NCBI GenBank assembly: GCA_945905925.1
Contig: CAMDQN010000026.1
Span: 1 to 55,860 of the forward strand
From: Singulisphaera sp. GP187
GTDB taxonomy: Bacteria > Planctomycetota > Planctomycetia > Gemmatales > Gemmataceae
Length of the DNA stretch: 55,860 nt
Direction: 5' to 3'
Below are positions 1 through 55,860 of this stretch, piece by piece (within the stretch, counting starts at the first letter, position 1; each line of letters starts with the position of its first letter). A program made the position numbers and the translations under genes. The notes beneath the pieces are model-generated. The model was not told where the DNA came from. It ran no database searches and was given only the letters and a program-made list of their open reading frames with translations.

Positions 1-209
1 GGCGATAGCGGAGCCGCGATGAGTTGGGAGAGCAGATCGGACGGCAACATGAGGAGGCGTCCCGCACGAACCGGGCGAATCCTCCATCGTTCTACCAAAC
101 GTCAGTCACCAACTCGGCGGAAGAACCTCTTCTCGGTGATAATCACCACATGACGGTTATCGTACCAAACTGACACGCTCGGCGGCCGTGGCGGTTACGG
201 TTGCTTGCG
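1..209. other. Host flank left of the element, no gene seen
   Basis: This stretch follows the stop codon of the interrupted isomerase gene (its 3' fragment ends at 210). I see no open frame with a convincing start or domain, and no strong hairpin. It may be plain intergenic DNA or the edge of a gene lying beyond the window. Confidence 0.4.
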
Positions 210-494
210 CTACCCCTTGATGCCGAGCATGCGGTCTAGTGAGTCGGCCGTCTGGTAGATGAGTGCTTCGGGGAAGTGCGCGTACGGGTGGAAGTACTCG
301 AACGTGAGATAGCCCTTGTAGCCGGTTGTGTCGAACGCTTCGAGTACCGCGGGCCAGTTCGTGGTGCCGTCGAGTAGCGGGCGGAATGCTTCGAGCGACA
401 CGTCGGTTCCCTTCTTCGTGAACTCCTTCAAGTGGACGTTCTTGGTCCGCGCGCCGAGTTGCGTGATCCAGTGTTCGGGGAACTGATACATCAT
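210..494 (-). pseudogene. 3' fragment of sugar phosphate isomerase/epimerase split by the element
   Basis: The reading frame ends at a TAG at 210-212 and encodes the C-terminal part of a xylose-isomerase-like TIM-barrel protein. Residue runs such as NVHLKEF, LTFEYFHP and DRMLGIKG are typical of the last strands and helices of sugar phosphate isomerase/epimerase family proteins. Upstream it runs straight into the left end of the mobile element at 490-495, so it has no start of its own. Its codon phase at the ATG at 494-492 matches that of the 5' fragment at 9383-9381, so excision would restore NIMMYQF in frame. As integrated, this half has no promoter or signal peptide and is presumably not made into useful protein. 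Confidence 0.85.
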
Positions 495-495
495 G
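490..495. other. attL core (ATCATG) at left element end
   Basis: ATCATG here matches the hexamer at 9379-9384. Host sequence lies to the left (isomerase codons) and element sequence to the right. Element-side ACGTTT at 502-507 is the inverted partner of AAACGT at 9363-9368; in the circular form they lie 22 nt apart with the symmetry centre at the AT of ATCATG, as expected for a serine-recombinase attP. The exact crossover dinucleotide cannot be fixed because the six bases are identical. Confidence 0.75.
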
Positions 496-865
496 GTATT
501 TACGTTTCGGTAGCACAATCCATTTGCTCAAAAACGCACTCGGAACGCATCGCGAGCCGTAAACAGACCTAACCCGGTTTGGAGTGCCGTTTGGCCCTCC
601 TATGGACGCCTGCGCAACGGGAAAGGGCATCGAAGTAAGAACCCGTGAGACAAAGAAGAGAGGACAGAAAAGCCGCTCCCAGAGAAGACCCGAACTCCCC
701 GCCGTCAACCGCTAATCTGTACTACACAGATGAGGGAAGTGATTTGTGCATATGCACAAAAATGGAACCGAGTTCAACGACACGTCGTTGACGGGTGCCG
801 GCGGTTGATGGCATGCGACGCGGCGAACCTGTTGCCACTTGACGATGGGACGCTTCCCGAACCTG
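496..865. other. Gene-free left end of the element
   Basis: About 370 bases between attL and the stop of the DUF4282 gene carry no supportable gene; the long minus-strand frame that crosses attL has no recognisable content. The stretch holds palindrome copy 1 (743-760), small inverted repeats ATCTGT/ACAGAT (715-720 and 726-731) and CAACGAC/GTCGTTG (775-781 and 784-790), and a purine-rich run near 640-690. In the circular form this region lies directly upstream of the recombinase gene and could carry its promoter. Confidence 0.5.
743..760. repeat. Element palindrome, copy 1
   Basis: TTTGTGCATATGCACAAA is an 18-bp perfect palindrome. It lies about 105 nt beyond the stop codon of the zinc-ribbon DUF4282 gene and is the copy nearest the left element end. 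Confidence 0.85.
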
Positions 866-1402
866 TCAGCGGCGGTACCGAGTGCGGTCGTTCGCTTCTT
901 TCAACTCGTCGTGAATTTTGAAGAAGATGATGAGCAACTCGCAGTAGATGCGAACCATAAGCGGGCCAACTGTCGCGATCACGAGGCCCATTGCGAGCAG
1001 TGGAACCGATGGCTTCTTCTGCCCCGCCCCGCCCGCGTCGAAACTCTCCACGACCGTTCGCCCGCCGAACCCTATGCACCCGATCACGCCCAGCCAGAAG
1101 ACGATTTGGATGACCAGCGGAGTGATCATCCAGCGGAATGTCAGGAAGTCGCCAAGCGGGTTGGTAGGGGGGCGGCGAGACCCTTGACGCGGGCGCGAGG
1201 CGGGTTCGTCCGGCTCGTCCCCGTCGCTTTCGCCGTCGAAATCGAAGGCCTCCGGCTTAGAGGCGGGCGTCCGCCGCGCTGCCCCCGGCGGAGCGGGCGA
1301 CGGGACCGGGTTACGGCAGTGGGGGCACGAGTACGCCGCGGCGGTCGGCGGGTCGGGCAGCGTGACGGACTTCCCACATGCGGGACAGGCGACGGTGGGC
1401 AT
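866..1402 (-). CDS. Zinc-ribbon DUF4282 membrane protein
   Basis: The 178-residue product starts with a zinc ribbon made of two CxxC pairs (CPAC near residue 6 and CPHC near residue 26), followed by a Pro/Ala/acidic linker to about residue 80. The C-terminal half resembles DUF4282: a DFLTFRWMITP entry motif, two hydrophobic membrane segments, then a charged IHDELKEAND tail. DUF4282 proteins are small bacterial membrane proteins without a firm biochemical role. It is the last gene of the element's leftward operon, after the S49 protease and a palindrome copy, where accessory genes often sit. It is not a virion-type protein and may be cargo. The start at 1402 places the first CxxC at the usual distance from the N terminus. 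Confidence 0.75.
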   Translation of the reverse strand: MPTVACPACGKSVTLPDPPTAAAYSCPHCRNPVPSPAPPGAARRTPASKPEAFDFDGESDGDEPDEPASRPRQGSRRPPTNPLGDFLTFRWMITPLVIQIVFWLGVIGCIGFGGRTVVESFDAGGAGQKKPSVPLLAMGLVIATVGPLMVRIYCELLIIFFKIHDELKEANDRTRYRR

Positions 1403-1495
1403 GGGCGCTCCGGTGTGAGTGAGCGGACGCGGGAGAATGTATCCCTCTCACGGAGAGCGGCAACACGGCATTTCACAGACGGTCGGGCGCGGCGG

Positions 1496-1515
1496 TTTTG
1501 TGCATATGCACAAAA
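1496..1515. repeat. Element palindrome, copy 2
   Basis: A perfect 20-bp TTTTGTGCATATGCACAAAA, 12 nt beyond the stop of the S49 protease gene (TGA at 1530-1528 on the minus strand). It separates that gene from the DUF4282 gene. Confidence 0.92.
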
Positions 1516-1527
1516 TCGGGGAGCGCT

Positions 1528-2403
1528 TCAACGGGCGGACTTCCGGTTCGCGTCTCGAATCACGTCTTCGAGTGTCGCGATTCGGTCCACCATACGGGCC
1601 GTAAGTGCGGCGTTCGCCAAGAGCATTCGCCCCTGTCCGAAATCCCGTTCGACCGTTGCCGAGCGGATGCCGCGGCCCTTCGCAACGGCGTCCGTGAACA
1701 TCGCACCGTAGGCGTTGCACTGGCTCTTGAGGTATGCGATACCTTCGGCCGTCACCGGGGTTTGCGGCCACCCTTCCGCCTTGAACGGGCTTGCGTCGTT
1801 TGGAATGAGTTGATCCTTGACGCCTTCCCGTTCGAGTGCCTTCGTTTCGTCCACGTTGCGCATCAACACACCGATGCATCCGACCGCGCCCGCGGGAGTG
1901 ACGACGACTTCCCCGCACTGGCTCGCGTACCAGTACGCAGCGCTTGCCGCGACGTGATTCGCGACCGCGATTGTCGGCTTCACCTTGCCCACGGCAGCAA
2001 CCTTGTCCGCGGCTTCGGGCATCCCGTAAACGGTTCCGCCCGGTGAGTCGATGTCGTAAACGATGCTCGCAACTTGCCTGTCCGCAACGGCCGCATCCGT
2101 CGCGCGGCCGATTGCTTCGTGCGAGGTGAACCCGAACAACTCATCGAACACACTCGCACGCGGCATGATCGAACCGCCGACGCGGATTATCGCCACGTTC
2201 CCAACGAGGACATAGCCGCGGTCGGCATCGCTCGCGCGCGGGGAACCGCGGAACGAGACGGGGCCGCGGTCCCGGTACGCGGACAGAATGCCGAACAGCG
2301 CGACCGGGGTGATCGCCCACGGCGTATTGCCGATGTCGGCCAGAACGTGAGACGTGTTCACCGGTGCGGTTCCTTCAACGGGGTTCGTCGCGGTCGGGTT
2401 CAC
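1528..2403 (-). CDS. S49-family (SppA/prohead) serine protease
   Basis: The product has 291 residues from a GTG start at 2403 whose GTGA overlaps the stop of the upstream peptidase gene, implying translational coupling. It has the S49/ClpP-like fold signatures: IVYDIDSPGG, then ANHVAASAAYWYAS carrying the likely catalytic serine, then a GCIGVLM motif. Phage proteases of this family process prohead proteins, and the size fits the family. The first 50 residues lack a signal peptide, which favours a capsid-type role over a membrane signal-peptide peptidase. A longer open frame runs upstream to 3147 but that part is low-complexity and antisense-like, so I reject it. No capsid or portal gene accompanies it, which is odd for this family. 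Confidence 0.85.
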   Translation of the reverse strand: MNPTATNPVEGTAPVNTSHVLADIGNTPWAITPVALFGILSAYRDRGPVSFRGSPRASDADRGYVLVGNVAIIRVGGSIMPRASVFDELFGFTSHEAIGRATDAAVADRQVASIVYDIDSPGGTVYGMPEAADKVAAVGKVKPTIAVANHVAASAAYWYASQCGEVVVTPAGAVGCIGVLMRNVDETKALEREGVKDQLIPNDASPFKAEGWPQTPVTAEGIAYLKSQCNAYGAMFTDAVAKGRGIRSATVERDFGQGRMLLANAALTARMVDRIATLEDVIRDANRKSAR

Positions 2404-3005
2404 AGGCTCGCGCGGTACACGGCTTCGGCTTCGGGGCCGTCGATGAACCCGCGGGCCGCGAGGACGTTCGCGATCCGCCCGATTGCGGTTCGGTGAAGGC
2501 TCACGAGCCGTTCGGCTTCGGCGCGTGCGTCGGCCCGCGCCGCCGCGCGCAAGTTCAGTGCGAAGAGGTTTTCCATATCCCCGGCCGCGTCCCCGTTCGC
2601 GAACGGGCAATCGCCGTCGCCGAACAGCAGTTGCGCCAGCGGGCCGCAGTAGATCACCGTCGCGCGGTCGTGAACGCTCCCCGTCCCGAAACTCTCCGCG
2701 TACCCGTCCCGGCGGGTCACCACCCCGCGGACGACGCGCCCGCCCGTCGCGAGCGCACCCACGATGTGACCGGATTCGTGAAGGCAAACGCTCCACTTGT
2801 AATCGCCGGTGTTCGGCGCGGGTAAGGGTTCGGGACGCGCAACGCTCGGGGCCGGTTTCGGAACGGGGTTCGGTGCGGGTGATGCGGTCGCGCCGGGTAG
2901 TGCGCGCGTCGCCGTCACGGACAGTTTCCCGTCGAGAGGCAACCCGAGCGCGTCGGCCAACCCCTGATAGTATTCCGTGCGTTGCTTGCGACTTTCGGGG
3001 AACAC
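2400..3005 (-). CDS. HExxH-type putative metallopeptidase
   Basis: The product has 201 residues. A short N-terminal part with peptidoglycan-binding-like wording (YYQGLADALGLPLDGKLSVTATRAL) is followed by a Pro/Ala-rich linker. A C-terminal domain near residue 75 carries CLHESGHIVGAL, an HExxH zinc site, and later a CGPLAQLLFG helix and a GDMENL segment. This arrangement resembles the M41/FtsH-like peptidase core, without the AAA domain. Proteins of this kind occur in phage and planctomycete genomes, often unnamed. It lies 77 nt after the unknown helical gene and its stop overlaps the GTG start of the S49 protease, so two protease-type proteins are co-translated. Substrate unknown. Confidence 0.6.
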   Translation of the reverse strand: MFPESRKQRTEYYQGLADALGLPLDGKLSVTATRALPGATASPAPNPVPKPAPSVARPEPLPAPNTGDYKWSVCLHESGHIVGALATGGRVVRGVVTRRDGYAESFGTGSVHDRATVIYCGPLAQLLFGDGDCPFANGDAAGDMENLFALNLRAAARADARAEAERLVSLHRTAIGRIANVLAARGFIDGPEAEAVYRASL

Positions 3006-3082
3006 GTTCGACCCTCACAGGCGCGGAGAAGGGGAAGGGGAAAGGCGGGCGCGTCACGCGCCCGCCCGGGATCAACGGCGGT

Positions 3083-3718
3083 TCACGCCGCGTACTTCTT
3101 GCGCAACTCCGCGGCTTCGGATTCCGACACGGCCCCAGAGAACACAAGCCCTTCGAGCAACCGCACCGGGTCGAGTTGCGCGTCGAGAAGGCGAACCGGT
3201 AAGTGCATCCCCGAGTTGGGGCCGATGAGCAAATCCGCCATGTCGATCTGCGTCTGAAGCCGCGTCAACTCGCGAAGGGCTTTCGCCGCGACGAGCAACT
3301 TTTCCCCGGCGTCACGAACCGCGGGGCCGAACGCCTCTTTGAACACCCGGCGCGCGTGTTCGTTGAGCGCGACCTTCTTGGCCTTCGCCTCTTCCGCGTC
3401 GAGAAGCGACACGGCTTTCGCGACCACGGTTTCGCGCGTGGAGAGGGCGCGAAGCTTTTCGGCCGTGGCCCGCTGACGCTCGGCCCGCGCGCCGTCCCCG
3501 CCCGCCAAGATGCGCGCCTCAACGTCTTCGCTGCTCAGCGCGCCCGCACTCGCCCCGAATTCCGCGGCCAGTTCCGCGGCCACGGTTTCCCGCTCCGCGG
3601 TCACTTGGGCGAGTTCCGCCGACAGTTTCGCGCGCCGTGCCAGAACGTCGGCGTAGGGCGCGTGATCGGTGAGTTCGGGGATGCGCGGCGGTTGCTGAGA
3701 AGTCTTGGAACCGAACAT
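3083..3718 (-). CDS. Unknown helical element protein downstream of the small terminase
   Basis: The product has 211 residues and is strongly helical, with a coiled-coil-like region from about residue 28 to 110 rich in Ala, Glu, Arg and Leu (for example LARRAKLSAELAQVTAERETV). A second helical part follows, ending with LVFSGAVSESEAAELRKKYA. No catalytic motif or membrane segment is visible. A GAGG-type ribosome site lies 7 nt before the ATG at 3718. The gene sits between small terminase and the two proteases, the position of head or packaging genes in phages, so a scaffold-like or packaging accessory role is possible. That is inference from position only. Confidence 0.6.
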   Translation of the reverse strand: MFGSKTSQQPPRIPELTDHAPYADVLARRAKLSAELAQVTAERETVAAELAAEFGASAGALSSEDVEARILAGGDGARAERQRATAEKLRALSTRETVVAKAVSLLDAEEAKAKKVALNEHARRVFKEAFGPAVRDAGEKLLVAAKALRELTRLQTQIDMADLLIGPNSGMHLPVRLLDAQLDPVRLLEGLVFSGAVSESEAAELRKKYAA

Positions 3719-3839
3719 GATGTAACCTCGTTAGTGAAGGAAACCGGGCGAACCAAAACAGAAGACCGAAGAAGCCTTGAAGCGAAGAAAGACAGAAAAC
3801 CAAAGCCACCCAAAACCCAAGCCGAAGACAGGGACCGCG

Positions 3840-3859
3840 TTTTGTGCATATGCACAAAA
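3840..3859. repeat. Element palindrome, copy 3
   Basis: A perfect TTTTGTGCATATGCACAAAA that begins directly after the TGA stop (3862-3860) of the small terminase gene, with no base between. About 120 bp of purine-rich (plus strand) noncoding DNA separates it from the next gene. Confidence 0.92.
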
Positions 3860-4423
3860 TCACCCGCCCGCGTTCTCGTCGCCTTCGACGCCGTGAATCG
3901 ACAGGCGAATGGGGCCGTTCAGCCCGTTGAGGGCAGAACGCGACTTGCCGCCCGGCGCGCGGTCCGTCGTCGTCGGCTTGACCCCTTTCACCCTGTTGCG
4001 GTCAACCGGCGTGATACCCAACAGGGTTGCGCATCTCATCGCGTCGGCCAAACTCTCTCGCGCGATCCTGTACCAGCGCGACGGGGTGTCCTTTTCGGTG
4101 CCCTTCTCGCCCCCCGCGCTCGCGGCCTTGCGCTTCGAGAACAAGCCCTCTTCGTGAAGCTTCGCCGTCGCCAAGAGGTAGGTGCCGTAAGAACTGGCGT
4201 ACATCGTCAGCACACCCGCATCGGCCGCGGTCAAGTGCCCCGGCGCGACAGATTCAATAACCCGCGTCCACTCGGCGCGCCCGTACTCGTCCAAGCAATC
4301 CGGCGGTTCGGTCGGGATCGGCGGAAGGTCGTTGTTCGCCCCGCGCAGGTGCGCGTGACGCGCTTTTCGGAACGTGCCCTTCTCTTCGAGTTCGGTCAGT
4401 GGCTTCGGTTTTCGACCACGCAT
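3860..4423 (-). CDS. P27-family phage terminase small subunit
   Basis: The 187-residue product opens with MRGRKPKP and then shows the P27 layout: a Pro-rich PPIPTEPP stretch, LDEYGRAEWTRV, GHLTAADAGVLTMYASSY, and a C-terminal LLGITPVDRNRVKG block. P27 small terminases recognise phage DNA and recruit the large subunit for headful packaging in cos/pac-type phages. No large terminase is encoded in the element, although it normally follows directly. That pattern is known from satellites that divert a helper phage's packaging motor, and also from decayed prophages. The gene heads the leftward late-type operon; a terminator-like hairpin lies about 80 nt upstream, and palindrome copy 3 abuts its stop. 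Confidence 0.88.
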   Translation of the reverse strand: MRGRKPKPLTELEEKGTFRKARHAHLRGANNDLPPIPTEPPDCLDEYGRAEWTRVIESVAPGHLTAADAGVLTMYASSYGTYLLATAKLHEEGLFSKRKAASAGGEKGTEKDTPSRWYRIARESLADAMRCATLLGITPVDRNRVKGVKPTTTDRAPGGKSRSALNGLNGPIRLSIHGVEGDENAGG

Positions 4424-4485
4424 TTCAAGTTCTCCAAAAACGGCTGAAAAATGTGATTACCGGGCGGGTCGGTCGCACACCTTTT

Positions 4486-4515
4486 GGGAAAAAGTCAAAA
4501 ACCCCCTTGGGGGTC
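4486..4515 (-). terminator. Rho-independent-like terminator after the early-type genes
   Basis: Read on the minus strand, ACCCCC and GGGGGT flank a two-base centre (stem 4501-4514), followed by TTTTGACTTTTT. It would end transcripts coming from the winged-helix gene, whose stop is at 4757, before the terminase gene begins at 4423. Confidence 0.55.
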
Positions 4516-4628
4516 AATCCTTCATTAGAGTGACGGTTGCGGCCCCGTTCGCTCACCGTTCGCCACGGGTCGCAACCGCCGCGTGTCGTCTGCGTCCCCT
4601 TGTCACCCCTGCGCCCCTAACCCGATGC

Positions 4629-4650
4629 GAGTGACAGCCCGTTGTCACTC
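4629..4650. promoter_or_regulatory. Inverted repeat, possible operator or hairpin
   Basis: GAGTGACA (4629-4636) and TGTCACTC (4643-4650) are perfect 8-bp arms around a 6-nt centre. The repeat lies in the spacer between the winged-helix gene and small terminase, a plausible place for a regulator of the packaging-type operon. Confidence 0.4.
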
Positions 4651-4756
4651 TGTTGCTTTTGTCTTTGGGGTGAATTTCTCTTTTGTCTTTCTTCCTCTCG
4701 GGGCCGTCTTCTCTTGGGTCGCGCTTTCTAAGACTGGTACACAGTTTTGCCCCGCC

Positions 4757-5167
4757 TTAGCTCGTTCGCGGCAACCCCAAGTAGAGGTATTCGGAAGCCC
4801 GGTCCACCAACCGCCCGCCCGCCAAAGGCTTCCCCGTCTCGTCATTGCGGCACGGTCGGCCTACCCACACACGTTCGATCACGCCTTGCGCGGCCAACTG
4901 TTGAAGCCAGCGGAACGCCGTTTGTTGCGGCTTGCCGATCAACATTCCCAGAGACACACTTCCGAGAAAGAACCGCGTACCCGCGCGCCCGTCGCAGAGG
5001 CAGTGAATCAGTTTGGCGAGCATCCTGAGTTTCTCCCTGTTGTTGCCGCGGACACCTTCCAAACCCGGGGGATCGGGAATCAACTCGCACCGTCGCCACG
5101 CGGTCAGCAACCCCGCGTCCGGTGTCCGTGTGGCCTTGCGGTGTCCGCGCGCTGCGGCACCGCTCAT
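4757..5167 (-). CDS. Winged-helix DNA-binding protein
   Basis: The product has 136 residues. The segment LGMLIGKPQQTAFRWLQQLAAQGVIERVWVG near residues 75-105 reads as a winged helix: recognition helix with Q-T-A-x-R, then the wing strand. The C-terminal part, ending ASEYLYLGL, is typical of small phage or plasmid replication/regulatory proteins. Its ATG overlaps the stop of the ParB-like frame (ATGA, 5167-5164), so the two are probably coupled. It is the last gene before the terminator at 4486-4515. It is a candidate binder for one of the palindromes in the element; a replication role is also possible. Confidence 0.6.
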   Translation of the reverse strand: MSGAAARGHRKATRTPDAGLLTAWRRCELIPDPPGLEGVRGNNREKLRMLAKLIHCLCDGRAGTRFFLGSVSLGMLIGKPQQTAFRWLQQLAAQGVIERVWVGRPCRNDETGKPLAGGRLVDRASEYLYLGLPRTS

Positions 5168-6333
5168 TTCTTCTCACCTCCCTTGTTGCGCTTCTTCTCA
5201 TCTGCCCGCCGTTGGGCGTACCGGGACAGGATGCCACCGCTCTTAATGCCGAACTGGTACGCGGCGGTACGCTTGTTCGCGCGTCCCTTTTCCGCGGCCA
5301 ACTTGATGAGGTAGGGGAAGCCGCTGAGTTGCACGAAGCACGGCACCCAAACGCCACCGGTGCCGGGTACGTCAACGGCCTCGTCGTCGCTCTGATCGGC
5401 CCGCTTCCAGCGCACCGCGCCCGCAACGTCGCTCAGGAGGTAACAGAGGTTCTTTGCCGCGTCGTCGTCGCCCCTCAGTTCGGACGTGACTTCCGCGGTC
5501 AGTTGGACAACCTTGTTGGCGAGCGCAACGTACCGGTGCGGTGTCGGTTCTTCGAGTGCGGGAGGATTTTGTGCATATGCACAGATTTCGTCGGGGCCGC
5601 GTCCGGGGGGTTCGGCTTCTGATCCCGCGCGGCCCTTTCCTCGTCCCCCTGAAGCGCCAGACAGACCACCGTGTGAAGCGCCGACATCCGGTTCGCCCGC
5701 CACCGGTTCCCCGCCTTGCGTTCCAGAACCGCCAGTTCCCAAAGCGCCTTCACCAGAACCCCCCGCAGGGTCAGTCTCTCCAAATCGTCCTTGCTCACGT
5801 TCGCCTCCCGGCTGAAGTGTCCCATTTGGGACACTTGGCTTTTTGTCAGTCTGATTTTCGCGTGATGATTTTGCATCACCCGGCGAAAGGTCGCGTGCGA
5901 CCGTACTCTTTCCCACGCCGATCAAGCCCGCAATCTCTCGCACGCTGTACCCGCGCTCGCGGAGCAAATTCACCCACGCGCGCCGTTCGTCGGTGGTTAG
6001 GTGCCGTCGGAGCAAGTTGAGCGAAGCAACTTCGCCCGGTATCGCGTCCTCGGTCGGGTTGACCGGTTCGTATTCCGGCTCGATACCCGCGATGCGGCAA
6101 GCAAGCTCGCGGTTGCGGCCGTCGAGAATGCGGCCGTCGGGAAGCCGCTGGATTTTGTGCTTAAGGCCGATCTCGCCAATGTCCGCGGCGAGCGCGTCAA
6201 TTTCGTCCTCGCGCATCCACCGGAGCGCGTCCGCAACTGGGTGGGCTTGCGAAATCACATAGATAGCGCCGCGGTGTTCGTGTTCGCGCGTCGGTTCGTC
6301 GCGCATCCCCGGCAGTGCGTTCGGGTCGAACAT
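5164..6333 (-). CDS. ParB-like DNA-binding protein (long open frame, middle part doubtful)
   Basis: The frame is open for 389 residues. Residues about 25-110 form a ParB/sulfiredoxin-like domain (EIDALAADIGEIGLKHKIQ, then RILDGRNRELAC); residues about 115-150 carry a helix-turn-helix (RGYSVREIAGLIGVGKSTVARDL). ParB and KorB relatives bind repeated palindromes for partition or gene control. Residues about 160-255 are Gly/Pro-rich and have poor third-position GC (8 of 20 codons by hand count at 5701-5760), while another frame there looks coding, so this part may not be translated as shown. The C-terminal part (from about 5560 leftwards) again has coding-type GC3 (16 of 20 at 5461-5520) and is probably a real domain or a separate gene. 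Palindrome copy 4 lies at that junction. Confidence 0.65.
   Translation of the reverse strand: MFDPNALPGMRDEPTREHEHRGAIYVISQAHPVADALRWMREDEIDALAADIGEIGLKHKIQRLPDGRILDGRNRELACRIAGIEPEYEPVNPTEDAIPGEVASLNLLRRHLTTDERRAWVNLLRERGYSVREIAGLIGVGKSTVARDLSPGDAKSSRENQTDKKPSVPNGTLQPGGEREQGRFGETDPAGGSGEGALGTGGSGTQGGEPVAGEPDVGASHGGLSGASGGRGKGRAGSEAEPPGRGPDEICAYAQNPPALEEPTPHRYVALANKVVQLTAEVTSELRGDDDAAKNLCYLLSDVAGAVRWKRADQSDDEAVDVPGTGGVWVPCFVQLSGFPYLIKLAAEKGRANKRTAAYQFGIKSGGILSRYAQRRADEKKRNKGGEKK
5499..5879 (-). CDS. Candidate overlapping gene inside the ParB-like frame
   Basis: A 126-codon frame begins with ATGATG at 5879. Between about 5840 and 5590 it gives normal protein sequence (for example KDDLERLTLRGVLVKALWEL and MSALHTVVCLALQGDEE) with high GC in third positions (14 of 19 codons by hand count near 5701-5760), whereas the ParB frame there gives Gly-rich low complexity. 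This suggests the true coding frame switches here, either as a separate overlapping gene or through old compensating frameshifts. Its last third, after palindrome copy 4, is poor, so the functional end may be close to the palindrome. No known family recognised. Confidence 0.45.
   Translation of the reverse strand: MMQNHHAKIRLTKSQVSQMGHFSREANVSKDDLERLTLRGVLVKALWELAVLERKAGNRWRANRMSALHTVVCLALQGDEERAARDQKPNPPDAAPTKSVHMHKILPHSKNRHRTGTLRSPTRLSN
5567..5586. repeat. Element palindrome, copy 4
   Basis: TTTTGTGCATATGCACAGAT matches the consensus except near its right edge. It lies at the border between the apparent coding frame of 5499-5879 and the C-terminal coding part of the ParB-like frame, so it again marks the end of a coding segment. 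Confidence 0.8.
5815..5836. promoter_or_regulatory. 22-bp palindrome inside coding sequence
   Basis: AAGTGTCCCA and TGGGACACTT are perfect 10-bp arms around TT. It lies about 45 nt inside the candidate overlapping gene, just after the ParB-like helix-turn-helix. The symmetry suggests an autoregulatory or partition binding site, different in sequence from the six-copy palindrome. Confidence 0.5.
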
Positions 6334-6335
6334 TA

Positions 6336-6635
6336 CTAGCCCCTCCCCTTCTGACGGGAGAGGCGAACGACCGTTACAGACGGTAACGGCACCAGCACCA
6401 CATCGAAGCCCGCACGCGCCGCGGCCCCTATGAACGCTTTGCCCGCAGGGGTGCCGTTGCGAATTGCGAGTTCAAGGGCGGAACCCTTGCCAAGCTCGAT
6501 TTCGATACCGTTGGGTGCGTCCCCAATGTGCCGCACGCCGTCATATAGGCCGGTGTCTTCGAGCAAATCAAATAGGTATAAGCCGTCTCTAGACCCGCTA
6601 TTGATTTCTGATATCAAGCCTGATATACTTTCCAT
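6336..6635 (-). CDS. Small unknown element protein (99 aa)
   Basis: A 99-residue protein without a recognised family. It begins MESISGLISEINSGS, has an acidic middle (LEDTGLYDGV, GIEIELGKG) and an alanine-rich helix followed by beta-like VVLVPLPSVTVVRL. It has no membrane segment. It ends two bases before the ParB-like start, so the two are likely co-transcribed. A 64-nt hairpin ends 13 nt upstream of its ATG, and an AGGA ribosome site lies between. Confidence 0.5.
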   Translation of the reverse strand: MESISGLISEINSGSRDGLYLFDLLEDTGLYDGVRHIGDAPNGIEIELGKGSALELAIRNGTPAGKAFIGAAARAGFDVVLVPLPSVTVVRLSRQKGRG

Positions 6636-6648
6636 GTTGGTCCTCAGT

Positions 6649-6712
6649 AGCGGCAGCGGATTGGGAAGAGGTTAGGCGCTAACCAAACGCCTCTTCCCGG
6701 TTCGCTGCCGCT
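6649..6712 (-). promoter_or_regulatory. Strong hairpin in the leader of the 99-aa gene
   Basis: Outer arms AGCGGCAGCG (6649-6658) and CGCTGCCGCT (6703-6712) and inner arms GGGAAGAGG (6663-6671) and CCTCTTCCC (6690-6698) are perfect. It lies between the 68-aa and 99-aa genes, directly before the ribosome site of the latter. It lacks a T-run, so attenuation or mRNA stability control is as likely as termination. Confidence 0.5.
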
Positions 6713-6760
6713 TCGCTATTTGAATCCGTCCCAATCGTTCAATAACTCTCCCGAACCCGC

Positions 6761-6967
6761 TTATTCCGCCTTCCCCAAATTTGTGCATATGAACAAAACG
6801 GGTGGGGCTTTCGTCACATCGAGCGTGGCGGGTTCGCTTTCGAGTAGCCGCGCGGCCCACTGCCTTACGGCCGCGTCCTCGTCTCGTGTGAGTTCCAAAA
6901 TCAACGCGCCAAGTAACTCCGCGGGTTGCGTATCCCGCGACGTAAGCGGCGTTGATTCGTTACGCAC
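6761..6967 (-). CDS. Small unknown element protein (68 aa) with palindrome in its 3' end
   Basis: A 68-residue frame from a GTG start that overlaps the TAA of the upstream HTH gene by 8 bases (GTGCGTAA), indicating coupling. The body is helical (LLGALILELTRDEDAAVRQWAARLLESEP). The last dozen codons are encoded by palindrome copy 5, so the C terminus is probably not conserved in function. No family recognised. Confidence 0.5.
   Translation of the reverse strand: MRNESTPLTSRDTQPAELLGALILELTRDEDAAVRQWAARLLESEPATLDVTKAPPVLFICTNLGKAE
6779..6798. repeat. Element palindrome, copy 5
   Basis: ATTTGTGCATATGAACAAAA differs from the consensus at the left edge and by C to A in the right arm. It lies within the last codons of the 68-aa gene. 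Confidence 0.8.
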
Positions 6968-7193
6968 GCGGGGCTTCCTTCTCGTCGTTGAGTTCGCTGA
7001 TAAAGCGGTCGATTTCGGCGTGCGACACGAACAGCCGCTTCCCGATCTTTACCAGCTTCAATTTCGCAACGGTGCCGTCAGGCTTCGGGGTTCCTTTCAC
7101 GGCAAACCGCCGGAATGCCGCGGGGTTAATGCTCGCGGTCATCGGGTTTTCCCGCATAGCCTTCGCGATGGGTTGCAGAACTTCGCGGTTCAT
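6960..7193 (-). CDS. Excisionase/DUF1580-like small HTH protein
   Basis: From the ATG at 7193 (GAGGG ribosome site upstream) the product has 77 residues. The pattern NPAAFRRFAVKGTP, KLKLVKIGKRLFVSHAEIDRFISEL is that of small MerR/AlpA-type proteins, close to DUF1580 of planctomycetes: a helix, a short basic loop, a beta hairpin with a VGKRLFVS-like strand, then an EIDRF helix. Such proteins act as recombination directionality factors or local regulators. It is the first gene of the early-type operon, with about 400 bp of noncoding DNA upstream including a 17-bp palindrome at 7312-7328. A longer frame to 7304 exists but lacks supporting features. Confidence 0.6.
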   Translation of the reverse strand: MNREVLQPIAKAMRENPMTASINPAAFRRFAVKGTPKPDGTVAKLKLVKIGKRLFVSHAEIDRFISELNDEKEAPRA

Positions 7194-7311
7194 CTTCCGC
7201 CCTCGTTGTTGTCGTTGGCGATGGGTGTTAAATTCGCCACAACCACGATATGCGGAAATGTGAGGTGTTGATATGAGCGTTGCCAAATTATTGACGTAAC
7301 CCATTGGTATA

Positions 7312-7328
7312 TGATAGGTTACCTATCA
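7312..7328. promoter_or_regulatory. Operator-like palindrome upstream of the HTH gene
   Basis: TGATAGGT and ACCTATCA are perfect 8-bp arms around a single T. It lies about 120 bp before the ATG of the small HTH gene, a typical place for self-regulation. Its sequence is unrelated to the six-copy palindrome. Confidence 0.55.
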
Positions 7329-7563
7329 GGTACACAACGGGATAGGCTCGCCCGAAACGGCCATATTGCGATTGCCTCAATTCGTTATGCGGACAGGGTT
7401 TATGTATTTGACGTGAGCCGACAGGTTATGAGCGGTTGCGAACGGGTCAGGATCGGCAATCTACATATCGCAGAGTTGAGGCATTTTTGAGCGGTCAAGA
7501 TTTGTTGAGCGATACCCATAATTAGACACTTGGTTAGGTTCGTTCAGTATTCGGAAGCGACAA

Positions 7564-7587
7564 CGCCCCGGGGTTTATTCCGGGGCG
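7564..7587 (-). terminator. GC hairpin downstream of the recombinase
   Basis: CGCCCCGG (7564-7571) and CCGGGGCG (7580-7587) are perfect 8-bp arms with an 8-nt loop, about 40 nt after the recombinase stop. There is no clear T-run, so it may be a weak terminator or an mRNA 3'-end stabiliser. Confidence 0.5.
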
Positions 7588-7602
7588 CGTATAGCTCGGG
7601 GC

Positions 7603-7622
7603 TTCTGTGCATATGCACAAAA
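7603..7622. repeat. Element palindrome, copy 6
   Basis: TTCTGTGCATATGCACAAAA has one mismatch to the consensus and begins directly after the TGA stop of the recombinase (7625-7623), the same arrangement as at the terminase gene. Confidence 0.88.
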
Positions 7623-9320
7623 TCATTTGCGGGCGGCGTCCAACTTGGCGAGTGCTTTCGTTATCCCCTTCTCAAGTTTCGCCGCTTGTGTGCGGTCGGA
7701 AAAGTCGAGTTCCGGCAACGTCGCGCTCCCGAAAGACGCAACGGACCAATCCCCCTTGCGACCGCGGCGCGCGGGCCGGTAGTCAATGAGGTAATCCCGG
7801 GTCGCGCCCCCCGCGAACCGGATTTGCACCGCGGCCGAACGGCCCGACGAACGCGGCACGGTCAACACCCACACGGCTTCTATCGTGTCCCTGAGGAGTT
7901 GCCGAAGCCGCAACCGGGTCGGTTCGTCGCTCGCCGCGTCAATGAGCGTCCGGGCTTCGGAAAGGGCCGCGGCCTTCGGGTGTTTCTCTGTTACGCGGGC
8001 TTCGGCCAGTTTGCGCGAGAGGGCCGCGTGCGCCGCTTCCTTCTCGCGAAGCCGTTTGAGAACCGCGGGGGAATCCCCGTTCTCTTCTAGGTCGGTAGTT
8101 AGCGCGTCCATCGACAACTTGACGCGGGCGAGGTCCGCCGCGAGTGTGGCCGATTCGCCTTCCGGTTCACTCCCCAACACGTCCGCGGGGTTGATTTCTT
8201 GCAACCGGGAAAGAACCGCGGCTTCAAACACGTCGAGAGGGAAACTGATACTCTTCCCGCGGCCTTCCATGCTGCCCGCGGGCACAATTACGCGGCGCTT
8301 CTGACGGTTCTTACCGGTGCCGCGGGACTGATTCGCAACGAGCATCTTTTCGCCCGTCGCCGCGCTCATCAGTAACCCCGAGAAGAGCGCAACGGCCTTC
8401 TGCCCGATCCGCCCCGGCTTGCCCTTGCGCGTGCCGATGGCGACTTGCGCACGGTCCCAAGTGTCGGCATCGACAACCGCGGGGTAATAGCCCGGGATCG
8501 GCTCGCCGTTCGGCTCGTCGTCTTTCATCGGCTGATACTCGCCCAGAACGCTACGGCCGGTCAGAATCTTATGAACGTATGCCTTGCTCCACGCTTCCGC
8601 GCGGCCCCACGGCTTCACCCCTTTGTCGGCCAAGTCTCGCACGATAAGCGACAGCCCGTAACCCGCGGTCGCGAGCCTGAACATTTCGCGGACTAGCTTT
8701 GCACGCGCCGGTACGAGGTGAACTTTTCCGCCCATGACCTTCGCGCGGCCGTTGGGCATCTTCGCGATGTGCGAGCCGCGAACTTCCAACCACCCGGGAA
8801 GCCGCGTTGTCACGCGCTCGCCGGTGTCCCGGGCTTGCCGCTGCCGTTCTCCCCACACCGCGGACATGCGCGTTGCTTTCGTCTTGCTCTCGTCGTGCCC
8901 TCGCGCTTGGCTCATCTGGCCGCGGAAGAGGGAGAACAGGTCGGAGTCTTCGGTGAGTTCGATTTCGTCGGGGGCGAGTTGCACCACGCGCACGCCGGAC
9001 AGGAGAAGCCCCGTCAGGACGTTCACCCCGACAACCGGCTTCTCGCGGGAAAGGCGGTCCATGTTCTCGATTAGTAACACCGAGTCGCGCGGGATGTGCC
9101 CCTGTTCGACCGCATCGAGAAACCGCCGGAGCATCCCCGATTCGCGGTGCTTGCCCCGGAACCCGGACGTGCCCCGATCTTCGTAGGTCGTTTGCGTGTC
9201 GAGTGTGGCCTTGTTCCGCTCGCACCAAGCGCGGGCGAGCGCGGTCTGTCGGCGGATGGAATCGCCGTCGGATTGCTGAGGGGATGAGTAGCGGTTGTAA
9301 CTGTAAGCGATGCGCGCCAT
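7623..9320 (-). CDS. Large serine recombinase (integrase)
   Basis: From the ATG at 9320 the product has 565 residues (a start at 9359 is also open). Near the N terminus, YSYNRYSSPQQSDGDSIRRQ carries the catalytic serine and the SIxxQ motif of the resolvase/invertase catalytic domain; DRLSRE follows near residue 95. Then come the recombinase domain (YVHKILTGRSVLGEYQP, GYYPAVVDADTWDRAQ) and a long coiled-coil-bearing C-terminal part (about residues 390-470). The usual zinc-ribbon cysteines between these are not evident. Such enzymes integrate DNA at short attB sites and need a small directionality factor to excise. The gene starts close to attR, so in the integrated state the nearest upstream promoter may be that of the host isomerase gene. 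Confidence 0.93.
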   Translation of the reverse strand: MARIAYSYNRYSSPQQSDGDSIRRQTALARAWCERNKATLDTQTTYEDRGTSGFRGKHRESGMLRRFLDAVEQGHIPRDSVLLIENMDRLSREKPVVGVNVLTGLLLSGVRVVQLAPDEIELTEDSDLFSLFRGQMSQARGHDESKTKATRMSAVWGERQRQARDTGERVTTRLPGWLEVRGSHIAKMPNGRAKVMGGKVHLVPARAKLVREMFRLATAGYGLSLIVRDLADKGVKPWGRAEAWSKAYVHKILTGRSVLGEYQPMKDDEPNGEPIPGYYPAVVDADTWDRAQVAIGTRKGKPGRIGQKAVALFSGLLMSAATGEKMLVANQSRGTGKNRQKRRVIVPAGSMEGRGKSISFPLDVFEAAVLSRLQEINPADVLGSEPEGESATLAADLARVKLSMDALTTDLEENGDSPAVLKRLREKEAAHAALSRKLAEARVTEKHPKAAALSEARTLIDAASDEPTRLRLRQLLRDTIEAVWVLTVPRSSGRSAAVQIRFAGGATRDYLIDYRPARRGRKGDWSVASFGSATLPELDFSDRTQAAKLEKGITKALAKLDAARK

Positions 9321-9378
9321 GTTCCGGGTTCCGTCGAGTTCGGGAACCCAATTAGACACCCAAAACGTCTACCTGTCA

Positions 9379-9384
9379 ATCATG
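9379..9384. other. attR core (ATCATG) at right element end
   Basis: The hexamer repeats that at 490-495. Rejoining host sequence across it gives ACATCATGATGT, a 12-bp perfect palindrome, in the inferred empty attB site. Element-side AAACGT at 9363-9368 is the inverted partner of the left-end ACGTTT. Confidence 0.75.
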
Positions 9385-10082
9385 ATGTTGCCGGTGTCGA
9401 AGTGGACCCGTACGCGGTCGCTCTTGAACGAGTCCACGAAGTCGTTCATCTCACCAGGAGTCATCAGGTAGCCGTTGAAGAAGATGTTCTCGATGTTGAG
9501 GTACACCTTCAGTTTCTCGGCCGCCGGGATCAGCTTGCGGATCGCTTCCTTCGCGCGCTTGTCGCACACGTCGTTCGGCACCGGTTCGTGATCGGTGCGC
9601 CACGGGATGTGAACCGCGCCCGGCACGACCAGCACGTTCTCAGTGCCCAACTCCGCGGCGCACTCCGCGATTTTTCCGGCCAACTCCAAGCCGCGAGCGC
9701 GCTTGGCTGCGTCGTTGCTCGTGAGCGGGTACGGCCAGAACAGGAACGAACACATGCCGCTGATCGCGATGCCGATCTTCTCCGCGGTGCGCCTTATTTG
9801 TGCGAACTCCTTCGGGCCGGACTTCGGCGACAGGTCGCTGTCGAGGTCGTAGTTGAGTTCGATGCCGTCGAAGCCCGCGTCCTTCGCGAGCCGCAGGCAC
9901 TGTTCGAGTGTCATCTTCTCCGGGTACGGGAACGCCCAGAGGTTGATCGACTTCTTGAACGCGTACTTCTTGCGTGGCACCGGCTTGTCGCCGGGTTTGG
10001 GCTGAGCCGAGACGGTCGAACCGCCGAGCAACGCGGCGGAAGTGGCGAGAAGTTCGCGGCGGTCGGGATACGGACCGGACAT
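9379..10082 (-). pseudogene. 5' fragment of Tat-exported sugar phosphate isomerase/epimerase
   Basis: From the ATG at 10082 the fragment has a Tat-type signal (DRRELLATSAALLGG, then AxA-like TVSAQP) and the first two-thirds of a TIM barrel: INLWAFPY, GFDGIELNYD, metal-ligand-like ELNYD and NIENIFFNGYL, HFDTGN. This matches xylose-isomerase-like/hydroxypyruvate-isomerase-like proteins common in planctomycetes. The frame runs across attR and stops 8 codons later (TAG at 9369). Joined to 210-494 it gives 327 residues without a gap. An intact promoter region remains upstream and could now read into the recombinase gene. Confidence 0.9.
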
Positions 10083-10156
10083 AGCGTGGAACTCCGAGTG
10101 AATAGAGGAAGGTTCCACGCCATCATCCGCGCTGCGCACCGGTTTGCAACAGGTTG

Positions 10157-10250
10157 GGTCTTTCAAAGTAGGAGGCACATGCCGTATTCCGTCGCTTCAC
10201 GCAGAGGAGAAGCGACGGCACATGGCATGTGCCTCCTACTTTGAAAGACC
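10157..10250. repeat. 94-nt inverted repeat with 27-bp perfect arms
   Basis: Outer arms at 10157-10183 and 10224-10250 are perfect 27-mers; inner arms CCGTCGCTTC (10189-10198) and GAAGCGACGG (10209-10218) extend the hairpin. It begins 4 nt after the stop of the cyclase/SGNH gene. The CTACTTTGAA end recurs in the repeat at 12010-12105. Confidence 0.85.
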
Positions 10251-10254
10251 GCGA

Positions 10255-11913
10255 TCACTTGAACTTCTTCAGCATCTGCTCCGCGACGAACTGGTGGCCG
10301 GTGTCGTTGAAGTGGTTGCCGTCGTAGGTCAAGAAACCGCTACCCTTGTTGTCGGGATTGTTCTTCTTCCAATAATCGATGAACGCTTTGCGGAGATCGT
10401 TCAGCGGCACGTTCTTGGCCTTCGCGATGTCTCGCGCGACTGCCGCGAACTCGTCCAGCTTCGGGTCGTCCTTGTTGGTGCCGTCGTGCTTCTCGCCCAC
10501 ACTCGTGAGCGAGCACAAGATGACCTGAATCTTTTCCTTCTGGAGCTTATCGATCAGCTCCTCCAACCCGGTCTTGAAGGTGGCTTTCGGGATGCGGCGT
10601 GCGTCGTTGCAGCCGATCTGAATGACCACAATGGTCGGCTTTTTCGCGATCACGTCCTTCTCGACGCGCTTGAGCAGGTCCGGCACCGTGTGCCCGCCGG
10701 TCGCGACCCAGTCCACCTCGATGCCCTTGTCCTTGTGCTTCTCCTGGAGTGATTCGCGCGCGATGCGGACGTACCCCTTTTTGACGTGCTCCTTCGGCGC
10801 CTCCTTACCCGCGAGTTCGGTCAGCGAGTCGCCGAAGAAAATGATCTTGTCGCCCTTCTTCAGTTCGACCTGACGCGCGGCCACGTCGTCATCCGCCGCG
10901 CGAGCCGCGGTCGGCAGCATTTGCATGAGGCCGAGTGCGGCCCACGCGGTGCCCCAGTGGACGCTTGTGTCGCGAACTAGGTCCGGCCTCGTGTTGAAGG
11001 TTTCGCGACTCCGCGAAGTCCACGACCCGTCGGGCTTTTGCAGCGCGAGCAGGTACTTCGACGCGCGGCGCACGGCCGAGTCAGTCGCGCCAACGCCCAT
11101 CACGCCGAACGCGTACAGGCACTCGCCGGTCGTGTGCGGATAGCTGGCGCCGCCGCGCACGTAGCCCCAGCCACCATCGGGGTTCTGTTGGTCGCGGAGT
11201 TCCTTCAGGTACTCGCGCGCCCGTTCCGGCGTGTCGTATTCCTTTGCGATCAGCACGCGAAGCCCGAGCCAGTCGAGCCGCGTTCCCGGCTTCGCGGTCT
11301 TGAGGAACGCCAACCCTTTGTCGCGCTCGGCCGCGAACGCCTTCCGCGTCGCGTCGGGGAGTTTGTCGCCGAGGCGTTCCAGCGACTTCAGCGCCAGGAG
11401 CGTCCACATGGTATCGACCTCATCGGCCTCGCGCGGTGCGTTGGCGAGTTTGATTTGCCGCCCTTCGCGCCACGAGCCGTCTTCCTTCTGCCGCTTTGCG
11501 AACATCGTCTCGAAGAACGGGTACGCCTTGAGCGCGTCGTCGCGGGGCGCGGCGCTGTTCTGTGCGAGCGTCATGAACACAGAGGTCAGGTGGAACCCGC
11601 CGGTGCGTTCGCCCTTGTTCTCGTCGGTGGTGCAGAACTTGAACGCCCAAGCGGTGAGGTCATCGAGCTTGGCTGCATCGACCGCAAGCTCGCGAGCCTT
11701 CGCATCGGTAAGCGCCCAGATGGCGAACGGGACTTGATGACAGGTAACGCACTTCCGTTCGGTACGCCAACCCGCGGAACTCTTCTCCAGGTACGGCAGT
11801 GCGCGTTCGACCGCGGCGCGAACCTGCTGCGGGGAAACCTCGGCGCTGTGTGGTGCCGGTGCGAGTTCCGCCGTGGGAAGCGCAGTGGCGAGAAGGAACG
11901 GAAGTGTGTACAT
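10255..11913 (-). CDS. Cyclase-toroid plus SGNH hydrolase fusion with CxxCH motif
   Basis: The product has 552 residues from the ATG at 11913, with a short signal-like N terminus (LPFLLATALPTAELAPA). Residues about 30-350 form a terpene-cyclase/prenyltransferase-like alpha-alpha toroid with repeats such as QNPDGGWGYV and QKPDGSWTSR, and contain KCVTCHQV, a haem-type CxxCH. Residues about 365-552 are an SGNH hydrolase: FFGDSLTE (nucleophile Ser), IGCNDAR (Asn) and DGNHFN (Asp/His). The first part alone resembles planctomycete secreted cyclase-like proteins; the fusion suggests an exported esterase acting on a bound substrate. Frames extending to 12486 lack meaning and were rejected. Last gene of the leftward series, followed by a hairpin. 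Confidence 0.8.
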   Translation of the reverse strand: MYTLPFLLATALPTAELAPAPHSAEVSPQQVRAAVERALPYLEKSSAGWRTERKCVTCHQVPFAIWALTDAKARELAVDAAKLDDLTAWAFKFCTTDENKGERTGGFHLTSVFMTLAQNSAAPRDDALKAYPFFETMFAKRQKEDGSWREGRQIKLANAPREADEVDTMWTLLALKSLERLGDKLPDATRKAFAAERDKGLAFLKTAKPGTRLDWLGLRVLIAKEYDTPERAREYLKELRDQQNPDGGWGYVRGGASYPHTTGECLYAFGVMGVGATDSAVRRASKYLLALQKPDGSWTSRSRETFNTRPDLVRDTSVHWGTAWAALGLMQMLPTAARAADDDVAARQVELKKGDKIIFFGDSLTELAGKEAPKEHVKKGYVRIARESLQEKHKDKGIEVDWVATGGHTVPDLLKRVEKDVIAKKPTIVVIQIGCNDARRIPKATFKTGLEELIDKLQKEKIQVILCSLTSVGEKHDGTNKDDPKLDEFAAVARDIAKAKNVPLNDLRKAFIDYWKKNNPDNKGSGFLTYDGNHFNDTGHQFVAEQMLKKFK

Positions 11914-12009
11914 CGCGCGATACCGGGTGGAGAGGGTTCTGGCTGGTGTTTCTATTAAACTCCCGCGCGCGACCCTCCGCCACTGGTTTTCCCCACCAGA
12001 GGAGTAGGC

Positions 12010-12099
12010 AGTAGGCACACTCCGTGTGCCGTCGCTTCGCAACTCAACACCGCATCGCGGTTCGGGATGCACAGGCAACGGCACACGGGGGTGCCTGCT
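12010..12099. repeat. Imperfect inverted repeat related to the one at 10157
   Basis: Arms at 12010-12032 and 12078-12099 are complementary with a few differences. Both this and the 10157-10250 repeat show a TAGG-x-GGCACA/GTGCC core, GTCGCTTC near the loop and CTACTTTGAA next to a minus-strand stop codon, so they are copies of one dispersed host repeat. Confidence 0.7.
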
Positions 12100-12107
12100 A
12101 CTTTGAA

Positions 12108-13175
12108 CTAGACCGTGATGACGCCGACGGGGATTTCGACAGCGTCGCGCGGCACGTGCTTCCCGCCGCGCGCGATCGCGGCCAGCGAGAGGTTCACCAG
12201 GAGTTGTTCTTGAGTCCGGCCGATGGCGAGCAGCCCGTTCACGAGCGCGAGACTGTTCAGGTACGGGTTCGGATTCACTTCCAGAACATGAAACTTGCCA
12301 GCCGCGTCCATGCGCACGTCGATGCGGGCGTAGTCGCGGCACTGCAGCGCCCGGAACGACCGCTGCGCGATGACCGCGAGCCTGGCGTAGTCGTCCGCCG
12401 GAATCTCGACCGGTGCAACCAACGGCGCGGTCGCGTACTCGGCACTGTGCTCGTCCCACTTGGCCGCGAACGTGTACACGGCCCACTTACCCGGCCGGTT
12501 GTTCTTGAACGCGATCTCCGCCAGCGGCAACACCAGCGGCGGCGCGTTCGGCACGGCGTCCACCTCTTCGATGATGTTCACGTGGAACTCGCGCCCGGAC
12601 ACGAACCGCTCCACCAATACGGGAGGGCCGTAGGTCGCGAGAATGTACGTCACGCGATCTTCGAGCTGCTTCTGCGAGGTGACTACGCTGTTCTGATCGA
12701 TGCCGATGCTCGCGTCCTGGTACGCGGGCTTCACGATCGCGGGCCAAGGGCGGCGCCAGCGCGGCACCGGTAGCGCGTCGATGATCGCGTAATCCGGCGT
12801 CGGGATGCCGGTCGCAGCTAGGATGTGCTTGGTCCGGATCTTGTCGCGCCCAAGCACGAGAGAAGGCGACGGGCACCCCGTAAACGGCACGTTGAGCCAT
12901 TCGAGCAGCGCCGCGACGGAAACCTCGGTGCCGGTCTGCGTGGCGATCCCTTCAAACAGGTTGAACACCGCGTCCGGGCGGTTCTTCTTGAGCCGGTCGA
13001 GGAGCGGTTGTGGGTCGTAGTTGATGCCGAGTTTGGTGGTCTCGAACCCGGCGGCCTTCAGCACCTTAAATGTGTCGTTGACGGTATCGAGGACGTCGTG
13101 TTCGGAGCCGGCATCCGGGTGATCGATCGGAAGAACAGGCTCGTTGTAAAGGACGAGTACGGAAGGCGCGGTCAT
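12108..13175 (-). CDS. D-Ala-D-Ala-ligase-like ATP-grasp enzyme
   Basis: The product has 355 residues and the ATP-grasp layout of D-alanine-D-alanine ligases: an N-terminal Rossmann-like part with DAVFNLFEG, FTGCPSPSLVLGRDK, then the nucleotide lysine region WPAIVKPAYQDASIGI, VLVERFVSGREFHV, and the metal site DVRMDAAGKFHVLEVNPNP. Such enzymes form an amide bond with ATP between two amino acids or related molecules. A second paralog lies at 14062-15084, separated by an unknown gene, with an aminomutase further upstream. Pairing of two ligases outside a cell-wall cluster points to a small peptide product rather than peptidoglycan, but this is inference. Confidence 0.8.
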   Translation of the reverse strand: MTAPSVLVLYNEPVLPIDHPDAGSEHDVLDTVNDTFKVLKAAGFETTKLGINYDPQPLLDRLKKNRPDAVFNLFEGIATQTGTEVSVAALLEWLNVPFTGCPSPSLVLGRDKIRTKHILAATGIPTPDYAIIDALPVPRWRRPWPAIVKPAYQDASIGIDQNSVVTSQKQLEDRVTYILATYGPPVLVERFVSGREFHVNIIEEVDAVPNAPPLVLPLAEIAFKNNRPGKWAVYTFAAKWDEHSAEYATAPLVAPVEIPADDYARLAVIAQRSFRALQCRDYARIDVRMDAAGKFHVLEVNPNPYLNSLALVNGLLAIGRTQEQLLVNLSLAAIARGGKHVPRDAVEIPVGVITV

Positions 13176-13340
13176 GGTGCAGCTCGGGCGCGTCGTCCCA
13201 ACACGAGGTTGCCGGGAATGCGAAGGTTATCGTCCCGGTGGTGCGACCATCGGAGATGTTCTTGCGAATCTAACTGCGCCGTCTAGTGCGGACCAGGCGA
13301 AAAGCCGCACGAGCCGCACAACCGGCGCGCCGAACGCAAA

Positions 13341-14054
13341 TCACTTCTTGCCGCGGCGCGGGTAGCCGATCTCGGCGATGTCGGCCGCGAGCAACTTGAG
13401 CGTTGCTTCGGGGTTGATCGCTCGCACCAGTTTCGTCGTGAGTGGCTTATGGTCGTAGACGTGCCGAACGTGTTCGAGCGTCAACGCGCGGCCCGATTCC
13501 TCATTCTCCAACCAGTAGTCGCTCGCCCAGGCGAGGTACGTTTCCGGCTTCCCGTCGTAGACCGAAAGTAAACCAACAGCGCCGTCCGGATCGCCGGGCA
13601 TACCGTCGAACCGGGCCGACACCGTCGGGAACTCGATCTCGCCGCGCTGCCACGCGACATCGCTGTACTCACGCCAGATGCACAACGTGGTGTCGGCCGG
13701 GTCAAACGCCGGCTGGTTCAGCCCGCTCTGAAACGCGACCGGCACGCGATCGAATACGCCCGGCCACACGCTTTTAGGCTTGCGATTGTACGGCGTCATC
13801 TCGGCTTCGTGCGCGAACCCCTTCAGGAAACACCCGCGATCGGTGAACAGCGCGTGGAGGTCGTCGCCGCAGCCGTCGCGCATCGACCCCATCTGCTCGC
13901 CCTTCGACCACTTCGAGTTGAACGAGTAGTAGCGGGACTCCCACTCCAGCGACATGATGGCGTCGAGCATCGCCATGCTCTGCATGAGGCGTTTGAGGGC
14001 GTCGATACCGGGCAGCCCGGACAGGTCGCGGGTGGAAATCAACGCGGCCTCCAA
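13341..14054 (-). CDS. Unknown protein between two ATP-grasp genes
   Basis: The product has 237 residues, without signal peptide or membrane segments. It starts at a TTG (14054) seven bases after the stop of the upstream ATP-grasp gene; no ATG follows for over 20 codons. Visible features are a Trp/Tyr-rich middle (WESRYYSFNSKWSKGEQMGSM, GCGDDLHALF, DTTLCIWREYSDVAW) and a C-terminal helix with VRAINPEATLKLLAADIAEIGYP. I do not recognise a family with certainty. Its tight coupling to the ligase suggests a common function. Confidence 0.6.
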   Translation of the reverse strand: MEAALISTRDLSGLPGIDALKRLMQSMAMLDAIMSLEWESRYYSFNSKWSKGEQMGSMRDGCGDDLHALFTDRGCFLKGFAHEAEMTPYNRKPKSVWPGVFDRVPVAFQSGLNQPAFDPADTTLCIWREYSDVAWQRGEIEFPTVSARFDGMPGDPDGAVGLLSVYDGKPETYLAWASDYWLENEESGRALTLEHVRHVYDHKPLTTKLVRAINPEATLKLLAADIAEIGYPRRGKK

Positions 14055-14061
14055 GAAAAGG

Positions 14062-15084
14062 TTACCTCAGCCCACACCGCGCCGTCGCGGCGTCGAGAAT
14101 CATGCCAATGAGTTGCGGATACGTCAGTCCCATGCGGTACGCGAGGTAGCACAAGTCGCCTGAGTCCGGGTTCAGTCCCGGCAGAGGATTCACTTCCAAG
14201 AAATACGGCACACCGTCGCGGACGCGGAAGTCCAGACGGGCCAAGTCGCGACATCCAAGGCCCACGTAAATGGCCATCGCGTCGGCTTCGATGGCACGTG
14301 TCACGTCGGGTGGAAGTTTCGCGGGAGCGACGTACTCCACCGAGTCGTGCCAGTTGCGCTTCACTTCCAGGCTATACACGAAGTCGGCGGACGATTGCTT
14401 CGGTATGATCTGCATAATGCCGATCGACTGCGGCGGGTCGTTCCCGCACAGCCCAATCGTCACCTCGTCGCCACTAATGAACTCTTCGACCAACACCGGT
14501 TGCTGATAGTCCTTCCACAAGCCCACGACGGTTGGGCCGAGCTCCTCGAGCGTCTTGATCAGGCACCGGTTGCGGATGCCTTTGCTTGAGCCTTCACAGG
14601 TAGGCTTTGCGATCACCGGAAGCGTTAGCCCGGCTTCTTCGAGGATCGGCGGGAACTCCGCGAAGTCGCCATCGTACTCGCACCCGATGGGCGCGAGCGT
14701 GATGCCTTTGGGGATGGTGACACCGAGCGACTCCGCGACGCGTCGCGTCATTTCCTTGTCGAGCGCCACTGCGAGTGCAAGCGGATCGGAGCCGGAGTAG
14801 GGAATGCCGAGCATCTCGCAAACGGCCGGGACGCGGGCCTCGCGCGAGCGGCTCACGCCCACCCCCTCCGCGAAGTTGAACACCAGATCGGGAGGGTTCT
14901 TCAAAATGGCTTCGAGGAACGGGCGGCCATCGCCGAGTTCCGTGACCGTGTGACCGAGCGCGCGGAACACCTCGCTGAGAGCCTTCACGACGGCAGGCGA
15001 GTCGAACTCTTCGTGAAGGTCGTCCGGCGCCCCGGTCGGGAGCTGGCCATCCGGCTTGAGGGTACACGCGATTCCGATTCGCAT
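14062..15084 (-). CDS. Second D-Ala-D-Ala-ligase-like ATP-grasp enzyme
   Basis: The product has 340 residues from the ATG at 15084, preceded by AGGAG at 8 nt spacing. It shows DLVFNFAEGVGVSRSREARVPAV, PYSGSDPLALAVALDK, LPVIAKPTCEGSSKGI, VLVEEFISGDEVTI, and a C-terminal metal site LDFRVRDGVPYFLEVNPLPGLNP. The AEG and SREAR segments correspond to substrate-side loops of D-Ala-D-Ala ligases, but the protein is divergent and not placed next to mur or ddl genes. With the paralog at 12108-13175 it could perform two successive ligations. Preceded by a small membrane protein gene and a hairpin at 15100-15147. Confidence 0.8.
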   Translation of the reverse strand: MRIGIACTLKPDGQLPTGAPDDLHEEFDSPAVVKALSEVFRALGHTVTELGDGRPFLEAILKNPPDLVFNFAEGVGVSRSREARVPAVCEMLGIPYSGSDPLALAVALDKEMTRRVAESLGVTIPKGITLAPIGCEYDGDFAEFPPILEEAGLTLPVIAKPTCEGSSKGIRNRCLIKTLEELGPTVVGLWKDYQQPVLVEEFISGDEVTIGLCGNDPPQSIGIMQIIPKQSSADFVYSLEVKRNWHDSVEYVAPAKLPPDVTRAIEADAMAIYVGLGCRDLARLDFRVRDGVPYFLEVNPLPGLNPDSGDLCYLAYRMGLTYPQLIGMILDAATARCGLR

Positions 15085-15099
15085 GGAGAGCACTCCTAG

Positions 15100-15147
15100 C
15101 GTGTCGCTTGAGACTTCGCGAATTTTCGCAAAGCCTCAAGCGACACG
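15100..15147. repeat. Hairpin between small membrane protein and ATP-grasp genes
   Basis: CGTGTCGCTTGAG (15100-15112) and CTCAAGCGACACG (15135-15147) are perfect 13-bp arms; CTT and GCGAA pair with TTCGC and AAG inside. It touches the stop of the small membrane protein gene and may be an intercistronic terminator. Confidence 0.65.
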
Positions 15148-15149
15148 TT

Positions 15150-15386
15150 TCATTTCGGTTTCGCCTTCTGCATCAGAGTCCACGCGCCGTAGCCGTACAC
15201 CGCGGCCATGATCGCGCCAACCGCGCCACCGATGAGGTAAAGGCCTTTACTATTCGCGAACGCCGGATCGAACGCGCGGTAGAGCATGAAGGCCGCGACC
15301 CCGGCGGCCACCAGAGCCCAGATGAGCGCGCCAGAGAAATCCTGATTACCCGACTTCTTCGGGTCGGGTGGAGGTGTCGCTGACAT
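15150..15386 (-). CDS. Small two-helix membrane protein
   Basis: A 78-residue protein with a polar N terminus (SATPPPDPKKSGNQDF), two hydrophobic segments (about residues 20-37 and 49-68) and a basic end (MQKAKPK). A GAGG site precedes the ATG. No family recognised. It lies between the aminomutase and the ATP-grasp genes on the same strand. Confidence 0.6.
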   Translation of the reverse strand: MSATPPPDPKKSGNQDFSGALIWALVAAGVAAFMLYRAFDPAFANSKGLYLIGGAVGAIMAAVYGYGAWTLMQKAKPK

Positions 15387-15424
15387 CTCATTGCCTCGAC
15401 AGCGGAAAGGGCGTCCTGATGGAA

Positions 15425-15459
15425 CGAATAACCCCAGGCTACAAGCCCGGGGTTATTCG
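15425..15459 (-). terminator. Hairpin downstream of the aminomutase gene
   Basis: CGAATAACCCC (15425-15435) and GGGGTTATTCG (15449-15459) are perfect 11-bp arms with inner GGCT/AGCC, 17 nt after the stop of the aminomutase. No T-run on the minus strand. Confidence 0.6.
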
Positions 15460-15476
15460 GGAAAGGGTCGGACGGT

Positions 15477-16937
15477 TTACCCGTTCTGGGCGGTGTGACC
15501 GTTCCCGTTTCCGTTGTTGCTCAACATCGGGAGTGGGATGATCGGCCGCAGCGCGCCGCTGGCGTTGCCTTCAGCCGGTTCGCCGTCGGCGCCTTCGCCA
15601 CCGCACCCTTCGCGAACCACGCGCGGCTTGCGCCGCGCCATCCGCTCGTTGTTCTCTGGAATCAGCGCGGTCTTGTCGCCTTGCAGCAGGCCGCTCACGC
15701 CGCGGGTGTTCGTCGGCTGACCGTTCAAGCCGGGTTTGTCTTCCGCCTGATAGCGGATCAGCATCCCCTCGTAGTTCCGCAACACCACCGCGTCATCGGA
15801 CATCGAGACGAGGTAGTTCGGCATCATCGGGATCTTCCCGCCGCCGTGTGGGCTGTCCACGACGTAAGTGGGAATGCCGATGCCGCTCGTGTGACCACGC
15901 AGACCTTCCATGATCTCCAGACCCTTCCACACGCTCGTGCGGAAGTGCCCGGCCCCGGTCACCGGGTCGCAGTGGAACAGGTAGTACGGTCGCACCTTTG
16001 CCTTGAGCAACCCGCGTAGCAGTGAGCGCATGGTGCCGAGGTCGTCGTTCACGCCCTTCAGTAACACCGAATGGTTGTTGATCGGCATCCCGGCTCGCAG
16101 CAGTGACTTGCACACGCGAACCGCTTCCGGCGTCACTTCTCGCGGGTGGTTGAAGTGTGTCTGGATGTAGACTTTCTCTGCGGAGCCTAACAAGTCGATC
16201 AGTTCGGGATCGTACAACCGCTGCGGCAGCGTGACCGGCACGCGCGTGCCGATGCGGATCACATCGACGTGGTTGATCGCTTTCAGGCTCTCCAGGTAGA
16301 AACGGAGCTTGCCGACGGGAAGCGTGAGCGGGTCGCCACCGGACACGATCACGTCCTTGATCTCGCGGTGCGAGCGAATGTAATCGATCATTCGCTCGTC
16401 GTCGGCGCTGACGCCCTCCCAGCCACCACGAGTGAGTGTGGCGCGCTTGCGCGTGCAGTACCGGCAGTACATCGTGCAGTTGGGAGTGGTAACAAGAAGC
16501 GCGCGATCCGGGTAGCGGTGTGTCAGACCGGGCACCGGCGAGTCTTTGTCTTCTTCGAGCGGATCGTCGAGTTCATACCCTGATGGGTTCTCAGCTTCCA
16601 GCGGCGACGGCACCGACTGCAACCTGATCGGATCGTTCGGGTCTTCAGGGTCGATGAGCGAGAAGTAGTACGGCGGGATGGCGAGTTTGTATTCGCCCTC
16701 CAAGCGGCCGAGTGCTTCCAGTTCGTCAGGGCTGAAGTGGAGCAGGTTGCGCAGTTGACGAATCGAGCGGATGGAGTTGTGGGTCTGCCACCTCCAGTCG
16801 TCCCACTGCTCGTCACTGACATCCCTCCAGAGCGGGTGTCGCCGCGGAAGACTCGGGGGATCTTCGTCCTCGGACCCACTCACGGTCGGAGGGACCGCAT
16901 GCTCAACGAGCGGGTGTCGGGCGTCGGACTCGAACAT
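15477..16937 (-). CDS. kamA: Lysine 2,3-aminomutase family radical SAM enzyme
   Basis: The product has 486 residues from the ATG at 16937, which has GGAGGT ten bases upstream; the GTG at 16955 lies over that site and is less likely. The radical SAM cluster CTMYCRYCTR (CxxxCxxC) follows an ALLVTTPN strand. PHGGGKIP carries the PLP lysine, and the aspartates in FHCDPVTGAGHFR and YVVDSP correspond to those that hold the lysine side-chain amine in clostridial lysine 2,3-aminomutase. That supports interconversion of L-lysine and beta-lysine. The Gly/Asn-rich C-terminal tail (about residues 420-486) is extra. EpmB-type EF-P modification enzymes are relatives, but no epmA or efp lies nearby. Neighbouring ATP-grasp genes may use the product. 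Confidence 0.85.
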   Translation of the reverse strand: MFESDARHPLVEHAVPPTVSGSEDEDPPSLPRRHPLWRDVSDEQWDDWRWQTHNSIRSIRQLRNLLHFSPDELEALGRLEGEYKLAIPPYYFSLIDPEDPNDPIRLQSVPSPLEAENPSGYELDDPLEEDKDSPVPGLTHRYPDRALLVTTPNCTMYCRYCTRKRATLTRGGWEGVSADDERMIDYIRSHREIKDVIVSGGDPLTLPVGKLRFYLESLKAINHVDVIRIGTRVPVTLPQRLYDPELIDLLGSAEKVYIQTHFNHPREVTPEAVRVCKSLLRAGMPINNHSVLLKGVNDDLGTMRSLLRGLLKAKVRPYYLFHCDPVTGAGHFRTSVWKGLEIMEGLRGHTSGIGIPTYVVDSPHGGGKIPMMPNYLVSMSDDAVVLRNYEGMLIRYQAEDKPGLNGQPTNTRGVSGLLQGDKTALIPENNERMARRKPRVVREGCGGEGADGEPAEGNASGALRPIIPLPMLSNNGNGNGHTAQNG

Positions 16938-17256
16938 ACGCCAGGTGACCTCCACGGGTCCGTGGTTCCCGGGCCGGCGCCACGCGGCGACCGACTCGTC
17001 GGGTGCGGTCCAACCGACGACACGCGCCGGAACGAGAACGCTTTAAGTACGAATCGTAACGCAGAGACTTTGAAAAACAAGTTGCACGACCAACGATACT
17101 GCCCGGTTTCCGCGCTTTTTTCGCGCCACCATCATTACATACCGAACCTTTCCGCGCGCCACGGACGGTATTCGACCTCTAATTCGGACATCACCGGTGG
17201 CGGATGGGCTTGACGGCGGGATAGCGAAGCCGTGAAACCCGGTCAACACGAAGGCG
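16938..17256. other. Intergenic region upstream of the aminomutase
   Basis: No supportable gene in about 320 bases between the aminomutase start and the stop of the glycosyltransferase gene. The part from about 17040 to 17200 is less GC-rich and probably holds the aminomutase promoter. No strong repeat was seen. Confidence 0.4.
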
Positions 17257-19119
17257 CTATTTTTCTTCCCGCGGCGGCGGACCATCCGCCTCGTCGCGGA
17301 AGTCGTAAAGCGTAAACGTCGCGGTGCGCGCGAGCGGGCGGCGCGTGTGCAGGTATTCCAGCGCGACACTCTTCGCAGGCGAGCCGTTCGGGTGTAACGA
17401 AACGACCGTGTGTCCCACCGCGAGGACTCGCGGACCGATCGCCAGCCGCATCTGGGCCGCGTTCGTCACTTCCACTTTCTGGCCATCCGCAGCGCGCGCG
17501 TCTTCGGGCACGAACTTTCGGAACGGCGGCTTATCGACTGCGGGATCGGTGCCGAAGTACCACACGGAAATCGGCGGTTCCCCGTTTGCGAGGTGCCACT
17601 TCTTGAGATCCGGCAACCCGTGGCCCCAATCGACGTTGGAATCGCTCACGCGCCAGGCTGCCGCTTGCATTCCCCCGTGAGCCTGGTTCAGATACCCCAA
17701 TCCGTGAGGCCACACCCACGCCGACGTTCCCACGAGCGCGAGAATCGCGATCAGCCCGAACCACGGCGCGCAGCGAGGGTATCCACGCCCGAGAGTGACC
17801 GCGACCGCGGCGTACCCAATCGCGACCGCCGGGAGCGCGAGCCGCACCCCGATCTGGAGCTTCGCGGTGAGCAGCGTCGCGAGCAACAGAAACGTGACGA
17901 GCGTAAGTGGGTTCGCCACAGCGCGCACTCGCGGAATAGCGATGAGCGCAAGCGCGAAGATCGGCAGCGGCACCTTCATCAGCAGGATTTCAGGGAAGTA
18001 GTACCGATAACTTTCGGGGTAGAAGGTGCCGTTGAGGTACGACGGACGACCGCGAGAGTTGTACCACCACTGAAACGCGAACGCACATACTGCGTGCGGC
18101 GTCCCCTCGGAGTTCTCGGCCCACGTATCGTACCGGGGCTTCAGAGGCTCGCCAGGCGGGATCGTTTTCGCGACGACCACGAACGGATGCTTCTCCGCTT
18201 CGGGGAACCCGAAGTACACCACGGCGATAGTGACCCCGATCACTATGATCGTCGCCGCGTTCACCACGGAGCGAAACACCGCGCCCGTGAGTTTCCAGCC
18301 CCAGGCTGTCAAACTCGCGCCCGCGGGTCGCGACATCGCCCCGGACGCGAACCGGTAACACACTTCAAACGACACGAGGATAAGACCACCGTAGAGCAGT
18401 GCGGAAATCTTGCACAGCGCCGCGACCCCGAACCACAGCCCCGGCAGGAGGAGACGTTTCCACCAGCCGCCGTCGCGCCCGGCGTGAACAGCGCGTGCGA
18501 ACGCCATCAGCGTGGCGCATACCGCGATGTCCGTGGTCGCGACCGACGCGTGTCCCAGGAAGTTCGGGTCGGTGGCGAGCAGTCCGGCCGCAATGCGCCC
18601 GGCCCACGCCCCGCCAACGGCCCGTCCGAGGCGCCACCCGGAGACGACTAACAGCCACAACCAACCGAGCGTGACCGCCCGCGCCCGCCGCAGCAGTTCC
18701 TGCTTCTCCTGTTGGTTCTCCAATCGCTTGTCGGCCCGGCGTTCGTGGACGTAAAGCGGTAGCGTGATCGCGTCGATTGGCAGCGGCATCACGCCGTTGG
18801 TCGCGGTAGAGTGGTGATCGAAGACCCGGAACGTGTTGTTGTCTCGCCGCAGCGTGCGAGGCCACTTTTGCGCCCCGGTCACGTCGGCCGCGTCCGCGCC
18901 CTTGTCGGGGTTCGCTTTCTTGCCGTGATCATGGTCCCACCCGCGCCACGCGTCCAGGCCAGCATCGAGATAAAACGGTTCATCGTAGGTGACGCCGAGC
19001 CTCGGGGCCGCGCTAAGGCACCACGCGGCCGTCCACGCGGCGAGCAACAGCAACCAGGGCGCGTCCACCCACCAGTGGGCACGAACCGGCGCGGGCGGGG
19101 TCAAGCCGTCGCTTGCCAT
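17257..19119 (-). CDS. GT39/PMT-like membrane glycosyltransferase
   Basis: The product has 620 residues from the ATG at 19119 (a GTG six bases upstream is possible). It has about ten hydrophobic segments. The first periplasmic loop contains LGVTYDEPFYLDAG, the DE motif of GT-C type ArnT/PMT enzymes, and the later SDSNVDWGHGLPDLKKW motif is typical of planctomycete dolichyl-phosphate-mannose-protein mannosyltransferase-like proteins. Such enzymes transfer sugars from polyprenyl phosphate on the outer side of the membrane. Acceptor unknown. It stands alone, with noncoding DNA on both sides. Confidence 0.75.
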   Translation of the reverse strand: MASDGLTPPAPVRAHWWVDAPWLLLLAAWTAAWCLSAAPRLGVTYDEPFYLDAGLDAWRGWDHDHGKKANPDKGADAADVTGAQKWPRTLRRDNNTFRVFDHHSTATNGVMPLPIDAITLPLYVHERRADKRLENQQEKQELLRRARAVTLGWLWLLVVSGWRLGRAVGGAWAGRIAAGLLATDPNFLGHASVATTDIAVCATLMAFARAVHAGRDGGWWKRLLLPGLWFGVAALCKISALLYGGLILVSFEVCYRFASGAMSRPAGASLTAWGWKLTGAVFRSVVNAATIIVIGVTIAVVYFGFPEAEKHPFVVVAKTIPPGEPLKPRYDTWAENSEGTPHAVCAFAFQWWYNSRGRPSYLNGTFYPESYRYYFPEILLMKVPLPIFALALIAIPRVRAVANPLTLVTFLLLATLLTAKLQIGVRLALPAVAIGYAAVAVTLGRGYPRCAPWFGLIAILALVGTSAWVWPHGLGYLNQAHGGMQAAAWRVSDSNVDWGHGLPDLKKWHLANGEPPISVWYFGTDPAVDKPPFRKFVPEDARAADGQKVEVTNAAQMRLAIGPRVLAVGHTVVSLHPNGSPAKSVALEYLHTRRPLARTATFTLYDFRDEADGPPPREEK

Positions 19120-19570
19120 CGGCACTGGTCCTGAGAGTCGGGCGGCGCTTCACGCAAATCGCGATGTGATGATACGGTGTTGGGGGTCGCGGTCGAGGAG
19201 GCTTTGCGACGAGACCCGACGTTTACGTTCGCGCTCGCCTTCGACTTGTTCCAGTCAGTGTGCTTCAGCGTTTCGAGAGTGTGCCGCCTCTCAGTCGTCG
19301 AGGAGTTCTGGTTTGTCACCCGCGACAATCGCGCCAATGTCGAGTTCGGACAGTCTGATGTCCGCAGCGTCGATCTGCGGACCGTTCCCGCGCCGTCGTG
19401 AAACGGGAACACGTCACCGAAACCATCGTCGCGGCGGGCGAAGATGAAAGCGCTCGGGGTCGAGGCCATTTCTGCGGGTCGCAGGGGATGCGACGTCTCA
19501 CTTAACCATCGTAGAGGATCAGCCGGACCCGACGGTTGCTCTCCAGGCGCGAACGACGTGGGCCGCACAT
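19120..19570. other. 450-base region with a possible gene remnant
   Basis: No intact gene. On the minus strand a short in-frame run ending at a TGA near 19298 reads DIRLSELDIGAIVAGDKPELLDD, which has the look of real protein, but it is closed by a stop about 40 codons upstream and has no clear start. A neighbouring frame gives DDGFGDVFPFHDGAG. I read this as a decayed or very short gene; confidence is low. Confidence 0.3.
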
Positions 19571-20710
19571 TCAGCGTGCGAAACGGAACGCGAGGTACAC
19601 CAACACGCCGGCAGACACGACCGTGGAGATCAGCGCGACCGGGCTGACAACCGTGTAGCCGATCCGCACGTTGGTTTCCGTCGGCGGCGCGGAGATCCCC
19701 GGCGACTCCGGCTTCCACCCGTCGCTCTCCCACCACGCCTCATCCTTGAGCGTGACCGGTTCGAGCGTCGCGCGGCTCGTCCACAGCGCGACGCTCCCGA
19801 ACAGGAGTAGCGAGAACGAGGCGATGTAAACGACGTTGGGCAGCACGATCACGCCGCCGTTCACCGCCAGGTCGATGAACAAGCCAAGCCCGTTGTTCAG
19901 CGCGTGCAGCAGGATCGGAGGCCAGATGGAACGGGTCACTATGTACACGAAGTGCAGGTAAGCGCCCATCAGGATGATGACGCACAGCAGCGACGGGTCC
20001 ATGTGCATCGCGGCGAACAGTACCGACGTGGTGAGCACCCCCGCGACGATCCCGTAGCGGGCGCACAGCCCGCGCCCCAGGAACCCGCGGCACCACAGTT
20101 CTTCGACCACTCCTGGACCGACCGCCACGGCCAGCGCCGTAAGGGGCCACGGGAACTGACCGAACACACCCTTGAGGCTCTTCACCGCGGGCGGCTCCAT
20201 TCCAGTCAACTGCCGGAACAGTTGTTGGATCAGCTCCGCTGAAATCATGAACCCCGGCACGATCAGCAACACGAGTACGACATGAAACCAGTGCGGGCGA
20301 CAGACACCGATCTGTCGCTTCCAGTCCGGCCCGATGCGCCGCGGCAGCACGAGAAGGATCAGCGCGAGCGAAGCGAATTGTGCCGCCAACATCCCCCACG
20401 CGAGCGACTGCCCGAACTCGCGCGGCATCGGCGGGCGCTCGCCCTCCGCCTTGCTGCGGTCCATCGAGTTGCCGAACCCGGCCAACTGCTCGTCCACGAA
20501 CTTGCCCGGCTCCGGCGCGGCGAGCACGTAGGCGATAAACACGACCAGGATGACGAGGATCGCGCCGAGCATCTGCACCGCGACGAACACCAAGCACCAC
20601 AGCACCGCTTCTAAAAACCCCGGCTTGGGAAGCGAAGGCGAGGGTGGCGGAGGCGCGTCCTCCGGTTCGGGGCGTGTGACCAGAGGCGGGTCGTTGGCAG
20701 GTTCGCTCAT
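19571..20710 (-). CDS. CPBP-family intramembrane metalloprotease
   Basis: The product has 379 residues. A Pro-rich cytosolic N terminus (EPEDAPPPPSPSLPKP) precedes about eight membrane segments. The three CPBP (Abi/CAAX protease) motifs are present: VVEELWCRGFL, FAAMHMDPSL and ILLHALNNGLG, giving the Glu, His and His/Asn residues that bind zinc and form the active site. Family members process prenylated or other membrane proteins, or have unknown targets. It starts 45 bases after the AMP nucleosidase stop, so the two are probably one transcript. The C-terminal 60 residues after the last core helix hold an extra soluble part and a final membrane segment. Confidence 0.85.
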   Translation of the reverse strand: MSEPANDPPLVTRPEPEDAPPPPSPSLPKPGFLEAVLWCLVFVAVQMLGAILVILVVFIAYVLAAPEPGKFVDEQLAGFGNSMDRSKAEGERPPMPREFGQSLAWGMLAAQFASLALILLVLPRRIGPDWKRQIGVCRPHWFHVVLVLLIVPGFMISAELIQQLFRQLTGMEPPAVKSLKGVFGQFPWPLTALAVAVGPGVVEELWCRGFLGRGLCARYGIVAGVLTTSVLFAAMHMDPSLLCVIILMGAYLHFVYIVTRSIWPPILLHALNNGLGLFIDLAVNGGVIVLPNVVYIASFSLLLFGSVALWTSRATLEPVTLKDEAWWESDGWKPESPGISAPPTETNVRIGYTVVSPVALISTVVSAGVLVYLAFRFAR

Positions 20711-20754
20711 GGTGTATCTTGTTAGAAGCGGCCGCCCGGCCTGGCCTACATTAA

Positions 20755-21537
20755 TCACCCCGGTCGCTCCTCGAACCGGAGGTGGCGCACGGACGTGCCG
20801 AAGTCGCGCAACTCCATCAGCGCCGAGATGCCCACCTCCAGATGCTTGCGAACGAACAGTTCGGTGACGGTGGCGTCGCTCTTCAAGGTTTTCACGCCTT
20901 CGGGTGTCATCGGGTTGTCCGATACCAGCAGGAGCGCGCCTTTCGGGATCCGGTTCACGAACCCCACCACATAAATCGTCGCGGTCTCCATGTCGATCGC
21001 GGTGGCGCGGATGTCACGCAGGTACTGCTTGAACCGGTCGTCGTGTTCCCACACGCGCCGGTTCGTCGTGTACACCGTACCGCTCCAGTAGTCGATATCG
21101 TGCTTGCCGCTCGCCGCCGCTACCGCGGCTTGCAACCGGAACGACGGCAGCGCCGGCACCTCCGGCGCGAGGTAATCGTGACTGGTTCCTTCTCCGCGAA
21201 TCGCCGCGATGGGCAAGATGAAGTCGCCGACCTTTGTGCTCTTCAGACCGCCGCACTTGCCGAGAAACAGCACGCCTTTGGGTTCGATTGCGGAGAGCAG
21301 GTCCATGACGGTCGCGGCCATCGCGCTACCCATCCCGAAGTTCAGGATGGTGATGTTCTCGGCAGTCGCGGAGGTCATGGGCCGGTCGCGGCCGAGGATC
21401 TCGACGCCGTACTTCTCGGCGAACAGTTCGACGTAATGCGCGAAGTTGGTGAGCAGGATGTACCGCCCGAACTGATCGACCGGCCGCCCGGTGTAACGCG
21501 GCAGCCAGTCCAGCACGATCTCCGCTTTCGTCTTCAT
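20755..21537 (-). CDS. amn: AMP nucleosidase (short form)
   Basis: The product has 260 residues from the ATG at 21537 with GGAG just upstream. It belongs to the PNP/UDP phosphorylase superfamily: ITILNFGMGSAMAATVMDLL, GVLFLGKCGGLKS, GEGTSHDYLAPEVPALPSF, and ATAIDMETATIYVVGF with the purine-binding Met-Glu pair, then LLVSDNPMTPEGVK. AMP nucleosidase splits AMP to adenine and ribose 5-phosphate. The E. coli enzyme is nearly twice as long because of an extra regulatory domain; this short form is the one seen in many other phyla. It precedes the CPBP protease gene. Confidence 0.82.
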   Translation of the reverse strand: MKTKAEIVLDWLPRYTGRPVDQFGRYILLTNFAHYVELFAEKYGVEILGRDRPMTSATAENITILNFGMGSAMAATVMDLLSAIEPKGVLFLGKCGGLKSTKVGDFILPIAAIRGEGTSHDYLAPEVPALPSFRLQAAVAAASGKHDIDYWSGTVYTTNRRVWEHDDRFKQYLRDIRATAIDMETATIYVVGFVNRIPKGALLLVSDNPMTPEGVKTLKSDATVTELFVRKHLEVGISALMELRDFGTSVRHLRFEERPG

Positions 21538-21738
21538 GTCACGCTCCGTCAAGTTTCGCTGATTGTGACGTGCGCGCGGACGAGTGGCAAGGTGCGGGGC
21601 TTCGCAAAAGGGTTTGCGCGGGTCTTCGTTGCGTGCCTCGCGCGCTTCGGGTAGCGTTATACCGTGCAACGCTCCGAGGGCGCCCGCCGTCACCCCGAAT
21701 CACCCCATCCCCTCCCACCCCCCGTGCTGGAGTCGCAG

Positions 21739-23373
21739 ATGGACCGCGCCCCGTTCGGGTTGCTCGCCGCCGGACTCGTGCTGATCGTTTGTGCGACCGC
21801 TCAGGCGCTGCCGCCCAAACCCACCGTTGTCGAGAACCCGACACTCGAGGGCAAAAAGCTCGACGAATGGCTCGCGGATCTCGGGAGCAAGGATCCTGCT
21901 GTTCGCCGAGCGGCTCTCGGTGCGATCGAAACACTCCCGGTGGCGCTCAAGGAGATGAAGAAGAAAGATACGTACAGCGAGGTAATCCTGGACAAGAAGC
22001 AATCGGACAGCTTGTTCGGGGCGCTGCTCGGGTGCTTGAAGGACGAGGACAAGACCGTCCGCGTCGGTGCCGCGAAGTTGCTGCTCGACAAGAACGAGTA
22101 CGGTCAACGGTGGCGGTCGAACGAGGGCCAGAAGACGAAAGACCTCCCTGTGCTGTTAGAAGCACTGAAGGACACGGAACCGGCCGTGCGCACGACTGCG
22201 GTGACTCTGTTGGAGTACGTCAGCACGGACGAGAAAGTCGTGCTGGTGCCACTCACCGGGTTGCTGAAAGACCCGGACGCGCAAGTCCGTCGGGTCGCGG
22301 TTCGCGCGCTTGGAGGAATGGTTCCCCGCGTCGCCGCCGTGCCCGCACTGATCGGCGCGCTCGACGACGAGGAGCCCACGGTCCGCAACTCGGCGGTTTC
22401 TTGGTTGGGGGTTATCGGCGCCCCGGCGGAAAAAGCCGCACCGAAACTCCTCACTTTGCTCCGCGAGGACAAGGCGGTTCGCTACGAAGCGGCGCGGGCG
22501 TTGGGCCGAATCCGGGAGGCGAAACTCACGGTTCCCGCGCTGACCGAGGCACTCAAAGGTGGCGACACGCGATGGGTCGCCGCCATGGGGTTAGTGGAGT
22601 TCGGTCCTGGAGCCAAGACCGCGCTGCCGGCGCTGCTGAAGACGTTCAACGACTCGGCTGGGAGCGATCGCGCGATGGTGCTGCGAGCGATCTTCGCCAT
22701 CGACCCCAGCGCGGAGGGCGCCCAGACGTGCCTCCTCACTGCCCTAAAGGACGCCGGCCCGGCGCGCGATGCCGCGATCGGCATCTGTCAGTCACAAGGG
22801 GCGAAAGCCAAGGCGTGCGCCCCGTCGCTGCTGGAAGCGTTCAAGGATTCGGTAGGGGAGACTCGCGCCGCGGCGATCCAGGCGCTGTTCGCGGTCGATC
22901 CCGATAGCGACGCCGCGCAGACCTCTCTGCTCACCGCTATCAAGGCTGGCCCCCTGCCCAAGGACAAAGACGCGACCGGGGGAGTGGTGTGGCGAACCGC
23001 ACTTCGGATCTGCAAGACGAGCGGGCCGAAGGCGCGGGCCGCCGTGCCCGTGGTACTCGACCTGGTAAAAGGGGACATTTCCTTTCACCAACGCTACGGG
23101 TTGCTCGATGCCCTCGCTGCGCTGAAACCGGACGCGAAGGACGCGGTTCCGACGCTGATCGAAGTCTTCAAGAAGACGAAAAGCAGCGACAACCGGCAGC
23201 AGATCGCTTCCATCTTCAAGTCCTTCGGGCCAGACGCAAAAGCCGCCGTGCCCGTGCTGCTGGAGGTACTCAAGGAGGCAACACGTGATGGCGACGACGA
23301 TCTCGAGGTGGAGATCTTCTCCGCGCTCAGAAAGATCGATCCCGACTCGCTCAAGAAACCGAAGAAGTTATGA
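21739..23373 (+). CDS. Secreted HEAT-repeat protein
   Basis: The product has 544 residues from the ATG at 21739, which starts a Sec signal (APFGLLAAGLVLIVCATAQA). The mature part consists of about a dozen HEAT/PBS-lyase-like repeats, with recurring units such as DPAVRRAALGAIE, DKTVRVGAAKLL, DAQVRRVAVRALG, EPTVRNSAVSWLG and DAKAAVPVLLEVLK. These form a curved helical scaffold for protein binding. An earlier in-frame ATG at 21664 gives a Pro/His-rich lead with no signal character. No catalytic motif is visible. A hairpin at 23379-23408 follows the stop. Confidence 0.8.
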   Translation: MDRAPFGLLAAGLVLIVCATAQALPPKPTVVENPTLEGKKLDEWLADLGSKDPAVRRAALGAIETLPVALKEMKKKDTYSEVILDKKQSDSLFGALLGCLKDEDKTVRVGAAKLLLDKNEYGQRWRSNEGQKTKDLPVLLEALKDTEPAVRTTAVTLLEYVSTDEKVVLVPLTGLLKDPDAQVRRVAVRALGGMVPRVAAVPALIGALDDEEPTVRNSAVSWLGVIGAPAEKAAPKLLTLLREDKAVRYEAARALGRIREAKLTVPALTEALKGGDTRWVAAMGLVEFGPGAKTALPALLKTFNDSAGSDRAMVLRAIFAIDPSAEGAQTCLLTALKDAGPARDAAIGICQSQGAKAKACAPSLLEAFKDSVGETRAAAIQALFAVDPDSDAAQTSLLTAIKAGPLPKDKDATGGVVWRTALRICKTSGPKARAAVPVVLDLVKGDISFHQRYGLLDALAALKPDAKDAVPTLIEVFKKTKSSDNRQQIASIFKSFGPDAKAAVPVLLEVLKEATRDGDDDLEVEIFSALRKIDPDSLKKPKKL

Positions 23374-23378
23374 CGGGC

Positions 23379-23408
23379 CGGTTTCGGCGCATCCTCGCGC
23401 CGGAACCG
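23379..23408 (+). terminator. Hairpin after the HEAT-repeat gene
   Basis: CGGTTTCGGCGC (23379-23390) and GCGCCGGAACCG (23397-23408) pair over 12 positions with one G-T, starting 5 nt after the stop. No marked T-run. Confidence 0.55.
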
Positions 23409-23571
23409 ACTTCACCAAACCGCCATTGGTCGATCGCGCATCGCCCCGTCCGCCGGTTCATTCGGCGCTCGCGGGCGGCTGTTTTTCGGAGAATCGACTT
23501 CCACAGCCCCACCGGTCGGACGCTACCATAGGTGAGGACGTCGAACCGGACCAATACCCCATTCACACACC

Positions 23572-25485
23572 ATGCGATCATTGTTCACACTCGCCGCGCT
23601 CGTACTGACCGTCGGTTCAGTCGCCGCACAGCCCGAAGTGAAGAAGACCGACTTCGCGCACGACATCGTTCCGCTGCTGAAGGCGAAGTGCGCGAAGTGC
23701 CACACGAACGGCACCTACAAGGGCGCCGTGTCGTTCGACACGCGCGAGGAACTGCTGAAGTCGAAGGCCGCGGTGCCGGGCAAGTCGGCGATGAGCGAGA
23801 TACACAAGCGCGTCACGACGAAGGAAGACGAATCGCGCATGCCGCCGCCGAAGGCGGAGCCGCTCAACGCGAAGGAAGTCGCGGTACTCGCGAAGTGGAT
23901 CGATGACGGCTTACCGTGGGAGCCGGGATTCAGCTTCAAGCCCGCGACCTACATCGCGCCGCTCAAGCCGCGGAAGGTGACGCTGCCGCCCGCGAAGGCG
24001 GGGCGTGAGCACCCCATCGACCGCATCATCGACGCCTACTTCAGTGCGAACAAGGTCACGGCGCCGGAACAGTTCGACGACGCGGCATTCGCGCGCCGCG
24101 TCTACTTCGACCTGATCGGACTGCCGCCGACTGCGGCGGAACTGGAAGCGTTCGTCCTGAGCAAGAACGCGACCAAGCGCACGGAGCTGGTGGAGAGATT
24201 GCTCGCGGAGGACCGGTCGTACACGGACCACTGGCTCGCGTTCTGGAACGACGCGCTCCGCAACGAGTACCGCGGCACCGGCTACATCGACGGGGGCCGC
24301 AAGCAGATCACCGCGTGGCTCTACAAATCACTGTTGGAGAACAAGCCTTACGATAAGTTCGCGCGCGAGTTGATCAGTCCCACGCCGGACTCGGAAGGGT
24401 TCGCGAAGGGAATCAAGTGGCGCGGCGAGGTGAACGCGAGCCAGATCGTCGAGCTTCAGTTCTCGCAGAACATCGGGCAGGTGTTCTTCGGCGCGAACCT
24501 GAAGTGCGCGTCGTGCCACGACAGCTTCATCGACTCGTGGAAGCTCGACGACGCTTACGGCTTGGCGGCGGTGATCGCGGACAAGCCGCTCGCGGTGCAT
24601 CGCTGCGACAAGCCGACTGGGAAGACCGCGAGCGTGAAGTTCCTGTTCCCCGAACTGGGAGGAATCGACGCGACCGCCCCGAAGGCAAAGCGCCTGGAAC
24701 AACTCGCCGCGCTCGTCACGCACCCCGACAACGGCCGGTTCACGCGCACAATGGCGAACCGCGTCTGGCACCGGTTGATGGGCCGCGGAATCGTTCACCC
24801 GGTTGATGTGATGGGCAACAGGCCGTGGAGCGAAGACCTGCTCGATTACCTCGCGGTCTACTTCGCGGAGAACAAATTCGACTTGAAGAAGTTGATGGAA
24901 CACATCGCCACATCGCACGCGTACCAATCGAAGGCAGTGCCGCTCGCGAAGGAAATCGCCGGTGACGGCTACGTGTTCCGCGGACCAGAGTTGAAGCGCC
25001 TCAGCGCCGAACAGTTCACGGATGCGATCTGGATGTTGACGAATACCGCGCCTCTGAAGCAATCGGCCGCGTTCCAGGGACCGCTACCGGCATTCCCCGC
25101 GAGTGTCCCGAAGGAGCGGCAGTTCGTCCGCACGACGCTCGTGGACTGCGACCCGCTGATGCGCTCACTGGGTCGGCCCAACCGCGAGCAAGTGGTGACG
25201 ACGCGCCCGGAGCAACTGTCGACGCTCCAAGCACTCGACCTCGCCAACGGGCAGATTCTCACGACGACACTCGACCGTGGCGCCGCAAACATCCTGAAGG
25301 CGAACCCGAAGGCAACGCCGGAGGAGTTGGTGGAGTTCGTGTTCGTGCGGGCGCTTTCAAGGAAGCCTGTCGGCGCGGAACGCGAAGCCGCGAAGCGGTT
25401 GCTTGGGGACAAGGTGAGTACCGAGAGCCTGGCCGATCTGCTCTGGGCGGTCGTGATGTTGCCGGAGTTCCAGTTGGTGAGGTGA
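23572..25485 (+). CDS. DUF1549/DUF1553 protein with cytochrome c-type motif
   Basis: The product has 637 residues with a Sec signal (LFTLAALVLTVGSVAAQ). Near residue 40, CAKCHTNGTYKG is a haem-binding CxxCH in the short Planctomycete cytochrome-like domain (residues about 25-110). DUF1549 follows (RVYFDLIGLPPTAAELEAF), with a second CASCHDSF near residue 310, then DUF1553 (FTRTMANRVWHRLMGRGIVHPVD, ILTTTLDRGAANIL). Such proteins occur in planctomycetes always beside DUF1501 genes, as here. They are thought to be exported redox or carbohydrate-degradation-related proteins, but no reaction is established. A 63-nt hairpin separates it from the DUF1501 gene. Confidence 0.85.
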   Translation: MRSLFTLAALVLTVGSVAAQPEVKKTDFAHDIVPLLKAKCAKCHTNGTYKGAVSFDTREELLKSKAAVPGKSAMSEIHKRVTTKEDESRMPPPKAEPLNAKEVAVLAKWIDDGLPWEPGFSFKPATYIAPLKPRKVTLPPAKAGREHPIDRIIDAYFSANKVTAPEQFDDAAFARRVYFDLIGLPPTAAELEAFVLSKNATKRTELVERLLAEDRSYTDHWLAFWNDALRNEYRGTGYIDGGRKQITAWLYKSLLENKPYDKFARELISPTPDSEGFAKGIKWRGEVNASQIVELQFSQNIGQVFFGANLKCASCHDSFIDSWKLDDAYGLAAVIADKPLAVHRCDKPTGKTASVKFLFPELGGIDATAPKAKRLEQLAALVTHPDNGRFTRTMANRVWHRLMGRGIVHPVDVMGNRPWSEDLLDYLAVYFAENKFDLKKLMEHIATSHAYQSKAVPLAKEIAGDGYVFRGPELKRLSAEQFTDAIWMLTNTAPLKQSAAFQGPLPAFPASVPKERQFVRTTLVDCDPLMRSLGRPNREQVVTTRPEQLSTLQALDLANGQILTTTLDRGAANILKANPKATPEELVEFVFVRALSRKPVGAEREAAKRLLGDKVSTESLADLLWAVVMLPEFQLVR

Positions 25486-25496
25486 CGATTGTTTCT

Positions 25497-25559
25497 GGTT
25501 AGCCGCGACCCGGAAGGGAGCGCGGAGGTTACGCGCTCCCCTCCGGGTCGCGGCTAACC
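25497..25559. repeat. 63-nt hairpin of the AGCCGCGACC family
   Basis: Arms of 18 bp (25497-25514 and 25542-25559) are perfect, with inner GGGAGCGC/GCGCTCCC (25516-25523 and 25533-25540). It sits between two co-directional genes. The TTAGCCGCGACC end recurs at 34619 and 36576. Confidence 0.8.
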
Positions 25560-25582
25560 CTGAAGAATTCAAGAGGTTGCCA

Positions 25583-27016
25583 ATGACAGTCTCCCTTACC
25601 CGCCGCGAATACCTGCAAGCGATGACCGCGGCCGGTCTCGCCACTATCGCCAACGGCGCGCCGCGGCTTCGGGCGTCAGACCCAATCGCACACCCGAAGG
25701 CGAGCGCCGACACCGTCATCCTGCTGTGGATGGCCGGCGGGATGGGTGCGCCGGACACCTTCGACCCGAAGCGCTACACGAAGTTTGAAGTCGGCGTGCC
25801 GGTCGACAAGATCCTCTCCACGTTCCCAGCCATCGACACCGTTGTGGACAACATCAAGCTCACCGAAGGGCTTGAAAACGTCGCGAAGGTGATGGATCGC
25901 GGCACGCTGATCCGGTCGCACGTCGTCGCGGACCTCGGGAACATCCTTCACTCGCGGCACCAGTACCACTGGCACACAGGGTACATCCCGCCGCAAACGG
26001 TCGCGTGCCCGCACATCGGCGCGTGGATGGCGCGGGTATTGGGGCCGCGCAACCCCGCAATCCCGCCGTTCATCAACATCGGGCAGAAGCTCGAAGGACA
26101 CGGCGAATCGGAAGAGTTGAAAGCGTTCACCACGGGAGGCTTCTTCGGCACCGAGTTCGGGCCGTTCAACCTGCCGTTCCCCGATGACGCGGTCGCCGCT
26201 GTCAAGCCGCCGAAGGGCATGACACCGGAACGCTTCGCGGGCCGACACGCGAGGTTCAAGGAACTGCTGAAGGCGAGTCCGGTTGGCGAGATGGCTTCGG
26301 ACCATCACCACGAATCGATGTTGAAATCCATCGAGAACGCGCACCGGTTGCTCACGAGCAAGGAGCGCGACGCGTTCGACATCACGAAGGAAGAGAAGAA
26401 AAGCTACGAGGCGTACAACACCGGGCGGTTTGGACTGGGGTGCCTGCTCGCGCGACGGCTCGCGGAATCGGGCGCGCGATTTATCGAAGTGACAACCGAG
26501 TACGTGCCGTTCCTTCACTGGGACACGCACGAGAACGGCCACACCACCTATGCCCGCATGAAGAAGGAGATTGATCGTCCGATCGCGCAACTGGTTCTCG
26601 ACCTGGAGCAACGCGGGATGCTCGACCGCACGCTCGTCGTGTTGGCGAGCGAGTTCAGCCGCGACATGATGATCGAGGGCATTCCCGGCAGCACCGCGAA
26701 GGATCAGTCGCGTGCGAAGACGGACAAACTCGGCGAGCTAAAGCACTATGGGTTGCACCGGCACTTCACCGGCTCTGGGTCCGTGCTGATGTTCGGCGGC
26801 GGCATCAAGAAGGGCAATCTCTACGGCGAAACCGCGGCCGAGCGCCCGCTCATCACAACGAAGAACCCCATCAGTATTCGCGACCTGCACGCGACCATCT
26901 TCCACGCGATGGGCATCTCGCCGAAGACCGCGTTCGACGTGGAGAAGCGGCCGTTCTATGCGACCGAAGACGGCAAGGGTGTTCCGGTGCTGGACCTGTT
27001 CGCGAAGGGGAAGTAA
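25583..27016 (+). CDS. DUF1501 protein (Tat-exported, sulfatase-like fold)
   Basis: The product has 477 residues from the ATG at 25583, with AGAGG upstream. The N terminus (SLTRREYLQAMTAAGLATIAN) is a Tat signal with the twin arginine. The body shows the DUF1501 pattern: VILLWMAGGMGAPDTFDPK, HVVADLGNILHSRHQYHWHTGY, CLLARRLAESGARFIEVT, WDTHENGHTTYARMKKEIDRPIAQLV, VVLASEFSRD, and SIRDLHATIFHAMGI. DUF1501 proteins are distant alkaline-phosphatase/sulfatase-superfamily members of unknown substrate. It forms a pair with the upstream DUF1549/1553 gene and is followed after 4 bases by the next cytochrome-type gene. Confidence 0.85.
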   Translation: MTVSLTRREYLQAMTAAGLATIANGAPRLRASDPIAHPKASADTVILLWMAGGMGAPDTFDPKRYTKFEVGVPVDKILSTFPAIDTVVDNIKLTEGLENVAKVMDRGTLIRSHVVADLGNILHSRHQYHWHTGYIPPQTVACPHIGAWMARVLGPRNPAIPPFINIGQKLEGHGESEELKAFTTGGFFGTEFGPFNLPFPDDAVAAVKPPKGMTPERFAGRHARFKELLKASPVGEMASDHHHESMLKSIENAHRLLTSKERDAFDITKEEKKSYEAYNTGRFGLGCLLARRLAESGARFIEVTTEYVPFLHWDTHENGHTTYARMKKEIDRPIAQLVLDLEQRGMLDRTLVVLASEFSRDMMIEGIPGSTAKDQSRAKTDKLGELKHYGLHRHFTGSGSVLMFGGGIKKGNLYGETAAERPLITTKNPISIRDLHATIFHAMGISPKTAFDVEKRPFYATEDGKGVPVLDLFAKGK

Positions 27017-27020
27017 CGCA

Positions 27021-30000
27021 ATGAACCCTCTCCTTCTATTGCTGCTCGTTACTACCGCGCCGCCGGAACCGGCGAAGGTAGACTTCAACCGCGACGTGCG
27101 GCCGATCCTCGCGGACCATTGCTTCCAGTGTCACGGCCCCGACGCGGGCAAGCGCAAAGCGGACCTCCGATTGGATCTCGACCCCGCGACACAGAAGCGC
27201 GAGCAACCGCTATTCGTGCCGGGCAAGCCGGAGAGGAGCGAGCTGATTCACCGCGTCACGGCCGAAGACGCGAAGGACCGGATGCCGCCCGCGAAGTTCG
27301 CGCGCCCGCTTTCCGCGAAGCAAACCGAGACACTATCCGCGTGGGTCACGCAGGGCGGGAAGTGGGAGAAGCACTGGGCACTTCTTCCGCCGACGCGCCT
27401 CGAACCACCGAAGACGAAGCACCCCATCGCAAACCCAATCGACGCTTTCACCTTCGCGCGATTGGAGAAGGAAAGGTTGATCCCGTCGCCCGAAGCGGAT
27501 CGCATCACGTTGATTCGCCGTATGACCTTCGACCTGACGGGCCTTCCGCCCGCACCGGCAGAGGTCGATGCCTTCGTGAAGGACACCGAGCCACTCGCGG
27601 CTTCGCGACTGGCCGATCGCCTGCTCGCGTCGCCGCGCTACGGCGAGCGGATGGCGTGGCGCTGGCTCGACGCCGCGCGCTACGCCGACACCAACGGCTA
27701 CCAGACCGACGCGGAGCGCGACATGTGGCGCTGGCGCGACTGGGTCATCGAAGCCTACAACCGCAACCTGCCGTTCGATCAGTTCACCGTCGAGCAACTG
27801 GCTGGCGACATGCTCCCAAAGCCAACACTCGACCAGCGCATCGCGACCGGGTTCAACCGGAACCACCGCGGCAACTCCGAAGGTGGGATCGTGCCGGAAG
27901 AGTACGCGGTCGAGTACGTTGTCGATCGCGTGGACACCACCGCGACCGTGTGGCTCGGCCTGACGGTGGGCTGCGCGCGGTGCCACGATCACAAGTTCGA
28001 CCCGGTATCGCAGAAGGAGTTCTACCAGCTCTATTCGTACTTCAACAACGTGCCGGAAAAGGGCCGCGCGGTGAAGTTTGGTAACTCCCCGCCGTACATC
28101 AAAGCACCCACACGCGAGCAGACGAAGAAGCTCGCGGAGTTGGACGCGAAGGTGAAAGACGCCGAAGCGAAGTGGGCGGAGGCGGAGCCGAAAGTTGCCG
28201 ACGCGCTCGCAAACTGGGAGCGCACCGTGACGCGCGAGTTGGTCCCGGACTGGTTCCCGGACCGCGCGCTCCTCGACCACTGGACGTTCGACCCGAGCGA
28301 GCGCCTCCCGGTAATCGACGGGAAGCGCGCCTTCGCGCAAGGGCGCACGCGACAGGTACTCGTGTTCGACGGAAAACTGTTCGCCGAGCCGGGCAACGTC
28401 GGCGACTTCGGGTACGACGACCGGTTCACGTTCGCGGTGTGGGTGAACCCCAAGAGCACCACCGGCGCGATCCTTTCACGTGGCCCGGACGAACCACAGG
28501 CCGAAGGCTATGCGGTCGAACTCGTGGACGGCAAACTCCGCGTGTCACTCACCAAGCGCTGGCTCGACGACGCGCTGCGCGTCGAGACCGAGAAGGCTAT
28601 CGCACCAGACAAGTGGCAACACATCACGGTCTCATACGACGGCACTCGCGCCGCGGTCGGAGTAAAGGTGTACGTCGATGGCGCGGAGCAGAAAACGAAG
28701 GTACTGCTCGACGAACTGAACCAGACGTTCCAGAACAAGGAACCGCTCCGCATCGGCACGGCCGGCGGGAAGGCGAACCGCTTCGTCGGGCAGATGGAGC
28801 AGTTCCGCGTTTACGGTCGCGTCCTCGACGAAGCAGAAATCGCGATCCTCGCGGTCCCGGTTTCGCTCTCCGGCATCCTCAACAGGCCCACCGACAAGCG
28901 GACGCCGCGCGAGCGCGACAAACTGCGGTCGTACTTCCTCGAAGTCGCGGCACCGCCAGAGGTTCGCAAGCCGTTCGTCGCGCTCCGCCGACTTCGCTCG
29001 GAGCGGGCAGAACTGTGGGACGCGGTGCCGACGGTGATGGTGATGGAGGAGTTGCCGAAACCGCGAGATGCGTTCGTGCTTCTTCGCGGCGAGTACGACA
29101 AGAAGGGCGCGAAGGTTTCACCCGCGGTGCCCGCGTCGCTCAACGCGAAGCATCAGGGGGCTGACGCCCCCCGCTCGCCCCAGAACCGACTTGAGTTCGC
29201 GAAGTGGTTGGTGAGCGCCGAGAACCCGCTGACGGCCCGCGTCGCGGTCAACCGCATGTGGCAACTTCACTTCGGCGCGGGTCTCGTTCGCACCGTCGAG
29301 GACTTCGGCACGCAGGGCGAGTTCCCGTCGCACCCGGAACTGCTCGACTGGCTCGCCACCGAGTTCGCGAAAGACTGGGACGTCAAGCGCCTGCACAAGC
29401 TGATCGTTACAAGCGCGACGTACCGGCAATCGTCGCGCATCACGAAGCCATTGCTCGAACGCGACCCGGACAACCGCCTGCTCGCGCGCGGCCCGCGCCT
29501 GCGACTCTCCGCCGAGATGATCCGCGATCAGGCGCTCTTCACGTCGGGGTTGCTCGTCGAGAAAGAGGGCGGGCCGAGCGTGAAGCCGTACCAACCGGCC
29601 GGGTTGTGGACCGAACTCTCCGGCGCCGGCGACTACAAGCCGGACACCGGCGAGAACCTCTACCGCCGCAGCCTCTACACCTACTGGAAGCGCGCGGTCC
29701 CACCGCCGACGCTCGGCGTGTTCGACACGTCGATGCGCGAAACGTGCTCCGTGCGCGAGACCCGCACGAACACGCCCTTACACGCGCTCACGTTGCTGAA
29801 CGATGTCACTTTCGTCGAAGCGGCTCGCGTGCTCGCCCAGCGCGTAATGAAGGAAGAGGCCACATCGGAGAAGCGGCTCGCCACGGCGTTCCGCTATCTG
29901 ACCGCCCGCACGCCGACGGAAGCGGAGGCAAAGATTCTCGGTGCCGCGTTCGAGCGGCAATTAGCGACGTATAAGAAGAACCCCCAGAGCGCTGCGAAGT

Positions 30001-30116
30001 TGCTGCGCGTGGGCGCGTCGAAGGTTGATGCGAAACTCGATGCAGCCGAGATCGCCGCCTACGCGAGTGTATGCAGCCTCATCATGAACCTCGATGAAGT
30101 GATGACGAAGGAATAG
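27021..30116 (+). CDS. Large DUF1549/LamG/DUF1553 cytochrome-type protein
   Basis: The product has 1031 residues from the ATG at 27021, four bases after the preceding stop. After a short signal (LLLLLLVTTAPPEPA), CFQCHGPDAGKRKADLRLD near residue 34 is a Planctomycete cytochrome motif with its usual partner AEDAKDRMPP. DUF1549 follows (MTFDLTGLPPAPAEVDAFV, RWLDAARYADTNGYQ), with GCARCHDHKFDPVSQKEFY near residue 320. A coiled stretch (about 365-395) leads to a LamG/concanavalin-like domain (about 415-620: FTFAVWVNPK, WQHITVSYDGTRA). DUF1553 closes (VNRMWQLHFGAGLVRTVEDFG, ETCSVRETRTNTPLHALTLLND). LamG suggests glycan binding. Same operon as the DUF1501 genes. Confidence 0.88.
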   Translation: MNPLLLLLLVTTAPPEPAKVDFNRDVRPILADHCFQCHGPDAGKRKADLRLDLDPATQKREQPLFVPGKPERSELIHRVTAEDAKDRMPPAKFARPLSAKQTETLSAWVTQGGKWEKHWALLPPTRLEPPKTKHPIANPIDAFTFARLEKERLIPSPEADRITLIRRMTFDLTGLPPAPAEVDAFVKDTEPLAASRLADRLLASPRYGERMAWRWLDAARYADTNGYQTDAERDMWRWRDWVIEAYNRNLPFDQFTVEQLAGDMLPKPTLDQRIATGFNRNHRGNSEGGIVPEEYAVEYVVDRVDTTATVWLGLTVGCARCHDHKFDPVSQKEFYQLYSYFNNVPEKGRAVKFGNSPPYIKAPTREQTKKLAELDAKVKDAEAKWAEAEPKVADALANWERTVTRELVPDWFPDRALLDHWTFDPSERLPVIDGKRAFAQGRTRQVLVFDGKLFAEPGNVGDFGYDDRFTFAVWVNPKSTTGAILSRGPDEPQAEGYAVELVDGKLRVSLTKRWLDDALRVETEKAIAPDKWQHITVSYDGTRAAVGVKVYVDGAEQKTKVLLDELNQTFQNKEPLRIGTAGGKANRFVGQMEQFRVYGRVLDEAEIAILAVPVSLSGILNRPTDKRTPRERDKLRSYFLEVAAPPEVRKPFVALRRLRSERAELWDAVPTVMVMEELPKPRDAFVLLRGEYDKKGAKVSPAVPASLNAKHQGADAPRSPQNRLEFAKWLVSAENPLTARVAVNRMWQLHFGAGLVRTVEDFGTQGEFPSHPELLDWLATEFAKDWDVKRLHKLIVTSATYRQSSRITKPLLERDPDNRLLARGPRLRLSAEMIRDQALFTSGLLVEKEGGPSVKPYQPAGLWTELSGAGDYKPDTGENLYRRSLYTYWKRAVPPPTLGVFDTSMRETCSVRETRTNTPLHALTLLNDVTFVEAARVLAQRVMKEEATSEKRLATAFRYLTARTPTEAEAKILGAAFERQLATYKKNPQSAAKLLRVGASKVDAKLDAAEIAAYASVCSLIMNLDEVMTKE

Positions 30117-30185
30117 CGGTGGCGCCCCTTCGGGTCGAACTCCAAACGGCGGCGAGTACGAACTCTTTGAGGCGACGAAGTTACT

Positions 30186-31607
30186 ATGCACCCTGCTCTC
30201 GAAGCTCTGCGTCTTCAGTCACGCCGCACATTTCTCTCAAGCGCTGTGGGAAGCGCCGCGCTCGCAACGCTGCTGGGCGAGAGTGCGTGCGGCGACGAAC
30301 CAAAGTCCAAGCCCACCGCCACGGCGAAGCGAATCATCTCCCTGTTCCAGTCGGGTGGGCCGTCGCACCTCGATCTCTTCGACCACAAGCCGAAGCTCAA
30401 AGACCACTTCGCGCAGAACCTGCCGGAGTCGATCCGCAACGGCCAGCGGCTCACCGGGATGACCGCGACACAGGACACGTTCCCCGTCGCGCCCAGCAAG
30501 TACAAGTTTAAGCAGCACGGCAAGAGCGGTGCATGGCTCAGCGAGTTGCTGCCGCACACGGCCGGCGTCGCGGACGAACTGTGCTTCATCAAGTCGCTTC
30601 ACACGGAAGCGATCAACCACGACCCCGCGATCACGTTCTGCCAGACCGGGGCGCAGCTCGCGGGGCGGCCGAGTTTCGGCTCGTGGGTGAGCTACGGTCT
30701 CGGCAGCGAGAACAAGGATTTGCCCGCGTTCGTGGTGCTCATCTCGCAAGGGAGCGGCAACCCCACCGACCAACCGCTGTACGACCGGCTCTGGGGAAGC
30801 GGGTTCCTGCCCTCCAGGTTCCAGGGCGTGAAGTTCCGCTCGCAGGGCGACCCGGTGTTGTTCCTGAGCAACCCCGACGGCATCAGCGCCGAAGACCGTC
30901 GCGGGCTACTCGACGACCTTGCGAAGCTCAACCAGATGAAGCAGGACGCGACCGGCGACCCCGAGATCGCGACGCGAACCGCGCAGTACGAAATGGCTTT
31001 TCGGATGCAGAAAAGCGTGCCGGACCTCACTGACCTCTCGAAAGAACCGGCGTCAACCTTCAAGCTCTACGGAGAGGATGCGAGGAAGCCCGGTACGTTC
31101 GCGGCGAACTGTCTGCTAGCGCGCAGACTCGTAGAGCGCGATGTCCGGTTCGTGCAACTCTACCATCGCGGGTGGGATCAGCACGTGAACCTGCCCAAGC
31201 AGATCGAGGCGCAGTGCGGGGACACCGATCACGCCTCCGCAGCGCTCATCACGGACTTAAAGGAGCGCGGGCTGTTGAAGGACACGCTCGTTGTGTGGGG
31301 CGGTGAGTTCGGCAGGACAGTCTACAGCCAGGGCAAACTCACAGCGGAGAACTACGGTCGCGATCACCACCCGCGGTGCTTCACAGTGTGGCTCGCGGGC
31401 GGGGGGGTGAAGCCCGGCATCTCCTACGGCGAAACCGACGACTACGGCTACAACGTGGCGAAGGATGGTGTCAGCGTCCACGACCTGAACGCCACGCTGT
31501 TGCAATGTCTCGGCATCAGCCACGAGAAGCTGACGTACAAATACCAGGGCCGGCACTTCCGACTGACGGACGTTTTCGGAAATGTGGTGAAGGGCGTGCT
31601 TTCGTGA
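30186..31607 (+). CDS. DUF1501 protein, second copy
   Basis: The product has 473 residues, Tat signal [22 protein letters not shown]. Body motifs: [114 protein letters not shown] and [15 protein letters not shown]. These are the more typical DUF1501 motifs (GGPSHLD, GGEFGRT), more conserved here than in the copy at 25583. It follows the large cytochrome-type gene after 69 bases, forming the second pair. Substrate unknown. Confidence 0.88.
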
Positions 31608-31608
31608 G

Positions 31609-31661
31609 GCGCCACTTGCGGCTTCACGTGCGTGCATCACTGACAAAGCCGTAAGCGGCAC
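31609..31661. terminator. Imperfect hairpin between convergent genes
   Basis: GCGCCACTTGCGGCTT (31609-31624) and AAGCCGTAAGCGGCAC (31646-31661) pair with three differences. Placed between the convergent DUF1501 and nitrilase genes, it could end transcripts from both sides. Confidence 0.5.
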
Positions 31662-31666
31662 ATCAA

Positions 31667-32494
31667 TCACTTCAGCTTCGCGGCCTCCAACATGTGCTTG
31701 TGGAACTCCTTCGCGCTCCACAGCGAGCGGCCGACACCCCACGCCTTGTTTGGCTGGCCGGGGTCGATGTCCGCGAAGATGAAATCCTCCTGCATCCGCC
31801 GGCTACGCACCTGCATCTCGCCTTGCGGGTCCATGATGTAGCTGTCGCCGTAACCGACGCCCTCGTAACTCAGACCCGAATCCTTGGCCAGCACCACGTT
31901 GTTCCCGCGAACAAACCACACGTCGTTCTCCACGGCCCTCGCGATGTGGTCCGCGCGCACGTGCTGGAAGTGACCGATCAAGCCTTTCGCGCCGATGTAG
32001 TTGAAGTGCGGTGCGAACACGATTCTCGCGCCCTTCAGCGCGAGAATCCGCGTCGGTTCGATGTAACCGCCGTCGGAACAGATGATGACCCCAAACTTCA
32101 CGCCGCCACGCTCGAACACCGGGAACTCGCGACCTTGCTTGTGAAACGGCATGTACGCGGAGCACTTGCTGTAGGTGCCGAGAATGTGCCCCTTCTGCAC
32201 CACGACCGCGGTGTTGTAGAGGTCTTTGCCGCGAGTCTCGTTGAAGCCCACGATGTACGTCGCTTCGATCTTCATGGTCTTGTCGAGCAACTTCATCATC
32301 TGCGGGGAATCGGCCGCGAATGCGGACTTTCTCGCCGGTTCCTCCTTGTCCGGGTAGCCCGTCAAGAAGCACTCAGGGAAGCACACGACTTCGACGCGAT
32401 CTCGGTCCGCGCGTTCCAAGCTGGTTACGACCTTCACGAGATTCGCGTCGAAGTCGCCGGTCTTCGATTCAAGTTGCCAGTGTCCGATTCGCAT
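31667..32494 (-). CDS. Nitrilase-family carbon-nitrogen hydrolase
   Basis: The product has 275 residues from the ATG at 32494. The Glu-Lys-Cys triad of the nitrilase superfamily is visible: VVCFPECFLTGYP (Glu), ILGTYSKCSAYMPFHK (Lys) and FGVIICSDGGYIEPTRILAL (Cys). It ends near ADIDPG and has a C-terminal helix. Members hydrolyse nitriles or amides such as N-carbamoyl compounds, omega-amides or small amides; the exact substrate cannot be told from sequence. It lies head-to-head with the msrA gene, with about 86 bases between the starts. Confidence 0.85.
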   Translation of the reverse strand: MRIGHWQLESKTGDFDANLVKVVTSLERADRDRVEVVCFPECFLTGYPDKEEPARKSAFAADSPQMMKLLDKTMKIEATYIVGFNETRGKDLYNTAVVVQKGHILGTYSKCSAYMPFHKQGREFPVFERGGVKFGVIICSDGGYIEPTRILALKGARIVFAPHFNYIGAKGLIGHFQHVRADHIARAVENDVWFVRGNNVVLAKDSGLSYEGVGYGDSYIMDPQGEMQVRSRRMQEDFIFADIDPGQPNKAWGVGRSLWSAKEFHKHMLEAAKLK

Positions 32495-32580
32495 GGGTAC
32501 TCCGAGAACGAGATAATGAACGTGTCGCACGCCCGTTAGAATACACGCTCTCCACGAGTCGAGCACCACCGGGGTACTCC

Positions 32581-33270
32581 ATGCGAGCGAAGTTGATGTA
32601 CGCGGTGCCGCTGGTGTTGGCGGTGACCCTCGTGGTGATCGCGGCCGTGGTCTCGCGCGACACGTTCACAATGCCGGAGAACTTCCCGGTCCTCGAACCC
32701 GACGAAATCGGACCCGCCTCCGCGCCCGCGAGCGGCCCGGAGTTGGCCACCTTCGGGAACGGGTGCTTTTGGTGTACCGAAGCCGTGTTCCAACAGATGA
32801 AAGGCGTGCAGAAAGTCACGAGCGGTTACAGCGGCGGCCACATCCCATTCCCGAGCTACGACCAGATTTGCACCGGCCGCACCGGACACGCGGAGGTCGT
32901 GCACGTGATATTCAACCCCACCGCGGTGAGTTACGCGGAACTGCTTGAAGTGTTCTGGCGGTCGCACGATCCGACTACGCTCAACCGACAGGGAAATGAT
33001 GTCGGACCGCAATACCGCTCGGTCATCTTCTACCACTCGGAACGGCAGAAATCACTCACCGAGCGTTACAAAGCAAAAATCGACGCCGCGGGTGTCTTCC
33101 GGTCGCCGGTCGTCACCGAGATCACCGCGTTCGGTGAGTTCTTCCCAGCGGACGCGGACCATCAGAACTTCTACGCGAACAACCCGCGACAGCCGTACTG
33201 CCGGGCCATCATCGGGCCGAAGGTAGAGAAACTGAGAAAGGTGTTTCGCGACCGCTTGAAAGACGAATGA
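32581..33270 (+). CDS. msrA: Membrane-anchored peptide methionine sulfoxide reductase A
   Basis: The product has 229 residues. An N-terminal membrane anchor (LMYAVPLVLAVTLVVIAAVV) is followed by a linker and the MsrA domain from about residue 58: FGNGCFWCTEAVFQQMKGV with the active cysteine, YSGGH, GRTGHAEVVHV, FWRSHDPTTLNRQGNDVGPQYRS. MsrA reduces methionine-S-sulfoxide in proteins using thioredoxin-type electron donors. The anchor points to repair of exported proteins. No MsrB is fused or adjacent. Confidence 0.92.
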   Translation: MRAKLMYAVPLVLAVTLVVIAAVVSRDTFTMPENFPVLEPDEIGPASAPASGPELATFGNGCFWCTEAVFQQMKGVQKVTSGYSGGHIPFPSYDQICTGRTGHAEVVHVIFNPTAVSYAELLEVFWRSHDPTTLNRQGNDVGPQYRSVIFYHSERQKSLTERYKAKIDAAGVFRSPVVTEITAFGEFFPADADHQNFYANNPRQPYCRAIIGPKVEKLRKVFRDRLKDE

Positions 33271-33279
33271 CGGTAGCGC

Positions 33280-33786
33280 TCAGTCGCCGACGTGAAGCCG
33301 GGTCGCGATTTCTTCGGTGGGTGCGACATCGGGGTGGTTCATGATCATTCGCACGCAACTGTTCCACCGCAACTGCGCGTCGTTGTTGGCCGGCGGCGCC
33401 AATTTCTCGGCCTTCTCGTACTGCTTCATCGCGTCGCGGAAGCACACGTAGGCGGCCTCGCCGGATCGCGGCTGCCCGGAGCGCATCCACGAAATCCCTT
33501 CGCGTTCCGCGATGATCCCGGCGTAGTACGCCCGCTCGTATTCGCCACTGAGACGCGGTAAGAGTTCGCGAACCTTTCGCGGCGGCACCGGGCGCTCGCT
33601 ACCGAACCGGTCGGTGAGTGCGAGTATCAGCGACGCGAGCGCACTCTGGTTATCCGGTTCGAGGCGCAGCACGTCTTCGCAGATGCTCTCGGCCTGCTCT
33701 GGCTCGTTGAGGAGCCGGTAGCGGTGCGCTTTTTCGAGCGCCGCCGGGATCGCGTCGCGGTGGAGTGACTTCAGCTCGAAGTGCAT
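33280..33786 (-). CDS. TPR-like protein after sdhB
   Basis: The product has 168 residues from the ATG at 33786. AALEKAHRYRLLNEPEQAESICEDVLRLEPDNQSALASLIL is one clear tetratricopeptide unit, followed by more helices with FRDAMKQYEKAEKLAPP as another. There is no signal peptide. It lies 34 bases after the sdhB stop on the same strand, so it could be transcribed with the succinate dehydrogenase operon; an assembly or regulatory link is possible but unproven. Confidence 0.7.
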   Translation of the reverse strand: MHFELKSLHRDAIPAALEKAHRYRLLNEPEQAESICEDVLRLEPDNQSALASLILALTDRFGSERPVPPRKVRELLPRLSGEYERAYYAGIIAEREGISWMRSGQPRSGEAAYVCFRDAMKQYEKAEKLAPPANNDAQLRWNSCVRMIMNHPDVAPTEEIATRLHVGD

Positions 33787-33820
33787 GTTGAGTCCTCCCG
33801 CGAAGCCGCAAGGGGCGAAG

Positions 33821-34597
33821 TTATGATGGCTTCGTCTCTGCCAACTCATCCTTCTTGCGCGGCTTGAAGACCAACTGAATCAGCTTCATTACCGGATCGT
33901 AATACTGGTCAACGACGCGCTCCTTCAGCGGGATGATCGCGTTGTCGGTGATGGTGATGTGTTCCGGGCAGACCTTCGTGCAGCACTTAGTGATGTTGCA
34001 GTAGCCGATGCCTTGCTTCTCCTTCAGTTCCGGGATGCGGTCCTCGGTATCGAGCGGGTTCATCTCCAACTGCGCCACGTGAACGAGGAACCGCGGACCG
34101 ATGAACTCCGGGTGCTTGTGGTGGTCGCGCAAAACGTGGCACACGTCCTGGCACAGGAAGCACTCGATGCACTTGCGGAACTCTTGCACGCGGTCCGCGT
34201 CTTCCTGGGCCATCTTCCAGGTGCCGTCGGCGTTGTCCGGCTTTCGCGGGCGGAACGGCTTGATCCGCTTCTTCACCTCGTAGTTCCACGACACGTCCGT
34301 GACCAAATCCTTCACGAGTGGGAACGCCTGCATCGGCTCGACGATGACAGTTTCGCCCGGCGGGAGGTCGTCGAGTCGTGTCATGCACATGAGTTTGGGC
34401 ATGCCGTTGATCTCGGCGGAACACGACCCGCACTTGCCGGCCTTGCAGTTCCAACGGCACGCGAGGTCCGGCGCTTGCGTGGCCTGAATCTGGTGAACGG
34501 CGTCGAGGACGACCATCCCCTCACCGGCCTCTGCGGTGTAGTCTTTGAACTCGCCTTTAGTGGCGTCGCCGCGCCAGATGCGAAACGTTGTGGGCAT
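33821..34597 (-). CDS. sdhB: Succinate dehydrogenase/fumarate reductase iron-sulfur subunit
   Basis: The product has 258 residues. The N-terminal ferredoxin domain has CRWNCKAGKCGSC plus a later cysteine (LMCMTR) for the [2Fe-2S] centre; the C-terminal domain has CIECFLCQDVC and CNITKCCTKVCPE for [4Fe-4S] and [3Fe-4S] centres. It passes electrons from the flavoprotein to quinone in complex II. It follows sdhA by 92 bases that contain a hairpin. The order cytochrome b, flavoprotein, iron-sulfur subunit is that of the b558-type enzymes. Confidence 0.95.
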   Translation of the reverse strand: MPTTFRIWRGDATKGEFKDYTAEAGEGMVVLDAVHQIQATQAPDLACRWNCKAGKCGSCSAEINGMPKLMCMTRLDDLPPGETVIVEPMQAFPLVKDLVTDVSWNYEVKKRIKPFRPRKPDNADGTWKMAQEDADRVQEFRKCIECFLCQDVCHVLRDHHKHPEFIGPRFLVHVAQLEMNPLDTEDRIPELKEKQGIGYCNITKCCTKVCPEHITITDNAIIPLKERVVDQYYDPVMKLIQLVFKPRKKDELAETKPS

Positions 34598-34618
34598 CTC
34601 GTGTCCTTGTTGTCAACG

Positions 34619-34672
34619 AGCCGCGACCGCAAGGTAGCGGTCTACGTTTGCCGCTCCCTTGCGGTCGCGGCT
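34619..34672. repeat. Hairpin of the AGCCGCGACC family between sdhA and sdhB
   Basis: AGCCGCGACCGCAAGG (34619-34634) and CCTTGCGGTCGCGGCT (34657-34672) are perfect 16-bp arms, with AGCGG/CCGCT inside. It lies within an operon, so it may set the ratio of the two products by mRNA processing rather than ending transcription. Confidence 0.75.
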
Positions 34673-34689
34673 AGTAATACACCAACTTG

Positions 34690-36555
34690 CTATTTCAACT
34701 CGTCCGGCAGCACACCCCCGCCCTCTGCCATGATCGCGTCCTTGAGCTCCTGCGGCATCGGCGCGAGTTGCTCCAACTTGATCTGCATTTCGCCGTTCGC
34801 GCCCTTCGCGATGATCGAGTTCACCTTGCCGAACTTCGCGTTGTCCTTCTTCGGGTAGTCGTCGCGGAACTGCGCCCCGCGACTCTCCTTGCGCTGGATC
34901 GCGGCCAGTGCGACCGCTTCGGACACGGTGAGAAGGTTGTGCAGGTCCATCGCGGTGTGCCAGCCCGGGTTGTACTCGCGGTTCCCCGTCACCTGAATCT
35001 TCGCGGCACGTGCGCGGAGTTCCTTCAATCCCGCCAGTGCGCGAACCATCTCGTCTTCTTTGCGCACGATGCCGACCAAGTCTTGCATCATCTCTTGCAA
35101 GTCTTCCTGAACCTTGAAAGGGCTTTCCGAAGTCGCACGGTCGAATGGCTCGAGTGCCGTCTTCGCGGCGCCGTCCACCTGATCCGCGTGAATGGCGCCC
35201 GAAGCATTCTGCTTCTTCGCGTACTCGGCCGCGAACTCACCGGCACGTTTGCCAAGTACAAGAAGGTCGGAGAGCGAGTTCCCGCCGAGGCGGTTCGCGC
35301 CGTTGATGCCCGCGGCGCACTCGCCGCACGCGAACAGACCCGGGATGCGCGACATTTGCGAGTCGCTGTCCACCCGTACGCCGCCCATCATGTAGTGCGT
35401 CGTCGGCCCGACCTCCATTGCCTCTTTCGTGATGTCCAGCCCGCCGAGTTCCTTGAACTGGTGGTACATGCTCGGCAGTTTCTTCTTCCAGTGCTCGGCC
35501 GCGTTGAACTTGGGGTTCTTTTTGCCGAACCATTCCGCGAACGTTTGCAGTTCGAGGAACACGCCGCCGTGCGGGCTTCCGCGACCCTCGCGCACCTCGC
35601 GCACGATGCACCGCGCGACGTGATCGCGCGTCAACAACTCCGGCGGGCGGTTCGCTTCCTTGTCGCCCAGCACGTAGCGGAAACCTTCTTCCTGATCCTT
35701 CGCGGTCTGCGGTTTGTAGTTCTCCGGGATGTCCCCGAACATGAACCGGTCGCCCTTGCTGTTCCGCAGCACGCCGCCTTCGCCGCGAACACCTTCGGTT
35801 ACCAAGATGCCGCGAACAGACGGCGGCCACACCATGCCGGTCGGGTGGAACTGCACGAACTCCATGTCGATGAGTTCGGCGCCGGCGTCGTAGGCGAGTG
35901 TGTGTCCGTCTCCCGTATATTCCCACGAATTACTTGTGATCTTGTACGCCTTGCCGATGCCGCCGGTCGCGAGGACGATCGCCTTCGCGCGAAACACGGT
36001 CCACCGGCCGCGCTCACGGTCGTAAGCGAGTGCGCCCGCGATCCGGTCACCGTCTTTCAGCAAGCGAATAACCGTGCGCTCCATGTAAACATTGATGCCC
36101 TGGTGAACGCCGTGATCCTGAAGCGTGCGGATCAACTCTAACCCGGTGCGGTCGCCGACGTGCGCGAGTCGCGGGTATTTGTGGCCGCCGAAATTGCGTT
36201 GCAGGATTTTGCCGTCCGGCGTGCGGTCGAAGACGGCGCCCCACTTTTCGAGTTCGCGCACGCGGTCCGGGGCTTCGCGCGCGTGAAGCTCTGCCATGCG
36301 CCAGTTGTTGACGTACTGCCCGCCGCGCATCGTATCCGCGAAGTGGACCTTCCAGTTGTCGCGGTTATCGACGTTCGCGAGCGCCGCCGCGATGCCACCT
36401 TCGGCCATCACGGTGTGCGCTTTGCCGAGCAGCGATTTGCACACGAGGCCGACCGACGCACCAGAGGCGCTCGCTTCGATCGCGGCGCGAAGCCCCGCGC
36501 CGCCGGCGCCGATGACGATGACGTCGTGTTCGTGAGTCTGATATTCGACAGGCAT
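34690..36555 (-). CDS. sdhA: Succinate dehydrogenase/fumarate reductase flavoprotein
   Basis: The product has 621 residues from the ATG at 36555. HDVIVIGAGGAGLRAAIEA is the FAD dinucleotide fold; KAHTVMAEGGIAAAL includes the FAD-histidine region; FVQFHPTGM, RGEGGVLRN and THYMMGGVRVD are substrate-site segments, and FACGECAAGINGANRLGGNSL is the second FAD motif. The C-terminal helical part ends with DDYPKKDNAKFGKV. It oxidises succinate in the citric acid cycle with sdhB and the membrane subunit. A longer open frame up to 36720 has no domain content. Confidence 0.95.
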   Translation of the reverse strand: MPVEYQTHEHDVIVIGAGGAGLRAAIEASASGASVGLVCKSLLGKAHTVMAEGGIAAALANVDNRDNWKVHFADTMRGGQYVNNWRMAELHAREAPDRVRELEKWGAVFDRTPDGKILQRNFGGHKYPRLAHVGDRTGLELIRTLQDHGVHQGINVYMERTVIRLLKDGDRIAGALAYDRERGRWTVFRAKAIVLATGGIGKAYKITSNSWEYTGDGHTLAYDAGAELIDMEFVQFHPTGMVWPPSVRGILVTEGVRGEGGVLRNSKGDRFMFGDIPENYKPQTAKDQEEGFRYVLGDKEANRPPELLTRDHVARCIVREVREGRGSPHGGVFLELQTFAEWFGKKNPKFNAAEHWKKKLPSMYHQFKELGGLDITKEAMEVGPTTHYMMGGVRVDSDSQMSRIPGLFACGECAAGINGANRLGGNSLSDLLVLGKRAGEFAAEYAKKQNASGAIHADQVDGAAKTALEPFDRATSESPFKVQEDLQEMMQDLVGIVRKEDEMVRALAGLKELRARAAKIQVTGNREYNPGWHTAMDLHNLLTVSEAVALAAIQRKESRGAQFRDDYPKKDNAKFGKVNSIIAKGANGEMQIKLEQLAPMPQELKDAIMAEGGGVLPDELK

Positions 36556-36575
36556 GGGGGAGAAATCCAAGTTAC

Positions 36576-36625
36576 GTTTAGCCGAGCGCAATACCGCCGT
36601 GATCCCCTTTGGGTCGCGGCTAAAC
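36576..36625. repeat. Degenerate AGCCGCGACC-family repeat between the cytochrome b subunit and sdhA
   Basis: GTTTAGCCG (36576-36584) and CGGCTAAAC (36617-36625) are complementary; the right side reads GGGTCGCGGCTAAAC as in the hairpin at 25497-25559, while the left arm has decayed. Confidence 0.6.
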
Positions 36626-36632
36626 TGATCAG

Positions 36633-37439
36633 TTACAGGATTCGCAGGTCCGTCCAAATACCCATGGAGCAGAGGCGCACGTAGACGTCGGCGAACATCA
36701 CCCCGACGAGGCTCACCCACGCCCAGAGCATATGTCTCTTGTTGAGCGAGCTACACCCCTTGTACATCTTCTGGCACGTAGGCGATTCCGACATGCAGTC
36801 CTTCACGCCGCCAACGAGGTGCCGGAGCGAGTGGCAGCCGAGTGTGTAACCGCTCAGGAGGATCACGTTCAGCGTGAGCACGAGCGAACCCACGCCGATG
36901 CCGAACCCGCCCTTCCCGGTCTCCGTATCGGTAAACCAGAACGCTTTGACCGCATCGACACCAAGCATCACGATGAATAGCAGCGCGACATACAGGAAGT
37001 AGCGGTGGATGTTCATGATCCGCAGCGGCCAGTTGCTCTCGCCGATGTAGCCCTTCCGCGGTTCGCCGACAGCGCAGTTAATTGGATCTGCCCAGAACGC
37101 TTTATAGTACGCACCGCGGTAGTAGTAGCACGTGAGTCGGAAGCCCGCGGGCGCCCACAAGATGAAGAGCGCCGGCGAGAACGGCAGCCACTCCGGCCAC
37201 CAGCCCGGCTTCGGCCCGAACCACGAGTGCGGCGAGCTGCCGAATACTTCCGGCGAGTAGAACGGCGACAGGTACGGGCCGTAGGTGTAGTGTTCGCCCT
37301 GGAGCGCGGCCCAGTTCGCGTACACAAGGAACGCGCCTAGCCCGAGAAACACCAGCAGTGGTGGGACCCACCACTTGTCGCGCCGCGAAGTTTCGCCGAA
37401 CGACCGCTGTTTGAGAACCGGAAGGGGAGTGCCCGCCAT
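36633..37439 (-). CDS. sdhC: Succinate dehydrogenase cytochrome b subunit
   Basis: The product has 268 residues with five likely membrane segments. Histidines in helices (MNIHRYFLYVALLFIVML, YTLGCHSLRHLVGG) fit axial ligands of b haems, as in single-subunit b558-type membrane anchors. There is no separate sdhD. An aromatic and Pro-rich loop (YSPEVFGSSPHSWFGPKPGWWPEW) lies between the first two segments. First gene of the sdhCAB operon; the sdhA gene starts 77 bases downstream after a decayed repeat. Confidence 0.85.
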   Translation of the reverse strand: MAGTPLPVLKQRSFGETSRRDKWWVPPLLVFLGLGAFLVYANWAALQGEHYTYGPYLSPFYSPEVFGSSPHSWFGPKPGWWPEWLPFSPALFILWAPAGFRLTCYYYRGAYYKAFWADPINCAVGEPRKGYIGESNWPLRIMNIHRYFLYVALLFIVMLGVDAVKAFWFTDTETGKGGFGIGVGSLVLTLNVILLSGYTLGCHSLRHLVGGVKDCMSESPTCQKMYKGCSSLNKRHMLWAWVSLVGVMFADVYVRLCSMGIWTDLRIL

Positions 37440-37542
37440 GCAACGCTCGGGGTAGGGTCTGGCCGCGTTGGAAAAGGACGATGATAAGTGTGCGGGGAAC
37501 GCTCTGCAAGGGCCAGAGCGAAAATGCGAAGAGAGAAACCCC

Positions 37543-38826
37543 TTACCCGCTCAGGTCGCGAGAACGTGTCTCGGTCGCGAACAGCACCGCGACCACCGTG
37601 ACGAGCGCCATTCCCACTAGGTACACGCCAACCGGCCACGGATCGCCGCCTGATTCGCGGAGTAGTGCCGTCGCCACGAGTGGCGCGATTCCGCCCGACA
37701 GCGGGGCCGCGAGTTGATAGCCGAGCGACGCGCCCGTGTACCGCACGCGCGTGCCGAACAACTCCGACAAGAACGCGGCTTGCGGACCGTACATCGCGGC
37801 GTGACCGATCATGCCGATGATGATCGCGGCCCAAATCCATTCCGTCTGTCGCGTGCCCATCATTTGAAAGAACGGGAACGCGAACGCCGCGAGAAACAGC
37901 GCACCACCGAGGTACACCGGCTTGCGACCGACGCGGTCCGACAGCCCCCCGAAGAAAGGCACCGCGATCAAGTGCGCGACGGCAGCGAGCAACACGCCGT
38001 CGAGCAACACGCTTCGCGACAGTCCGAGTTGTTGCGTGCCGTAGCTCAGACAGAACACCGTGAAGAAGTAGTAGAACCCGTTCTCCGCGATCCGCGCTCC
38101 CATCGCGAGTACCACGTTTCGCGGATGTTTGTGCAACACTTCGAGTAGTGGTAAGCCCGCGGAGGGCTTCTCCTCAAGCACCTTAGCGAAGAGCGGGCTT
38201 TCGAGTATCTTCAGGCGCAGAAACAGCCCGACGCCGGTCAGCACCACACCGAGCAGAAACGGAATGCGCCAGCCCCACGCGAGGAACTGATCCTCCGGGA
38301 GCAGGGACACCAGCCCGAACGCACCGGTTGCGAGCAGCAGCCCGACCGGTGCGCCGGCCTGCACCCAACTCGCTGAGAACCCACGCCATCGCGGGTTCCC
38401 TCGTTCCGCGACCATCAGCACGGCCCCGGCCCATTCGCCGCCGACGCCAAGCCCTTGCACGAATCGCAACAGCACCAACAGAATCGGGGCAAGCACGCCG
38501 GCCGCGTCGTAGGTGGGAAGCAGTCCGATCGCGAACGTGGAGAGGCCAACGATCATGAGCGTGGCGACGAGCGCCGATTTCCGCCCGACGCGGTCGCCGA
38601 AGTGCCCGAACAGCACTCCGCCGAACGGCCGCGCGATGAACCCGACCGCGTAGGTTCCGAACGCGGCCATCGTGCCCGCGACCGGGTCAATTGTTGGGAA
38701 GAACAGTTTGTTGAAGACGAGCGCCGCGGCGGTGCCGTAGAGGAAGAAGTCGTACCACTCGATCGCGGTGCCGACGAAGCTGGCCGCGACGACGCGAGCA
38801 ACGGACGAGTTTGGGGCGCGGTCCAT
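37543..38826 (-). CDS. MHS-type MFS metabolite:H+ symporter
   Basis: The product has 427 residues and twelve predicted membrane segments. SFVGTAIEWYDFFLYGTAAAL at the N terminus and FGHFGDRVGRKSALV in loop 2-3 are signatures of the metabolite:H+ symporter family (ProP, KgtP and shikimate transporter relatives); the matching FGGLSDRVGRKPVYLG is in the second half. Substrate cannot be named: osmolytes, dicarboxylates and aromatic acids are all seen in the family. Starts at 38826; earlier codons up to 39015 overlap a large hairpin and are not coding. Confidence 0.88.
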   Translation of the reverse strand: MDRAPNSSVARVVAASFVGTAIEWYDFFLYGTAAALVFNKLFFPTIDPVAGTMAAFGTYAVGFIARPFGGVLFGHFGDRVGRKSALVATLMIVGLSTFAIGLLPTYDAAGVLAPILLVLLRFVQGLGVGGEWAGAVLMVAERGNPRWRGFSASWVQAGAPVGLLLATGAFGLVSLLPEDQFLAWGWRIPFLLGVVLTGVGLFLRLKILESPLFAKVLEEKPSAGLPLLEVLHKHPRNVVLAMGARIAENGFYYFFTVFCLSYGTQQLGLSRSVLLDGVLLAAVAHLIAVPFFGGLSDRVGRKPVYLGGALFLAAFAFPFFQMMGTRQTEWIWAAIIIGMIGHAAMYGPQAAFLSELFGTRVRYTGASLGYQLAAPLSGGIAPLVATALLRESGGDPWPVGVYLVGMALVTVVAVLFATETRSRDLSG

Positions 38827-38854
38827 GTGTGTTCCGGCGCTCCCAATGTGTCTT

Positions 38855-38956
38855 TCGTAGGGTGGGTCGAGCCGGCTTTGCGGCGAAGGCCCACCACCCA
38901 CGCGGACGGTTCTGGTGGGCCTTCGGCTCCAAAGCGAGCCTCGACCCACCCTACGA
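38855..38956. repeat. 102-nt compound hairpin upstream of the MFS gene
   Basis: Outer arms of 17 bp (38855-38871 and 38940-38956) and inner arms GAAGGCCCACCA/TGGTGGGCCTTC (38885-38896 and 38913-38924) are perfect, with CTTTG/CAAAG between. It covers the stop codon of the upstream gene (38951-38953) and ends about 29 nt before the MFS start. Confidence 0.8.
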
Positions 38957-39586
38957 CAGATCCAACACCAAATCCACGACCCAGCATCCGCGAACGTGTG
39001 TCGCGGAGGCGTCATGGCAGTGGTTCAGGATATCGGTGTTGTCGCACCCGGCGTCTTGAAGTGCGTCCGCGAGGATCGGCATCGCACTGAAGTCACGCGA
39101 TTCGTACATCCCGCGTGCAAGTGACACCGCGGTGTCCGTGAGCCACACGGGATCGGCGACAACCGGGCGAAACGGGTTCCCGAAGATGTCGCGGACGAGA
39201 TCACTCTGAACTGGGTTCTGAAGATCGTAGTTCGCATCCCACACGTAGTGTTCGGCGGTGTGCGTCTCACTCGGACGTGCAACCGCCTCGGCGATACGTT
39301 GTCGCACAAAACCCACCATGATCCCAACATCGGCGTACAGTGTGCTCGAAGCAACTGTACTCGACGAATGAAGAGCAGCACGGCGTTCCTTATTCGATGC
39401 CAGTCCATCGGCAACTCGTTCGGCAACCTCGACAGCGTTCCGATCAGGCTCGCCTTCGATGAGATGCCAAACACTGCGGCAACAGGCAACGGCGAACAAA
39501 CGCAACTTGCGGTCGCTCACCTGACCTTTCACGACTTTCAACATCGGTGCAGGATCTTCACACGCGAGCCATTCGTCCTCGGTCAT
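38951..39586 (-). CDS. Gemmataceae-specific paralogous family protein
   Basis: The product has 211 residues, without signal or membrane segments. MTEDEWLACEDPAPMLKVVKG, VSDRKLRLFAVACCRSVWHLI, DIFGNPFRPV and ILADALQDAGCDNTDILNHC form a pattern that I know from a large paralogous family in Gemmata-type genomes, usually annotated as hypothetical. The double-cysteine ACCR and the GCDN motif are the most constant parts. Function unknown. It starts 13 bases after the FG-GAP gene stop, so it is probably transcribed with it. Its last codons lie in a large hairpin. Confidence 0.75.
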   Translation of the reverse strand: MTEDEWLACEDPAPMLKVVKGQVSDRKLRLFAVACCRSVWHLIEGEPDRNAVEVAERVADGLASNKERRAALHSSSTVASSTLYADVGIMVGFVRQRIAEAVARPSETHTAEHYVWDANYDLQNPVQSDLVRDIFGNPFRPVVADPVWLTDTAVSLARGMYESRDFSAMPILADALQDAGCDNTDILNHCHDASATHVRGCWVVDLVLDLS

Positions 39587-39599
39587 CGCGGCCTCCGCG

Positions 39600-41249
39600 T
39601 CACGGCTTCACGGTCAGCGCCTGATTCGCCTTCACGCCCTTTTGTGTCAACTTGCCCTTGCCGTGCGGAAGCGTCACCTCGATGTCCACGGTTTCGAGCT
39701 TGCCCAAGCCGAAGTGCGCGATCGCTTCCTGACCGGAACAGTAGCCGTAGCCGATGGCGATTTCGCGCGAGCCGAGCAGCGCCGCGGCTTCGCGCAACTT
39801 GCCCGCGGGGTACACGTCGATCCGCGCACCGATGCCCATGCGGTTCACGCCATCCTTGCCTTCGACGCGAACGTCGAGCCAGTTACCGCCCTCTGTTTCA
39901 TTCTTCAGGAGAAGCGAACGGTCCTCTTTCCACCAGTTCGCGAGGAACAGGTCGAGCTTCCCGTCGCGGTCGAAATCGCATGACGGACCCGCCGCCATGT
40001 AGATGATCTTCTTTTCCTTCAGCGCCTTCTCGAACAACGGAGCCGCACGCTTGAGTGCCTTGTCCGCGGCCGTGGGGAAGTCGTTGACCGCCCACGCGTC
40101 GTCGCGGAACTGCGGGATGCCGTCTTTCGTGCCGAGGTTCTTGTAGATCACCGGGCACGGTTTTCCGTCCGCGAACTTCACGATGCTCACGTAAATGTCG
40201 GGCAAGCCGTCGTTGTCGAAGTCCTGAATCTCGACGTGCGGCGCCTTCATTTCGAGCAGCTTGATCCCGGCGGCCTCGGTCACGTCCTCAAACTTCGGCA
40301 CGCCGTCCTTCACCCCGCGATTGAGGTAGAGCTTAATTGGCGCGGGCGCGCTCCACGGACTTTTGAAGTGGTTACCGATGACCACATCGGGCAGACCGTC
40401 GCGGTTCACGTCCGCGATGCACACGCCCGCGGGCGGGTTGTCGCCGCTGGCGTCCTTCCATTGGAAGACCTCGCGCGCACCCGGCGCTTCGCGGAACTTC
40501 CCCTTACCGTCGTTGAGCAGAAGCCGGTGCTCGCCGGCCCCGCCGGTGAGGAAGATGTCGGGCCAACCGTCGCGGTTGAAGTCCGCGACCGCGACGGCCA
40601 ACCCCGCGTAGCCTGCGGGAAAGCCGACCGCTTCGCTCACGTTCTCAAACGTGTAACCGCCCTTGTTGCGGAACAGACACGGCCCGATCTTCACCTTGCC
40701 GTAGTACTGCTCGCAGGTCACGAGGTCGAGCAAGCCGTCGCCGTCGAAGTCAATCGCGGCCAGCCCGCGACCGCTGTAGTTCGGCGGACACGCACCGCTG
40801 TCCTTCGACACGTCCGTGAACTTCCCGGCTCCGTCGTTGCGGAACAACAGACTCGGCACCGCCAGGACGCCGGTCGTGCCGTGCGCGCAGTGCGAAGCGT
40901 AGAGATCGAGCCGCCCACTGTTGGTCAGATCGACGAACAGCGCACCGCTGCCGATGCCCGAGGTTAGAAGATGTTCTTGCTTGTCCGGCGTGAACTTGCC
41001 CTTTCGGTTCCACAGGAACACGCCGGGCTTCGACCCCGCGTTGTGGAACGTGCCGACGAACAGGTCCGGCCAACCGTCGCCGTCGGCGTCGCCCCACGCG
41101 ACCGCGTGACCGCGAATCCCCGCGACATGTGGGAACGCGCCCGCGTCGTCGCCCACATCTTTGAAGCGAAATGGGTAGTTCGCCGCACCCACGTCGGCAC
41201 TGAGCGCGACCAGCACCGTACCGGCCACGAGCCACCGTCGGTTCCGCAT
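39600..41249 (-). CDS. Secreted FG-GAP/VCBS and UnbV-type protein
   Basis: The product has 549 residues with a Sec signal (RWLVAGTVLVALSADVGAA). At least six FG-GAP/VCBS repeats form a beta propeller with calcium-type loops: WGDADGDGWPDLFVG, IDFDGDGLLDLVT, VADFNRDGWPDIFLT, IADVNRDGLPDVVIG, IQDFDNDGLPDIYVS and CDFDRDGKLDLFLAN. The C-terminal ASPIC/UnbV part (NWLDVRVEGKDGVNRMGIGARIDVY, then HFGLGKLETVDIEVTLPHGK) is usual in planctomycete CRTAC1-like proteins. Likely extracellular adhesion or ligand binding. Confidence 0.88.
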   Translation of the reverse strand: MRNRRWLVAGTVLVALSADVGAANYPFRFKDVGDDAGAFPHVAGIRGHAVAWGDADGDGWPDLFVGTFHNAGSKPGVFLWNRKGKFTPDKQEHLLTSGIGSGALFVDLTNSGRLDLYASHCAHGTTGVLAVPSLLFRNDGAGKFTDVSKDSGACPPNYSGRGLAAIDFDGDGLLDLVTCEQYYGKVKIGPCLFRNKGGYTFENVSEAVGFPAGYAGLAVAVADFNRDGWPDIFLTGGAGEHRLLLNDGKGKFREAPGAREVFQWKDASGDNPPAGVCIADVNRDGLPDVVIGNHFKSPWSAPAPIKLYLNRGVKDGVPKFEDVTEAAGIKLLEMKAPHVEIQDFDNDGLPDIYVSIVKFADGKPCPVIYKNLGTKDGIPQFRDDAWAVNDFPTAADKALKRAAPLFEKALKEKKIIYMAAGPSCDFDRDGKLDLFLANWWKEDRSLLLKNETEGGNWLDVRVEGKDGVNRMGIGARIDVYPAGKLREAAALLGSREIAIGYGYCSGQEAIAHFGLGKLETVDIEVTLPHGKGKLTQKGVKANQALTVKP

Positions 41250-41271
41250 GATCGGCTCTCTAGCGGGAGGA

Positions 41272-42963
41272 CTAACGGGCGCCTTCGTGTCGGCGATCGC
41301 GTCGGGCGGTGACTCGGCGCCCGCGCAAACGCGCACCGTTCAGCGATTCAATAACGTGATCGGCCGCTTCTTCGGGAACTTCGACGAGCGAGAACCGGTC
41401 GGTAATCTCGATCCCGCGAATGTCACGACCGGGAAGCCCCGACTCGTTCGCGATGGCCCCGACCAAGTCGCGCGGCGCGATGCCGTCGAGCCGCCCCGCG
41501 CTGATGAAGATTGACGCCAACCCCGGACCGGGGCTTCGCGCGTTGAATCCCCGCGACGGACCGGCGTTGCGCATCGGACCATTGCGATTCTTTTCCGGCG
41601 CGGCAATCGGAATCTCCGCGGTGTCTTGGGCGTCGCCGAACTTCGCGATGTGTGCGATCTTCAGCGCGGCCAGAGCGACTTCGGTGGGGTTCAACCCACC
41701 CAGAGACGCGAGCGCGCCGAGGAACTGATCCAGCCCGCCTGCCGCGATCGTCTCGCGAATCTCAACTGCAGAGCGTTCCATCCTGCGGGCTTGCACGTCG
41801 GCGGCCGTCGGAACGCGTGCGTACTCGAATCGCTGACCGGTCACGCGCTCGATGGCCCGCAATGCGCCCTGTTCGCGCGGCTCGGCGACCGTGATTGCCA
41901 CGCCATCGCGCCCGGCGCGACCGACGCGACCGATCCGGTGAACGTAAGGTTCCGTTCCGAGCGGGAGTTGGTAATTGACGACGTGCGTGAGGTGTTCGAC
42001 GTCCAGCCCGCGCGCGGCAACGTCGGTGGCGACGAGCAAGTCCGCACGCCCGGCGCGGAACAGTCGCATCACGCGGTCGCGTTGCTCCTGCGCCATCCCA
42101 CCGTGCAGCGCCTCCGGCCGGTAGCCGCGGGCCGCTAGCGCTTCGGTCAATTCATCGACTTCCGATCGCGTCTTGCAGAAGATCAGCGCGGATTTCGGTG
42201 CTTCGGCATCGAGAACGCGCCCAAGCGCGGCGAGTTTGTGCGATCGCGAAACGAGGTACGCGATCTGGCGCACGCGCGGCAATTCACCGGCCGCGACCGG
42301 TTCTCGCGTAACAGTGATTTCCGCGGGCTTGGTGAGGTGTTGGCCCGCGATGGCCTTGATACGCGGCGGCATCGTCGCGGAGAACAACATCGTCTGGCGC
42401 TCTTTTGGCGTCGCCCCGAGAATCGCCTCGATGTCTTCCGCGAAGCCCATGTCGAGCATTTCGTCGGCTTCGTCCAACACCACCACGCTGATTGCGTCAA
42501 GCGCGATGGTGCCGCGGCGCATGTGATCGAGCGCGCGTCCGGGAGTCGCCACAACGACATCGACGCCGCGATGCAGCGCGCGCAACTGCGGGTCCATCGG
42601 CTGACCGCCGTAGACCGCGAGGACACGCGCGCTTAGCGGCAGCCCGTAGCGGCCCACCGATTCCGCGACCTGCATCGCGAGTTCGCGCGTGGGAACGAGG
42701 ATCAGCGCCGTAGGCTTGGTGCGAGAAGTCGCACCGGCGAGACGGTGAAGAAGTGGAAGGGCGAACGCGGCCGTTTTGCCGGTGCCGGTAGCGGCGCGTC
42801 CAATCAGGTCGCGCCCGGCGAGCAGTGGAGGGATCGCTTCGCGTTGGATCGGCGTCGGCTCTTCGTACCCAAGAGTTGTGAGGCGTTCAACGAGGCGTGC
42901 GTCCAGACCGAGTTTCTCGAATTCCGACTCCACCAGCGCAACCGCGACCGCTGTCCCGAGCAT
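41272..42963 (-). CDS. deaD: DEAD-box RNA helicase (DeaD/CsdA-like)
   Basis: The product has 563 residues. The helicase core shows Q motif (LGYEEPTPIQREAI), Walker A (AATGTGKT), PTRELA, TPGR, VLDEADEML, SATMP, and in the second domain LIFCKTRSEVDEL, ATDVAARGLD and HRIGRVGRAG. The C-terminal extension includes a helical dimerisation-type part and a DbpA-like RNA-binding domain (ASIFISAGRLDGIAPRDLVGAIANESGLPGRDIRGIEI), as in cold-shock DeaD helicases. Residues about 465-490 are a short Arg/Gly/Asn-rich linker. Involved in ribosome assembly and RNA unwinding in the family. Divergent from the oligopeptidase gene with about 146 bases between. Confidence 0.92.
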   Translation of the reverse strand: MLGTAVAVALVESEFEKLGLDARLVERLTTLGYEEPTPIQREAIPPLLAGRDLIGRAATGTGKTAAFALPLLHRLAGATSRTKPTALILVPTRELAMQVAESVGRYGLPLSARVLAVYGGQPMDPQLRALHRGVDVVVATPGRALDHMRRGTIALDAISVVVLDEADEMLDMGFAEDIEAILGATPKERQTMLFSATMPPRIKAIAGQHLTKPAEITVTREPVAAGELPRVRQIAYLVSRSHKLAALGRVLDAEAPKSALIFCKTRSEVDELTEALAARGYRPEALHGGMAQEQRDRVMRLFRAGRADLLVATDVAARGLDVEHLTHVVNYQLPLGTEPYVHRIGRVGRAGRDGVAITVAEPREQGALRAIERVTGQRFEYARVPTAADVQARRMERSAVEIRETIAAGGLDQFLGALASLGGLNPTEVALAALKIAHIAKFGDAQDTAEIPIAAPEKNRNGPMRNAGPSRGFNARSPGPGLASIFISAGRLDGIAPRDLVGAIANESGLPGRDIRGIEITDRFSLVEVPEEAADHVIESLNGARLRGRRVTARRDRRHEGAR

Positions 42964-43109
42964 AGAGACTTTCTTTCTCTGTTATTCCGACGAAAAGGTA
43001 ATCCATCATTCTACAGACCGCCGCAATCGGGCGCTGAAGAATGTCAATATTCCGACGCGGGCGAACCGGTTACGATAGTCCAACCCATCGCGTAAGAGAG
43101 ACAGACACC

Positions 43110-45233
43110 ATGCACCACATTCGGTTCGCACTCGCGTTCGCAATCCTCGCCGCCCCTGTCGCGGCTCTCGCCATCGACCCCACGGCCGCGATGCCGCCCA
43201 GCGCAAAGCGGGTGCCGCACAAGCTGGAACAGCACGGCGAAACACGGATCGACGACTTCTTTTGGCTCAAGGACAAGACAAACAAGAACGTATTGAAATA
43301 CCTCGAAGCCGAGAATGCTTACGCCGCGACGCTCCTCAAACCTACCGAGAAGTTTCAGGAAACGCTGTACAAGGAGTTTCTGTCACGCATCAAGCAGACG
43401 GACGAAGACGTGGCGGTCTACGACCGCGGCTATCTGTACTACTCGCGCACCGTCGAGGGGAAACAGTACCCGATCCACTGCCGCCGGTTCGCGGTGAAGG
43501 GTCCGCGCGGCCCCGGGGAAGTAGTGCTTCTCGACGGCAACGAGTTAGCGAAAGGCGAGAAGTTCTTCGCTTTCGGCGAGCGCCGCGTCAGCGACGACGG
43601 GCACTTACTCGCGTTCTCCACTGACACCACCGGGTTCCGCGAATACACGCTCTCCGTAAAAGACCTCCGCACCGGCAAGTTGGTCGAGAGCAAACTGGTG
43701 AAGGCACCGATGTTCGAGTGGGCCGCGGACAACAAGACGTTGCTCTACACCACCGAGGACGCAGCCAAGCGCGCACACAAGGTCTGGCGGCACACGCTCG
43801 GCACACCGAAAGAGCAGGACGAACTGCTCTACGAAGAGAAGGACGAACTCTTCTGGCTGGAACTCGCGAAGTCGCGCGATGGGAAGTATCTGTTCCACAC
43901 GTCGGTGAGTTACGGCAGCACCGAACAGCGATTCCTCGCGTCCGACAAGCCCGATGGCAAGTGGCAGACGATCCTGAAGCGCGAAGCGGATCACGAGTAC
44001 GACGCGTCCCACCGCGACGGCACGTTCTACATCCGCACCAACAAGAAAGCGACGAACTTCAAAGTGGTGACGTGCCCGGTCGAGAAGACCGACGTCGCGA
44101 ACTGGGCCGACCTCGCGCCGTACGACCCGAAGGTGTATATCGAGGGCGTGTCGCTGTTCAAGAGCCACGCGGTTTTCTCCGTTCGTGCCGGCGGGCTGTC
44201 GCAACTCATCGTGCGCAATCTCAAGACCGGCAAGTCGCACAGCGTCGCATTCGGCGACAAGCCGTACGACGTGGCGTTGTCGCGCAACCCAGAGTTCGAC
44301 ACGACTTCGATTCGGTTCAGGTACACCGCGCTCGCCGAACCGGACACCGACTACTCCTACGACATGGACACACGCGACCGCAAGCAACAAAAGGTGAAGG
44401 AGATTCCCGGCGGCTACAAGCCTTCCGACTACGTCACGGAGCGCGTGACCGCGACCGCGACCGACGGCACGCAAGTACCGATCTCGCTCGTGTACAAGAA
44501 GGGCGTGAAGCTCGACGGCACCGCACCGTGTCTGCTCTACGGCTACGGCTCCTACGGGCTGAACATGACGATGGACTTCGACCCCGTGCGCGTGAGCCTG
44601 CTCGATCGCGGCGTGGTGTACGCGAACGCACACATTCGCGGCGGCTCGGACCTCGGCCGCACGTGGTACGAAGACGGCAAGATGCTCAAGAAGATGAACA
44701 CGTTCAACGACTTCATCGCGTGCGCCGACCACCTCGTGAAAGCGAAGTACTGTTCGCGTGACAAGCTCGCGATCGAAGGCGCGAGCGCCGGCGGGTTGCT
44801 CATCGCGACCGTACTGAACCTGCGCCCGGACCTGTGCAAAGCGGCCGTGCTGAAGGTGCCATTCGTGGACGCGGTCACGACGATGCTGGACGAGTCGATT
44901 CCGCTGACGGTGCAGGAGTTTCTTCAGTGGGGCAATCCAAAAATCAAGAAGGAGTACGACTACCTCAAGAGCTACTGCCCGTACACGAACATCAAGAAAG
45001 CGGCCTATCCCTCAATGCTCGTGATGACCTCGCTGAACGACAGTCAGGTGTTGTTCCACGAGCCGACGAAGTACGTCGCGAAGTTGCGCACGCTGAGAAC
45101 GGACAAGAACCCGCTGTTGTTGCGGTGCAACATGGACGCGGGTCACGGCGGCGCGTCCGGGCGTTACGATCACCTCAAGGAAGTCGCGTTGGTACTCGCG
45201 TTCCTGCTTGACAGGATGGGCATTACCAAGTGA
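43110..45233 (+). CDS. S9A prolyl oligopeptidase family protein (oligopeptidase B-like)
   Basis: The product has 707 residues from the ATG at 43110, with a Sec signal (FALAFAILAAPVAALA). Residues about 30-420 form the seven-blade propeller gate (DDFFWLKDKTNKNVLKYLEAENAY start, typical of PtrB). The alpha/beta hydrolase domain carries IEGASAGGLL (Ser), SLNDSQVLFHEP (Asp) and MDAGHGGASGRYD (His). Oligopeptidase B cleaves short peptides after basic residues; the signal makes this a periplasmic or secreted form. Upstream ATG at 43041 lacks signal character. Confidence 0.9.
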   Translation: MHHIRFALAFAILAAPVAALAIDPTAAMPPSAKRVPHKLEQHGETRIDDFFWLKDKTNKNVLKYLEAENAYAATLLKPTEKFQETLYKEFLSRIKQTDEDVAVYDRGYLYYSRTVEGKQYPIHCRRFAVKGPRGPGEVVLLDGNELAKGEKFFAFGERRVSDDGHLLAFSTDTTGFREYTLSVKDLRTGKLVESKLVKAPMFEWAADNKTLLYTTEDAAKRAHKVWRHTLGTPKEQDELLYEEKDELFWLELAKSRDGKYLFHTSVSYGSTEQRFLASDKPDGKWQTILKREADHEYDASHRDGTFYIRTNKKATNFKVVTCPVEKTDVANWADLAPYDPKVYIEGVSLFKSHAVFSVRAGGLSQLIVRNLKTGKSHSVAFGDKPYDVALSRNPEFDTTSIRFRYTALAEPDTDYSYDMDTRDRKQQKVKEIPGGYKPSDYVTERVTATATDGTQVPISLVYKKGVKLDGTAPCLLYGYGSYGLNMTMDFDPVRVSLLDRGVVYANAHIRGGSDLGRTWYEDGKMLKKMNTFNDFIACADHLVKAKYCSRDKLAIEGASAGGLLIATVLNLRPDLCKAAVLKVPFVDAVTTMLDESIPLTVQEFLQWGNPKIKKEYDYLKSYCPYTNIKKAAYPSMLVMTSLNDSQVLFHEPTKYVAKLRTLRTDKNPLLLRCNMDAGHGGASGRYDHLKEVALVLAFLLDRMGITK

Positions 45234-45300
45234 CGCCTCGGCGCCGACGTTGACGAACTGATAGGATTGCTTCAAACCAGACCTTTCACTGTGGGCAATC

Positions 45301-47043
45301 ATGGCACGCAAGCGCGCCGCGAAGGACGAACCCGCACCGCCGACCGGCCCGGAGATGACACCCGAAGAACGCGCCGCACTCGACGGTCGGCTCGCCAAAA
45401 TGCTCACCAAGCCCCACAAAAGCGGTGACAACGACAACTACTTCTTGCTCTGGACACAGCGCGACGAGAACGACTCGCCCACGGTCATGATGTGGCACCC
45501 GGAGACACCGGAAGAACTCCGCGGAGCCGCGTACTTCCACGACGCGGCACACGGACTCGGTGAGTTTGCGAAGACCGTCGCGAAGGGCAAACGGTTCCGC
45601 CGCAGCGCCGAGGAAACGGCACTGATCAACGCCATCATCCACGACCGCGACGACGAAACTGCCTACCTCGTGTACGCGGATTACCTCACCGAGAAGGGCG
45701 ACACACAAGGCGACTTCGTTCGACTCTGCGTCGAACTCGAACACCTGAAGCCGGGGGAGCCGGAGTACGACACGAAGTACACACGCCAACAAGAGTTGAT
45801 CGACGCGCACGGGGAGGATTGGTACGCGGCGCTCGGCAAACTCGGCCCGCGACCCGAGTTCTACGGGCGGTTCGTACCGTGGCTGTGGCTCTCGATCGCG
45901 CGCGGCGTCATCGAAGAGGTGGTCATCGACCGCCCGGTGTTGCTGCCGGAGCGCGCCGACCGGTTGTTCGCTGCGGCCCCGTTCCTGCGGAAACTGGAGT
46001 TCGAGAAGGGGCAGGTCGATCCAAGTCTCGCGAAGGTCAAGCAACTCGCGCAGATCGAAGAATTGGAGTTCTCGCACGCGGACCTGACCGCCGAAGTTCT
46101 CTCGAAGATTCTCAAATCAAAACACCTGACCAGGCTGAAGACGTTGCTCCTGAACGGCAACGAGATCGGACACGCGGGCGTTCACGAACTCGCGGTCTGG
46201 CCGGGTTTGACGCGACTCGAAGCACTCGACTTGACGAGTTGCAGTATCGGGCCTGAAGGCGTCACGGAACTCGCCGCGTGCAAGAACACCACGAACCTCG
46301 TGCGCCTCCGCATCGGAAGCAACGCGATCGACTCCGACGCTGTACGCGCGGTACTCAGTTCACCGCACCTGAAAAAGCTCACCGAACTCGAACTGAGTGG
46401 GAGCGAACTCGATCCGATCGTTGCGGCCGAGTTCCGACGGGCCGCGTTCGCGAAGTCCCTCCAGCGTCTCGACCTGGAGAGCGCGAACCTCCAACCCGGT
46501 GCGCTCGCGGAACTCACCCGGTGCGCGATGCCGGGGCTCCAGTCGCTCAATCTGAACAGCGTGCCGCTCCGAGGAACGGCGCCGGCGAGCCTCGCGAACG
46601 CGGTCTTCGCGGGCACGCTCACGGCACTTTCTCTCGACAACTGCGAACTCGGTGCCGTCGGCATCGAGGAGTTCTGTGAAGGAAAGTTCCCGAAACTGAC
46701 GGCACTCGACCTGTCTCGCAATCGGCTCGCGAACCGTGGCGGGATCGCTCTCGCGAACGCCGCCAAGAACTTCCCCGCGATCACCTCACTGAAACTCTGG
46801 GATAACAAACTCGGCCCAGACGCGATCACGGCCCTCGCGAACAGCAAACTCCTCGCGAACGTCACTGAACTCGATCTCAACGGCAACAAGATCGGTCCGA
46901 CCGGCGCGATCGCGATCGCCAAATCGAAGCACCTGAAGAACCTCAAGTCGTTCACCGTGGACGAAAAGACCGTCGGCCAGAAGGGGAAGCAGGCGCTCTC
47001 CGACCGGTTCGGGGAGGATGTCGTCAGTTGGCGGGAATACTAG
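45301..47043 (+). CDS. TIGR02996 repeat-companion plus leucine-rich repeat protein
   Basis: The product has 580 residues. ALINAIIHDRDDETAYLVYADYL and the following GDFVRLCVELE near residues 105-140 match the TIGR02996 repeat-companion domain known from Gemmata. From about residue 230 come roughly ten LRR units of the RNase-inhibitor type (LEALDLTSCSIGPEGVTELA, ITSLKLWDNKLGPDAITALA, VTELDLNGNKIGPTGAIAIA). The N-terminal 100 residues are charged, with WTQRDENDSPTVMMWHPETP unexplained. No signal peptide. Presumed protein-protein interaction role; large paralogous expansions are normal in this group. Confidence 0.82.
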   Translation: MARKRAAKDEPAPPTGPEMTPEERAALDGRLAKMLTKPHKSGDNDNYFLLWTQRDENDSPTVMMWHPETPEELRGAAYFHDAAHGLGEFAKTVAKGKRFRRSAEETALINAIIHDRDDETAYLVYADYLTEKGDTQGDFVRLCVELEHLKPGEPEYDTKYTRQQELIDAHGEDWYAALGKLGPRPEFYGRFVPWLWLSIARGVIEEVVIDRPVLLPERADRLFAAAPFLRKLEFEKGQVDPSLAKVKQLAQIEELEFSHADLTAEVLSKILKSKHLTRLKTLLLNGNEIGHAGVHELAVWPGLTRLEALDLTSCSIGPEGVTELAACKNTTNLVRLRIGSNAIDSDAVRAVLSSPHLKKLTELELSGSELDPIVAAEFRRAAFAKSLQRLDLESANLQPGALAELTRCAMPGLQSLNLNSVPLRGTAPASLANAVFAGTLTALSLDNCELGAVGIEEFCEGKFPKLTALDLSRNRLANRGGIALANAAKNFPAITSLKLWDNKLGPDAITALANSKLLANVTELDLNGNKIGPTGAIAIAKSKHLKNLKSFTVDEKTVGQKGKQALSDRFGEDVVSWREY

Positions 47044-47112
47044 CGAAGCCGCGAGCGTGGATTCGCGTACAACATCTCCACCACATCATCCGCCCACGCA
47101 AGGATTCGCTAC

Positions 47113-48462
47113 ATGGCGGTGCCGTCCGATTTAATCGTGTCCGTCTCGGGTATTCGCGGAATCGTCGGCGCGGGCTTGACCGCCGAAGCCGTCACGCGCT
47201 TCGCCGCTGCTTACGGCTCTACCGTCGCGGGCAAGCGCGTCATCCTTTCGCGCGATGGCCGGCCCAGTGGCGAAATGCTCAGGCACGCGGTCGTCGCGGG
47301 GCTGCTCGGCGCGGGCTGCACAGTCGAAGACATCGGCATCGCGCCAACCCCCACGTGCGGCTTCGCGGTGCGCCAGATGAACGCGGCCGGTGCGATTCAG
47401 ATCACCGCGAGCCACAATCCGGCACCGTGGAACGGACTGAAGTTGTTCGGCGCCGATGGCGCCGTGCTTCCGGCTGACGCGGGGCGGGTCATCCGCGACC
47501 TGTACGAATCGGGCGAGTTCGCGCGGTCCGCGTGGGACGGGATTGGGAGCGTTCGCGTGCCGCCGGACGTTGGCATCGATCACACACGCGCGGTGCTTGA
47601 CCTGATTAGCGTCGCGGCCGTGGCCGGTCAGCGGTTCCGCGTATTCCTCGACGCAAACGCCGGCGCCGGCGGCCCGCTCGGTTCCGCGCTCCTCGCCGAT
47701 CTCGGTTGCGACACCATTCAATACGGCTGCGAACCGACTGGGTTGTTCGCGCACGAACCCGAACCGATTCCGGCGAACCTCACCGACGTGGCCCCGTGGG
47801 TCCGGAAACACGACTGCGCCGTCGGCTTCGTGCTCGACCCCGATTCGGACCGTCTCGCGCTCATCGACGAAACCGGCACCTGCGTGAGCGAAGAAACCAC
47901 GCTCGCGCTCGCGGTGAAGTTCAGGCTACGCCAACAGCCCGGTGCGGTGGTCATCAACATGTCCACGTCGCGAATGAGCGAAGATATCGCATCGCAAGCC
48001 GGGTGTCCGTGCTACCGGTCGGCGGTGGGCGAAGCGAACGTGGTTGAACTCATGCGCGCGACGAACGCGGTAATCGGTGGCGAGGGCAACGGCGGCGTCA
48101 TCGACCCGCGAATCGGCTGGGTCCGCGACCCATTCGTCGGAATAGCGTTCATCCTCTCTATGATGGTCGAGGAGAAGAAACCGTTCTCGCAACTCGTCGC
48201 TGAACTACCGCGATACGCGATGCTGAAGACCAAGTTCACCGTGTCGCGCGAGCGCCTTCCCGAAGCGCTGACAGCCCTCAAAGCGCGCTGGCCGGACGCG
48301 CGCGTGAACCGCGACGATGGCGTGCGCCTCGACGGCGCCGACTGGTGGCTGCACGTTCGCGGGAGCAACACGGAACCGGTGGTGCGAGTGATCGCCGAAG
48401 CGCCTACCGCGGAGCAATCAGAACAACTCTGCCGCGAAGCCGGCACGGTGGTGATGGGTTGA
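47113..48462 (+). CDS. glmM: Phosphoglucosamine mutase/phosphomannomutase family enzyme
   Basis: The product has 449 residues and four alpha-D-phosphohexomutase domains. The phosphoserine loop is ITASHNPAPWNGLK, the metal loop VLDPDSDRLALID, the sugar loop GEGNGGVIDP, and the phosphate site near the end RGSNTEPVVRVIAEAP. VSVSGIRGIVGAGLTAE is the GlmM/ManB start pattern. The reaction is interconversion of hexose or hexosamine 6- and 1-phosphates; GlmM is the best guess but a PMM/PGM role is not excluded. It lies directly after the LRR gene. Confidence 0.85.
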   Translation: MAVPSDLIVSVSGIRGIVGAGLTAEAVTRFAAAYGSTVAGKRVILSRDGRPSGEMLRHAVVAGLLGAGCTVEDIGIAPTPTCGFAVRQMNAAGAIQITASHNPAPWNGLKLFGADGAVLPADAGRVIRDLYESGEFARSAWDGIGSVRVPPDVGIDHTRAVLDLISVAAVAGQRFRVFLDANAGAGGPLGSALLADLGCDTIQYGCEPTGLFAHEPEPIPANLTDVAPWVRKHDCAVGFVLDPDSDRLALIDETGTCVSEETTLALAVKFRLRQQPGAVVINMSTSRMSEDIASQAGCPCYRSAVGEANVVELMRATNAVIGGEGNGGVIDPRIGWVRDPFVGIAFILSMMVEEKKPFSQLVAELPRYAMLKTKFTVSRERLPEALTALKARWPDARVNRDDGVRLDGADWWLHVRGSNTEPVVRVIAEAPTAEQSEQLCREAGTVVMG

Positions 48463-48566
48463 TTGTGTTTGGCCGTTTGCGGCTTCGCGGGGAAATCGCT
48501 GCGTTGCCCAGCGCACGCCAATCCGTTATCCTCAATTCGACCCGGTCGGCCGCCGGAGATTTGCCC

Positions 48567-49340
48567 ATGACAGATGAAGAGTTGAATACCGCACTCGACC
48601 ATGCCGCGCGATGGTTGCGAGTCTCAAAGCGCGTCTGTGTGCTCAGCGGTGCCGGCGTGTCCGCCGAGAGCGGCGTGGCCACGTTCCGCGCCAGCAACGG
48701 ACTTTGGGAAGGACACCGCATCGAAGACGTGGCGAGCCCCGACGGTTGGGACCGCAACCCAAACCTCGTGTGGAACTTCTATAACGCCCGCCGAGCGAAC
48801 GTCGCCACCGTGAAGCCGAACCCCGGTCACCACGCGATCGCGGAACTGGAAAAACGCTGGGGCGACCGCTTCACGTTGGTCACGCAAAACGTGGATGGTC
48901 TGCACCTCGAGGCCGGTAGCGTGAACGTACTGGAGATTCACGGGAGCCTGCGCCAGACGCGCTGTACCGTGTGCGGATCGGTCGAGAACCGCGGACTGGA
49001 CCCGCTCGGCGAAATGCCTGAATGCCCGCAGTGCCACGGGGTACTTCGCCCGCACATCGTCTGGTTCGGCGAGGGATTGGACGACGACATCTGGAGCGCG
49101 GCGATGGTCGCTGCGAACGGGTGCGATACCCTGCTGGTAGTCGGCACCTCGGCGGTCGTGTACCCGGCCGCTTCCCTCGTCCCGATCGCCCGCCGGAAGG
49201 GAGCCACAGTGATCGAAGTGAACATGACGCGTACCGAGGCGAGTTCATCCGCAGACATCGGTCTCTACGGGCCGTCCGGTGTGATGCTGCCGAAGTTGCT
49301 CCAGAAACTTGGCGAAACCGTAGCGTCAGCGACGGGGTGA
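48567..49340 (+). CDS. Sir2-family NAD-dependent deacylase
   Basis: The product has 257 residues. VCVLSGAGVSAESGVATFR is the NAD-binding GAGxS motif with the FR of class III sirtuins, VTQNVDGLH the catalytic TQNxDxLH region with HGS further on, and two CxxC pairs (CTVC, CPQC) bind the structural zinc. VWFGEGLDDDIW follows. Class III (CobB/SIRT5-like) sirtuins remove acetyl or succinyl groups from lysines; Y and R of the desuccinylase motif are not clearly in place, so substrate range is open. folD begins five bases after its stop. Confidence 0.92.
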   Translation: MTDEELNTALDHAARWLRVSKRVCVLSGAGVSAESGVATFRASNGLWEGHRIEDVASPDGWDRNPNLVWNFYNARRANVATVKPNPGHHAIAELEKRWGDRFTLVTQNVDGLHLEAGSVNVLEIHGSLRQTRCTVCGSVENRGLDPLGEMPECPQCHGVLRPHIVWFGEGLDDDIWSAAMVAANGCDTLLVVGTSAVVYPAASLVPIARRKGATVIEVNMTRTEASSSADIGLYGPSGVMLPKLLQKLGETVASATG

Positions 49341-49345
49341 AACCT

Positions 49346-50221
49346 ATGCCGGCTCAACGACTCGACGGGAAGGCCCTGGCCGCGACGATGCGATCAGAGA
49401 TCGCGTCGCGCATCACCGAACGCGCGACTGCGGGCAAGCGCCCCCCCGGACTCGCGGCGGTGCTTGTCGGCGAGGACCCGGCTAGTCAGCAGTACGTGAA
49501 GAACAAACACAAGGCGTGTCAAGACGCGGGGTTGGCGACCGCCGTTCACCGGCTCCCCGTGACCACCTCACAGGCGGAACTGCTCGAGTTAGTCGCCCAA
49601 CTGAACGCGGACCCGGCCGTTCACGGCATTTTGGTGCAACTGCCGCTGCCCAAACAGATCGACGAAGGGGCGGTGATCCGGGCGGTTTCACCCGTGAAGG
49701 ACGTGGACTGCTTCCACCCGGAAAACGTCGGCCTGCTCGCCGCCGGGCACCCGCGGTTCTACCCATGTACCCCGCATGGTGTGTTACAACTGTTGAGGCG
49801 CAACGGCACCGCGACCGCGGGTAAAGAAGTGGTCGTCGTGGGTCGGAGTAACATCGTCGGGAAGCCGCTCGCACTGATGCTGATGCAGAAACCGACCGCA
49901 ACGAACCCGGCGGCCGGCGACGCGACCGTCACTGTCGCGCACACACGCACGCGAGACCTCGCGAGCGTATGCCGACGCGCCGACATTCTCATCGCTGCGG
50001 CAGGAGCGCCCGCAACCATCACCGCGGAGATGGTGAAACCCGGCGCCGCCGTGGTCGATGTCGGCACGAACAATGTCGAAGGTCGCTGGTGCGGCGACGT
50101 TCACGAAGGCGTGTGGGCCGTGGCGGGGTGGGTGTCGCCGGTACCTGGCGGCGTCGGACCTATGACAATCACGATGTTGCTTCACAACACATTCGACGCG
50201 GCGAAGTTAATCGACGGCTAA
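49346..50221 (+). CDS. folD: Bifunctional methylenetetrahydrofolate dehydrogenase/cyclohydrolase
   Basis: The product has 291 residues. PGLAAVLVGEDPASQQYVKNKHKAC carries the catalytic Tyr and Lys, HGILVQLPLPKQID is the conserved substrate motif, then DVDCFHPENVG, TPHGVLQLL, VVVGRSNIVGKPLALML (NADP loop) and the end PVPGGVGPMTITMLLHNT. The enzyme converts 5,10-methylene-THF to 10-formyl-THF. It follows the sirtuin by five bases and is probably co-transcribed. Confidence 0.95.
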   Translation: MPAQRLDGKALAATMRSEIASRITERATAGKRPPGLAAVLVGEDPASQQYVKNKHKACQDAGLATAVHRLPVTTSQAELLELVAQLNADPAVHGILVQLPLPKQIDEGAVIRAVSPVKDVDCFHPENVGLLAAGHPRFYPCTPHGVLQLLRRNGTATAGKEVVVVGRSNIVGKPLALMLMQKPTATNPAAGDATVTVAHTRTRDLASVCRRADILIAAAGAPATITAEMVKPGAAVVDVGTNNVEGRWCGDVHEGVWAVAGWVSPVPGGVGPMTITMLLHNTFDAAKLIDG

Positions 50222-50282
50222 CGCGACTCCGTCTCCCGGCGCGGTCGTGGCGGGTGGTGTTCTTACCGGATGCGCACCGACG

Positions 50283-51548
50283 ATGAATCTGAACATCACA
50301 CTCGCGACCCGCATCGGGCTGAACCTGTGTGCCGTCTTCGGCATCTCGGTCGCACTGTACCTGGGCAGTAGCATCTTTATCCCGGTCGTGTTCTCGGTGC
50401 TGCTCGCGTCGGTCCTGTACCCGTTCTCGAAATTCATGCACGAGCGGTTGCTGCTGCCGTGGTTCTTCGCTTGTCTCACCGCTCTGTTGGGACTGGTCGC
50501 GCTCCACCTCATCGTGATCGGCGCGTTCGCATGGGCTATCCCCAAAACCATCAGCGGGCTACCCCAGGACGAACCACAGTGGATCAAGCAGTACAACACG
50601 ATCCAGTCCAACCTCAGCGCCATCTTCCCCATCAAGGACAACGACGAGTTCATCGGGGCGTACAACCCGAGGCTCTACCCCGACCAGCCACCGCCCAAGG
50701 CCATCTCGCTCTTGAAGAAACAGTTGACCGAGGAGCAGTTGTCCGGCGCGCTGATGAAGCTCTCGCTCATGTTGATGGACCACCTCTGGCAGGTGATTCT
50801 CATCCTTTTCATCACGCTGTTTCTGATCTTTGAAGGGCAGATGTTGGCGGACAAGGTGAAGGCCATTTTCGGACCGACGCTGGAGACTCGCGGGCGGGTC
50901 ACGGTCGCACTCGCGGAAATGGCGGAAGGGATACGCACGTACCTCGTGTGGCGCACGATCGTGAACCTCGGGCTCGCGCTCGTGCTGGGAGCGGTCTACA
51001 ACACCGCGGGCCTGCAACACTGGTATCTGTGGGCGCTGTTGGTCGCGGTGCTCAGTTACGTGCCGTACATCGGGACCATCGCGGCCGGTATCCCGCCGTT
51101 CATGGACGCGCTGTTGTTCGTCGATCCGCTCACCGCGTTCGGCATCGGCATCTTCTACATCTGCGTCGTCACGTTCGAGGGCTACATCATCGTGCCGTGG
51201 GTGATGGGCCGGAGCATGGATCTGAACGCAACGACCGTGCTGCTCGCGTGCTTGTTCTGGCATCAGGTGTGGGGTGTCGCGGGGCTGTTCCTCGCGATGC
51301 CACTGATGGCCGCGATGAAAGCGATCTGTATGCAGGTGGAAGGCTGGCAGGGGTGGGGTTACCTGATGGGGTCCGGTCCTGCGGTCGAGTTGAAGCTCGA
51401 CGATGTGGCAACCGAGAAGGCACGATTCGAAGCCGTCAAACACGCGTCCGACAGCAACGCCGAACAGACGCTCGTGCTGGACCCTGACAACGACGGGAAA
51501 GGGGCAGCCCAGTCGGAAGACACCAACACTGGCGGCTGTGTACCCTGA
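50283..51548 (+). CDS. AI-2E family transporter
   Basis: The product has 421 residues from the ATG at 50283; a GTG at 50247 would add only 12 residues. There are about seven membrane segments in the AI-2E/PurR-permease pattern: IFIPVVFSVLLASVLYPF at the start, a large loop with the IKQYNTIQSN region, then LALVLGAVYN, VLSYVPYIGTIAAGIPPFMDALL, VTFEGYIIVPWVMGRSMDLN and VWGVAGLFLAMPLMAAMKAIC. Family members export small molecules or act as Na+/H+ antiporters; the substrate is unknown. A hairpin with one mismatch follows its stop. Confidence 0.88.
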   Translation: MNLNITLATRIGLNLCAVFGISVALYLGSSIFIPVVFSVLLASVLYPFSKFMHERLLLPWFFACLTALLGLVALHLIVIGAFAWAIPKTISGLPQDEPQWIKQYNTIQSNLSAIFPIKDNDEFIGAYNPRLYPDQPPPKAISLLKKQLTEEQLSGALMKLSLMLMDHLWQVILILFITLFLIFEGQMLADKVKAIFGPTLETRGRVTVALAEMAEGIRTYLVWRTIVNLGLALVLGAVYNTAGLQHWYLWALLVAVLSYVPYIGTIAAGIPPFMDALLFVDPLTAFGIGIFYICVVTFEGYIIVPWVMGRSMDLNATTVLLACLFWHQVWGVAGLFLAMPLMAAMKAICMQVEGWQGWGYLMGSGPAVELKLDDVATEKARFEAVKHASDSNAEQTLVLDPDNDGKGAAQSEDTNTGGCVP

Positions 51549-51560
51549 GATCGTCCAGCT

Positions 51561-51655
51561 GTAGGAGAGGCCTCCCGGCCTGTCATTGGATTGACTGGTA
51601 GTACGACAGGCCTCCCGGCCCGTCTCGCGGTGGCAGGCCGAGAGGCCTCTCCTAC
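51561..51655. repeat. Inverted repeat between convergent transporter and desaturase genes
   Basis: Arms of 22 nt (51561-51582 and 51634-51655) match with one mismatch, and CAGGCCTCCCGGCC recurs at 51607-51620 as a third copy of the core. Located between convergent genes, it probably ends both transcripts. Confidence 0.75.
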
Positions 51656-52794
51656 GAAATGGGAACGGTCTGCGGGCGCCCCATCTGGCGCAGCCAACGG
51701 AAGTGCGAGACGATCCCAGCCAGGAACGTGCGGTGGGCCGTGTACTGCACCCCGAATTCGCCGCACGCCTCTTCAATAATCCGCGACAGCGCTGGATAGT
51801 GAATGTGACACACACGCGGGAACAGGTGGTGAACCACCTGGAAGTTCAGCCCGCCGAGCAGCCAGCACAGCGTCCAACTCCCACGAGCGAAGTCCACGGT
51901 CGTTTGAACCTGGTGGACCGCCCACGCGTCTTCCATCTTGTGCCCGCCATCGGCCGGGTTCGGGAACTCGGCCCCCTCGACGCAGTGCGCAAGTTGGAAC
52001 ACCACCGTCAGCGTCACACCCACAACCGCAGTCACGACCGCGTAGAACGCCAACACCACCCACCACTCGTGGATCAGCATCGGCACCCCCCAGAGCAACC
52101 CGAGCGATAGCGCCTTGCCCCCGAGGAACACGACCAGATCCCAACCCTTGGGGCGCGGGATCTTGTGCGGACCGATCTTCCCGGCGGCCACGTCGCGGAA
52201 GTCGCCGTACAGATGCCACACGGACGCGGTCACCGCGTACAGCAGCCACAGGTACAGGTGCTGCCAGCGGTGGAACCAGCGCCGCGGTTGCTGCGGTGCG
52301 AGCCGCGCGACGGGACCGACGGCGAGGTCGGTATCTTGGCCGTGTACGTTGGGGTATGTGTGGTGAAAGACGACATGCTTCCACTTCCACAGGTAGGAAC
52401 TGGCGCCGATCAGGTCGAGCGAGAGGGCCGCGAGCCGGTTGATCCAGGCGAACCGCGAGTACGCGTGGTGCCCACCGTCGTGCTGGATGCTGAACCCGAC
52501 TGCGGAGATGGCGAGCGCGAATGAGATCGAGAGCGGCACCGCCAGCCACACGGTCAGCGCGGCGAACACCAGTAGCGAGTAGGAGGTAGCGAGCCACGCG
52601 AGAATGACTGCGGTCTTCAGGTACATGCGCCAGCAGTCGCGCTCGCTCTTCCCGGTTTCCTTGAAGTACGCGTCCGCGCGCCGCTTAAGTTCGGCCAGGA
52701 ACCCGGCTTCGTCTCTGGGGAACTTCGGTCGCGTGCCCGCAGTCGTTGTGGGTGACACGAGCAATTGAAGGGCGGTATCGGTTCGCGCCGACAT
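51652..52794 (-). CDS. Fatty acid desaturase
   Basis: The product has 380 residues from the ATG at 52794. Four hydrophobic segments surround the three histidine boxes of membrane di-iron desaturases: QHDGGHHA, KHVVFHHTYPN and QVVHHLFPRVCH. The Q in the last box and the overall pattern match front-end/acyl-lipid desaturases (Delta5/Delta6 or linoleoyl-CoA-like). There is no fused cytochrome b5. It inserts a double bond in membrane fatty acids using oxygen; a cold or membrane-fluidity role is likely. Codons upstream of 52794 up to 53037 are Arg-rich antisense-like and rejected. Confidence 0.88.
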   Translation of the reverse strand: MSARTDTALQLLVSPTTTAGTRPKFPRDEAGFLAELKRRADAYFKETGKSERDCWRMYLKTAVILAWLATSYSLLVFAALTVWLAVPLSISFALAISAVGFSIQHDGGHHAYSRFAWINRLAALSLDLIGASSYLWKWKHVVFHHTYPNVHGQDTDLAVGPVARLAPQQPRRWFHRWQHLYLWLLYAVTASVWHLYGDFRDVAAGKIGPHKIPRPKGWDLVVFLGGKALSLGLLWGVPMLIHEWWVVLAFYAVVTAVVGVTLTVVFQLAHCVEGAEFPNPADGGHKMEDAWAVHQVQTTVDFARGSWTLCWLLGGLNFQVVHHLFPRVCHIHYPALSRIIEEACGEFGVQYTAHRTFLAGIVSHFRWLRQMGRPQTVPIS

Positions 52795-52987
52795 GAAGTC
52801 GTTTCTCCGTCTCGGGCGGGATGTAAAGGACGCGTTGCGCCTACGCGAGGAGCGACGGGAAGACACTTCCATCCTACGACGGAAGCGGAGACGCGTCCGC
52901 AATTCTCCCGACAACAGCACATCTCGGCGCGGTGTGCCTTGAAACAGCGTCTCCTCTGGTCCGACGTGAGACCCCGATGGGTACTCG

Positions 52988-54397
52988 TTACAGCAATCCG
53001 GGAATGGGTTCGCCTTCGGTGAGGACGTTCCCGACACGGCCCAGACCGGGCTTAAGTCGCACTTCAGAGAGGTCCAACACGGTACTCATCACGGTCGCGA
53101 GCAGGTTCTTCGGCGTGTATCGCTCAGTCGTCGGCTGTGACGCGGTGCGGTCCGATTGACCGATCACCTGACCGGTTTTCAGCCCGCCGCCGGCCAGGAG
53201 TAGCGACGTGAGGTTCGCGTAGTGGTCGCGACCACCGTCGCGGTTGCGTTTCGGCGTGCGGCCCATCTCGCCCGTCACCACGAGCAGAATCTTGTCTTCC
53301 AAACCGCGTTCGTGAATGTCCTGGATGAACGCCGCGACCGCGTGATCCACCTGGCGCGCCATCGGGTCGAGGTTCGCCATGTTCTTAGGGCTGTTGCTGT
53401 TCGCGTGCATGTCCCAGCCGCAGTCCGAGACGGTCACGAACCCGCACCCGGCTTCGCACAGGCGGCGTGCCAGGAGCATCTGCTTACCAAGCAGATTCGT
53501 CCCGCGCTTCATGTCGTACCACTTCGTGATGTCGTTCAACTTGAACAGCCCACTCGTGTCGTACTTCGCGATCGTCTTCGGGTCTTCCTTCGTGATGTCG
53601 AACGCGTCGCCGACGCCACGCGAAATCACGTCAAACGCTTGCTGCTGAAACTTGTCCGCGCCCTCCATCGCGCCGGAGTTGTCGAGGTCGCGACGAACCG
53701 TGTCGAAACCGGCGAGGAGCTTACGCCGATCCTCGAACCGTTCAGTCGAAACCGCGAGTTTGAGGTTCTTCTTGAGTTGGTCGCCACCGCTCGGGTCGAA
53801 CGCGGCGTATGACGCGCCGAGTTCGCCTGGGGCGGTAAGCGTAGGTAATGCCCCCGTCTCGAAGTTGCCGCCGAGCTTCAAACCCGGTTCGACGGCTTCG
53901 GGCAGCACGAGACAGTTGTTGGGAATGCCGGTCGAGGCGTTGTTCGCGCCCGCAACGCGAGCGTACAGCGGTCCCATCGAGGCCTTCATCGGGTTACCGC
54001 CGCTCGTCACCGCGAGGTACGAGTGGTCGCCGTTCATCGACGCGTAGGACCGCACGACCGCGATCTTGTCGGTCATGTTCGCGAGTTTCGTGAACGAGCC
54101 GCCGAAAGTGATGCCGGGGAGTTTCGTCTGCACTTCGCCGGTGATGCTTCGAATCTCTTCGGGCGCGGTCATCTTGGGGTCGAAGAACTCGATGTGCGAC
54201 GGCCCACCGGAGAGGAACAGCAGCACAACCGACTTATCTTTCCACGCGCGGTTCTCGGACGCGGCCTTCGCTTTCGCCGCGAGCAACTGCGGCAGGCCCA
54301 TTCCGCCGAGCAGCGCGAGGCTCCCGACGCGCAGGAACTCGCGGCGCGACGGACCCTGGCAGTTGTGGGTATTCCGCGTATCGCTGATGGTCAGCAT
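52988..54397 (-). CDS. DUF1501 protein, third copy
   Basis: The product has 469 residues from the ATG at 54397, with AGGAA upstream; ATG at 54403 would add two residues. Tat signal SRREFLRVGSLALLGGMGL. Motifs: VVLLFLSGGPSHIEFFDPK, GGSFTKLANMTDKIAVVRSYASMNGDH, MLLARRLCEAGCGFVTVSDCGWDMH, LLVVTGEMGRTPKRNRDGGRDHYANL and ETRTASQPTTERYTPKNLLATV-like tail. It stands alone, without a DUF1549 partner next to it. A hairpin lies about 130 bases upstream, beside ftsY. Confidence 0.85.
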   Translation of the reverse strand: MLTISDTRNTHNCQGPSRREFLRVGSLALLGGMGLPQLLAAKAKAASENRAWKDKSVVLLFLSGGPSHIEFFDPKMTAPEEIRSITGEVQTKLPGITFGGSFTKLANMTDKIAVVRSYASMNGDHSYLAVTSGGNPMKASMGPLYARVAGANNASTGIPNNCLVLPEAVEPGLKLGGNFETGALPTLTAPGELGASYAAFDPSGGDQLKKNLKLAVSTERFEDRRKLLAGFDTVRRDLDNSGAMEGADKFQQQAFDVISRGVGDAFDITKEDPKTIAKYDTSGLFKLNDITKWYDMKRGTNLLGKQMLLARRLCEAGCGFVTVSDCGWDMHANSNSPKNMANLDPMARQVDHAVAAFIQDIHERGLEDKILLVVTGEMGRTPKRNRDGGRDHYANLTSLLLAGGGLKTGQVIGQSDRTASQPTTERYTPKNLLATVMSTVLDLSEVRLKPGLGRVGNVLTEGEPIPGLL

Positions 54398-54525
54398 GGG
54401 CATTCCTCGTCGAGAGGCAGAAGGCAAGGTGGGCGGAGCGTCGGCGGGATGGTCGGCGGGGCCGAATACAAGAATGCCGCGCCGTGTCGCGGGAGGCAAG
54501 AGGATTCGCACTCTTTTGTGTGGCA

Positions 54526-54579
54526 GTGGGGCAGGCCGCTGGCGTGCCTGTGCTTCGACAGGCCAGCGGCCTGCCCCAC
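54526..54579. repeat. Hairpin with 17-bp perfect arms after ftsY
   Basis: GTGGGGCAGGCCGCTGG (54526-54542) and CCAGCGGCCTGCCCCAC (54563-54579) are perfect, with CCTG/CAGG inside. It begins 5 nt after the ftsY stop on the minus strand, so it is a likely terminator, though without a T-run. Confidence 0.75.
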
Positions 54580-54583
54580 AATT

Positions 54584-55498
54584 TCACTCTTTCTCAAACA
54601 GCGCGTTCACGAACGCGTCCGGGTCGAACGGTTCCATGTCGTCGATCTGCTCGCCCACACCCACAAACTTCACCGGCAAGCCGAGTTTCTGCTTGATCGC
54701 GAAGATCGACCCACCCTTCGCGGTACCGTCGAGTTTCGACAGGATGATGCCGGTACACTTCACCGACTTCGAGAACTGCTCCGCTTGCGCGAGCGCGTTC
54801 TGCCCAGTGGTCGCGTCCAACACCATCATCACCTCGTGCGGCGCACCGGGAATTTGGCGCGACACGATCCGGTGAATCTTCTCCAGTTCCTTCATCAAGT
54901 GCGTCTGCGTGTGGAGCCGGCCGGCGGTGTCCACGATGAGCACATCGAAGCCCTTCGCTTTTGCCTTCTCGCATGCGTCGTGCGCCACCGCCGACGGATC
55001 CGCGTTCTGCCCCTGCTTCACGATCTCGCAGCCGATGCGCCCGGACCAGATCGTGAGCTGTTCGACGGCCGCGGCGCGAAACGTGTCACACGCCGCGAGC
55101 AGCACCTTCTTGCCATCCGCTTGCAGTTTGTTCGCAAGTTTCGCGATCGACGTGGTTTTGCCCGACCCGTTCACGCCCGCGATCATGATGACCGTTGGCC
55201 CGGTCGCCTGAAAGTTCATGCCTGGCGCCACGTCCGTGAGCAGTTCGCGCAGTTGCGCCTTCACGAACGTTTCGACCTCGCCCGAAATCTCCTTGTCGCG
55301 AAACGCTTGCCTGACGCGGTCCACGATCACGAGAGTGGCCTGCGTGCCCACGTCCGCGAGGTACAGCCGCTTTTCGAGTTCGTCGAGGAACGTCTGATCG
55401 ACCTTCCCCTTACCGCGCAACAGGTCGAATACGCCGCCGAAGACGTTGCGTGTCTTGGCCAACCCCGCCTTGATGCCCTTGAACAACCGCCCCAGCAT
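54584..55498 (-). CDS. ftsY: Signal recognition particle receptor FtsY
   Basis: The product has 304 residues from the ATG at 55498. The N-terminal helical domain (about 1-90) is short, without the long acidic region of E. coli. The G domain shows MIAGVNGSGKTTSIAKLA (P loop), DTFRAAAVEQL, VLIVDTAGRLHTQ, GIILSKLDGTAKGGS and VGVGEQIDDMEPF. It docks SRP with its nascent chain at the membrane translocon. The window shows only unrelated genes on its left. A 49-bp-arm inverted repeat lies upstream. Confidence 0.95.
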   Translation of the reverse strand: MLGRLFKGIKAGLAKTRNVFGGVFDLLRGKGKVDQTFLDELEKRLYLADVGTQATLVIVDRVRQAFRDKEISGEVETFVKAQLRELLTDVAPGMNFQATGPTVIMIAGVNGSGKTTSIAKLANKLQADGKKVLLAACDTFRAAAVEQLTIWSGRIGCEIVKQGQNADPSAVAHDACEKAKAKGFDVLIVDTAGRLHTQTHLMKELEKIHRIVSRQIPGAPHEVMMVLDATTGQNALAQAEQFSKSVKCTGIILSKLDGTAKGGSIFAIKQKLGLPVKFVGVGEQIDDMEPFDPDAFVNALFEKE

Positions 55499-55557
55499 GC
55501 GCCGCCCTCGTGAGTGAGTCCCTAACAATCATTGTAGCAAGAAGGTTTAGCGTTCGC

Positions 55558-55681
55558 AGAACCCCTCCCCAACCCCTCCCCTAAAAAGGGAGGGGCTTCA
55601 AACCAAGCACAGAGGCGTGAACACATCCGTCTTTGGTTTGAAGCCCCTCCCTTTTTAGGGGAGGGGTTGGGGAGGGGTTCT
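55558..55681. repeat. Inverted repeat with 49-bp perfect arms
   Basis: The arms at 55558-55606 and 55633-55681 are perfectly complementary and enclose a 26-nt loop. They contain C/G-rich runs (CCCCTCCCC, AAAAAGGGAGGGG). It lies between the unidentified gene at the window edge and ftsY, in the ftsY upstream region. Perfect identity over this length suggests recent formation, spread or constant gene conversion. Confidence 0.9.
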
Positions 55682-55737
55682 TCATTCGATGGGACGCGCC
55701 CATTCCCTCGACTGAGGGGCTTGCGCTGTGGACTTGT

Positions 55738-55761
55738 AACTCAGCCGCCCTCGGCTGAGTT
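55738..55761 (-). terminator. Short hairpin over the stop of the edge gene
   Basis: AACTCAGCCG and CGGCTGAGTT are perfect 10-bp arms with a CCCT loop. It covers the stop codon of the partial gene at the window edge. Confidence 0.6.
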
Positions 55762-55860
55762 CGCGTCTTTCTCCCCGATGAGTTCGCGTAGCTTTTTGGC
55801 GATGGGTGAGAGCTTCATGGTTCCGAAGGAACCTTCCTGGCGTTGAGCCTTTGCCAACAG
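55741..55860 (-). CDS. C-terminal end of an unidentified gene (partial)
   Basis: The minus strand is open from the window edge to the TGA at 55743-55741 and gives 39 residues, including EGSFGTMKLSPIAKKLRELIGEKD. The composition is that of a real charged helical C terminus. The family cannot be named from so short a piece. It lies upstream of ftsY on the same strand, with a hairpin on its stop and the 49-bp-arm repeat between. Confidence 0.5.
   Translation of the reverse strand: MLAKAQRQEGSFGTMKLSPIAKKLRELIGEKDANSAEGG

Follow-up and report, generated by a model that had tools for sequence, protein, structure and literature searches.

A 20-letter palindrome, TTTTGTGCATATGCACAAAA, is present in six copies with at most two mismatches in the window, the stretch of 55,860 nucleotides of Singulisphaera sp. 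GP187 analysed here, and all six lie inside an 8.9-kb integrated satellite-like element. The sites are confined to this element and placed at gene boundaries, and this layout recurs in related and unrelated phages. The palindromes are read here, tentatively and with close to an even chance of being right, as operators of an element-encoded dimeric protein that would silence or insulate the element, similar to stoperators but symmetric.

Six palindromes in one integrated element

The element (495..9374) has flanks that share CATGAT, the exact crossover point being presumptive, and splits a gene that, judged from its sequence, is probably sugar-isomerase-like (halves at 210-494 and 9369-10178). 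On the minus strand it carries genes for a large serine recombinase or integrase (7623..9359; Pfam Recombinase 2e-13, PHROG 95 integrase 1.8e-62), a terminase small subunit or TerS (3860..4423; Pfam Terminase_4 1e-12, PHROG 83 9.6e-22), an S49 peptidase or head maturation protease (1528..2361; Pfam 4.3e-26 and PHROG 53 2.3e-63, both searches done on 1528-2445) and a ParB/Noc-superfamily protein with a ParB-type domain, a helix-turn-helix (HTH) and a variable C-terminal domain (5164..6333; Pfam HTH_38 2.2e-7). The same strand encodes a 136-aa winged-helix-like protein (4757..5167; weak HTH_Crp_2, with a 69% identical relative in the related element L037), a 211-aa protein with no assigned function (3083..3718; 37% relative in a second related element, L040), a 201-aa protein (2400..3005; weak M50B peptidase similarity, 29% relative in L040), a 99-aa protein without a family match (6336..6635) and a 178-aa protein described from its sequence only, with a zinc-ribbon-like start and no match in PHROG or NCBIfam (866..1402). 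The product of 6960..7193, also on the minus strand and presumably a small winged-helix or DUF1580-like protein as labelled in the preliminary description, gave no significant match in Pfam or NCBIfam and is related to ORFs of L037 (40%) and L040 (29%).

The copies at 742-761, 1496-1515, 3840-3859, 5567-5586, 6779-6798 and 7603-7622 differ from TTTTGTGCATATGCACAAAA at 1, 0, 0, 2, 2 and 1 positions, respectively, the first starting at 742 and not at 743 as originally given. No match with up to two mismatches appeared in 100 shuffles, and the rest of the window held no seventh place even at six mismatches or fewer of 20. In the whole genome (6.47 Mb, 251 contigs), matches with up to three mismatches were the six element places only, and the reversed-pattern control gave 0. 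The earlier claim of confinement was thus borne out across the 6.47 Mb, the palindrome being absent from the genome outside the element and not spread through the host at equal density.

Similarity past the palindrome edges was small: over 31 nt the other copies agreed with the reference at 65-87%, and 28 nt of copy 2 matched copy 5 at 89% in inverted orientation. The statement that most copies are extended by GA before and TC after did not hold: on the plus strand TC follows three of the six, GA precedes one, and no copy has both. The TC next to the copies at 3840 and 7603 is there because a TGA stop is read on the other strand.

Placement at gene boundaries and palindromes of relatives

Two copies directly follow TGA stops, as had been described: copy 3 (3840..3859, exact consensus) lies 0 nt from the TerS stop and copy 6 (7603..7622, TTCTGTGCATATGCACAAAA) 0 nt from the recombinase stop, and both abut the stop despite 121 and 409 nt free before the next start, a called one in the latter case. 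The positions reported for two others were also confirmed, copy 2 (1496..1515, exact consensus) being 12 nt past the S49-protease stop with the next start 93 nt on, and copy 1 (742..761, ATTTGTGCATATGCACAAAA) 104 nt past the end of the 178-aa gene, where about 105 nt had been given; the spacer sites of the window stand 93-409 nt from the next start. Copy 5 (6779..6798, ATTTGTGCATATGAACAAAA) does fall within the final codons of an ORF of 68 aa (6761..6967, minus strand), although the reality of this ORF is uncertain and the codon-model gene caller did not predict it. Copy 4 (5567..5586, TTTTGTGCATATGCACAGAT), formerly assigned to a frame border, is inside the ParB-like gene, between the HTH part and the C-terminal domain; the frame runs on open, and the C-terminal part aligns with relatives. 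A gene-end position is strict in three of the six copies, or four with that at 6779.

Of 93 sites in a first set of elements, 42 were near a gene 3' end (5.3 expected) and 22 were near a start (5.5 expected); a second set gave a weaker signal, with 6 of 31 near a 3' end (1.6 expected) and 2 of 31 near a start (1.7 expected). For L037 and L040 together the counts were 4 of 8 near a 3' end and 0 of 8 near a start (0.4 expected in each case), both motifs having first been noticed at gene ends. Six groups together had 59 sites in tandem spacers, of which 35 were 3 nt or less from the stop, against 15.6 expected for uniform placement in the spacer sparing 12 nt before the start. In the element G303, 16 of the 18 spacers of 20-60 nt between tandem genes contained a site. 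Some sites lie between divergent genes or deep within genes, with five in the 4.1-kb portal gene of G303, so element-wide marking fits as well as a gene-end role.

A position abutting the stop codon, and a possible 8-bp stem with a 4-nt loop, would also suit RNA hairpins at cistron 3' ends that terminate transcription, direct processing or protect the mRNA. G303 and G007 differ at one coding position, where over the same codons the former has its own palindrome and the latter another, perfect dyad of 24 bp, as if structure and not sequence were kept there; these long dyads have arms of 13 and 12, which resembles compensatory change, and arms of at least 12 were reached by 27 of 3000 random 75-mers. 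However, hairpins of this kind appear very unlikely. Copies also stand between divergent genes, the loops are symmetric in the consensus, the Rfam search gave no match, and none of 11 terminator-like sites (a G+C-rich hairpin plus a T run, in a number at chance level) overlaps a palindrome. Broken pairs on the gene-sense strand were G-U in 8 of 31 cases and not in 23, some of the copies being orthologous.

The two nearest related elements found, L037 and L040, each carry an array of their own palindrome, with the same outer arms as that of the window (TTTTGTACGG-N-CCGTACAAAA and TTTTRTTCAA-N-TTGAAYAAAA) and nearly restricted to one stretch of the respective genome; these two relatives with the same genes do not, then, lack arrays. 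ParB-like, TerS and DUF1580-like genes are common to the three, and the TerS stop is followed by a TTTTGT...ACAAAA-type palindrome after 0 nt in the window, 0 nt in L037 and 5 nt in L040. In the genome G012, five of six matches to TTTGTAC-N5-GTACAAA fell within 19.2 kb, five of seven to TTTRTTCAA-N-TTGAAYAAA within 10 kb, and 15 of 16 to GTGGTCGCGCGACCAC (one mismatch or none; reversed control 5) in two elements. The core GGTCGCGCGACC characterizes larger prophages of the genus, with 52 copies in one, and 43 of its 44 matches in G001 were in one 48.6-kb stretch (reversed control 11). The arrays are symmetric, their palindrome consensus sequences being dyads, with a weak polarity of substitutions at the sites in G303 only. 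The layout recurs with other palindromes in L306 and in the phage Firecracker, which are unrelated in any gene compared.

Their position between genes would be expected if the sites were module recombination linkers or a self-spreading short repeat with no regulatory role, and apparent deletions between repeats are described in passages of the report on Cluster O genomes (PMC4351075). Most G303 junctions with room hold a site, though, similarity past the palindrome edges is little, and among the related elements the motif varies but a site stays behind terS, a combination that linkers would not need for recombination between those elements. Such linkers are as improbable as the hairpins.

The least probable reading, by a little, is that a host protein or the TerS of the element binds the sites, or that they serve as marks on the DNA in packaging, uptake or replication. 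The window, L037 and L040 all encode TerS, which binds DNA, with one site behind its gene in all three, and the G303 sites are spread widely over structural and early genes. Against this, host chromosomes are almost without sites, dispersed sites are unusual for packaging, and the elements with three different motifs in the single genome G012 argue against a single host binder.

Proposed role and candidate binder

In the operator reading, a single dimeric DNA-binding protein would occupy the dispersed palindromes; the element itself most likely encodes it, and its specificity would have drifted between related elements. Gene boundaries would be where each element places a motif of its own, most often immediately behind the stop codon, and sites would also be put in protein linkers or tails where coding allows. 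The bound protein, mostly far from the next start, would most likely block or insulate transcription through the integrated element and would so keep it silent. A promoter scan gave results at chance level. What stands of the interpretation first offered is the confinement, the dimer-site-like symmetry and the gene-boundary placement; the binder and the effect on transcription are retained only as proposals.

The leading candidate for the binder, as judged from sequence, is the ParB/Noc-like protein. A ParB-like gene was found in the window element and in 11 other array-bearing elements, all those long enough to judge (L037, L038, L040, L043, L064, L111, G303, G004, G005, G007 and G013), and also in Firecracker; it was not recognised in the contig pieces L109, L110 and L409, and the search in L306 covered two proteins only. 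The profile of the window protein, built from six sequences, matched Spo0J (5.2e-16), Noc (1.8e-9) and KorB (0.033), and the residues of GxxRxxA and N..R, which we take to be CTP motifs, were invariant in the six. The HTHs of the window, L037 and L040 are related yet diverged, as are the motifs, one HTH type is common to six GGTCGCGCGACC elements, and sites also occur within the ParB-like gene in the window, L040 and G303.

These observations also favour a reading in which the palindromes are loading sites for the element's own ParB/Noc-superfamily protein; this protein would spread or slide over the DNA as a CTP clamp, boundaries and linkers being merely harmless places. The outcome would be repression at a distance, as by KorB on RK2, or a nucleoprotein complex for maintenance. 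This we hold to be possible but rather unlikely. Agreement between HTH type and motif is limited to some of the elements, the GGTCGCGCGACC core being found in L038, L043 and L111 despite other HTHs. A second ParB-like type had sulfiredoxin as its sole match among solved structures (6.6e-6), so it is presumed ParB-like by fold class and weak similarity alone. Most of 52 loci around ParB-like matches were without a clear array, and none was found in phi16 (48.0 of 58.2 kb), vB_MseS-P1 or Rivra, by tests that can miss weak arrays. A parABS partition system has a ParA ATPase next to ParB, whereas no ParA-like match was detected among ten window proteins searched against Pfam.

Extending the operator reading to an unrecognised class of control arrays in phages and satellites, every array with its own drifting palindrome behind stops and one dimeric protein shutting or insulating every gene unit, is a doubtful step. 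Array density in that class would reach nearly one site per gene junction with room, and the motif would drift between relatives like immunity specificity, while the places would stay. If real, the class would span, with unrelated motifs, elements of one bacterial genus, a Cluster O mycobacteriophage and a metagenomic phage, and would account for the repeats of Cluster O. The gene-boundary layout in several prophages of one genus and in three small elements turns a phage-cluster curiosity into a testable rule. The window, L037 and L040 are suited to a specificity swap, with the same place behind terS, the same gene types and different inner bases.

Comparison with known systems

The start-associated sequences of Cluster K mycobacteriophages are likewise conserved repeats at gene boundaries; in the passages cited they are 13 bp long, asymmetric and typically 3-7 bp before start codons (PMC3203893), whereas the sites of the window are symmetric 20-letter palindromes. 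The SPBRE of phage SP-beta is also one repeated prophage motif, bound by the master repressor MrpR; the cited text describes a motif of 15 bp located in promoter regions, to which a protein of tyrosine-recombinase fold binds (PMC10516654). The present sites mostly lie at a distance from the next start, and no MrpR-like match was seen among ten window proteins in a general Pfam search.

Like the KorB operators (OB) of RK2 and ParB/Noc sites, the palindromes are short repeated sites carried by a mobile element with a gene for a ParB-superfamily protein. In the text cited, the OB sites precede the target promoters, whether by a short or by a long distance (PMC11790492). Unlike in the RK2 system, HTH and motif agree only partly here, and a KorA was not identified.

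The Cluster O phages Corndog and Firecracker carry 17-bp repeats, TGTTCGGNNNCCGAACA, reported in 2015 with no assigned function and without copies in the genomes of M. smegmatis and M. tuberculosis; in the passages cited, the authors thought a transcriptional role unlikely and stable lysogens were not recovered (PMC4351075). Of the 34 copies in Firecracker, 14 were near a gene end (2.9 expected) and 19 inside annotated genes, and in the five longest spacers four sites held a distance of 25-33 nt to the next start, not a fixed one to the stop. As in the window, the repeat is a dispersed dyad, absent from the host and enriched at gene boundaries, in a phage with a ParB-like gene; it differs in sequence, in its 3-nt centre and in belonging to a phage that is not obviously temperate.

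The stoperators of Cluster A mycobacteriophages such as L5 are also an element-wide array confined to the element. Stoperators are described in the cited sections as repressor sites mostly away from promoters, with motifs that differ among related phages and motif distances that correlate with repressor distances (PMC6550527), and the window sites are away from starts. Each Cluster A stoperator is an asymmetric site for a monomer and points along the direction of transcription, whereas the sites of the window type are symmetric; if a repressor system, the arrays would be a symmetric counterpart of stoperators.

The window palindrome and its element

The 20-bp palindrome TTTTGTGCATATGCACAAAA was found six times in the window with up to two mismatches, and a tolerance of up to six mismatches added no further place. 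When the whole 6.47-Mb genome was scanned with up to three mismatches, the same six copies and no others were recovered. The repeat that the preliminary description had reported as confined to the element is real, and the case for it is stronger than was stated there. Beyond the edges of the palindrome the copies were little alike, except for the second and fifth, which shared 28 nt at 89% identity in inverted orientation. Three of the six were located 0, 0 and 12 nt downstream of a stop codon; the others were in the final codons of a short ORF, 104 nt past a gene and inside the ParB-like gene, the last of these in the linker ahead of the C-terminal domain.

The carrier is an integrated element of ~8.9 kb (495-9374 of the window) whose insertion splits a sugar-isomerase-like gene, with CATGAT common to both gene halves at the joint. 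It codes for a large serine recombinase, a small winged-helix-like protein, a ParB/Noc-superfamily protein, a second winged-helix-like protein, a terminase small subunit (TerS), an S49 head-maturation protease and several unknowns. As genes for capsid, portal and large terminase were not seen among the element proteins scanned, where TerS and the head protease were the sole head or tail genes noticed, the element resembles a phage satellite or the remnant of a phage.

Some further features were recorded in the element. At 5499-5879 (minus strand), a 126-aa ORF of protein-like composition runs over the ParB-like gene in a different frame; relatives support the ParB-like frame but not this ORF. 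The terminator scan returned a strong dyad, AAGTGTCCCATTTGGGACACTT, at 5815-5836 within the ParB-like gene. The spacer between a 99-aa gene and a 68-aa ORF holds an inverted repeat (6649-6712) whose 23-nt arms match at 87% across an 18-nt gap, and a single perfect dyad with 11-bp arms and a 1-nt centre, different from the palindrome, lies at 3044-3066, 3' of the stop of the 211-aa gene, where it is perhaps a terminator stem.

The 18-mer of the window motif was absent from the viral contigs scanned and, at up to one mismatch, from 58 other relatives. The 14-mer occurred as single copies in two of 396 other genomes of the class and in 86 viral stretches, one of which, L306, is an array. A scan of genome contigs with the window motif gave at least 116 stretches, and among the matches listed (80) all were single except for one pair (L182).

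Related elements and other arrays

Another genome of the same genus, G012, contains two elements, L037 and L040, with genes in common with the window element. Relatives of the window proteins in L037 were the ParB-like protein (54% over residues 1-146), a winged-helix protein (69%), a DUF1580-like protein (40%) and TerS (33%), and those in L040 were the ParB-like, TerS, 211-aa and 201-aa proteins (29-37%), plus a weak DUF1580-like match. Both elements hold arrays of dyads with a 1-nt centre. The L037 motif, TTTTGTACRG-N-CCGTACAAAA, was present in three copies in the stretch examined (up to two mismatches), and the pattern TTTGTAC-N5-GTACAAA had five exact matches in G012, all inside 19.2 kb, and one elsewhere with a mismatch (reversed control, 1). 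The L040 motif, TTTTRTTCAA-N-TTGAAYAAAA, had five copies inside 10 kb (control, 0). The outer arms TTTTGT/ACAAAA are common to the window, L037 and L040 motifs, one place being G or A in L040, and the inner bases differ. The window element, L037 and L040 each have one copy behind the TerS stop, at 0, 0 and 5 nt respectively, and L040, like the window, has a copy inside the ParB-like gene. Two more palindromes of the L040 type were found 12 kb apart, at G012:C1:6238008 and 6250164 (6.238 and 6.250 Mb), and perhaps belong to another element.

Arrays of other palindromes were found elsewhere in the genus. Reversed GGTCGCGCGACC-type patterns also arise by chance in these G+C-rich genomes, and the counts stand against such reversed controls: 16 versus 5 for GTGGTCGCGCGACCAC in G012 (up to one mismatch), 15 of the 16 being held by two further elements; 24 versus 8 for CCGGTCGCGCGACCGG on G014 contigs; and 44 versus 11 for GGTCGCGCGACC in G001, 43 of them within one 48.6-kb stretch. 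Arrays of the GGTCGCGCGACC core were also present in G004, G005, G007 and G013, and 31 of 95 genomes of the family had at least one YGGTCGCGCGACCR. The scan of viral contigs returned G303, a 47.6-kb record with 52 copies at up to two mismatches (control, 0). Because its site spacing is identical to that of the G001 prophage, the two are the same element and were entered once in the counts. Another viral contig, L306, of 41% GC and with GroEL-like and anti-restriction genes, has five copies of GTGTGCATATGCACAC at up to three mismatches. Literature searches limited to open-licence papers listed nothing on arrays of this kind in phages of planctomycetes.

Several observations concern single arrays. 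Among 20 inexact copies in G303 (L395, L396 and L397), counted by hand, 12 were inexact in the right arm only (plus strand), three in the left only and five in both (two-sided binomial, 0.035), a weak and possible polarity of the sites that was given no weight as evidence. In genome G003, six of the contigs listed (C4, C40, C194, C201, C210 and C211) had the same core at base 72-73, as though a repeated element ended there and had interrupted the assembly. At L043 2521-2590, two palindromes are nested in a longer inverted repeat that separates divergent genes and may be an origin or control region. In L306, stop-abutting palindromes (449-464 and 2519-2534) are followed within ~20 nt by an apparent separate hairpin. 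The integrases of two elements carry an in-frame GGTCGCGCGACC core at the same place (WSRDQ; L405 10699-10714 and L410 7557-7572).

Outside the window, ParB-like matches fell in 57 distinct places, of which 52 were examined together with 20 control loci. Even dyads reached at least seven copies at three of the 52 and at most four at the rest, compared with at most three at the controls. With centres of 0-4 nt, clear arrays were present at L037 (three copies), L038, L040, L043 and L064, and ten more of these loci, mostly G+C-rich, had 3-5 copies; five of the 20 controls had 3-4 copies, none near gene ends. One of the ten, L041, whose locus has a ParB-like gene, had three dyads of the GCGCCGGTGAGTGCCGGCGC type, all three near called gene ends, which are perhaps another array. 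Among 269 loci of at least 3 kb searched for even dyads, L306 and the pieces of G303 stood out as clear arrays, and 4-5 weak copies were seen at each of five high-GC loci.

Position of the sites relative to genes

Genes were called with our own codon-usage caller, except in the window, where they were taken by hand from the ORF list, and in Firecracker. A site was scored as near a 3' end when it lay no more than 25 nt inside or 20 nt outside it, and expected values were obtained from positions drawn at random within the same stretch. Of 93 copies in the window, six loci and three G303 pieces, 42 were near a gene 3' end (5.3 expected) and 22 near a start (5.5 expected). The effect was weaker in a second set, with 6/31 at ends (1.6 expected) and 2/31 at starts (1.7 expected). 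For L037 and L040, whose motifs were originally spotted at gene ends, the counts were 4/8 at ends and 0/8 at starts (0.4 expected for each).

Cluster O mycobacteriophages carry ~34 copies of TGTTCGGNNNCCGAACA, whose function is unknown according to the accessible text of PMC4351075; in the same text, a stop-codon rule for these repeats was not found stated. Our scan of one such phage, Firecracker, recovered 34 copies. Annotated genes contain 19 of these; by position, 14 of the 34 were near a gene end and six near a start (2.9 expected in each case).

As tight packing could press sites onto stops, sites within 3 nt of a stop in tandem spacers were compared with uniform placement in the same spacer, the 12 nt ahead of the start being kept free. 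Such sites numbered 2/3 in the window (0.09 expected), 2/2 in L306 with six hand-picked leftward ORFs as genes (0.28), 6/14 in Firecracker (2.61), 17/24 in G303 (9.84), 3/9 in L038 plus L064 (1.32) and 5/7 in G014 (1.47), which sums to 35/59 against 15.6. The tandem spacers of G303 held a site in 16/18 cases at 20-60 nt, 6/9 at 61-150 nt, 2/5 when longer and 0/15 when shorter. However, a pure stop rule is countered by four sites in Firecracker's five longest spacers, which stay 25-33 nt from the start, by two G303 sites near starts in long spacers, and by several sites deep within genes or between divergent genes.

Nature of the sites, candidate binders and known systems

The palindromes could be read as DNA or as RNA hairpins. 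On the gene-sense strand of G303, L038 and L064, broken pairs were A-C in 13 cases, G-U in eight and other in ten, several of the L038 and L064 copies being orthologous. Intrinsic terminators were rejected, no window palindrome being scored as one, and so were known RNA families, the Rfam search being without match. Together with the symmetric centres, these results favour a dyad recognised as DNA by a dimer over an RNA structure. On the other hand, the opening codons of one homologous gene hold unlike dyads in the same place: the palindrome in G303 (arms of 13; L395 17762-17824), a perfect dyad of another sequence in G007 (arms of 12; L405 19428-19490) and a shorter dyad of other sequence in L038 and L064, with arms of 7, a length reached or exceeded in 333 of 3000 random 75-mers. 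Between G303 and G007 it is as though the fold had been kept and the sequence had not, which points against the DNA-dyad reading.

If a DNA dyad is the relevant form, the ParB-like protein of the element might load on it, a rival reading that we hold less likely than the operator reading below. The window protein falls in the ParB/Noc superfamily by profile, with the residues of its CTP motifs invariant in six sequences, and ParB-like genes occur both in the window and in the 11 other array-bearing elements whose examined piece was long enough; in six of these 11 the protein is of a second type that matches solely sulfiredoxin among solved structures. However, no array was seen in three annotated phages that encode ParB-like proteins. 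Agreement between the motif and the helix-turn-helix (HTH) of this protein was partial: related, diverged HTHs accompany related, diverged motifs in the window, L037 and L040, and one HTH type is common to six GGTCGCGCGACC elements, but the same core is found with other HTHs in L038, L043 and L111. A structure predicted for the ParB-like protein alone was unreliable (mean pLDDT 40.8). TerS or the DUF1580-like protein, both common to the window, L037 and L040, are possible binders.

Elements with the GGTCGCGCGACC core repeatedly hold 70-aa HTH_17/MerR-like proteins, ribbon-helix-helix-like proteins (a weak match to such a family in one of four scanned) and sigma-70-like proteins (L038 5944-6498, L064 13941-14492, L397 287-850, L406 8992-9546, L410 16179-16793, L407 19251-19874 and L411 12505-13176). 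As binders in the window element these three types were rejected, none being recognised there.

Our overall reading, to which we give slightly less than even credence, is that the palindromes are dimer-binding operators arrayed at gene boundaries. A dimeric protein at such operators would silence or insulate the element, and the operator motif would drift between related elements. In logic, these arrays are similar to stoperators, although the symmetric palindromes lack the asymmetry that defines those sites. In anatomy they resemble KorB/ParB sites. The palindromes are best grouped with the dispersed operator arrays of phages, as a variant that comes closest to the still unexplained repeats of Cluster O, whose placement behaves like that of the arrays found here.
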